Below are positions 1 through 34,225 of a stretch of DNA of 34,225 bases, piece by piece. The DNA is taken from the NCBI GenBank assembly GCA_030432925.1, contig JAUILT010000030.1, positions 1 to 34,225 on the forward strand. Direction: 5' to 3'. This stretch comes from Bdellovibrionia bacterium. Its GTDB lineage: Bacteria > Bdellovibrionota > Bdellovibrionia > Bdellovibrionales > UBA1609. Positions within the stretch are counted from its first letter, which is position 1. Each line of letters starts with the position of its first letter. The position numbers and the translations under genes were made by a program. The notes beneath the pieces were generated by a model, which was not told where the DNA came from, made no database searches, and was given only the letters and a program-made list of their open reading frames with translations.

Positions 1-160
1 ACGGCTACTCAAACCCCATCTCGTTTTGCAGAAAGATATTGCAACGCTGTGGGTTTTTGAACCATCTATCTATAAATACTGATGAATTCTTTTTCAAATG
101 GCCAAACCCCGCTTAGGGGCCGTATTTCCTCATAACTAAATGATACTAAGGAGCTCTGAG

Positions 161-1318
161 TCACTGTGCTACCTTAAGGACAGGTTCTTTCATCTTAGCG
201 ACATATTCATGAAGTTCCTTTAATTTTATTTTCAACTGGGTACTAAGGAAGATCGGGTTCTTCTGCTTGTACTGCTCCTTAAGTTTCTTTTTCTGAAGCT
301 TAGAGAGGTATGTGGAGTCCATCAGTCTTTGGTAAGGAGTCTGAGGGTCTTCAAATTTCTTTTTTATTTTTGAACCTTCCCTTTCTTTGCTCTTCAGCTT
401 TTGAGAAGGAATGAAGAAGTTTTGTAAGGGGTTGAAGTAAGCCTGGTAAATCTCATTCATCATCCCAACAAGCTTGGAGTCATCGAACCTCTCATAGCCC
501 ATGATCTGACGAACGTGAGTGTAGTTCTTTTGTTCCACATGGGCATTGTCGTTCTTCTTGTAGGGTCTTCGTCTGACGAAGTTTAAAGGAGCCTGACGTT
601 TGGTCAAATACCCGTGAAGATCATGGTTTAAGAACTCACTACCGTTGTCCACGGCCAAGCCCACCATCATAAATGGAAGCCTTGATTCAACTCGCTTCAT
701 TTGTTTAATTACTTGTTCACTAATCTTGGTCCACAAGGCTCTATTCTCTGTCCAACCACTGTAAAGATCCGTCATGGTGAGAGTTGATATAAAATCTCCA
801 CTTAAACTCTCTCCACAATGAGCAACTGTGTCGGCTTCGATAAAACCTGGGTAATCAACCTCACGATCAAGAAGCTTTAACGGGATCTTGTTCTTAATCA
901 ACGATGGTCTTGTGCTTGAAAGACCTTTTGGCTTTTTATTTTTATAGGGCTTAAGCAGCCTATCGATGGTTGCCGGGCTCACTTCAAGCAACAGTGAACT
1001 GATGTTGGCCGCTACATCTTTGTAATACGGAAGCCACAAAGGGATCGCAGCCTTCATCTTTTTTGAGTTAATTCGCCCCATCAGCTCCCACAACTCAATC
1101 AAGTGGAACAAGAACTCAGCACCACTGTACTTGGCTTTTCTTCCAGGTTTGACCAGCTTCAGATTCACTTTGCCGTTCAGAGCCCTGATCGCGTGTTTCC
1201 TAGAAAGCTTGGTTGTTGCACAGAACTCATCCAAAATCTTGGTTTTCTGCTTTTTGGTGCTATTTTGGTAGCGTGTCCTTATGGAATTGATATATGATCT
1301 TTTTAGCTCGATGGTCAT
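161..1318 (-). CDS. DDE transposase, ISNCY/IS481-like integrase-core type
   Basis: This 385-residue protein is a transposase with a retroviral-integrase (rve) core. The N-terminal 60 residues are basic and helical and probably bind the element ends. The catalytic core shows the three acidic residues in familiar contexts: D163 in EADTVAHCG, D224 in VDNGSEF and E262 in HVEQKNYTHVR. These motifs are typical of the group of integrase-like transposases often filed under ISNCY/IS481. The frame is complete from ATG to stop and ends about 160 bases from the contig edge, as expected where an assembly breaks in a multi-copy element. I could not find convincing terminal inverted repeats on either side, so the limits of the element are not defined. 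Function as a transposase is well supported; the exact IS family is inference. Confidence 0.88.
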   Translation of the reverse strand: MTIELKRSYINSIRTRYQNSTKKQKTKILDEFCATTKLSRKHAIRALNGKVNLKLVKPGRKAKYSGAEFLFHLIELWELMGRINSKKMKAAIPLWLPYYKDVAANISSLLLEVSPATIDRLLKPYKNKKPKGLSSTRPSLIKNKIPLKLLDREVDYPGFIEADTVAHCGESLSGDFISTLTMTDLYSGWTENRALWTKISEQVIKQMKRVESRLPFMMVGLAVDNGSEFLNHDLHGYLTKRQAPLNFVRRRPYKKNDNAHVEQKNYTHVRQIMGYERFDDSKLVGMMNEIYQAYFNPLQNFFIPSQKLKSKEREGSKIKKKFEDPQTPYQRLMDSTYLSKLQKKKLKEQYKQKNPIFLSTQLKIKLKELHEYVAKMKEPVLKVAQ

Positions 1319-1403
1319 GGGTGCCTCCTCTTAAGGTGTTAGATTTTTTGCCGAAAACCTATTTCCTTAAGGTAAGCATTTTTGATTCAACGGGCTTTTT
1401 AGT

Positions 1404-1457
1404 TTTGAGTGCGGCAGGACCACAGTCCTGGTTGCCTCACTAAAAACCGCACCCAAA
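1404..1457. repeat. Nested inverted repeat upstream of the transposase
   Basis: The outer arms TTTGAGTGCGG (1404-1414) and CCGCACCCAAA (1447-1457) pair at 10 of 11 positions. Directly inside the left arm lies a perfect inner hairpin, CAGGAC (1415-1420) and GTCCTG (1425-1430), with a CACA loop. It lies in the presumed 5' leader of the minus-strand transposase, so it could be an element end, an attenuating leader structure or a regulator site. It has no T-tract typical of a terminator. Confidence 0.55.
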
Positions 1458-1689
1458 TCACGTCAAGTGACATTTTCGATCACTCCATTTCGGTATCATT
1501 TAATTTGAGTAAATTCGCTCGTCCTTCAGAAAATCTTGATTGAAAATGACGTTTTTGGGCCTCGATTTGTATTCATTTTATACCAATCTTTTACTGCGAG
1601 GGTTCTAAGTCCTTAAATTTCAATATTTTAAGCCTACCTACCCTTTGGCGCTAAAACTGCTTTTTGTATAACTTGAGGTGAGAATGACA

Positions 1690-1707
1690 TATACCGATCT
1701 GATTTGA
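1690..1707 (+). repeat. TATACC interspersed motif, copy 1
   Basis: TATACCGATCTGATTTGA, followed by AATAA. This is one of six near-identical copies in the window, all on the plus strand. This copy is the only one not beside a gene 3' end: it lies 30 bases before the start of the transglycosylase gene and behind the insertion sequence. Confidence 0.75.
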
Positions 1708-1736
1708 ATAACTTTAATTTTGGGAAGGCATTGTAA

Positions 1737-2666
1737 ATGAAAAAAATCATCCACTTGCTAACAGGGATGGCAACATTACTTTTAATCATATGCACATTAT
1801 TGACTACACCAGCGCAGGCTGAAAAACTCTACTGTGGATTTGCAAATGTTTATAATGCCGCGTGGAGCTTCTCTGCCAACGCACAGGCTCGATTTGTAAG
1901 AAATTATACAGAACCTAGAAATGCCAACGTATCACAATCACAAAAAGAGGTCCGCGTTCTACGCGTTATCAATAAATACCACCGAGGGCTTTCTGGAATC
2001 ATCACTGATGAGGCTCTCGCCAAACTGATTGTGTGGGCCGCAGATTGTACAGGCCATGATTTCACCTACCTTGCTGCTCTGGTTGAACAAGAGTCCAGTA
2101 TGTGTAAAGTACGGCTCAGTACCAGTGGTGGAGGAGACTCTGGTTGTGGTCAATTTACCTCACCTGCAATCAATGTTATCAAAAACCAAATGCGGCTCCC
2201 CGGTAAAAAAGATGGAGCAGCTAACCCTAGGGCCAAAGAGCTTATGGAGCAAATGGTACATCGTTGTCATAATAGCTATCCTTTGAAGTCAAATAAAAGT
2301 GCAGCCACCCGCACTCAAGAGTTCATTCATTTGATGAGTCAATCCAAGAGTCACATTAAAGGAGTGTTTCGAAATGGTTCACAAATCTCTCAAGATCTCA
2401 TCGCCACTTCAATATTTTTAAAGTTTCTGGTGGCTCGTACTGGGGGCTATATTGTTCCTGGATCATCCCCCGGTGCATTGGCGAGCTACAACGGAAAAAG
2501 TGCCTATGCCAATTGGGTTCGTAATAAGGCCAATAAGGTTGACCTGATTTGCACTAATGATAGGGCTGAGCTAGAAATGGGCGCATCTGCTTGCATGATG
2601 TCTGACAATCCAGACGCCTGCCTGGCTGAACTAGAAGACCATGCCAATGGTATTGTGAACCTTTAA
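1737..2666 (+). CDS. Exported lytic transglycosylase-like protein (SLT fold)
   Basis: A 309-residue secreted protein. Residues 1-28 form a signal peptide ending at an AQA cleavage site. From about residue 95 it resembles soluble lytic transglycosylases, which cleave peptidoglycan glycan strands to form 1,6-anhydro ends. The likely catalytic glutamate is E119 in LVEQES, and the following CGQFTSPAI resembles the GLMQ-type segment of the fold, here with G-Q-F. Eight or so cysteines suggest disulphides in the periplasm. The next gene starts 9 bases after the stop, so the two are probably cotranscribed; that gene is an exported protease, which points to envelope remodelling or attack on prey wall. 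A second protein of the same general type lies at 31914-32915. The fold call is fairly secure, enzymatic activity is inferred. Confidence 0.72.
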   Translation: MKKIIHLLTGMATLLLIICTLLTTPAQAEKLYCGFANVYNAAWSFSANAQARFVRNYTEPRNANVSQSQKEVRVLRVINKYHRGLSGIITDEALAKLIVWAADCTGHDFTYLAALVEQESSMCKVRLSTSGGGDSGCGQFTSPAINVIKNQMRLPGKKDGAANPRAKELMEQMVHRCHNSYPLKSNKSAATRTQEFIHLMSQSKSHIKGVFRNGSQISQDLIATSIFLKFLVARTGGYIVPGSSPGALASYNGKSAYANWVRNKANKVDLICTNDRAELEMGASACMMSDNPDACLAELEDHANGIVNL

Positions 2667-2675
2667 GGCTTCCTC

Positions 2676-3584
2676 ATGAACTTCAAAGAACTCATTATTG
2701 GATTTTTGTTTTTGCTCCTTGGTGCTTGTGGAGTTATTACTTCAGATCACCAGGGACAGAGCTTTGACAGGCGTTTCACCACTGATAATGAGGACTTTAA
2801 AATTGGAGAGAATTTTGACCGCGTTCCCATTAAGCGGCCTGCCATTGAAAGACGTCAGATTTTTCAATTATACCGGACTGGCATGGGTCCTGTGGGAACC
2901 GGTATTTACCTGGGACAAGTAAATGGTAAACACCTAGCCATGACTGCAGGCCACGTTTATCATGACTTAAAAAACTGTGCCGATGAAGTGAATTTTCTTT
3001 TGAGCCTTGAAAAAGAAATGCATTATTTCACTTGTACAGGGTGGTCACTCCGACTCACTGAAAATGATGTCTTCATTTTTGAGTTTGGTGGAGATATCAA
3101 CCCTAATTTTCTATTTAAGAAAATTCCCTTATCCAAATATCCTCTGGTCAAGTATCAGCCTCTTAAGCTTTTATCTATTGACCGTCACCACCAAGACTTT
3201 GTTTTTCAATGGTCTGTCGATAGCAGTGATGATTGCCAGATTCTAGACCATAGGGCCAAACGACTAAAGGATCCTGATAAAGGCAACCCCACAAATACCA
3301 CCTCATGGAGCCTTCCCATTGGCTGCGATGCCCATGACGGTGACTCTGGAGCTCCTGTAGTTAACGGAAATGATGAGCTTGTAGGAATTGTGTGGACTGG
3401 TCAATACCCTAAAGAGAAGTTTTCAGCTCCCATGAATCAACTGCCTTTAGATGAAATCTGGGCTAAATCCAACTTTATGATTCCCGTCACTAAAATATTT
3501 GAAGAGCTACAAACCCTTTCTCATGAGGGGGATGAAAAAACAAAAGTTGTTGTAAAGGAAATACTCAACAATCATCTTCATTAA
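2676..3584 (+). CDS. Trypsin-like serine protease lipoprotein (S1 family)
   Basis: A 302-residue protein with a lipoprotein signal peptide; the lipobox LGAC places the lipidated cysteine at residue 18. The S1 protease triad is visible: H93 in TAGHVYHDL, D131 in ENDVFIFEF and S224 in DGDSGAPVVN. The TAGH and GDSGAP signatures are those of trypsin-like enzymes. The protein is therefore expected to be an endopeptidase anchored to a membrane of the envelope. It follows the transglycosylase gene by 9 bases, consistent with one operon. The gene ends 6 bases before copy 2 of the TATACC motif and faces the convergent methyltransferase gene, so no room is left for a classical terminator. Confidence 0.82.
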   Translation: MNFKELIIGFLFLLLGACGVITSDHQGQSFDRRFTTDNEDFKIGENFDRVPIKRPAIERRQIFQLYRTGMGPVGTGIYLGQVNGKHLAMTAGHVYHDLKNCADEVNFLLSLEKEMHYFTCTGWSLRLTENDVFIFEFGGDINPNFLFKKIPLSKYPLVKYQPLKLLSIDRHHQDFVFQWSVDSSDDCQILDHRAKRLKDPDKGNPTNTTSWSLPIGCDAHDGDSGAPVVNGNDELVGIVWTGQYPKEKFSAPMNQLPLDEIWAKSNFMIPVTKIFEELQTLSHEGDEKTKVVVKEILNNHLH

Positions 3585-3590
3585 AGATAT

Positions 3591-3608
3591 TATACCGATC
3601 CGGTTTGA
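3591..3608 (+). repeat. TATACC interspersed motif, copy 2
   Basis: TATACCGATCCGGTTTGA, followed by ATTTTT. It fills the gap between two convergent genes, 6 bases after the plus-strand stop and 4 bases before the minus-strand stop. The core ACCG-ATC-CGGT is a perfect 4-bp inverted repeat around three bases. Confidence 0.8.
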
Positions 3609-3612
3609 ATTT

Positions 3613-4200
3613 TTACCCTCTTATAAAAAATTTTGGAAATAGAGCGCCTGTTTTTTCTCTATATTGGTTGTAAGCCTCAGAAAATTCACCTAATTGAAAC
3701 TTACGCTCTTCATCATTTAATGCTTTGAAGTATAAGGCCACCATAAATATAACAGTGACAGCCATTAAAAGGTCCAATGTAAATAACACTACCGAAAAGT
3801 AACAAAGCAAATAAGAACTATAAAATGGATGTCTTACCCAACTAAAGGGTCCACAAGTTTCTAGGTGGGAAGGAGCCTCATTATTAAAAACAAGAGAGAA
3901 ATCCTTTTCTTTGATCCAATTTCTGGTTGCCCAAAAAATCCAAAGAGAAAAGAGGGCTAGTATCAAGGCCGGAATCTGTACCCACAAAACCAAAGAACTT
4001 TTTAAACTAATTGCATAAATGGAATAAACCCATGTCCATACACTGGATACCTGCAAAACCCGATACATGACAGAAATACTGCCTTTAGGTTTTCGAAAAA
4101 CCCCTATAACAGACCAAAGAAAACTCCCAAAACAAAGCAAAGTTATTGCCAAGAACAGTACTTGTAATATTAAAAATAAAATAGGTTCACTAGGGCTCAT
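3613..4200 (-). CDS. ICMT/PEMT-like membrane methyltransferase
   Basis: A 195-residue polytopic membrane protein with about five hydrophobic segments. The C-terminal half carries the signature of the isoprenylcysteine carboxyl methyltransferase / phospholipid methyltransferase superfamily: GPFSWVRHPFYSSY (RHPxY binds S-adenosylmethionine) followed by DEERKF and an FSEAYNQYREKTGALFP tail. Such enzymes methylate membrane-embedded, often carboxyl-bearing lipids. In bacteria the substrate is usually unknown. The gene starts 10 bases after the stop of the PilZ-FeeM gene, the third cistron of the operon with the cyclase. This context suggests, as inference only, that it acts on the acylated product of the upstream FeeM domain. 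No strong Shine-Dalgarno precedes the ATG, consistent with coupling. Confidence 0.78.
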   Translation of the reverse strand: MSPSEPILFLILQVLFLAITLLCFGSFLWSVIGVFRKPKGSISVMYRVLQVSSVWTWVYSIYAISLKSSLVLWVQIPALILALFSLWIFWATRNWIKEKDFSLVFNNEAPSHLETCGPFSWVRHPFYSSYLLCYFSVVLFTLDLLMAVTVIFMVALYFKALNDEERKFQLGEFSEAYNQYREKTGALFPKFFIRG

Positions 4201-4210
4201 AATCCAACTT

Positions 4211-5716
4211 CTAAGCTTTTATGAATGTTCTCTTCCGCTTTTTTGGTTTCAACCAGTACTTGTATACAAGTTGAGCCAAAGGAGCCAGTAGCCTGTAAAC
4301 TCCCATGCGAACCTTTCTAAATGAATCGGGCTTAAGTAATCCATAATTTTCCATGTACCTTGAGACTTCCTCCCAAACTAAATTCCACACTATCGGGTTA
4401 ACATTCATTCCACTCATTGCCTCTGGAACATTGGCTATCATCACTTTATGCTCAAGGTTGTTAAACATTTCTACCTTATAGCTGTGCCCCGTCTCAGTAA
4501 AACCAATTTTCTGGTACAAGGGCTTGAACTTTTCAGTCGTATTTATAACAATCCAAGGGCGACGTGATTGCACAACCGTCAAAGCAATAAATTGAAACAT
4601 CCCCATAAGTAAGTCGCTTCCCCGGAACTCTGGATGAGTACAAGCACGCATAATTTCTACAACTTTATCTCTACGTGGAAGGTCTGTCGACCATTCCATA
4701 AATTCTTCCTGCTCCATTCTTTCATCAATTTCATTGAATGTTAGTCTGGCTGTACACACAATTTTACCCTGATATCGGCCTATAACTATCCGAGATCTTG
4801 TGTCATAAATATCCGTCAAATCCGAAGCATTGGTCTGTAATGAAATTTTACCTTCATGAAGATAAGACAATCTTCGCAATTCTAATGCCTTCTGAAATTC
4901 CTCTTCTGTTTTTACAAAAGTATAATCCACGGCCTTTGATACCCTTGGTGTTTCTAAGCCCGATTCATATATTTCTCTGGGAGTTGTTCCTAATCCAAAC
5001 TGCATAAGATATTGCCCAATAGTCTCCCTGAGTTCTGGTGTTAACTCTTCAATCGTTACTCCAACAGCCAATTGCTCTACTCCTTGATCCATTATAATTC
5101 GAACATTTTCAACCTTTAGGATAGTGTGCAACTGAGCCACCATCGGAAAAGAAATCATACAGTCTATCCTCATGCCCACAACTATAAATTTATTTCGAAG
5201 GCTTGTTAGAAGTTGAAAACCAGTAGCTGACACATCACAAATTCGAAAATAAATAAAATCATTGAACTTAGCCGGATTAGGAGCGATACCTGTTGGTAAA
5301 AACTGAGGGGCACATAACCACCTTCGTTTTTTTCGACGCTCGCCCCCCTTATATTCATCTCCAGACGAAGCCTGAACCATACGAATTCCTATTCGATTCT
5401 CATTCACGCGAGGACAAACGTAATCAACAACAAGCCCTTTTATCGTCATCGATTGTGTTCCAATGGTTAGTTCTAAGTCTACTGGCAGCCCTTTAGGTAA
5501 CATTTCCTTTTCGGAGTTTACCTTCAACTCCACTCCAAGAGGGCTCATTTTCCAAACTTGCATTTCTCCTGAAAATGGGTACTTTGAATCTCGACTTCTC
5601 ACAACTGCGGATATTTGCTCTCCCTTTCTGACTTCTTCTGGAGTGAAGGGGCCATGTAACATTTGAAATGAACTCTGTTCTTCTTCAAACTCTCTAGCGG
5701 TTAATCCCACACTCAT
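4211..5716 (-). CDS. PilZ domain protein fused to N-acyl amino acid synthase (FeeM-type) domain
   Basis: A 501-residue cytosolic protein with three parts. Residues about 30-115 look like a PilZ-related beta domain. Residues about 125-240 are a PilZ domain with the c-di-GMP-binding RxxxR (RRKKRRW, 127-133) and DxSxxG (DVSATG, 161-166) motifs. Residues about 265-460 resemble the FeeM/GNAT-type N-acyl amino acid synthase domain (TEEEFQKALELR, RRDKVVEIMRAC, EFRGSDLLMGMFQF), which transfers an acyl chain from acyl carrier protein to an amino group. The likely reading is an acyltransferase gated by c-di-GMP. The ATG overlaps the cyclase stop (ATGA), with GGAGG five bases upstream, so translation is coupled. 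Domain identities are recognised from sequence; the acyl acceptor is unknown. Confidence 0.82.
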   Translation of the reverse strand: MSVGLTAREFEEEQSSFQMLHGPFTPEEVRKGEQISAVVRSRDSKYPFSGEMQVWKMSPLGVELKVNSEKEMLPKGLPVDLELTIGTQSMTIKGLVVDYVCPRVNENRIGIRMVQASSGDEYKGGERRKKRRWLCAPQFLPTGIAPNPAKFNDFIYFRICDVSATGFQLLTSLRNKFIVVGMRIDCMISFPMVAQLHTILKVENVRIIMDQGVEQLAVGVTIEELTPELRETIGQYLMQFGLGTTPREIYESGLETPRVSKAVDYTFVKTEEEFQKALELRRLSYLHEGKISLQTNASDLTDIYDTRSRIVIGRYQGKIVCTARLTFNEIDERMEQEEFMEWSTDLPRRDKVVEIMRACTHPEFRGSDLLMGMFQFIALTVVQSRRPWIVINTTEKFKPLYQKIGFTETGHSYKVEMFNNLEHKVMIANVPEAMSGMNVNPIVWNLVWEEVSRYMENYGLLKPDSFRKVRMGVYRLLAPLAQLVYKYWLKPKKRKRTFIKA

Positions 5717-7152
5717 GCTGCCTCCAATTTTGATTTTTCATACTGCTCAAGATACTTAAAAAACTGAACAACTACCGAGTAATTGTCTTCAGACACTGGG
5801 AGCAACCAAATTTCATCTACTTCAGAAAAATCACGAATTTCTAAACCTAGCTGTTTCAACTGAATTCTTTTCATTTGTAAGTTGAGACGCATAGCTTTTA
5901 TTGTTTCCGCAGCTTCTGAGGAAATAATCAAATCCATCTCACTAAGTTGTTCTTTGAGCTTTGGATGCTTCGAAGCATCGTCCAAACGACTTAGAAAGTT
6001 CACAGGAGAACCAAGCGCTGTAATCTCCACAGAAGAATTATATCCCCCCAAGTTACCCACAATGGCAGGACCCATGGCGATCAAAATATGTCTAGAAATC
6101 ATTGGCATATTTCGACTAGATCTATTAAATCGATAATTAATTTTGGCAACATCCATACCTGCCATAATAGCATTTAAGAGGTTCACTTTCTCACTACTGT
6201 CATCAAAATAAGCAAAAATCAAATCACCTATTTTTCGTGGAATTCCACTACAATGTTCAATGGCTTCAGTACAAGCTTTCACATTAGGCATTACCCCGTT
6301 TCCAATAAACTCTTCAAGATTTTTTGTTCCTTGAGTAAATCCTCTAATATCACTAAACAAACATGAAATATTTAATTTTTTAGGTCGCAAAACATCATCT
6401 ATAGCCTGTACCACTGTCATTTTTTCATGCCTAATATTATTATCAAGTCGTCGTGAGATTTCTTTAGGTAAAAAAGAACGAATCTGGTCTGTAAACTCTA
6501 AGTTGATTTCAATAGCTCTTTTTTGGGCCTCGATTCTTTGATGATTAGCTATAAAATACTTTACCTCCGAAAGGTATTTAGACCTAAGAAATACCGTGAA
6601 AGTCAACGTTACAACTGCGGCGCTACTGACCATTGTCATATCCAGACCTGCTTCCATAAAAGTTTGCCATAAACTGCCGATGATCAAGCATGAAAGTATC
6701 AGGCTATTTAACATGGATGAACGAATAATATAAACTGAGATCAAGACGAAAATGAAAGAATATAGATAGGGAACCTCTGAGTACCAGATGATGGTACGAG
6801 CTTGAAAGTAACAAAATATCCAACAAGCTATCAGCGCCGGAGCTTTGAAAAATCGCCTTTGGTACATCCATGGCCAAGAGTAAAATCCTAGGCAGACCAA
6901 AGCCAAAGCAGTCATTGCAAATCTGTAATTTCTCCATAATTCCTGTGGTTGCAAATTAAGAGGTACATCAAGAAAGAAGTAGTGAGCTAGATAAACTGGA
7001 GCTGCAACAGCAAAAAAAATTCTAGCTGTAAAAATAAACTCTCGACGCTCCTGATGAGACCACTCGCGATGCCACGGAGTGTCCTTCACTAGAAGGCTGG
7101 GGAATAAATAAAAGAAAATTTTCTCAAGCCACATCATAGAAGCAAATTCCAA
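5713..7152 (-). CDS. Membrane class III adenylate/guanylate cyclase
   Basis: A 479-residue protein with about six transmembrane helices in residues 40-195, a short helical linker (200-235) and a class III nucleotide cyclase domain from about residue 258. The two metal-binding aspartates are present, D268 in LFSDIRGFT and D310 in RKIGDLIFAYF. The transition-state pair N385 and R389 is present in VNFLSRL, so the enzyme should be active. The base-specifying positions do not let me choose cAMP over cGMP. It is the first gene of the operon with PilZ-FeeM and the methyltransferase. The start is uncertain: TTG at 7152 lies two bases behind AGGAGG, while the next ATG (7137) is rather far from it. Confidence 0.85.
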   Translation of the reverse strand: MEFASMMWLEKIFFYLFPSLLVKDTPWHREWSHQERREFIFTARIFFAVAAPVYLAHYFFLDVPLNLQPQELWRNYRFAMTALALVCLGFYSWPWMYQRRFFKAPALIACWIFCYFQARTIIWYSEVPYLYSFIFVLISVYIIRSSMLNSLILSCLIIGSLWQTFMEAGLDMTMVSSAAVVTLTFTVFLRSKYLSEVKYFIANHQRIEAQKRAIEINLEFTDQIRSFLPKEISRRLDNNIRHEKMTVVQAIDDVLRPKKLNISCLFSDIRGFTQGTKNLEEFIGNGVMPNVKACTEAIEHCSGIPRKIGDLIFAYFDDSSEKVNLLNAIMAGMDVAKINYRFNRSSRNMPMISRHILIAMGPAIVGNLGGYNSSVEITALGSPVNFLSRLDDASKHPKLKEQLSEMDLIISSEAAETIKAMRLNLQMKRIQLKQLGLEIRDFSEVDEIWLLPVSEDNYSVVVQFFKYLEQYEKSKLEAA

Positions 7153-7238
7153 CTCCTCCTTTCCTTGTTCGGCGTATCATGTCGAGAAATTTAAAAAATT
7201 ACCGTAGATTAGACTTGAGTCCTGAAAATCTTATGCCG

Positions 7239-7265
7239 CTGACTTTTGACTTTTAGTAAAGTCAG
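7239..7265. repeat. Inverted repeat between feoB and the cyclase
   Basis: CTGACTTT (7239-7246) and AAAGTCAG (7258-7265) are perfect 8-bp arms around an 11-base loop. It lies in the 192-base gap upstream of the cyclase and downstream of feoB's region on the minus strand, so it could be an operator or a weak transcript end. No strong T-tract follows on either strand. Confidence 0.35.
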
Positions 7266-7344
7266 AGTATTTCATATCTATGCCCCGAATATGAGCTGAT
7301 GAATTTTCCGACTTTTTGGAATTTGGAGACAGATCAGAGAGTAT

Positions 7345-9201
7345 TTAAGAAAGAATTTGATAGGTTACTACAGCCAAGCTCCATGCGATTAAATTCAGTA
7401 CAATCAGCTGTGTAAGAGCAAATCTCCATGAACGCATTTCACGAACGGCTATTGCAAAAGTCGACATACATTGCAACGCAATCATAAAGAAAACTAAAAT
7501 AGCCATAACCGAAGCAAAAGTAAATAGTGGAGACCCATCTGGCCATAAAGCGCCTTTCATACTACTTATCAGCGAGTTTGTAAGCCCTTCTTCAGTTTCT
7601 GAGGTGACCCCAAAAACAATAGCTAATGTAGAAACAAAAACCTCTCGAGCTGCAAATGCAGAAATCAACCCTATACCAATTCTCCAATCACTACCCATAG
7701 GTTCAAAAATAGGCTCAACCCACTGCCCAACTTGTCCAATATAACTGTTCTGCAGCTGTTGGGTTTCAGACATATCAAGTTGTCTTGGAAAAGTTGTGCC
7801 TAACCAGATCAACATTGCCAGCACAAAAATAATAGGACCAGCCCGGCGCACATAAGAGAGTGTCCTAGTTATTGCGGATCTCAATACAACTCTCAATGAA
7901 GGTCTTCTGTATAAAGGCAACTCCATAAGAAAGGACATTTCATTATCCGAAGGAAGCCATCGACTCAATACGGCCGCAGCTATAGCCCCCAAAATCAGTG
8001 CAGAAAAGTAGAGTCCAGCCAGAGCCAGTCCAGGTTTCCAAGCCGCATCTCCAAAAAATAAAAAACTTAATAATAATGCATATACTGGCAAGCGTGCTGA
8101 ACAGGTCATCAGAGGAATGATAAATAAAGCAATCCATCTCTCTGTTGCAGATCGGATATTTCTAGCTGCCATCATAGCAGGAACCGCACAAGCATAACCA
8201 GATAATAATGGAACAAATGATCGACCGCTCAACCCCACTGCAGAAAATGGTCGATCAATAAGAGTCGCCGCTCGAGCTAAATAACCGGTGTCTTCCAAAA
8301 AGCTGATTCCAAAAAACAAAATAAAAATTTGTGGGACAAATACCATCACCGCCCCTAGAGAAGCCACAAGACCATTGGAAAAAAAGTCTGCCCACAGGGA
8401 GCCTTCTCCTCCCCACTCCAAAATACTGTTTGCTAACCAAGAAAAACCCTCATCAACCCAACCCATGAACGGATCTGCCAACCAAAAAATGGAGGAGAAC
8501 AACGCAAACATCACTGTAAAAAACAATAGTAACCCTGCAATAGGGTGTAATAGAATATCATCCCAATAACGAGTACGATCAAAGTATGTGAGGTCTTCTG
8601 GATTCTTTTTGTTTTTTTGAACACGAGCACTCCAAATAGAGGCTTCTCTTTGAGCTTTTTTATATTTATCCTCACTCCACTCTTCAGGGGGATGAAAGCC
8701 CGATTTTCTCTCTAGCTTTCTCACCTCCTGTAGAAGCTCTGAAACCCCTCCCCCAAGCTGTCCATCAATAGGAACCACAGGCAGCTGCATCAGTTCAGAG
8801 AGCTGTTTGTCATCCAGATTCTGATTCTCTTTCCTAAGGAGGTCCGTCATAGTTAGGGCCACTACAGCAGGAATTCCTGACTCCTTGATCTGCTCCACTA
8901 AAGGCCACTGCCTTTGCCATTGAGTGGCGTCCATAACAACCACGGCACCTTGAACATCATATTCTTTGTAATTTTTAAAAAGTGTCTGATAAGTCACTTC
9001 CTCATCAAAGCTCTTGGGAAATAGAGAATAAGTACCAGGGGTATCGATAACCTCAAGACTCTCTCCGTATCGACCGTGGGTCTGCCCTAAATAACATTCA
9101 ACTGTAGCTCCAGGGTAATTCACCGCCCGAAATCTGGATCCGGTGAGCCAGTTAAACAATGTAGTCTTTCCTGAATTGGGCCTTCCCACAAGAGCAATCA
9201 T
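7345..9201 (-). CDS. feoB: Ferrous iron transporter FeoB
   Basis: A 618-residue inner-membrane Fe(II) permease with an N-terminal G domain. G1 is GRPNSGKT (6-13) and G3 is DTPG (53-56). G4, usually NxxD, reads TMTD at 117-120, so the guanine-contacting asparagine is a threonine. The membrane part has the FeoB signatures EDTGYLARA, SGYACAVPAMMA and PLMTCSARLPVY, including the two conserved cysteines in the Gate motifs. At 618 residues it is shorter than the usual 700-770, with a small linker and no long C-terminal extension. The start codon overlaps the stop of feoA by four bases, giving a feoAB operon. I see no convincing Fur box in front of feoA. Confidence 0.93.
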   Translation of the reverse strand: MIALVGRPNSGKTTLFNWLTGSRFRAVNYPGATVECYLGQTHGRYGESLEVIDTPGTYSLFPKSFDEEVTYQTLFKNYKEYDVQGAVVVMDATQWQRQWPLVEQIKESGIPAVVALTMTDLLRKENQNLDDKQLSELMQLPVVPIDGQLGGGVSELLQEVRKLERKSGFHPPEEWSEDKYKKAQREASIWSARVQKNKKNPEDLTYFDRTRYWDDILLHPIAGLLLFFTVMFALFSSIFWLADPFMGWVDEGFSWLANSILEWGGEGSLWADFFSNGLVASLGAVMVFVPQIFILFFGISFLEDTGYLARAATLIDRPFSAVGLSGRSFVPLLSGYACAVPAMMAARNIRSATERWIALFIIPLMTCSARLPVYALLLSFLFFGDAAWKPGLALAGLYFSALILGAIAAAVLSRWLPSDNEMSFLMELPLYRRPSLRVVLRSAITRTLSYVRRAGPIIFVLAMLIWLGTTFPRQLDMSETQQLQNSYIGQVGQWVEPIFEPMGSDWRIGIGLISAFAAREVFVSTLAIVFGVTSETEEGLTNSLISSMKGALWPDGSPLFTFASVMAILVFFMIALQCMSTFAIAVREMRSWRFALTQLIVLNLIAWSLAVVTYQILS

Positions 9202-9425
9202 GCTAGCTCCTCTACAAAAACCCCTTGAGCATCAACAGATCGCATGGCAATAAAGGCTGTTCCTACTCTTAAAACCAGGGGGCCTGACCAAGGGCTCTTT
9301 CGCACAACCATAACCTCTGTCTGAAGTAGAATCCCCAATTCCCGTAAACGCTGAAGAGTGCTTTCATTGCCATCAATGTGCTGAATTCTCAGTGGGACAT
9401 GGGGCTTAGCAGAGTTTAAGTTCAT
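9198..9425 (-). CDS. feoA: FeoA family protein
   Basis: A 75-residue SH3-like FeoA, the small cytosolic partner needed for FeoB-driven Fe(II) uptake. It has the usual pattern of a LRELGI turn after a short N-terminal strand, a VMVVRKSPWSGPLVLRVG stretch and a final AMRSVDAQGVFVE strand. Its length matches the family. It overlaps feoB by four bases, so the two are translationally coupled. The ATG has only a weak, very close GGGA upstream. Confidence 0.88.
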   Translation of the reverse strand: MNLNSAKPHVPLRIQHIDGNESTLQRLRELGILLQTEVMVVRKSPWSGPLVLRVGTAFIAMRSVDAQGVFVEELA

Positions 9426-9582
9426 TCCCTGTTTGTAACGCTAAATGACCAAAATGACCACTTCTGTGGCCTGTTGAAAGGCAATTGAAAGGCATTTTTG
9501 TCTTCAAAGAAGTTTTTGATTGCTTCAAAGGCTGAGCCTTTCTATACCAAAACGGTTGATACTACCTCAGGAGGCCTACATC
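9426..9582. promoter_or_regulatory. Divergent regulatory region with short tandem repeats
   Basis: This 157-base region separates feoA (minus) and the CBS-like gene (plus). It holds a perfect tandem 9-mer AAATGACCA (9443-9451, 9452-9460), a near-tandem pair TTGAAAGGCA (9474-9483, 9485-9494), and a perfect inverted repeat AAAGGC-TGA-GCCTTT (9527-9541) whose left part, TTCAAAGGC, resembles the TTGAAAGGC units. Such ordered repeats suggest binding sites for one or two dimeric regulators. AGGAGG at 9569-9574 is the ribosome binding site for ATG 9583. Confidence 0.5.
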
Positions 9583-10536
9583 ATGCTGCACAAAAATATT
9601 CTAGAAGCCATTGGCAAAACCCCGCTCGTTCAACTTAACAGACTGGGCAGTGATCTTAAATGCAACATGTATGTCAAACCTGAATTTTTAAACCCTGGCG
9701 GTTCTGTTAAAGACCGTATTGGATATCGCATGGTTGTGGACGCTGAAAAAGCTGGAACCATCCAACCTGGCGACACTCTCATTGAACCCACCAGTGGTAA
9801 TACTGGCATTGGCCTCGCTTTAGCTGGAGCTGTTAAAGGCTACCGAGTGATTATCACCATGCCTGAGAAAATGAGTCGAGAAAAACAAGTGGTACTTGAG
9901 GCTTTGGGGGCAGAAATTGTCCGCACTCCTACGGAGGCTGCCTGGGATGCACCTGAAAGCCACATTGGTGTGGCCCAAAAAATGCGACAAGAAATCCCCA
10001 ATGCCCATATTTTAGATCAATATTCTAACAATTCCAACGTCATGGCTCACTACGAGGGTACAGGCTCTGAAATCCTGGAAGATCTCAATGGCAAAGTTGA
10101 TATGGTTGTTGTGAGTGCTGGAACTGGAGGCACTATTACGGGTGTGGCCAAACGAATCAAAGAGGCCAATCCCCATGTAAAAATTGTTGGTGTGGACCCT
10201 GTAGGCTCCATCTTGGCCGATGACAACGATGAAGTCGGCACTTACCTTGTTGAAGGCATTGGTTATGACTTTGTTCCTGATGTTTTAAATCGAGACCTTG
10301 TGGATCAATGGATTAAAACCAAAGATAAAGAGAGCTTTCAAATGGCTCGCCGACTGATCCGCGAAGAAGGACTTTTGGTAGGGGGCTCCAGTGGCGCCAC
10401 AATGACCGGCGCTTTGTTGGCAGCCCAACAACTAGAAGAAGGGCAAAATTGTGTGGTGATTCTCTCGGACGGCGTGCGCAACTACATGACTAAGTTTGTA
10501 GATCCCGAATGGATGACCGCAAACGGATTTGACTGA
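9583..10536 (+). CDS. Cystathionine beta-synthase-like / cysteine synthase PLP enzyme
   Basis: A 317-residue fold-type II PLP enzyme. The Schiff-base lysine is K43 in GGSVKDR, the substrate loop is TSGNTG (70-75) and the phosphate-binding loop is GTGGT (180-184). Segments such as [40 protein letters not shown] and [10 protein letters not shown] match the catalytic core of cystathionine beta-synthases more closely than O-acetylserine sulfhydrylases. It lacks both the haem domain and the C-terminal CBS pair, so it is a core-only version. The reaction could be cystathionine formation from serine and homocysteine, or cysteine synthesis. The start is set by AGGAGG eight bases before ATG 9583; the longer frame from TTG 9520 would include the leader repeats and is rejected. 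Confidence 0.88.
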
Positions 10537-10546
10537 ATTGAAAAAA

Positions 10547-11032
10547 TTAAGGCACAGGAATTTTTTCCACTCGCCTCCAAATGTAGATCAGCGGCTCTCC
10601 AGAAAGACCCAAATACAAATGTAGATCTCCATTTTGAAAATTAATTTGTGTGCGGGTCTCATTGCCCAAACGCATATCAGGATCCTGTCCACACCCCACA
10701 CCATTATTGGAATTCACCCAAGTGACCTTGTCCACAAGAGTGTTTTGATCCAGATAATAATGACCTTTACGCTCACAGAACCCCTTTTCTCCCACCCGGT
10801 AATAAAAAATATGAGAGGATCCCCCTTCAGCAAATTGGAAGTACAATTGAAGATTCGGACTAAAAGGTGGCCTCTCAGTCCCATCATAAAAAACCTTATA
10901 GAAATTCCAAGTACCTACAATAAGCTTCTCAAAAGAATCTTCAGAGCTGGCTTTTTCTGCCGCCAGACACGGCCATGAAAACCCTATTAACAGAGTCAAA
11001 AATACCGAATGTCTAATAAGTCGGATGAACAT
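10547..11032 (-). CDS. Small exported protein of unknown function
   Basis: A 161-residue protein with a signal peptide (cleavage near CLAAEK). The mature part begins with KLIVGTWNFYKVFYDG and is rich in short beta strands, with the arrangement GTW...YFQF...FYYR...IYIWRR that recalls small lipocalin-like barrels; this is only a resemblance. Two cysteine positions could form a disulphide. The ATG at 11032 has GAGG nine bases upstream; a GTG nine bases further out would also be in frame. The gene converges on the CBS-like gene, with 10 bases between the stops. Confidence 0.65.
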   Translation of the reverse strand: MFIRLIRHSVFLTLLIGFSWPCLAAEKASSEDSFEKLIVGTWNFYKVFYDGTERPPFSPNLQLYFQFAEGGSSHIFYYRVGEKGFCERKGHYYLDQNTLVDKVTWVNSNNGVGCGQDPDMRLGNETRTQINFQNGDLHLYLGLSGEPLIYIWRRVEKIPVP

Positions 11033-11121
11033 ATCCCCCACCCTCGCAGATGGCCCAAAACTCGGTCAACTCATAGTTTTTAGTTGTATCGATTGCAGGC
11101 CCACGGTGTGCTCGGAAAAAG

Positions 11122-12519
11122 TTACAAACTCCGCCAGCCTTTTTGCTCTAACACACTCTCAACCACATGATGATCCTCAGAAGGCAGCTGTGCCCGTGTC
11201 ACCGATGTCAGAACTTCTGGAAGATCCTTGATTTTCCCACCAGGCCCCAATTCAATTAAGAAAGCCTTCGCTAACTGTGTAGCTTTTTTTGTACCCAATA
11301 ATTTTTTGAGCTCCCAAAATGTACTGCTAATCACCAATGAGTCGTTGTATTTCTTGCCCCTAAGGTCTTTACTCGCACGCATGTCATTGTCGATATTGCG
11401 CTTGTAAGGGGCTCTCATATAAGAGAAATACCCCATATCCGTGCGCCCCAAACGAGCTGCTGTGAAAAAGTCTGAAAATGCCTCACTGTAGGACCCAGCT
11501 TCACCATCAAAGCCAAGTCCTGAAAGTTTTTCTACGTAGGCATGGCTGGCTTCATGAGAAACAATACTCGGGTCTCTAGGAATTTTCTGGTAAACTTTGC
11601 CATCACCTTCACCCAAGCGAATATTCCCAGCGTAGAAAAAGGCGGCATTGGTGGGCTTTTCTCCTCCAATATGCACTTTAATGTTCAGTGAGTAGCCTAG
11701 AGAAACATTTAACTCCTCTTGAAACCAGCTGATCATCTGATCCACAAAAAAGTAGGACTGCAGTAGATCAAACTCCCGCTCGCTGGTGGAAATTTTAAAA
11801 ATATTGTCCTCGCTAACAGGTGTGGGCTGAATCACAGACTCTACACTCAGGTGTTTAGAGGCCAACTTTCCATCTCCCACAAGATTTTTAAGCATCTGCT
11901 CTGAGAGGTCCGACTCTTCCGGAGAAGAGTCATAAACAAAACCCACACCATCTGTAAAGTTATGCCGCCAAGATCGAGTGCGCTTCACCCGACCCGCAGC
12001 ATTGATGTAAAAATGAACAATACTTTGCTCATCCGGCGCCACAAAACTGACTTTCAACCACGCCTTGGGGCTCAACTCATCGGCCTCAAGGACCACTTCT
12101 ACCTTTTCAATTTTGGGACTATTTTTCAAAACTTTGTGACTACCGCGGACAACTTCAATAAGAGCCTCACGGTTTTCATAGATTTCATGAGCCGAGTGTA
12201 TCACTGACTCCGGAATGCCTTCCACCAGCTGATAACTATAGGATTCAATTCCACTCTCTTCAGAAGAGACTTCCTGAAACCAAGTACCTTCTACAGAAAA
12301 CCCTGCTACTTTTTGCTGCGTACGAATTACAGTTTTACTGTCAATCTCTTGATGGGCTGTCTTTATTTTGAGTTCAGCAATCTGTGCTTCAAATTCACCG
12401 TAACCGGCAAATTCTTCAGCTCCCGGAGAGTGAGCTGACCAACGTTCCTGCTGGCTATGAAAATTGTTACTGCACCCCCACAGCGAACCCACAAGTAGGA
12501 ACAACAAAAGGTGTTTCAT
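11122..12519 (-). CDS. Lipoprotein with thermolysin-like (gluzincin) metalloprotease domain
   Basis: A 465-residue lipoprotein; the lipobox LWGC puts the lipidated cysteine at residue 16. Residues about 40-230 resemble the propeptide region of thermolysin/fungalysin proteases. The C-terminal half contains the zinc site HEASH (322-326) and, about 20 residues on, the third ligand in SYSEAFSDFF (E346), the arrangement of M4/M36 gluzincins. It should be an envelope-anchored endopeptidase made as a zymogen. The first possible TTG lies inside the Shine-Dalgarno; GAGGGGGAG before ATG 12519 decides the start. That site is complementary to the C-rich loop of the candidate RNA at 19568-19627. Confidence 0.78.
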   Translation of the reverse strand: MKHLLLFLLVGSLWGCSNNFHSQQERWSAHSPGAEEFAGYGEFEAQIAELKIKTAHQEIDSKTVIRTQQKVAGFSVEGTWFQEVSSEESGIESYSYQLVEGIPESVIHSAHEIYENREALIEVVRGSHKVLKNSPKIEKVEVVLEADELSPKAWLKVSFVAPDEQSIVHFYINAAGRVKRTRSWRHNFTDGVGFVYDSSPEESDLSEQMLKNLVGDGKLASKHLSVESVIQPTPVSEDNIFKISTSEREFDLLQSYFFVDQMISWFQEELNVSLGYSLNIKVHIGGEKPTNAAFFYAGNIRLGEGDGKVYQKIPRDPSIVSHEASHAYVEKLSGLGFDGEAGSYSEAFSDFFTAARLGRTDMGYFSYMRAPYKRNIDNDMRASKDLRGKKYNDSLVISSTFWELKKLLGTKKATQLAKAFLIELGPGGKIKDLPEVLTSVTRAQLPSEDHHVVESVLEQKGWRSL

Positions 12520-12577
12520 GATTCTCCCCCTCAATACCCGAAGGCAGTCAGCACAAAAGCCCCCTGCCCCCTTTTAA

Positions 12578-12610
12578 AAAAAGGGAGCATATCCATGCTC
12601 CCTTCTTTAA
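12578..12610 (-). terminator. Rho-independent terminator of the 12632-13030 gene
   Basis: On the minus strand an 8-bp stem, GGGAGCAT with ATGCTCCC (12583-12602), around a four-base loop is followed by a run of seven T. It lies 22 bases after the stop of the small exported protein and before the metalloprotease start. Confidence 0.88.
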
Positions 12611-12631
12611 AATTCCATGAAACCAGATGGA

Positions 12632-13030
12632 TCACTCGATTTCGATGGTTTTTTCCAGATACGTGCCGTCTCCACTCATGAATCTTACCACATGAGAACC
12701 TTCTCCTAGAACCCCTAACTGAACTTCTTTTTGAAAAGGAACAAGAACCATCAAACACATCCCCTGACTCACAGAAGCCATCGTCTGGACGTTCAGCACG
12801 TTAGCAGACTTGTCATCTTTTGCCACATTAGCTTCTTTCCAGCTATAGCAAGAGTTGGGAAATACACCGCTGACGATCACAAAAACATCAGACTCAGAGT
12901 CAAACCCACCTGGCACATAAGCATCACTGACCCCAATAGCCACATCTTTTGTAGTTAGAACATCCGTTGCTGCACCAGCTGTAAAAGAAAAAGCTGCAAG
13001 AACTGCTGTTAATAAAATTGAAAGTTTCAC
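12632..13030 (-). CDS. Small exported protein of unknown function
   Basis: A 132-residue protein with a clear signal peptide (FSFTAGA, cleavage before ATDV). The mature part of about 110 residues is predicted all-beta, with two cysteines (CYSW and MCLM) and a closing VVRFMSGDGTYLEKTIEIE that looks like the last strands of an immunoglobulin-like or carbohydrate-binding beta sandwich. I do not recognise a family. It starts with GTG, behind AAGGGGGG four bases upstream, and ends at a strong terminator, so it appears to be a well-expressed single gene. Confidence 0.7.
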   Translation of the reverse strand: MKLSILLTAVLAAFSFTAGAATDVLTTKDVAIGVSDAYVPGGFDSESDVFVIVSGVFPNSCYSWKEANVAKDDKSANVLNVQTMASVSQGMCLMVLVPFQKEVQLGVLGEGSHVVRFMSGDGTYLEKTIEIE

Positions 13031-13255
13031 CTGACCCCCCTTGGTTATTGTTGGTGCTTCATTCAGTAGGTCTTAATAGCAACTGCCGTACCAACTTGAA
13101 ACAGTTTTTATTTTGACTTCATTGTTTTTTTCTTAAGAAAAGTCTCAAATCTTAAAATTTTTTGGGATTTTCTGTCCCAAACCAAAGTCTTTAAAAAGCA
13201 GGTTGTCTTCTGGGAAGCCTTGAGTTCAAATACACACAACAAAGGAGTGTATGAC

Positions 13256-13639
13256 ATGAAGCATTGGGTTCTAGGCATGGCAGTGCTATTCAGTTTCAAC
13301 GCAGTAGGGCAAACTGAAGATCTTGACGCAAACCAGAAAGGCTTTAGCCACTTAACACAGTCAGGAAAACTTTTTCAGGTGGAGATCAAGCCCACTGACA
13401 AACACCTGCATCTATTTTTGACAGGAGTCTCTGCAGGAGCTCTTCGATTTGACGAGACCACTGTAGAGGCCTCAATAGGTCTTGGCGATGCTAAAAGGAC
13501 ATTTCTTGCTGAAAAAACGAAGGACCCTAAAACTGGACAGCACTATTACAAAATAAGGAAACATGAAAAAAAGCCCTTCCAGTTGAAGATTCAATCTGGA
13601 GACCAAAGCGAGGTGCTCAACTTTCCTCCCCCCAACTAA
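13256..13639 (+). CDS. Small exported protein of unknown function
   Basis: A 127-residue protein with a signal peptide (cleavage near AVGQTE). The mature part is hydrophilic and lysine-rich, with alternating strands (FQVEIKP, HLHLFLTG, FQLKIQSG), suggesting a small beta domain. I do not recognise it. AAGGAG about eight bases before ATG 13256 fixes the start; the longer frame from 13220 lacks a ribosome site and would hide the signal peptide. It converges with the next gene, with two bases between the stop codons. Confidence 0.62.
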   Translation: MKHWVLGMAVLFSFNAVGQTEDLDANQKGFSHLTQSGKLFQVEIKPTDKHLHLFLTGVSAGALRFDETTVEASIGLGDAKRTFLAEKTKDPKTGQHYYKIRKHEKKPFQLKIQSGDQSEVLNFPPPN

Positions 13640-13641
13640 AT

Positions 13642-14295
13642 TTATGGGAGCTTTAGCTGAAGCTCTATATTGGAGATATCTACCTTATATTGGGACCCCG
13701 TATCGTCACCATCAATGGAAATCCACAGTGCAACAACATTTTTAGCTTTGAGAAAGTCTGCAGAAAGCTCAAACTCCCCAGCCCCCTGAATCACCCACTC
13801 ATTTTTCTCTTTGATCAACTCACTCAGTGGGTGAGTTCGCTCTTTACCTTTTAATGCCTCTGACTGAACCAGGTTTAAAAAATAGATATGATCAATGCCA
13901 GACTCTTCAGGGGCCAGACTATAAAGTTTTTTAACCCAGTCGGCAGCCACCATTTTACTGGCCCAATTGAGCTTTTTATCTCCAAGAATGACCAGACCCA
14001 CTCGCAATACACAGTCATCCAGGCCCTTTTCTCCCTGCTTGAGCGGGTTCTTAAAGGGAATCAAATGACTGACCTTACCTTTGACCTTCAGTCCCAGCAC
14101 CTGTTTGGGGCTTTGCAATGGATAAATCAAAGGAGAGGCTGACTCTTTGACCTCCACTTTGATGCCTTTTTCAGAAAATTCGACCTGATTGGAAGGAATT
14201 TTTGAAAAGTTTAAATTTTGCCAGCCGTCTGCTGATTTCAGTGGCACCACAAATGCTGCTGAAAAAACAATTTTCCTAATATCAATGGACTTCAT
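13642..14295 (-). CDS. DUF3047-like protein
   Basis: A 217-residue protein, probably exported, though the N-terminus is only weakly hydrophobic (KIVFSAAFVVPL). The order of elements, ADGWQNLNFSKIPSN, ESASPLIYPL, DDCVLRVGLVI, WVIQGAGEF and VVALWISIDGDDTGS, recalls the DUF3047 family, whose function is unknown. The final DDT-containing strand would bring acidic residues together as in a metal-binding beta sandwich, which is inference. Its ATG (14293-14295) overlaps the possible ATG of the divergent gene. Confidence 0.55.
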   Translation of the reverse strand: MKSIDIRKIVFSAAFVVPLKSADGWQNLNFSKIPSNQVEFSEKGIKVEVKESASPLIYPLQSPKQVLGLKVKGKVSHLIPFKNPLKQGEKGLDDCVLRVGLVILGDKKLNWASKMVAADWVKKLYSLAPEESGIDHIYFLNLVQSEALKGKERTHPLSELIKEKNEWVIQGAGEFELSADFLKAKNVVALWISIDGDDTGSQYKVDISNIELQLKLP

Positions 14296-15100
14296 GGCTT
14301 TGAAAAGTACAAGGCCAAACAGTGATTGTCTATGGAAACCATTGCTTCCAGCCTCTGAATGTGAACATAGTCAGACTATGAATCGTTTAAAAGCAGCACT
14401 GACATCAACAGGAGGACTGAGCTATCACTATATGGCTTTAAGATACCGGTCTGGGTTATGGCGTCGCTTTCATGAAAACCTCAATGTACTTCTTTGCAAC
14501 TGGCGGCACTTTTCTAAAGAGATTATTCTCATTGGCCCCAGTGCTGGATACAGTTTGAGTCAAGAGTTTTTACAAACCTTTGAGGCCATCCATATCTATG
14601 ACCCAGACCCCCTAGCCCGCTGGTTATTTCAGCGCCGCTTTCCAAGATTGCCAATTCATTGGTCATTGAACAGCCCTTTTTTTTGCCCCAGCACTCATTC
14701 TATCCAATCACTATGGAGGATTCGAAGACAACATCCGGAGGCGGCCCTTTTATTTTGCAATGTGATTGGCCAATGGCCCCTCATGGAAAAAGTGGCTGAC
14801 TCTGACATTCAGGAGTTCGTAGATCAACTGCATCAGGTTTACACTCAGTCCAATTGGGCGAGCTTTCATGATCTTTTTTCAGGTCCCTCCCACTGGAAAA
14901 AGTGGAGTCACATCCAGCAGCGGCAACAAGTCGAGTTCCACTCGCTGGAAGCGCTCAAGCAATTCTGGAAAGACACAAAGGGTGGTCCCTTGACAGATCA
15001 TATGACTTTTAAAAAATTTAAATCCACCAACAACAAAAAACATCTGATTTGGCCATTAACCCCCCGACAGATTCATATTGTCGAGTGGGCTCAAGGCTGA
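14294..15100 (+). CDS. Unknown protein with possible Rossmann-like nucleotide-binding core
   Basis: About 268 residues if it starts at ATG 14294; longer (14189, 14285) and shorter (14378) starts are possible because none has a good ribosome site. The central segment EIILIGPSAGYSL followed by FEAIHIYDPDPLAR resembles a glycine-rich turn and the acidic end of strand 2 in a SAM-dependent methyltransferase fold, but further methyltransferase motifs are not clear. There is no signal peptide, and the protein is rich in tryptophan and histidine. It ends 13 bases before the MscS gene, so the two may form an operon. Confidence 0.6.
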   Translation: MALKSTRPNSDCLWKPLLPASECEHSQTMNRLKAALTSTGGLSYHYMALRYRSGLWRRFHENLNVLLCNWRHFSKEIILIGPSAGYSLSQEFLQTFEAIHIYDPDPLARWLFQRRFPRLPIHWSLNSPFFCPSTHSIQSLWRIRRQHPEAALLFCNVIGQWPLMEKVADSDIQEFVDQLHQVYTQSNWASFHDLFSGPSHWKKWSHIQQRQQVEFHSLEALKQFWKDTKGGPLTDHMTFKKFKSTNNKKHLIWPLTPRQIHIVEWAQG

Positions 15101-15113
15101 TCCAGGAGACTTC

Positions 15114-16862
15114 ATGATTGACCTTAAAATGCTTTTTGCACTTTTACTTTTTTCTACCATTTCGACCTCTCAGGCCCGATCCCCATTAGAGCCGGTGAAG
15201 ACAGATCACCCTAGGGATACCATGGTGACTTTTATGCAAGCCATGAACGACTATCGTCAAGGGTTAGAAAGTGGCAACACAAAACAGCTCAACCGGATTA
15301 ACGATGCCATTAGAACACTCAACCTCAAAGATCTTCCCGTTATCACAAAAAAAGAACAAGGTAAAAAAGCAGCTATTCTCCTTAAAGAGGTGATTGATCG
15401 AATCATCATCATCCGACCGGAATTCATTCCAAACTCCATCGAAATAGAACGATGGCGCCTAAAGGATACGGAAATTACCATAGCAAAAGTAATGGATGGA
15501 GACCGTACCGGAGAGTTTTTGTTCACGCCTTCCACTGTGGAAAGAGCCGAAGAGTTTTTCGCCAAGGTCAAAGACCTCCCTTACCTGAAAAACAGTGGTC
15601 GAGGAGCTATGTTCCGAGAGTCCTGGGACCTTGAATACTTTCCAAGCTGGGCTCAAAAACAAGTTCTTGGAGTCTGCTATTGGCAGGCCTTAGGGCTGTT
15701 TATAGCCATACTGTTTGGTTTTATCTTAAAAACTCTGGCTGAGTTCATTGTCAAAGGTATCAAGGTTTTTATCACTGAGGAAGAATCGTCATTCAGGTAC
15801 CGGTTCATCCGAGCCCTTGAAAAACCTATTGGTTTACTTATAGCATCTGCCTTCTGGTTTTTTTCTATTCACTACCTACGCTTCGAAGGAGAAAGCCTCG
15901 CACTTTTAACCGGAGTTATTCAAGTTATTCTCGGAATTTCTGTCATCTGGGCCGCCTATCGACTGGTAGACGTCGTCAGCCTGACCCTTCATAAATGGGC
16001 CGATAGAACAGAAAGTGACTTAGATGACCAATTAGTTCCCATGCTCACTAAATCACTACGAATCTTTATTGTGGTTTTTGGGATTTTACTTATTTTTCAA
16101 AACCTAGGCTTCAACGTGATGTCCCTTCTTGCTGGCTTGGGTCTGGGGGGCTTAGCTTTTGCCCTAGCAGCCAAAGACACTGCAGCCAATTTATTTGGCT
16201 CTATTATGATTCTTCTGGATCGCCCTTTCCGAGTGGGAGATTGGATCAGAAATTCCTCTGTGGAGGGAACTGTCGAACATATTGGTTTTCGATCCACACG
16301 CATCCGGACGTTCTATAACTCCCTGATCTCTATTCCTAACTCAATATTGGCCACAACCAATATTGATAACATGGGTTTGAGAGAGTATCGCCGTGTACGA
16401 GCAGATCTTGGAGTGACTTATGACACTCCTCCTGAAAAAATTGAGGCCTTCATTGAGGGAATCAAAAATATTATTCAAGCCAACCCCTCTACTCGCAAAG
16501 ACTACTTTCACGTAGTGTTTAATGGCTACGGCTCCTTCAGCTTAGATATCATGGTCTATTACTTTCTGACAGTTCCTGACTGGACAGATGAACTCATTGA
16601 AAAACAAAATATTTTCCTGGAGATTCTGAGACTCGCCCATAACCTGGAGGTGGATTTTGCCTATCCAACCCAAACTCTACACATGGAGACCTTTCCAGAA
16701 AAAGCCCCTACAGTTATCAGACATGAAAGTTGGACTAAAGAACAAATCCGCTCTACAGCTGCAGGGTTTGCCAAGGGAGGTGCTCTTGCAAAACCAAGAG
16801 GCCTTGGGATTTTTAAACGTCCCTTTGGGCAGACGGCCCTCCCCGGAGACGATGATCAGTAG
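15114..16862 (+). CDS. MscS family mechanosensitive channel
   Basis: A 582-residue inner-membrane channel. It has a signal peptide, a periplasmic helical domain of about 165 residues, several transmembrane helices, and the MscS core. The pore helix is recognisable as LLAGLGLGGLAFALAAKDTAANLFGS split by its usual glycine/alanine packing, followed by the beta domain with RPFRVGDWI, VEHIGFRSTRIRT and IPNSIL. The C-terminal 60 residues are a basic tail. Such channels release solutes on osmotic downshock; the periplasmic extension is like larger MscS/MscM types. AGGAG before ATG 15114 sets the start, removing the 12 residues that overlap the preceding gene. Confidence 0.9.
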   Translation: MIDLKMLFALLLFSTISTSQARSPLEPVKTDHPRDTMVTFMQAMNDYRQGLESGNTKQLNRINDAIRTLNLKDLPVITKKEQGKKAAILLKEVIDRIIIIRPEFIPNSIEIERWRLKDTEITIAKVMDGDRTGEFLFTPSTVERAEEFFAKVKDLPYLKNSGRGAMFRESWDLEYFPSWAQKQVLGVCYWQALGLFIAILFGFILKTLAEFIVKGIKVFITEEESSFRYRFIRALEKPIGLLIASAFWFFSIHYLRFEGESLALLTGVIQVILGISVIWAAYRLVDVVSLTLHKWADRTESDLDDQLVPMLTKSLRIFIVVFGILLIFQNLGFNVMSLLAGLGLGGLAFALAAKDTAANLFGSIMILLDRPFRVGDWIRNSSVEGTVEHIGFRSTRIRTFYNSLISIPNSILATTNIDNMGLREYRRVRADLGVTYDTPPEKIEAFIEGIKNIIQANPSTRKDYFHVVFNGYGSFSLDIMVYYFLTVPDWTDELIEKQNIFLEILRLAHNLEVDFAYPTQTLHMETFPEKAPTVIRHESWTKEQIRSTAAGFAKGGALAKPRGLGIFKRPFGQTALPGDDDQ

Positions 16863-16926
16863 ATTCTATTGACTCATTGGGCAGATAATGATTACTTTTC
16901 CCGATAAAATAAGGAGGAGAGAACCC

Positions 16927-17412
16927 ATGCCCTCATTTGATATAGTTTCTAAAGTAGACCTTCAAGAAGTAGAAAACGGCGTCAATCAAGCTAAGGGTGA
17001 AATCGCTAACCGTTATGACTTCAAAGGCAGTAACACTGAACTGAACTGGGACAAGGCCACTATCAGTTACAAATCTAATGATGACTACAAAATGAATGCC
17101 ATCAAAGATATCCTTCAGACAAAACTGCACCGAAGGGGCGTGGATATTTCTTCCCTTAAGTTTTCTGATATTGACCAAGTAGGTGGAATGCTCATGAAGC
17201 AAGAGGTTTCACTCGTTCAGGGAATTGACCGGGAAACAGCCAAAAAGATCAACTCCTCCATAAAAGAATCTAAACTGAAAGTGCAAACTCAGGTCAACAA
17301 CGACAAGATCACAGTATCCTCCAAGAGCATTGATACTCTTCAAGAATGTATCTCTTGGATAAAGTCCAAAGACTTTGGTCAGCCCTTACAGTTTGAAAAT
17401 ATGCGCAAATGA
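16927..17412 (+). CDS. yajQ: YajQ family nucleotide-binding protein
   Basis: A 161-residue cytosolic protein with two ferredoxin-like domains. The N-terminus MPSFDIVSKVDLQEV and the segments EIANRYDFKGS, LHRRGVD and VQGIDRETAKKI are diagnostic of YajQ. Members of the family bind nucleotides, and in Xanthomonas a YajQ protein is a c-di-GMP effector. AAGGAGG nine bases before ATG 16927 decides the start. It converges with a PilZ-domain gene, the other probable c-di-GMP receptor in this stretch, and the gap holds only copy 3 of the TATACC motif. Confidence 0.93.
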   Translation: MPSFDIVSKVDLQEVENGVNQAKGEIANRYDFKGSNTELNWDKATISYKSNDDYKMNAIKDILQTKLHRRGVDISSLKFSDIDQVGGMLMKQEVSLVQGIDRETAKKINSSIKESKLKVQTQVNNDKITVSSKSIDTLQECISWIKSKDFGQPLQFENMRK

Positions 17413-17427
17413 TTGTTTGATCGTATC

Positions 17428-17445
17428 TATACCGATCTGATTTGA
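17428..17445 (+). repeat. TATACC interspersed motif, copy 3
   Basis: TATACCGATCTGATTTGA, followed by GTTAG. It ends one base before the reverse-strand stop codon (17447-17449) of the PilZ gene and 15 bases after the yajQ stop, so it makes up most of the convergent gap. Confidence 0.8.
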
Positions 17446-17446
17446 G

Positions 17447-18154
17447 TTAGGCCGCCAACCACTTATCAAAGTGCACTTCTTCTTCTTTTTTCTGGAGCGG
17501 CAGTATTTCAAGGCGCACCCGATAGTTAGGGTCCTGATCTTCAACAATAGAACAGGTCACCTCAATAGCCTGTTTGCGAGAGCTATCGATAATTTTTACC
17601 TGCAGATAGCCCACCACCCATCGAGGAAGAGGCTCCGTTAAAAGAATACCTCCTACAGATATATCTTTACTAAAAGAAGTAAAAGTCTGGCCATCCTTAC
17701 CAGTTACCTGAATCTTCATCTGTTTTTTGTAACGAGTAAAATTGCGTTTGACAAATCGCTTAAGCAGACCTGAGGCCGTTCCTGTTTTGCTCTCTAGCAC
17801 TTCAATATCCAAATCATTGCTATTGATATCAAAGTCACCTGTAGTTAGATCTTTGAACCTCCGCTCCATAGGCTCTTTATCGGAGTCAATAATCATAGAG
17901 TCTGTCATTGTTCCCGTTCGAACAGTCTCTACATCGGGAATGGGACCGTCCACTGTTCGGCTGATGGGTTCCATGAGCTGGTCTACTTCGCAGAGCTCTT
18001 TCCAGATATCCCAACCCTCTAACCAGACCATCCAGTCAACAAGCTCCTCTTTAGGCTGTGTTGTCACAAGAACACGCACCTCATTCAGAGTCAGCCCCTG
18101 AATGAACTCCCCACGAGACTTACAATAGAGACACCAAAGATTTTCCTTTGAAAT
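17447..18154 (-). CDS. PilZ domain protein with N-terminal GYF_2-like domain; probable ATT start
   Basis: About 235 residues when read from ATT 18154. The C-terminal 100 residues are a PilZ domain with RNFTRYKKQ and the DISVGGILL loop, so c-di-GMP binding is likely, though the first arginine motif is loose. The N-terminal 55 residues (ENLWCLYCKSRG...LTLNEVRVL...VWLEGWDIWKEL) resemble a GYF_2 (DUF4339) domain and are cut if the first usual codon, GTG 18079, is taken as start. AGGAGG (18160-18165) lies five bases before the ATT and overlaps the stop of the upstream coiled-coil gene. No ATG, GTG or TTG lies nearer in frame. The gene is therefore coupled to the one upstream. Confidence 0.75.
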   Translation of the reverse strand: MSKENLWCLYCKSRGEFIQGLTLNEVRVLVTTQPKEELVDWMVWLEGWDIWKELCEVDQLMEPISRTVDGPIPDVETVRTGTMTDSMIIDSDKEPMERRFKDLTTGDFDINSNDLDIEVLESKTGTASGLLKRFVKRNFTRYKKQMKIQVTGKDGQTFTSFSKDISVGGILLTEPLPRWVVGYLQVKIIDSSRKQAIEVTCSIVEDQDPNYRVRLEILPLQKKEEEVHFDKWLAA

Positions 18155-18163
18155 AACAGCCTC

Positions 18164-19339
18164 CTACTTCAAACATCTTTTCGACATATAGGCCGCTTTC
18201 TTATGCACATAAACTTTATTCCAAGATTTATTATACGGCTTGGCATATATATTTATTCCAGCTTTGGCCTGTGTAATAACAGGAGCCTTAGAGCTAGGAG
18301 CCCGTCGGATGTTGCAATTTTTAGAAACTTTCATCTTTGAGGCCTTGGATTTAAGATTTAACTTCACATTGTTGGATGCCCTTTTATCAGCATACTGACT
18401 AGCATCTTGCTGAGCTTTGGCAGCACCAATACGAGCACTGGCCTCAAACTTCTCTGCATTATTCATACGGTCTTTGGCAGCTAAGCCTCTTTGAGTGAGA
18501 TGACTTTTCTTTTCTGCAGTCTTACTCTTTTGTATTTTCATTGCCATCTCAGCTTCTGCAGCCCTTCGACGAGCCTGCTCTGCCTCTGCTTCTGCAATGA
18601 CAACTTCTTCATTGAGACGATCCACCTCTTTTTTGGCACTACGCATTTGCGAACGATATTTGTTTTCATTCTTTTTATGCTTGTCCATCTGATCCTTGTA
18701 TTTTCCAATTTCAGATTTGATACGCTGAGCCTCTTTAACCTCTTTCTTTTTTAAATTCTCCAACTTTATTTGGGCCTTTTTTTCTTCCTCCCTCGCAGAC
18801 TCCAACTGCTTTAAAGCGAGAGTTTTGTCATCTTTGAGATTTCTCATACGATCTTCAACTTCGCGGTGTTCACCCATAACCTTAGCCGTGGCATCTTTTT
18901 TCTCGGCTTCCGCTTTCTTCAACTGAGCCACTTCGTCTTGAGCAACTTTTAACTCCTGCTGTTTTTTAACAATACGAGCTTCGTACTCCCTGTACTGCTC
19001 CTCCGCTTTTTTAATTTGCTCTTCCAAATTATTTTCCTGCTTTTTCAAAGAAGAGATCTCTTTTTCGGCCTCGGCAATCCGAGCGTTGGCATCTCTTAGC
19101 TTGGTTTTGGCTTTGGACTTTGCGGCTTCAGCACGACTTTTGGCTTCTTCTACATCTCGCTTTTTTTGAACTCGAGTGGCTTCGGCTTCTCGAGCCCGCT
19201 CAATGGCAGCCTCCGACTCTGCCATAGCGTCTTCCATTTCTGTTTCAACATCTAATAAGTCCTCCTGAGCAAAGGTCTGTACAGATGGGTTCATTAACAA
19301 TATGAGCAGCAAGGCTGCAGTCCAGTTTATATACTTCAT
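18164..19339 (-). CDS. Exported long coiled-coil protein with C-terminal SH3-like domain
   Basis: A 391-residue protein with a signal peptide (cleavage near TFAQE). From about residue 30 to 300 it is an almost unbroken, highly charged coiled coil rich in Ala, Glu, Lys and Arg. Residues about 335-391 (SKNCNIRRAPSS, ITQAKAGINIY, WNKVYVHKKAAYM) form a bacterial SH3-like domain with two cysteines, as used to bind peptidoglycan or peptides. It could be a periplasmic spacer or a scaffold between wall and membrane. Its stop overlaps the ribosome site of the PilZ gene, so the two are one transcript. The function is unknown. Confidence 0.78.
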   Translation of the reverse strand: MKYINWTAALLLILLMNPSVQTFAQEDLLDVETEMEDAMAESEAAIERAREAEATRVQKKRDVEEAKSRAEAAKSKAKTKLRDANARIAEAEKEISSLKKQENNLEEQIKKAEEQYREYEARIVKKQQELKVAQDEVAQLKKAEAEKKDATAKVMGEHREVEDRMRNLKDDKTLALKQLESAREEEKKAQIKLENLKKKEVKEAQRIKSEIGKYKDQMDKHKKNENKYRSQMRSAKKEVDRLNEEVVIAEAEAEQARRRAAEAEMAMKIQKSKTAEKKSHLTQRGLAAKDRMNNAEKFEASARIGAAKAQQDASQYADKRASNNVKLNLKSKASKMKVSKNCNIRRAPSSKAPVITQAKAGINIYAKPYNKSWNKVYVHKKAAYMSKRCLK

Positions 19340-19540
19340 GAGAACTCACTCCTCTTCGATTCCCAACCACTTATCGGCAGTCTGACCAAAGTCTTAAAAT
19401 GACGCGAAGTATTATTTTTAACTTCTCATTGAGAGACACTCACAATATAGAAATTACAAACAGTAGGTGTCTTTTGGAACCGTTACCAGGTAAGGATTTG
19501 AGTGGAGCCTTAATATTTTACACCTGAGCCAAAAAAATTA

Positions 19541-19557
19541 TTGGCACTGCTATTGCT
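19541..19557 (+). promoter_or_regulatory. Sigma-54 (RpoN) promoter
   Basis: TTGGCACTGCTATTGCT matches the RpoN consensus YTGGCACGNNNNTTGCW with one mismatch. The invariant GG (19543-19544) and GC (19555-19556) are separated by exactly ten bases. Initiation is expected near 19567-19568. It faces a terminator only 25 bases further on and no gene in between. No activator-binding site was recognised upstream. Confidence 0.7.
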
Positions 19558-19567
19558 AAATCTAATG

Positions 19568-19627
19568 GCATATCCCCCTTGGCGACCTGGCTTCCCCCTC
19601 CTTTTATATTGTCCAGGTCGCTTTTTT
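19568..19627 (+). ncRNA. Candidate sigma-54-dependent small RNA with C-rich loops
   Basis: A predicted transcript of about 60 nt from the sigma-54 site to the end of a T-run. It has a short single-stranded 5' part with CCCCC (19574-19578), then a 9-bp stem and a 22-base loop with CCCCCTCC (19594-19601). Both C-rich segments are exposed and complementary to Shine-Dalgarno sequences, the design of many trans-acting regulators. The Shine-Dalgarno of the metalloprotease lipoprotein gene (GAGGGGGA, just upstream of 12519) pairs with the loop over eight bases. Alternatively it is a leader attenuator of the amidase gene. Existence of the transcript is inference. Confidence 0.5.
19581..19627 (+). terminator. 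Rho-independent terminator in the amidase leader region
   Basis: GCGACCTGG (19582-19590) pairs perfectly with CCAGGTCGC (19613-19621), and six T follow directly. A G-T wobble extends the stem by one pair. The orientation is plus, yet no plus-strand gene lies between it and the divergent start at 19339, which implies a short transcript. Confidence 0.8.
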
Positions 19628-19723
19628 AAACTCTTCAGCGCTCTTATTGCGTACTAGGACCAAAGCTGAGATTTCTGCTGAGGCATAGAGACCTCCCCCT
19701 CCCTGCAAGGTAAAATCAAGAAT

Positions 19724-20503
19724 ATGTATAACCAAATGAGAGGATCTATTTTAGGTCTGTTATTACTGATCTCACCCACCATCACTGCCCGTCCCATGCA
19801 TGTGGTGATTGACCCTGGTCATGGTGGATATGATACTGGTGCGACTCGAGGTCAACTCAATGAGGCTGAGGTTGTCTTGAATATCTCCCACTATCTACGA
19901 AGGCTTTTACAGGGAGACGCTCGATTTCAGGTTTCTATGACTCGCACTTCGCAGAAGTTTGTTCGTCTTTCTCAGAGAGCTCAGTTGGCCAACCATAAAG
20001 AGGCCGATCTGTTTTTAAGTATTCATGCCAATGCCTCGCCAGACTCTAGAGCCCGTGGACTGGAGGTGTATTTTCAAAACCAATTGCCTCCAGACGAAGA
20101 ATCCATGTATCTCGCCAATCTAGAGCATGAAGGCCATAAGGAAGACGAACGCTATTCCAACAGAGATGAACTTCAGGGTCTACAAATTCCTGTCTCTACA
20201 ACTCCCGAAGTTAAAAATATCCTTAAAGATTTGATCCGTGGACACCGCGTTCGAGAGAGCAGTCTTCTGGCGCAAAATGTTGTGAAACACTGGACAGGGA
20301 GTCGAAAATCCCAACAGCACTCTGTTCTACAAGCCCCATTTTTTGTAGTGTCCAACGTAAATATGCCTTCTGTTCTCGTTGAAGTTGGTTTTGTTTCCAA
20401 TAAAAAAGAGGCTCGTCAGCTATCCACGGCGTCCTACCAAAAGTCCATAGCCAGAAACCTCTATCAAAGCTTGGTGGATTTTAAAGAATCAATGGACAAA
20501 TGA
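19724..20503 (+). CDS. N-acetylmuramoyl-L-alanine amidase (Amidase_3)
   Basis: A 259-residue exported zinc amidase that removes stem peptides from peptidoglycan. After a signal peptide (residues 1-22) it shows the Amidase_3 signatures: VIDPGHGGYDTGA with the first zinc histidine, the glutamate of LNEAEVVLNIS, DLFLSIHANAS with the second histidine, and the C-terminal SVLVEVGFVSNKKEA with the catalytic glutamate. It has no AMIN or LysM domain, so the signal for septal placement is missing. The ATG at 19724 or the one at 19736 may start it; AAGG lies rather far upstream. It is followed 24 bases later by rph. Confidence 0.9.
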   Translation: MYNQMRGSILGLLLLISPTITARPMHVVIDPGHGGYDTGATRGQLNEAEVVLNISHYLRRLLQGDARFQVSMTRTSQKFVRLSQRAQLANHKEADLFLSIHANASPDSRARGLEVYFQNQLPPDEESMYLANLEHEGHKEDERYSNRDELQGLQIPVSTTPEVKNILKDLIRGHRVRESSLLAQNVVKHWTGSRKSQQHSVLQAPFFVVSNVNMPSVLVEVGFVSNKKEARQLSTASYQKSIARNLYQSLVDFKESMDK

Positions 20504-20527
20504 AGATCCCCCACCTAAATTGAGCCC

Positions 20528-21259
20528 ATGCGAGCCGACAACAGAAATAATAATGAAATTCGCCCTATAACAATAACTCCGGAAATCCTACGCTACGCTG
20601 AGGGCAGTGTGGATATCAGCTTTGGTAATACCCGAGTGATTTGCTCTGCCTCAGTGGAGTCTCAGGTACCTAAATGGATGCAAGGGTCTGGAAAAGGCTG
20701 GATATCTGCTGAATATGGCATGCTCCCACGATCCACACATACGCGTATCCGGAGAGATAAGGCCATAAATAGTGGACGCTCCCAAGAAATTTCACGGCTG
20801 ATTGGACGATCCTTGCGCTCCTGTGTGGACTTGAAGGCTCTTGGCGAAAAACAGGTGCAGGTGGACTGTGACGTCATACAAGCTGACGGAGGAACAAGAA
20901 CAGCGGCTGTAACTGGAGGTTTTATGGCACTGGCACTGGCCTTGAACTTTTTGAAAGAGCAGGGTGAGTTAAAAGAAATTCCTTTAAAAAACTATGTAGC
21001 TGCCACAAGTATAGGACTTCAAGGCGATGAGATTCTTCTCGACCTCAACTACGAAGAAGACTTCAGTTGCGGCGCAGATACTAACTTTGTTGTCGACAGT
21101 GATAAAAATTTTGTTGAAATTCAAGGAACCGCTGAAGGACAGACAATCCGTCGCGACACCATGGAAAATATGATGGACCTGGCTCTTGAAGGTTGCCAAC
21201 AACTGTTTTTAAAACAGGCCGAGTTTATCGGGGACTTTTTTCCTCTGAAAGGCCTTTAA
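20528..21259 (+). CDS. rph: Ribonuclease PH
   Basis: A 243-residue phosphate-dependent 3'-5' exonuclease that trims tRNA 3' ends. The family pattern is complete: MRADNRNNNEIRPITITP, EGSVDISFGNTRVICSASVE, GKGWISAEYGMLPRSTHTR, SQEISRLIGRSLR, and VDCDVIQADGGTRTAAVTGG. Its length matches bacterial RNase PH. The rdgB gene starts three bases after its stop, a common pairing. Confidence 0.95.
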   Translation: MRADNRNNNEIRPITITPEILRYAEGSVDISFGNTRVICSASVESQVPKWMQGSGKGWISAEYGMLPRSTHTRIRRDKAINSGRSQEISRLIGRSLRSCVDLKALGEKQVQVDCDVIQADGGTRTAAVTGGFMALALALNFLKEQGELKEIPLKNYVAATSIGLQGDEILLDLNYEEDFSCGADTNFVVDSDKNFVEIQGTAEGQTIRRDTMENMMDLALEGCQQLFLKQAEFIGDFFPLKGL

Positions 21260-21262
21260 ATA

Positions 21263-21847
21263 ATGATGGAAATTTGGGTGGCCACCTCTAACAAAGGCAA
21301 ACTCAATGAGTTTCGAAACCTGCTCCTGGACAAAGGGGTTTCAGTAAAGTCCTGCTCGGATCTACCTACTTATGCCTCCCCCATTGAGGACGGAGATAGT
21401 TTTGAAGCCAATGCCCGAATCAAAGCCCGCTCTATGGCGGCTATCAAAAAAGGCTGCTGGGTTGTTGGTGAAGACAGTGGCCTCGAGGTTGATGGTTTAG
21501 GTAAAAATCCTGGTATTTACTCTGCTCGGTATGCCGGAGATCATGCTTCTGATGGTGAAAACAATGCTAAAGTTCTAAAGATGCTCAAAATTCGAAGTCC
21601 CCTGGCACGAGAGGCTCGTTTTCGCTGTGTTATGGTTGCCTACTCTCCTCAGGGTGAAGAGTTTGTCTTTGACGGTACCGTTGAAGGAACGATTTCTGAA
21701 AAAGTTCAGGGCTCTGAGGGTTTTGGCTATGACGTGATTTTTATTCCTGAAGGAGAAATCAAAACATTTGCTGAGTTGGGACAGGTCTTCAAAAATAAAA
21801 TCTCTCACCGATCCCAAGCCATTCGGAAGTTTCGTGAAATCCTTTAA
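21263..21847 (+). CDS. rdgB: XTP/dITP pyrophosphatase (RdgB/HAM1)
   Basis: A 194-residue house-cleaning enzyme that hydrolyses non-canonical purine triphosphates. Signatures are ATSNKGKLNEFRNLL at the N-terminus, GEDSGLEVDGL with the metal-binding residues, GIYSARYAG, GFGYDVIFIPEG and the C-terminal SHRSQAIRKF. Two adjacent ATG codons (21263, 21266) are possible starts. The stop codon overlaps copy 4 of the TATACC motif, and the next gene converges. Confidence 0.94.
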   Translation: MMEIWVATSNKGKLNEFRNLLLDKGVSVKSCSDLPTYASPIEDGDSFEANARIKARSMAAIKKGCWVVGEDSGLEVDGLGKNPGIYSARYAGDHASDGENNAKVLKMLKIRSPLAREARFRCVMVAYSPQGEEFVFDGTVEGTISEKVQGSEGFGYDVIFIPEGEIKTFAELGQVFKNKISHRSQAIRKFREIL

Positions 21848-21863
21848 TACCGATCTGATAGAA
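21846..21863 (+). repeat. TATACC interspersed motif, copy 4 (degenerate 3' end)
   Basis: AATACCGATCTGATAGAA, which keeps the ATACCGATCTGAT core and diverges after it. It overlaps the stop codon of rdgB (21845-21847) and lies in a convergent gap. Confidence 0.6.
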
Positions 21864-21916
21864 CTGATCATAGCACCAGTGCAACTTATCTGACGTCACA
21901 CTAGTACACTGTAAAT

Positions 21917-22288
21917 TTAGCTTTCCAAATGCTGTCTTGAGCGATAAATCACCATATCATCAAGAGAGGCAAAAATATCAATCTGCCGTTTGATCTTTTC
22001 GGTAGGAGCAACCAAGGCCAGCCGCGCATCGCTAGCTTTTAATGTATCAGCGACCTCAGCCATCAGCTTAATAAAGGGAATGCCCAAAAACTCCACTTTT
22101 TCTAAATTGATTGCCAACCCATGAGCATGCTTATTAGCCAATCCCAAAAGTGCATTTTTAACATTGCCATAATTGAACGAATCCACCCGCCCCTCCAGGG
22201 AGAACAAATGGAAGGGCCCCACCTCCTCGATAGTGAATTTTCGAGTGATGGGCTTTTGCTGTATGGGTAGGTCTTGCTGCAAATCCAT
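21917..22288 (-). CDS. STAS domain protein (anti-sigma factor antagonist-like)
   Basis: A 123-residue protein with one STAS domain: FTIEEVGPFHLFSLEGRVDS, LAINLEKVEFLGIPFIKLM and ARLALVAPTEKIKRQIDIF. Family members are SpoIIAA-type regulators that are switched by phosphorylation of a serine in a DSSG motif. Here that position reads LGIPF, with no Ser or Thr, so the usual kinase control cannot act at that site. No anti-sigma kinase gene is next to it. It converges with rdgB. Confidence 0.8.
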   Translation of the reverse strand: MDLQQDLPIQQKPITRKFTIEEVGPFHLFSLEGRVDSFNYGNVKNALLGLANKHAHGLAINLEKVEFLGIPFIKLMAEVADTLKASDARLALVAPTEKIKRQIDIFASLDDMVIYRSRQHLES

Positions 22289-22431
22289 GATCCTTAAATT
22301 ATTTTCATAGTCGTCAAAGTTGTCAATAGCTGCAAAAATTCGTAGGGACCCCTCTCAAGTGCCTGTTGTATTAGCAAGTTTTTTCAACGATTTCTCGACT
22401 TTAGAGGGATTTTATGTAACAAACGTCCCCC

Positions 22432-23379
22432 ATGGAACAAATGAAAATCTTTGCAGGTAATTCCAACTTAGACTTTGCGCATAAAGTTGCTGCGGCTGCA
22501 GGGCTGGAACTTGGCCATTGCGATATTGGTCGCTTTGCTGATGGCGAAGTCCAAGTGGAGATTCATGAAAGTGTGCGAGGGGCCAATGTCTTTGTGATTC
22601 AAAGCACCTGCCCTCCTGTAAATGATAATTATATGGAACTGTTTATGATTCTGGACGCTCTACAAAGAGCTTCGGCCAAAGAAATCACCCTGGTCATGCC
22701 CTACTATGGCTATGCCCGGCAAGATCGCAAGGTGGCTCCAAGAGCCCCCATCTCGGCAAAAGCTGTGGCGAAACTGTGCCGTGTGGCTGGAGCCGACCGT
22801 CTTGTGGCTGTAGACCTACACGCAGCTCAGATTCAAGGCTTTTTTGACGGGCCTGTGGATCACCTGTTTGCCATTCCCACTATGGCTCGCTGCTGGCGCG
22901 AAGAAATGGGCCATGGTGAAGAGTTTGTGGTTGTCAGCCCCGATGCTGGGGGAGTGGAAAGGGCGAGGGCTTTTGCCAAACGCATTGAAAGCCCTATTGC
23001 CATTGTGGACAAGCGAAGAACCGGCCCCAACGAGGCCAAGGCGCTGCATTTGATCGGGGATGTAAAAGGAAAAACAGCCATTATTGCTGACGATATGATC
23101 GATACTGCAGGAACTTTGTGCCAGGCTGTTGACAGCCTGCTGAATAATGGGGCAAAAAGGGTGTTTGCTGTAGCAACTCATCCGCTGTTTTCTGGACCGG
23201 CCATCAGCCGCCTGAAGGAAAGCTCTGTTGAGAAAGTTTGGGTGTCTGACACCATTCCGCTCAAACCGGAAGCGGCGCAAGACCCCAAGTTTAAGGTGGT
23301 GAGCTTGGCTCCAGTTGTGGCTGAGGCCATTCGCAGAATTTATACCTATGATTCTGTGAGCGCCCTTTTTGATAATTGA
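22432..23379 (+). CDS. prs: Ribose-phosphate pyrophosphokinase
   Basis: A 315-residue enzyme making PRPP for nucleotide, His and Trp synthesis. Clear signatures are MKIFAGNSNLDFAHKVA, the RFADGEVQVEI and QDRKVAPRAPISAKAVA segments with the ATP and metal sites, VDLHAAQIQGFFDGPVDHL, and the PRPP loop IIADDMIDTAGTL. ATG 22432 or the one nine bases later may be used; neither has a strong ribosome site. It heads the conserved prs-rplY-pth-ychF run. Confidence 0.95.
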   Translation: MEQMKIFAGNSNLDFAHKVAAAAGLELGHCDIGRFADGEVQVEIHESVRGANVFVIQSTCPPVNDNYMELFMILDALQRASAKEITLVMPYYGYARQDRKVAPRAPISAKAVAKLCRVAGADRLVAVDLHAAQIQGFFDGPVDHLFAIPTMARCWREEMGHGEEFVVVSPDAGGVERARAFAKRIESPIAIVDKRRTGPNEAKALHLIGDVKGKTAIIADDMIDTAGTLCQAVDSLLNNGAKRVFAVATHPLFSGPAISRLKESSVEKVWVSDTIPLKPEAAQDPKFKVVSLAPVVAEAIRRIYTYDSVSALFDN

Positions 23380-23412
23380 TTCAGAAGAATTTGTTAAACG
23401 GAGAATTGAGTT

Positions 23413-24075
23413 ATGACAAACAAAGAGAAAATTGAAATCAACGCTTCTCTACGAACACCTGGTAAAGGCAACTGCCGTAAACTGCGTTCTGAGAAAAACA
23501 TCCCTGCTGTTCTTTATGGTCCAAAGACGGAGCCTCTCAATATTTACATTGAAGAGCGCGACGCTGTTAAGTACACAAAACATGGTTACGAAAACACAAT
23601 TTTCACTCTGAAGTCTGATGACAAAGCTGTGAACGGAAAACAGGTTTTGAAGAAGTCTTTATCTGTACATCCCGTCAGCCGAAAGCCTTTACACATTGAC
23701 TTTTATGTTCCAGACATGACCCAAACAGTGTACGTGAACGTAGAATTGGCCTTTACCGGAAAGTCCCAGGGTGAAAAGGACGGCGGGGTCTTTAATGCTA
23801 TCCGACGTGAGATTGAGATCGAATGTCTACCTGCTGAAATTCCTGAGAAGTTCGAAGTAGATATTACGGGAATGAACCTCAACGACACTCTTCACGTTTC
23901 TGACCTTTCCTTGGGTGATGTAAAAATCATCACGGCCCCTGAGCTCACTATTTGCTCGGTTGCCGAAGTGAAAGAAGAAGAAGTGAAGCCTGAGGATGCC
24001 GAAGCTGCTGCCGCTGCAGCCCTAGCTGATCCCAAGGCAGAAGCCGCCCCTGCCGGTGATAAAAAAGACGGATGA
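23413..24075 (+). CDS. rplY: 50S ribosomal protein L25/TL5 (CTC form)
   Basis: A 220-residue protein of the long L25 (TL5/CTC) type that binds 5S rRNA. The N-terminal L25 domain shows RTPGKGNCRKLRSEKNIPAVLYG, and the second beta domain has VYVNVELAFTGKSQGEKDGG and IEIECLPAEIPEKFEVDI. It ends in an Ala/Glu-rich tail. It starts 33 bases after prs, with GGAG in front of the ATG, and its stop overlaps the pth start (ATGA), as in many bacteria. Confidence 0.94.
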   Translation: MTNKEKIEINASLRTPGKGNCRKLRSEKNIPAVLYGPKTEPLNIYIEERDAVKYTKHGYENTIFTLKSDDKAVNGKQVLKKSLSVHPVSRKPLHIDFYVPDMTQTVYVNVELAFTGKSQGEKDGGVFNAIRREIEIECLPAEIPEKFEVDITGMNLNDTLHVSDLSLGDVKIITAPELTICSVAEVKEEEVKPEDAEAAAAAALADPKAEAAPAGDKKDG

Positions 24076-24644
24076 AGCTTTTGGTTGGCCTCGGTAACCC
24101 CGGGGCCAAATACGTTCTCACCCGACATAACCTGGGTTTTATGGTGTTAGATGGCCTGGCTGGAAGTGTCGGAATTTCTGACTCCCAATGGAAATCCGAA
24201 AAGAAAGCCCTAACCACAAAGATCCGCCTGGGTGGTGAGTCCGCTTTATTGGTTAAGCCCCAGACATTCATGAATCTCTCCGGAGAATCTGTCAGGGCCC
24301 TCGTCGACTATTACAGTATAGAACTAGAAGACCTTCTGATTATTCATGACGAAGTGGACTTTCCGTTTCAGGTGATGAAGTTTCAAAAGGCCCGAGGTCA
24401 TGGGGGGCACAACGGCATTCGTAGCACCCATCAGTATCTGAGCACCAATGACTATGCTCGCCTAAAAATGGGGGTGGGAAGGCCTCCAGGACGACAAGAC
24501 GTTGCTGACTTTTTACTCTCCAATTTCAGTAAGACAGAGATGCAAGAGCTGCCGGATTTTCTCTCCAATGCTTGTGAAGGCGTTGCTTTCTGGGTAGAAC
24601 AGGGAACGGCAAAAGCCGCCAATCAATTCAACTCCAAGGAATAA
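24072..24644 (+). CDS. pth: Peptidyl-tRNA hydrolase
   Basis: A 190-residue enzyme that releases peptides from stalled peptidyl-tRNA. It shows LLVGLGNPGAKYVLTRHNLGF with the catalytic histidine and substrate asparagine, KPQTFMNLSGESV, and IIHDEVDFPF followed by KARGHGGHNGIRS. The aspartate that supports the histidine is in HDEVD. The length is normal. It overlaps rplY by four bases and precedes ychF by 11. Confidence 0.95.
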   Translation: MKLLVGLGNPGAKYVLTRHNLGFMVLDGLAGSVGISDSQWKSEKKALTTKIRLGGESALLVKPQTFMNLSGESVRALVDYYSIELEDLLIIHDEVDFPFQVMKFQKARGHGGHNGIRSTHQYLSTNDYARLKMGVGRPPGRQDVADFLLSNFSKTEMQELPDFLSNACEGVAFWVEQGTAKAANQFNSKE

Positions 24645-24655
24645 AGGGCAAACAA

Positions 24656-25756
24656 ATGGCTTTACAATGTGGCATCGTGGGACTTCCCAATGTGGGTAAA
24701 AGCACTCTCTTCAACGCTTTGACAGCTGCCGGCGCCGAATCGGCTAACTACCCATTCTGCACCATTGATCCCAATGTGGGTGTGGTGACGGTACCAGATG
24801 CCCGCCTGGAGAAGATCTCCCAGTTTCACAAGCCGCAAAAACAAATTCCCACAGCTATGGAGTTTGTGGACATTGCTGGCCTTGTGGCCGGAGCCTCCAA
24901 GGGGGAAGGCCTGGGTAACCAGTTTCTAGCCAACATTCGAGAAACAGATGCCATCCTGCATGTGGTGCGCTGTTTTGAAGATTCCAACGTGGTGCACGTT
25001 AATGGGTCTGTGGACCCATTGCGTGATATTGACGTGATTAACACAGAACTACTACTGGCCGACCTGGACTCCATTGAAAAACGAATCAAAAAAACAGAAA
25101 AAGTCGCTCAGACCACTAAAGACGCCAAAATCAAGGCCGAGTACACGCTGGTCAAAAAAGTCTACGACGCGCTTAAAGAGGGCAAACCTGCCAGAACTGT
25201 GATTCCCGATGAAACGGAAGAAAAGATGTACAAAGAACTTCACCTGCTCACTTCCAAGCCGGTGCTTTATGTTTGTAACGTCAGCGAAGATGACTTCTCA
25301 GCCGGTGGCAGCGATTTGGTCAAACTTGTGGAACAAAGGGCTGCGGAGGAAAACAATCACAGCCTGATGGTTTGCTCCTCTCTGGAAAGTGAAATTGCCC
25401 AGCTGGATGATGAAGAAAAAAAAGAGTTTCTAGAGTCCATTGGTGCGGAAGAGCCAGGCCTTCACCGACTGATTCGCGAAAGCTACAAGCTGCTCAACCT
25501 GATCACATTTTTTACTGCCGGTGAGAAAGAAGTCCGGGCCTGGACGGTCCAACAGGGCGCCAAGGCTCCCAAGGCCGCTGGCGTTATTCACACAGACTTT
25601 GAAAAAGGCTTTATCCGCGCCGAGACCTATCACTGCAACGATCTGTTTGAACTGAAATCTGAATCCGCCGTCAAAGAAGCCGGTAAGTACCGTTCCGAAG
25701 GCAAAGAGTACCTGGTCAAAGACGGCGATATCATGCTGTTTCGGTTTAACGTTTAA
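24656..25756 (+). CDS. ychF: Redox-regulated ATPase YchF (Obg family)
   Basis: A 366-residue P-loop ATPase of the OLA1/YchF group. G1 is [10 protein letters not shown]3 is [17 protein letters not shown] and the G4 equivalent is NVSE, the change that favours ATP over GTP. The C-terminal TGS domain includes [32 protein letters not shown] and the ending [11 protein letters not shown]. The protein is complete, but the sequence after its stop changes abruptly to AT-rich DNA with a start-less FkbM frame, and there is no terminator. Confidence 0.95.
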
Positions 25757-26522
25757 TCTATAATATTGATTCCATTGCATCAGAGGTTTTAGAATCTAAA
25801 AATAAATTTTTTTCCCTAAAAGAAGCCATAGTTTCTATAAAATATGGGCAAACATTTTTAGATCGTGAATATTATGACTATTTAAAGAGGCTTTCCGATT
25901 TTCTTGGTGGTGACGAAGTTATTTTAATTGATATCGGAGCAAATCGTGGTTGGTTTATCAGACTTACAAGACGATTTTTTAACGTGAATCACGTTTTCGC
26001 TTTTGAACCAAATTCTGAGCTTAATGAATTCATAGAGCCACTAAAAAATACTTTAAAAAACTAGAAATCAGAAATTCTATATTAAGCAATTGTTCGGGTA
26101 AAAAGGATCTGAATGTATACACGACTGATGGCTTATCTTCAGTTTATAAATTGACTGAAAAACACTCGTTTTCTGAAAATTATGAAACAACTATACAAAG
26201 GGTTGATCATGTTGAGTGTACGACCTTGGACAAAGAGTTTCTCGCTTATTCAAGTGAGAATAAATTTCTACTCAAAATTGATACTCAAGGCAGTGAACTT
26301 TTCATCCTTGAAGGAGCTCGTGAACTCTTTAAATTCGGAAAAATTAAAGCAGTTGTTATCGAAGTTTTAACTTCAGATATGTATGAAGGCCAAGGAAAAT
26401 GGGATGAGATCTTTAGCTATTTTAGCTCTTTCAACTTTCAATTTTTAGATATAATGGTTGCCGTAAGAAACCCTGATGGCACTATTGCCGAATTTGATGT
26501 GATCTTTGTTCAGCAATATTGA
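25757..26522 (+). pseudogene. FkbM family methyltransferase, 5'-truncated and frameshifted
   Basis: Two frames together give an FkbM-type SAM methyltransferase. The first (to 26070) has the SAM loop VILIDIGANRGWF and FAFEPNSEL. It ends at a stop just after a run of six A (26043-26048). The second frame continues with KYFKKLEIRN, LLKIDTQGSELFILEGA and VVIEVLTSDMYEGQ, and ends FDVIFVQQY. One A lost from that run would account for the break. The first frame is open back into ychF but has no ATG, GTG or TTG, so the 5' end is missing. FkbM enzymes methylate sugars or polyketides. It could be a real pseudogene, a homopolymer error, or both. The last 31 bases belong to the 80-bp repeat. Confidence 0.8.
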
Positions 26523-26571
26523 GAAGAGATCATAGAATGATCTATGATCCATAAAACTTTAATATTAGCGA
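26492..26571 (+). repeat. 80-bp exact direct repeat, copy A
   Basis: Identical to 28780-28859. It covers the last codons of the FkbM gene (FDVIFVQQY and stop), then a perfect hairpin GATCATAGA-ATGA-TCTATGATC (26528-26549), then an AT-rich tail. In this copy the coding part continues naturally from FkbM, so this is likely the original. Confidence 0.95.
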
Positions 26572-27002
26572 CAAAATCATTTGAAGAAATTGACCGTGAT
26601 TTAGGCACGAACAATCGATAGATTCCCAGAAGTAGTACAGCAGGAGTCACTAAAATTGGAAATGTTACTAAGGCAGTAAAAGTCAGTTCCACAAATCCCT
26701 CATTGCTTTACCGCATTGGAGAATTATACATATGTTTTAACTAAAGGCTCAACCCGCAGTTTTTTCTTTGGGTTGCCGAAATGATTAAGAATTCAGGGGC
26801 GATAAAAAGTTGAAGGAATTTTAGCGACCGACAATTTGAATTGCTGGACTGTCACAAAAAAGAATGGTTGTTGAAATTACTTAAGAATTTTGGCCGTCGC
26901 CGCGGTCATGGAAAAGTCATAGATTTAGAAGTAAAATAAAATAAAAAGAGCCAAAACACATTGTTTTGGCTCTATAAAGTTTTTCGATATTTAAATTACT
27001 AT
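26523..27002. other. Gene-poor stretch with remnants
   Basis: No convincing full gene is present. On the minus strand a 60-codon frame (26510-26692, GTG start) encodes one hydrophobic segment and reads through the repeat. On the plus strand a short open frame (26814-26939) ends in FGRRRGHGKVIDLEVK and could be the tail of a lost gene. An inverted repeat CAACCC/GGGTTG spans 26750-26775. The stretch ends at a strong terminator. Confidence 0.45.
26943..26975 (-). terminator. Rho-independent terminator of the 27003-27881 lipoprotein gene
   Basis: A perfect 12-bp stem, AGAGCCAAAACA with TGTTTTGGCTCT (26947-26973), around a three-base loop. On the minus strand it is followed by TTTTTATTTTATTTT. 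It lies 29 bases after the stop of the lipoprotein. Confidence 0.92.
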
Positions 27003-27881
27003 TTATTGTTCAACAATACTTATTTCTAAAATGCCTTGAACCGCCTCACGAATTTCGTGAAGTTTGAGAGGGTTTGAGCCATACCTTACACACCCAAAAC
27101 CAACTTTATCCAAAAAACCTTCAGATGTTTGCAGGATAATCGACAATTGCTTCCTATCTGCTCTTCGAGAATTGATTTCTTTGCTAAGACCTTCCAAAAG
27201 ATCACCATTTTCCAATTCATCGGACCATATTTCCTGACCCATAAAGCAAATTGCTGCTCCGTCAAGAACTTGTTGAGCATTACTTTCCATTGAAGCAATC
27301 TTACCGTTGATCATGAATAAGTCGTCGTCTTCGTATTGCTCTTTTAATTTAGCAAGATCAAGAATTTCAAATTGGAATTCTTCAGCCTTAAATTTGTAGA
27401 CGTATTCGGAATCATAAGACTTTTCAACAACTTCAGTTTCTGTGACAGGAGCTGGAGTTTCATTTTGTACAGGCTGTTCCGCTGTTTCTGGTTTTGGATT
27501 GAGAAAAGCATCAACCTTGTTGCATACTACCTTGTGGTCTGAGCTATTGACTTGTTTTTCTACATAATTCACTTCAGCTTTGCAGCTAACACCTTCTTGA
27601 TGAGTACTGTAAAATTTTTTACATGCATTATCAATTACTTGCATTTGTTTTCGCTTTTCTGCATCTGAAGAAAATCTGCTAGTCAATTTTGGCGACTTCA
27701 GCTCAAAAACAATACTGTTATAGCCCGAAATGAACTGGGTAGTGCATGCGCCATTTGAGTCTACAGTTTTGGGTGCTGGACTTGCGTCAGGTGCATCATC
27801 TCCACCACCACTACTATTACATGCAGAAAGTGATGATGTGACAGCCACCATCAACAATACTTTAAGAATCATCTTTTCCAC
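27003..27881 (-). CDS. Lipoprotein of unknown function
   Basis: A 292-residue lipoprotein with lipobox LSAC (cysteine at residue 21) followed by a Ser/Gly/Asp-rich linker (SSGGGDDAPDASPAP). Residues about 45-125 hold five cysteines in a helical, charged region, then a Pro/Glu/Thr-rich hinge (about 128-152) leads to a C-terminal domain of about 130 residues with two more cysteines. I recognise no family. The start is GTG 27881 (GGAG eight bases upstream) or ATG 27872. It has a strong terminator of its own. Confidence 0.72.
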   Translation of the reverse strand: MEKMILKVLLMVAVTSSLSACNSSGGGDDAPDASPAPKTVDSNGACTTQFISGYNSIVFELKSPKLTSRFSSDAEKRKQMQVIDNACKKFYSTHQEGVSCKAEVNYVEKQVNSSDHKVVCNKVDAFLNPKPETAEQPVQNETPAPVTETEVVEKSYDSEYVYKFKAEEFQFEILDLAKLKEQYEDDDLFMINGKIASMESNAQQVLDGAAICFMGQEIWSDELENGDLLEGLSKEINSRRADRKQLSIILQTSEGFLDKVGFGCVRYGSNPLKLHEIREAVQGILEISIVEQ

Positions 27882-28058
27882 TTTAAGGTCTCCGTTTAAA
27901 TTCTAGTTGGAATAATAAACGGCCCCTTTTAACGCGCCACGCTAAAACTTAATAGTCTTTAATTGTTATTATGAAAAAATGTTAAAATATTGAAATTATT
28001 GACATATTTTTATAAATGCGAGAACTGGTGATTAGTTCTCGCTGGTATATCGATATTT

Positions 28059-28415
28059 CTAAACATCGTCCGATGTTACTTTGTCAGGACATTTGTAAAC
28101 TTTTCCTTTTGTGTAGATTGGCATTCCTGAATATACCCTCAAACTAGAAATGACTGTGTTTCCACCAACTTCTGCGGTCTTGTTTTTAAGTCCAATAATG
28201 AGTCTACCGTTAACAGGGCTACCTCCCGCAGCGACCCTTGCTTCAACATTTTCAATGAATTTGCATTCTCTGGCTTCGAGGTCTTTAATCGCCTTCTCTA
28301 CATCAGATTTATTTGCACTTTGAACCGTTACAATTTCCACCTTTTTCCCTTCTTTTGAAAGGGTCGCACAACCAGAGAAAAGAGTCGTCACAATGACCAA
28401 CAAGATAAATTTCAT
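28059..28415 (-). CDS. DUF4156-like small lipoprotein
   Basis: A 118-residue lipoprotein; lipobox FSGC puts the lipidated cysteine at residue 16. The mature part has ARECKFIENVEA, GLKNKTAEVGGNTVIS and a closing KGKVYKCPD, the pattern of the DUF4156 / RcsF-like group, in which an N-proximal and a C-terminal cysteine can form a disulphide. RcsF senses envelope stress in enterobacteria; whether this one senses anything is unknown. GGGAG seven bases before the ATG supports the start. Confidence 0.75.
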   Translation of the reverse strand: MKFILLVIVTTLFSGCATLSKEGKKVEIVTVQSANKSDVEKAIKDLEARECKFIENVEARVAAGGSPVNGRLIIGLKNKTAEVGGNTVISSLRVYSGMPIYTKGKVYKCPDKVTSDDV

Positions 28416-28480
28416 TTTAATCTCCCACTATTTTTCGGTTTAATGAGCCAATGACCCAGCTCGTCCATTGCTGCTACCTT

Positions 28481-28810
28481 ATGCTGAAATTTACCTTTAA
28501 TGTCAATGAAGTTGGCATCTTAGTGGATATTTTTGACGTTGAAATTGCTCAAGAATCTGATCGAAGACGGGCCTTCGGTGAAGATCATTACCTTTTCTGA
28601 CGCCCATGAATTGCTTGAAGAGTGTACAAAGCCAATTCCAACGAAGTGGCCGCAGTGCTTTTGGACTGCCACTGGGGTATCGACAATCCAGTGGGAATTG
28701 AAATTGCCAAGCATATCCGTGAGTTTGATCCAGAAGCCGAAGTGTTGATGATGTCCAAAGACCTGGAGCGATCCACCTTATTTGATGTGATCTTTGTTCA
28801 GCAATATTGA
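28481..28810 (+). pseudogene. Broken response-regulator receiver domain fused to the FkbM tail
   Basis: Three frame segments read as one receiver domain: MLKFTFNVNEVGILVDIFD (from ATG 28481), then LKLLKNLIEDGPSVKIITFS in the next frame from about 28533, then NEVAAVLLDCHWG and GIEIAKHIREFDPEAEVLMMS back in the first frame from about 28620. The phospho-acceptor would be the aspartate of LLDCHWG. Two compensating frameshifts are needed. After KDLERSTL the frame enters the 80-bp repeat and ends FDVIFVQQY, exactly as FkbM does, so the last part of the domain has been replaced. It is almost certainly not functional. Confidence 0.7.
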
Positions 28811-28859
28811 GAAGAGATCATAGAATGATCTATGATCCATAAAACTTTAATATTAGCGA
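28780..28859 (+). repeat. 80-bp exact direct repeat, copy B
   Basis: Identical to 26492-26571, at an offset of 2288 bases. It is flanked by a truncated receiver domain on the left and a truncated minus-strand frame on the right, so this copy is the displaced one. The hairpin is at 28816-28837. Confidence 0.95.
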
Positions 28860-29092
28860 GGCCCAATACATACCACATCGACAACAGCATCATGAAAGGA
28901 ATAGCTGTTATCAGCAACATAAACAAAAATTTCGGAGGAGCTAGATGTTGGTGCTATTGAACATATTCTGCTACCGTCCCCAATATCATTAGCACTGCAT
29001 GTACAGGAAGGCCTTCCTGAGAAAGCACTAGCATCAACTTGGTGAGCATATACACCAGTTCCATCTCGATCAACATCAGAAAGCCATGAATA
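28853..29092 (-). pseudogene. C-terminal fragment of an exported or surface protein
   Basis: A minus-strand frame without a start codon runs between stops for 79 codons. It reads YSWLSDVDRDGTGVYAHQ, then a cysteine-containing CTCSANDIGDGSRICS, and SSSEIFVYVADNSYSFHDA. The composition (Ser, Asp, Gly, paired Cys) is that of an extracellular beta-rich domain and is too protein-like for chance. The stop codon lies within the 80-bp repeat, so the true end is probably lost as well. I do not recognise the family. Confidence 0.5.
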
Positions 29093-29130
29093 TTAGGCAT
29101 ATTAATTTTTAATAACAGGAGAACTTAATT

Positions 29131-29465
29131 ATGAAATACCTAATATTTTTAGTTCTGGCCTCACAGGCCTCAAAAAGCAATAGTACCCCACTTCCAAAAG
29201 AAAAACTCGCCAAAGTTGTCTTGTATGAATGCCTCGACTTATACTGGCTTCAGGAAAAGCCAGTGACTTTGCAGAAGTTCAAGACCAATCAAAGAAGCTC
29301 GCTAAGCAGCTTTTTATTCCCTTTTTGATTTCAACATTGTTGCCCATGGCAATTATGAATACTGACAATTTAAGTCTGATCATGAAAACCGGGAGTTTTG
29401 GTTTTGCTGTGGATTTATTGGTTTCGGCCACTTGTGGGTGGCAGATTTACAAAAAAATTGATTAA
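29131..29465 (+). pseudogene. Small exported or membrane protein gene, probably frameshifted
   Basis: The first frame (29131-29328) has a good start, with AGGAG nine bases upstream, and a signal-like N-terminus MKYLIFLVLASQAS. It loses protein character after about KVVLYECLD. A second frame (29229-29465) begins inside it and gives a convincing ending: ASDFAEVQDQSKKLAKQLF, a hydrophobic segment FLISTLLPMAIM and LVSATCGWQIYKKID. One frameshift between 29229 and 29290 would join them into a membrane protein of about 110 residues. Two overlapping genes are possible but less likely. Confidence 0.5.
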
Positions 29466-30235
29466 TGAATATACTCGACAAGATTAAAGTTCCATTCATT
29501 CTTTTTTTTAAAAAACTTTACGACATAACCTGATAGAAGTAATTTTGAAAAATCTTTTTCCTGCACAAATCCTCTAACACCATTTGCAGATGAAATATAA
29601 GTCCATCCTGGACAACCTTTCGTTAAAGGGCACCTTGGAGTATCGGTATTATTTTCAAATCTTACGACATCTAGCTTCCTCAATTCCGTTAACTTAGCTC
29701 CTTTATCTGCATCCCGATACACAGATATTGCTTCACCAACTATTGACAGAAGAACAGGTGATGATTCCATTCCGTTTACGTCTATATTCCTTGATTTATA
29801 ACATGCACTAACAGGAGCATGGAACCTCCCCTTTTCCATATAACAACCGCCAGAATTTAGCGTATAAACAAGCCTCTTTCTAAATTCATTTAATGACATT
29901 TTAAGTATTGATAAACAATATTCAGAATGGCTTTTTGTGGAACCAGGCAGCATATGCTTTAGGCCAGCACAATGAAATCTTCCTTCTAAAAGAGCTCTAA
30001 TCTGTTTCTCATTAGAACTCTTAATTTTTTTTATCAAATTAGATCTATACTCATAAAGACTTTTATTTCTCAAGGCTTCATCTCTAAATTTAAAAGCAAC
30101 CACATTTTCATCATTATCTAAAACCATCTCATCCAGCTCTCCTACAGAGAGCGATATATCCTTGCTTTTTATTTCCTCTTTAGAAACGCAACTAGATGAA
30201 AAAACAAATATAAAAGAGAAAAATATGTATTTCAT
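29462..30235 (-). CDS. Lipoprotein with C-terminal SH3b-like domain
   Basis: A 257-residue protein with a lipobox-like FSSSC (cysteine at residue 16). The middle part is helical and basic (residues about 50-125, with KKIKSSNEKQIRALLEG). Residues about 155-235 form an SH3b-like domain: SIVGEAISVYRDADKGAK, LDVVRFENN, GWTYISSANGVRGFVQE, the VYxxxxxxx...GW...GWV layout common to such domains. These usually bind peptidoglycan. It starts 25 bases after the stop of a peptidase-like remnant, so the two were probably once an operon for wall processing. Confidence 0.72.
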   Translation of the reverse strand: MKYIFFSFIFVFSSSCVSKEEIKSKDISLSVGELDEMVLDNDENVVAFKFRDEALRNKSLYEYRSNLIKKIKSSNEKQIRALLEGRFHCAGLKHMLPGSTKSHSEYCLSILKMSLNEFRKRLVYTLNSGGCYMEKGRFHAPVSACYKSRNIDVNGMESSPVLLSIVGEAISVYRDADKGAKLTELRKLDVVRFENNTDTPRCPLTKGCPGWTYISSANGVRGFVQEKDFSKLLLSGYVVKFFKKKNEWNFNLVEYIH

Positions 30236-30260
30236 ACTAGTACCTCACAACAAATCCCAA

Positions 30261-30380
30261 CTACTGCCTAATCTCATAATGCATATGGTCTTCATGTCCA
30301 CCACTTCTATCAAAATATACTTTATCATAGTATTTTGAAAAATAGTGCTCCCAAATTCCTATATTGTAGCCTTCAAATCT
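30261..30380 (-). pseudogene. C-terminal remnant of a murein-peptidase-like gene
   Basis: The last 39 codons and stop of a gene cut off by the IS630-type sequence. They read YNIGIWEHYFSKYYDKVYF and RSGGHEDHMHYEIRQ. The HEDHMHYEIR ending resembles the zinc-binding HxDHxH end of MepA/M15-type peptidases, which cleave peptidoglycan cross-links. The rest of the gene is absent from the window. The frame continues through copy 5 of the TATACC motif up to the transposase stop codon. Confidence 0.6.
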
Positions 30381-30397
30381 ATACCGATCCGGTTTGA
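30380..30397 (+). repeat. TATACC interspersed motif, copy 5
   Basis: TATACCGATCCGGTTTGA, followed by GTTTTC. It lies four bases beyond the transposase stop codon and directly abuts the peptidase remnant, so it marks the border between the two. Confidence 0.8.
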
Positions 30398-30401
30398 GTT
30401 T

Positions 30402-31289
30402 TCAGGCTCCCAAGACCTGAAAGTTGTCAGTGATCAGAGTTGAGAGTTCTTTGCGATATTTTCTGATTCCCCTCATGAACCTCATAATCTCAGACCGGAA
30501 TATTTCTAGGTCAGGGAAATAGTTATTGGCCATGACCTTTTGTTTAATGAACCTCCAAAGCCTTTCAATCGGGTTCAGGTTTGGGGAGTATGGCGGCAGA
30601 TACAGCAACCGTATCTCAAGTCTCGCTGCCAAGTCCCTTACGACTCTCGATCTATTGTACGGAGCATTATCTAAAACCAAGTATATTTTTTCCTCATCTG
30701 GATTCTTAGCTCTAATGGCTCGCAGTAAATCACACATCGAGTAGCGATCCACGGTTTCACAACTTCTTGCCACAACATCCAAAGACCCTATCTCAATGGC
30801 TCCATTAATATTGACTCTTTGTCTACCGGAGTTGGTTTTGACTTCAAAATCTTCCCCCTTTTTAATCCAGCCAGAAGACAGCACAGGATTCAACATGGGG
30901 TGAGTGGAATCGGCGAAATACACTGGGTCATGGGCTTTCACAGCATTGTATTGGTTGATAAATCTTCTTTGTGCTTCTGCATTGGCCTTGCCTGGAACTC
31001 CCTTTGGCTTTTTGTAACTGAACCCGAGTTGGTGCAGAAGATCGGTGACGCCACCGACTGAGTAGATCACGCCAAACTCAGACTTGATGAACTCTATTAC
31101 TGACTTCGTTGTGGGATATACTTTTGACTCGAGTTCCAGCATCAAAAGAAGCTGTTGTTCATCAGTCAGAAAGGCTTTTCTGCCAATATAGTGGTCATTG
31201 ACAAGCCTTTCAATACCGCCCTCTTCATATCGCTTACGATAGTTTCGAACAGAGCCCTCATCCATGAATAGCCGGATATCTAAAAGCAT
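30402..31289 (-). pseudogene. IS630-type transposase, N-terminally truncated
   Basis: A 295-residue frame with the IS630/Tc1-mariner DDE core: D127 in VYFADSTH, D207 in YLVLDNAPYN and E242 in NLNPIERLWRF. A second helix-turn-helix (about 40-95) is present. Family members are usually near 340 residues, and here the first helix-turn-helix (about 45 residues) is missing. The ATG follows directly on the T-run of a terminator, so the gene has no promoter or ribosome site of its own. The catalytic part is intact, but expression is unlikely. No inverted terminal repeats were found. Confidence 0.82.
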
Positions 31290-31290
31290 T

Positions 31291-31327
31291 AAAAAAAGCC
31301 TTCCTTCTGCTTCTGGAGGCTTTTTTT
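31291..31327 (-). terminator. Rho-independent terminator of the 31366-31896 gene
   Basis: AAAAAAAGCCT (31291-31301) pairs perfectly with AGGCTTTTTTT (31317-31327) around a 15-base loop. The A/T-run pattern would end transcripts from both strands. It lies 38 bases after the stop of the exported-protein gene and touches the start of the truncated transposase. Confidence 0.82.
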
Positions 31328-31365
31328 AAGCAGTGTGACTCAGATTCGGAGCCCGGCACCTACTC

Positions 31366-31896
31366 TTATTCTTCGTCTTTGACAATGGGTTCTTTAATCT
31401 CTGGAGCGACTGATTCGCTGACCAATGTACAGCTGTAATGAGTATCCTTCTCTCCAGTTTTTTTCTTTTTCAATTTATAAACAAACTGATTAGGAGTAAA
31501 AATTATCTCATATTGCTCCTCCGCCTTAACTTCATTTGACTTCCCCTTGTAACAGGTCCTTACCCTCACAGAAGTCAAAATCTTCGTAGTCTTATTCAGA
31601 ACAGATGGTTGAAACTCTGTAGTACAACTCCCATCTCTTTGAACTATCTTTTCCGTTCCACCTATATTTACTATTTCAAATATGTGTGAGGCTTCTTCAA
31701 CAAAACTCAAATGTTCTTCACTCTGGGTGACGATCATTTCCCCTGCCCCCAAACACTCATCTGAATGAGGTTGCATTTCATTTAGAATATAAACTCCATC
31801 TGTGAAGCCTGTGATTTCTTTAAATTCATTAACCGTCAGTGTTTCATTGGCGTTGACCCAAAAAGAAAAAGACAGAAATATCAAAATAAACTTCAT
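31366..31896 (-). CDS. Small exported protein of unknown function
   Basis: A 176-residue protein with a signal peptide (FSFWVNA, cleavage before NETL). The mature part has about eight beta strands and four cysteines (ECLG, SCTT, TCYK, SCTL), a plausible disulphide-bonded beta barrel. It ends in an acidic tail. GGGAG seven bases before ATG 31896 decides the start; a start six codons earlier would overlap the upstream gene. It follows the transglycosylase-like gene by 17 bases, as second gene of an operon closed by a terminator. Confidence 0.68.
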   Translation of the reverse strand: MKFILIFLSFSFWVNANETLTVNEFKEITGFTDGVYILNEMQPHSDECLGAGEMIVTQSEEHLSFVEEASHIFEIVNIGGTEKIVQRDGSCTTEFQPSVLNKTTKILTSVRVRTCYKGKSNEVKAEEQYEIIFTPNQFVYKLKKKKTGEKDTHYSCTLVSESVAPEIKEPIVKDEE

Positions 31897-31913
31897 TTTC
31901 AATCTCCCAATCA

Positions 31914-32915
31914 TTATCTACATCCTGGATAAGCAGCTATCATTCTTGAAGTCACACGGCTGGTTCCCTGCAACTGGGTCCAAAAAGCCATTCCCCTCCC
32001 CAGAGGTCTTCCCCCTGGTCTTTTACTACTGGCACAATGAACGTCTTTGAGTATAGAGGCTGTACACTGAAACTGAAATGTCAAATTTCTTGAATTGGTG
32101 GGCCTGTGTGGGCAAAATCTTGCATTACGATCGCTGTCACGCCGTCTCCACCAGGCATATTCCAATTGAAACATACCATCAGAACCTCCAACGCCGTCCG
32201 TTGGATTGGTTGCAGCTGGATTACAGCCAGACTCATCATGAGCAATGGCTGCAAATGCATAAACCCAAAACTTAAGGCGTTGAGAGGGAGAAAAACTCCC
32301 ATACCTGGGGCAAACAGCCAATGGAATCTGTCCTCCAGCAAAGCATCGTCCACCTGGATCCACAGCTTCAATAGCTTGAAGAGTTCCACGACCAAAAGGT
32401 CCCAAAGACCCATCAAGCTTAATGAATTGATCACAATTTCTCATTGATTGGCGACTTCCATCATTATCATTAACTATGATAAGTGGCTGATAATTTTGTG
32501 AAAAAAGAGCTTCCAGAGAGGCCGTTGGTCTAGATGCACCAGGGCTACAGTCTCCTCCGGGACATCGCCCCGCCTCGGTTATTGCATCATCCTGAGTTGG
32601 AGGGCGAGCAGCGTTAGGTGAAGTCCCCCCAGCTATATACTTATGAGGAACCCATGCCCATCTGTTTCGACACTCTGGCGGCTGAGCATCATTGCCAAAT
32701 TTGACTCGAGCCATGGTTTTGCCACGACTTAAAACTTGGGCTGACATGCCAGCTCTCAGTCCCTTACAGACCCTCACCCCTTTGTTATTTTTATCTGGTA
32801 CATAGGCTCTGATATTCGTTCCTTGCAACCGAGTGACAGAACCAGCCCAAGTAAAAAAGCCAAACGTAAATACCAAAATAAGTGCTCTTAAGAGCAACCA
32901 CTTAAGAAGTCTCAT
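31914..32915 (-). CDS. Exported transglycosylase-like protein with SH3-like N-terminus
   Basis: A 333-residue protein with a signal peptide or membrane anchor (residues 1-25). Residues about 30-95 (RAYVPDKNNKGVRVCKGLRAGM, MARVKFGND, NRWAWVPHKYIAG) look like an SH3b-type domain. The C-terminal 190 residues resemble a lysozyme-fold transglycosylase. The likely catalytic glutamate is in FAAIAHDESGCNP, followed by GGSDGMFQLEYAWWRR, close to the GLMQ segment, and several cysteines. It would cut peptidoglycan glycan chains. The general plan matches the 1737-2666 protein, with a similar CG/GQF- or GMFQ-type turn. Confidence 0.65.
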   Translation of the reverse strand: MRLLKWLLLRALILVFTFGFFTWAGSVTRLQGTNIRAYVPDKNNKGVRVCKGLRAGMSAQVLSRGKTMARVKFGNDAQPPECRNRWAWVPHKYIAGGTSPNAARPPTQDDAITEAGRCPGGDCSPGASRPTASLEALFSQNYQPLIIVNDNDGSRQSMRNCDQFIKLDGSLGPFGRGTLQAIEAVDPGGRCFAGGQIPLAVCPRYGSFSPSQRLKFWVYAFAAIAHDESGCNPAATNPTDGVGGSDGMFQLEYAWWRRRDSDRNARFCPHRPTNSRNLTFQFQCTASILKDVHCASSKRPGGRPLGRGMAFWTQLQGTSRVTSRMIAAYPGCR

Positions 32916-32979
32916 GACAAATATTTATCGGCTTCTACACGCAATCACTTACTTATTAAAAAGCAATCTAGACTAAAGT

Positions 32980-32997
32980 TATACCAATCCAGTTTGA
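32980..32997 (+). repeat. TATACC interspersed motif, copy 6
   Basis: TATACCAATCCAGTTTGA, followed by ATTCAC. Two positions differ from the commonest form. It lies 40 bases beyond the stop of the minus-strand outer-membrane protein fragment. Confidence 0.7.
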
Positions 32998-33036
32998 ATT
33001 CACTCAATTGATCTGTGTATTCCAACTGAATCAGTA

Positions 33037-33309
33037 TTAATAGACAAATTTAAACATAGCCTGAACCACAGTTTCATTGAATCCCGGGTCTGGAGTGCCT
33101 TCCGAATCACGCACTCCTTTTTTCAGATAGCGGTTCAAAGCATAGGAATATTCCAGTCCCACCAATGCGGACCCTTTTTTAGAATCGGTCATGGTGCTGA
33201 TATCATAAAGCACCTGAGGTTGAGTCATCAAAAAGATATGGTCTTTATGCTCCGGAATCAATCCATAAGCAAAAAAACCAGTGAACTGAAACTTTCTGGC
33301 AAAAGGAAG
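33037..33309 (-). CDS. C-terminal fragment of an outer-membrane beta-barrel protein
   Basis: The last 90 or so residues of a barrel protein. The alternating pattern (QFTGFFAYGLIPEHKDHIFL, SALVGLEYSYALNRYLKKG) and the ending VVQAMFKFVY, with an aromatic last residue, are typical of outer-membrane strands recognised by the BAM machinery. The N-terminal part is missing: in the same frame the sequence changes at about 33300-33312 to a GC-rich, all-helical membrane protein. I therefore treat this as a partial gene at an assembly join, not a fusion protein. Confidence 0.7.
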   Translation of the reverse strand, partial: LPFARKFQFTGFFAYGLIPEHKDHIFLMTQPQVLYDISTMTDSKKGSALVGLEYSYALNRYLKKGVRDSEGTPDPGFNETVVQAMFKFVY

Positions 33310-34029
33310 CAGCCAAAAATGAGGCGATGTTTGTCGTCTGACGATCGCCCATATCGACGTCAGAAAAGCGACCGCAAGCATCCCAACGGATGGAAGCGAC
33401 ATAGACACGAATTCCGGAAGGAACTTAAGTCGAACCAGAAATTCTACGTCTGTCTTTGCGTAAAACGTTAACGGAAGAATGTCGCCATAATATGTATATC
33501 GCCAGCCCATATGGGCAAATGAAACAAGGGCGGGTACGCCAACAACAATGACGGCAGGCAATAAACGTTTCTGAAATGTGCCGGTACCCCCCATTAGCAG
33601 ACCTGCACCCGCGCCTGCGATAAAAACTGCAATATCAAGACGGGTCAAAACAGCCAACGAAAATGCAAGTGCGGCCCATAAAATGTTGCGTGGCGCAGCC
33701 GCCTTGCCCGCAATAGGAACAAGTGCCAACAGGCCCGCAGTTGCAAACGTTGATACAACCACGGCTTCAAGGCCACCCATTACCCATATTGCTATTGCAG
33801 GTGTTGCCGCGGTTGCCACAACGATGGATGCACGTGCCAATCTTGCCTGTGAACCTGGCAGGATAAGCCGCGATGCATAAACTTGCATTATCAGCATCGA
33901 AATTGCAGCGGCTAAGTTGATGATTTGGACGGCATAGGTAGGGTCGATACCGAACTTGATCGGTACCGCGCTGATCAGCACGTACAGGAAATTCGTGTAT
34001 CCCTCGACATATTCACCAAGGTTCCACGT
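33310..34029 (-). CDS. Fragment of a polytopic membrane glycosyltransferase-like protein (foreign)
   Basis: About 240 codons, open at both ends. They start with [17 protein letters not shown] and contain many Ala/Val/Ile-rich helices, [10 protein letters not shown], and the [16 protein letters not shown] segment. The EGYTN and YYGDxLPxTFYAK motifs occur in GT-C-type membrane glycosyltransferases of actinobacteria and alphaproteobacteria. The codon usage is clearly GC-richer than the genes before 33300. Both the N-terminal and the C-terminal parts are lost at joins. It probably comes from another organism in the sample. Confidence 0.6.
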
Positions 34030-34225
34030 CAGTTCCCCGTGCTCGGCGAGAGGCGCGACCAGCCGGCGGGCACGCTGTCGGGCGGCGAACAGCAGATGCT
34101 GGCCATCGCCCGCGCCCTCCTGTCCAATCCGCGCATCCTGCTGCTCGACGAACCGTCGCTCGGCCTCGCGCCGCAGATCGTCGCCCGGATCTTCGGGATC
34201 ATCCGCGACCTGAAGAGCCGTGGCG
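34030..34225 (+). CDS. livF: Fragment of branched-chain amino acid ABC transporter ATPase LivF (foreign)
   Basis: 65 codons on the plus strand, running off the contig. They read [11 protein letters not shown], the ABC signature [15 protein letters not shown], Walker [14 protein letters not shown] and [19 protein letters not shown] with DEPSLGLAP is diagnostic of LivF. The GC content is very high, with G or C at nearly every third position, unlike the rest of the window. The N-terminal half, including Walker A, is missing at the join near 34030. Confidence 0.85.

Follow-up and report, generated by a model that had tools for sequence, protein, structure and literature searches.

Proteins that join PilZ domains to a putative N-acyl amino acid synthase domain (PilZ-NAS) and class III cyclases appear to be functionally coupled in Bdellovibrionota. 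The domain content and this coupling, both proposed in a first-pass annotation of the DNA, are supported by conserved gene order, by recurring coupling to different class III cyclases and by gene fusions. In the contig of a Bdellovibrionia bacterium analysed here (34,225 nucleotides, referred to as the window), a cyclase gene, a PilZ-NAS gene and a methyltransferase gene follow one another on the minus strand (Table 1). All three open reading frames were found as claimed: the cyclase gene shares 4 bases (ATGA) with the PilZ-NAS gene, whose stop is separated from the methyltransferase start by 10 bases. The unit spans 3613-7152 and runs past the limit of 4211 first noted for it. FeoB (7345-9201), the next gene upstream on this strand, is 192 bases away and the gene downstream of the methyltransferase gene is convergent, so the unit is taken to consist of these three genes; promoter and terminator scans of the operon gave no signals above those of shuffled sequence. 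The cyclase reading frame begins with TTG at 7152, with an AGGAGG ending just two bases before it; homologues begin aligning at about 7137, where an ATG is the likelier true start.

Table 1 Features of the three-gene unit (positions in the window)
Feature	Position	Strand	Basis or residues
Membrane class III cyclase gene	5713-7152	-	ORF
Predicted membrane sensor domain of the cyclase (residues ~30-205)	6538..7065	-	profile A2 against L087
Class III cyclase catalytic domain	5923..6405	-	D268 and D310 (metals), R306, T378, N385, R389
PilZ-NAS gene	4211-5716	-	ORF
First PilZ-like module, degenerate	5372..5629	-	alignment A1, motif table; VWKMSPLGVEL, no RxxxR
Second PilZ domain, c-di-GMP-type	4997..5359	-	ERRKKRRW and DVSATG
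NAS (FeeM/LuxI-like GNAT) domain	4415..4903	-	Pfam FeeM, Glu354-x-x-Arg357
Methyltransferase gene	3613-4200	-	ORF

Co-occurrence of the three genes in this order, the test that the first-pass annotation had set for itself, was surveyed in 144 Bdellovibrionia genomes. PilZ-NAS relatives were present in 16 of them and a full-length cyclase of the window type (profile A2) in six, in every case directly upstream of PilZ-NAS. The six highest methyltransferase scores (profile A3) among the 144 belonged to the same six genomes; the gene was adjacent to the pair in five, and in G105 an intact 200-aa homologue, the sixth best of the class, lies elsewhere. Weaker methyltransferase relatives were found in eight further genomes. 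The system was absent from the same-genus genomes G008 and G009, which we counted against the mechanism proposed below, and a scan of genome contigs returned one locus only, coinciding with G061.

Across the phylum, PilZ-NAS was found in 41 of 369 genomes, and 35 loci, picked by the NAS protein alone, were read with their flanks. A class III cyclase was present at 27 of these loci, fused to PilZ-NAS in 7 and within 1.5 kb in 20. Five of the eight loci without one (L024, L031, L033, L084, L089) are truncated at a contig end or fragmentary and L088 is a partial match, which leaves L073 and L074 as clear exceptions. Pfam-detectable class III cyclases number about two per genome, and adjacency within two genes is estimated to arise by chance at about 0.5% (about three cyclases including divergent ones, about 3000 genes; the loci are not independent). 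Homologues of the window cyclase, here called six-TM cyclases, lie directly upstream of PilZ-NAS in 10 loci besides the window; their membrane segments were assigned by Kyte-Doolittle hydropathy only, which resolves 2-5 and makes six an approximate figure. Related genomes conserve the order cyclase, PilZ-NAS, methyltransferase, the genes overlapping or standing a few bases apart: it was observed in the window, L019/L007 (UBA4095), L020, L022, L023 and L070. In L072 the order of the first two genes is kept and the methyltransferase gene is convergent, and in L021, L071, L075 and L076 the methyltransferase is not adjacent. Distances between PilZ-NAS proteins correlate with those between their cyclases (r 0.84 over 10 loci, uncorrected for shared ancestry).

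Coupling to a class III cyclase is retained although the partner changes between the six-TM and GAF types. On a tree of the NAS domain, which is short and leaves many forks weak, the six-TM partner required 4 changes (9.6 when shuffled) and the GAF partner 5 (8.2 when shuffled), and fusions required 2. The fusion proteins (L029, L030, L032, L079, L080, L082, L083) are about 1000-1180 aa long and consist of PilZ-NAS followed by a whole GAF-class III cyclase. At all seven fusion loci an HDO-type gene lies directly 3' of the fusion, and an HDO-fold iron redox enzyme is usual at GAF and fusion loci, where the methyltransferase is absent. Such a gene was also found near PilZ-NAS, again without the methyltransferase, in L024, L025-L028, L078, L085 and L086; in L025-L028 it stands between the NAS and cyclase genes on the opposite strand. 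PF14518 was matched in L024, L025 and L028, and the other HDO genes were recognised by a local profile; Glu, His and Asp positions are conserved in these enzymes. Linkage to the methyltransferase is confined to the six-TM form. The module is thus a constant core of PilZ-NAS and cyclase with a changing accessory enzyme, and the accessory enzymes may provide alternative tailoring in a biosynthetic pathway. Taken together, gene fusion and recurrent neighbourhood suggest that c-di-GMP, class III cyclases and small-lipid synthesis are directly linked.

The window cyclase has no Pfam match; it matches the solved class III cyclase CyaB (PDB 3r5g) at 2e-7, and profile A2 matches the PDB adenylate cyclases 1wc1 (1.5e-12) and CyaB 3r5g (6e-11). 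The statement that it has all catalytic residues is correct for D268, D310, T378, N385 and R389, but not for the substrate-specifying lysine, which is Arg306. The metal-binding aspartates D268 and D310 and the transition-state residues N385 and R389 mark the protein as a class III nucleotidyl cyclase; from the substrate Lys and Asp/Thr pair typical of class III adenylate cyclases it has T378, with Arg306 replacing the Lys. Owing to this replacement we have filed it as a class III cyclase with cAMP as the probable product, not as a proven adenylate cyclase. The exchange could mean weaker or altered activity. Counting that of the window, there are 11 linked six-TM cyclases, of which eight have Arg at this position and three Lys, and the Lys is kept in every GAF-type and fused coupled cyclase. 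Every coupled cyclase whose sequence covers the region keeps the metal and transition-state residues, and the equivalent of Thr378 is Ser in L021 and L076. The class IIIb adenylate cyclases CyaC (1wc1) and CyaB (3r5g) therefore have the metal Asp pair, Thr, Asn and Arg in common with the window cyclase, which differs from them in the Arg at the substrate site and in an unclassified membrane domain. The latter has no Pfam match either. Positions 3-219 of A2, however, match a protein of another locus (L087:3377-4657) at 9.7e-34, the C-terminus of which is HATPase_c (82 bits), i.e. that of a histidine kinase; the membrane domain is thus an exchangeable input module, and it may resemble the CqsS or PhcS sensors.

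The PilZ-NAS protein matched Pfam FeeM (PF21926, residues 277-411) with 35.3 bits (cut-off 27) and Pfam PilZ with 26.6 bits (cut-off 22.5), and the FeeM cut-off was reached by 7 of 7 members scored. Of 35 members aligned, 34 retain Glu354 (VVEIMR, ExxR motif), which, judged by its motif, is the probable counterpart of FeeM Glu95. In alignment A1, numbered without Met1, R280, Y284, K289, D304 and E353 are kept among relatives, most of which retain the pattern of Arg, Tyr, Asp and ExxR that presumably resembles the motifs of NAS and AHL synthases. Profile A4 of the NAS domain retrieved only generic GNAT structures from the PDB and did not reach FeeM 2G0B, and an AlphaFold model of the domain made from two sequences (window and L007) had a pLDDT of 40; the NAS assignment therefore rests on Pfam FeeM and the ExxR motif. 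What had been described as an intact c-di-GMP-type PilZ domain joined to a FeeM-type domain is in fact a tandem of two PilZ-like modules, only the second of which has RxxxR and DxSxxG, the first being degenerate. The c-di-GMP-binding signature (RxxxR, [DN]xSxxG) is found in this second domain both in the window and in the five other class genomes with the six-TM pair. Elsewhere the modules vary: Pfam PilZ matches the position of the first in L025 and L030, several GAF-type relatives have it intact, the GAF-type loci L025-L028 are reversed (first intact, second degenerate), and in other loci both are intact or neither is. The motif of the second domain, conserved in close relatives, suggests that PilZ-NAS is gated by c-di-GMP. 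None of the PilZ-NAS proteins scanned has a cNMP-binding domain, which leaves cAMP without an obvious way of acting directly on the synthase.

The third gene had been called an ICMT-like methyltransferase, a description that we retain. Its product passes Pfam PEMT (30.9 bits, cut-off 25), falls just below Pfam ICMT (23.3 bits, cut-off 24), which is passed by the homologues in L020, L022, L070 and L072, and does not reach the NCBIfam isoprenylcysteine methyltransferase equivalog (51 bits, cut-off 160). Profile A3 matches the bacterial ICMT structure 4a2n nearly over its full length (1.9e-10), and weaker matches include the LmtA and methanethiol methyltransferase models. The RHPFY motif (residues 123-127) is invariant in five homologues and, as RHPxY with Pfam PEMT, places the protein in the PEMT/ICMT superfamily; the C-terminus carries EExxF...YxxYxxxTGxxFP. 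It thus has RHPxY and the C-terminal SAM-binding region in common with ICMT 4a2n and the PEMT family, and is unlike them in its linkage to NAS and in its score far under the NCBIfam cut-off. The substrate of ICMT is a lipidated amino acid, prenylated cysteine, whose carboxyl group it methylates, and an N-acyl amino acid is therefore a chemically plausible substrate for this enzyme.

Parts of the module have precedents. The metagenomic PilZ-linked synthases Nas343 and Nas354, for which a catalytic-Glu mutant was reported, make N-acyltyrosine, and their genes were reported outside any biosynthetic operon (PMC4897644). They are PilZ-linked NAS with a catalytic Glu, as in the window, but have NAS first and PilZ after, whereas the window protein has the tandem PilZ part first; their paper mentions neither a cyclase nor a methyltransferase, both of which the window has (PMC4897644). 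A cyclic-nucleotide link to NAS is likewise on record in NasP, which, as cited in PMC4897644, is a NAS activated by cAMP directly; the window NAS has a coupled cyclase gene instead of a cNMP-binding domain. Direct cAMP activation of the NasP kind was considered and set aside for the scanned PilZ-NAS proteins, which lack that domain. FeeM and LuxI-type acyltransferases share the Pfam FeeM match and the ExxR motif with the window NAS, which adds the tandem PilZ regulatory part and the cyclase coupling. NAS genes clustered with tailoring genes have been described before (PMC12479983, PMC10404671). In the literature searched there was no description of a NAS coupled to a class III cyclase, of the three-gene composition or of a cyclase accompanying a Bdellovibrio PilZ acyltransferase, and NCBIfam, PHROGs and PADLOC searches gave no specific assignment. 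The claim that no such system had been described accordingly stands, within that literature, for the cyclase coupling to PilZ-NAS and for the three-gene set; it does not extend to the PilZ-NAS fusion, published in reversed order, or to a link between cAMP and NAS, known from the citation of NasP.

From these results a mechanism may be proposed, which in our estimation has an even chance of being right: the operon would be a combined lipid-synthesis and second-messenger module. Taking a fatty acyl group from acyl-ACP or acyl-CoA, PilZ-NAS would attach it to an amino acid or a similar small amine through the amino group, and this transfer would be switched, either on or off, by c-di-GMP bound to the second PilZ domain. 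The lipid formed would then have its carboxyl group methyl-esterified by the ICMT-like enzyme of the membrane, a capping reaction that ICMT performs on prenylated cysteine. Lipid output would be set jointly with the level of a cyclic nucleotide, in all likelihood cAMP, which the co-translated membrane cyclase would make. We infer the substrates, the direction of c-di-GMP control, the methyl ester, the cAMP product and the place of the cyclase before or after the synthase; the sequence of an N-acyl amino acid and then its methyl ester would fit the enzyme families. The messengers themselves can plausibly be made and read in the same genome, which has matches to 7 GGDEF, 12 PilZ and 14 cNMP-binding domains and to two further class III cyclases. 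A search of it (G000) that covered EAL only gave no EAL match, and c-di-GMP must be broken down there by something other than EAL. Cross-talk of the two messengers is known in this phylum from Bd1971, a cAMP-responsive c-di-GMP phosphodiesterase (PMC6717892). A cNMP-binding-EAL protein of Bd1971-like architecture occurs at L024:3535-4848, beside HDO and metallo-beta-lactamase-fold genes; as a general link such a relay was rejected, being near PilZ-NAS in this locus only and the own genome having no EAL match. A second gene for a PilZ domain, standing alone, is located at 17447-18079 of the window.

Among other explanations, the one that fares best, unlikely as we consider it, is that the cyclase membrane domain detects a diffusible N-acyl amino acid methyl ester, the joint product of NAS and methyltransferase, and that cAMP is the read-out inside the cell, i.e. 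a quorum-sensing-like circuit with the cyclase as receptor. It would account for an exchangeable membrane domain that also occurs on a histidine kinase (L087), and for a synthase and putative receptor that are coupled at 27 of 35 loci even where the cyclase is swapped. NAS and AHL synthases have a common fold (PMC10404671), and N-acyl alanine methyl esters are known as analogues of AHLs; the genes for their synthesis were reported as unknown (PMC11580390). Against it, lipid binding by the membrane domain is putative, the GAF-type cyclases have no membrane domain, and the GAF and fusion loci have no methyltransferase. Its extension to a lineage-wide circuit, in which the cyclase senses a c-di-GMP-gated N-acyl amino acid (methyl ester) and answers with cAMP, is more doubtful still; if true, one lipid would tie c-di-GMP and cAMP signalling together across Bdellovibrionota, a phylum known for bacterial predators.

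Returning to the ester-forming pathway, two of its steps could be read differently, each with rather low probability. The methyltransferase might act elsewhere, since other lipids and thiols are also substrates within its family, which we counted against the proposed mechanism: with a phospholipid amine, quinone or thiol as substrate there would be no acyl amino acid ester, and the neighbouring genes would jointly regulate membrane composition. That the window protein passes Pfam PEMT and not ICMT, has the weaker LmtA and methanethiol methyltransferase matches and is missing from the GAF and fusion types is compatible with this; the nearly full-length match to 4a2n and a gene that tracks the NAS-cyclase pair are not so easily explained. 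Similarly, the acyltransferase could be a c-di-GMP-regulated GNAT for protein lysine or another amine, the name FeeM being misleading, as would suit the generic GNAT matches in the PDB and the variation among relatives outside the ExxR core; the Pfam FeeM cut-off reached throughout the scored members and the Arg, Tyr, Asp and ExxR residues kept in most argue for NAS. Fortuitous neighbours or a Pycsar-like defence system are very improbable, as the weak PycC match (E 0.003) spans the cyclase domain only, the operon has no TIR or TM effector gene, and coupling at 27 of 35 loci with fusions speaks against chance.

Outside the operon, a long open reading frame without a Pfam match (33037-33981) was noted near the contig end. 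GC content changes from about 0.36-0.41 near 33000 to 0.50-0.58 past 33500, which may reflect an assembly join. Transposase-like genes lie near both contig ends, at 161-1318 (rve-type, under the Pfam cut-off) and 30402-31289 (DDE_3 with winged helix).
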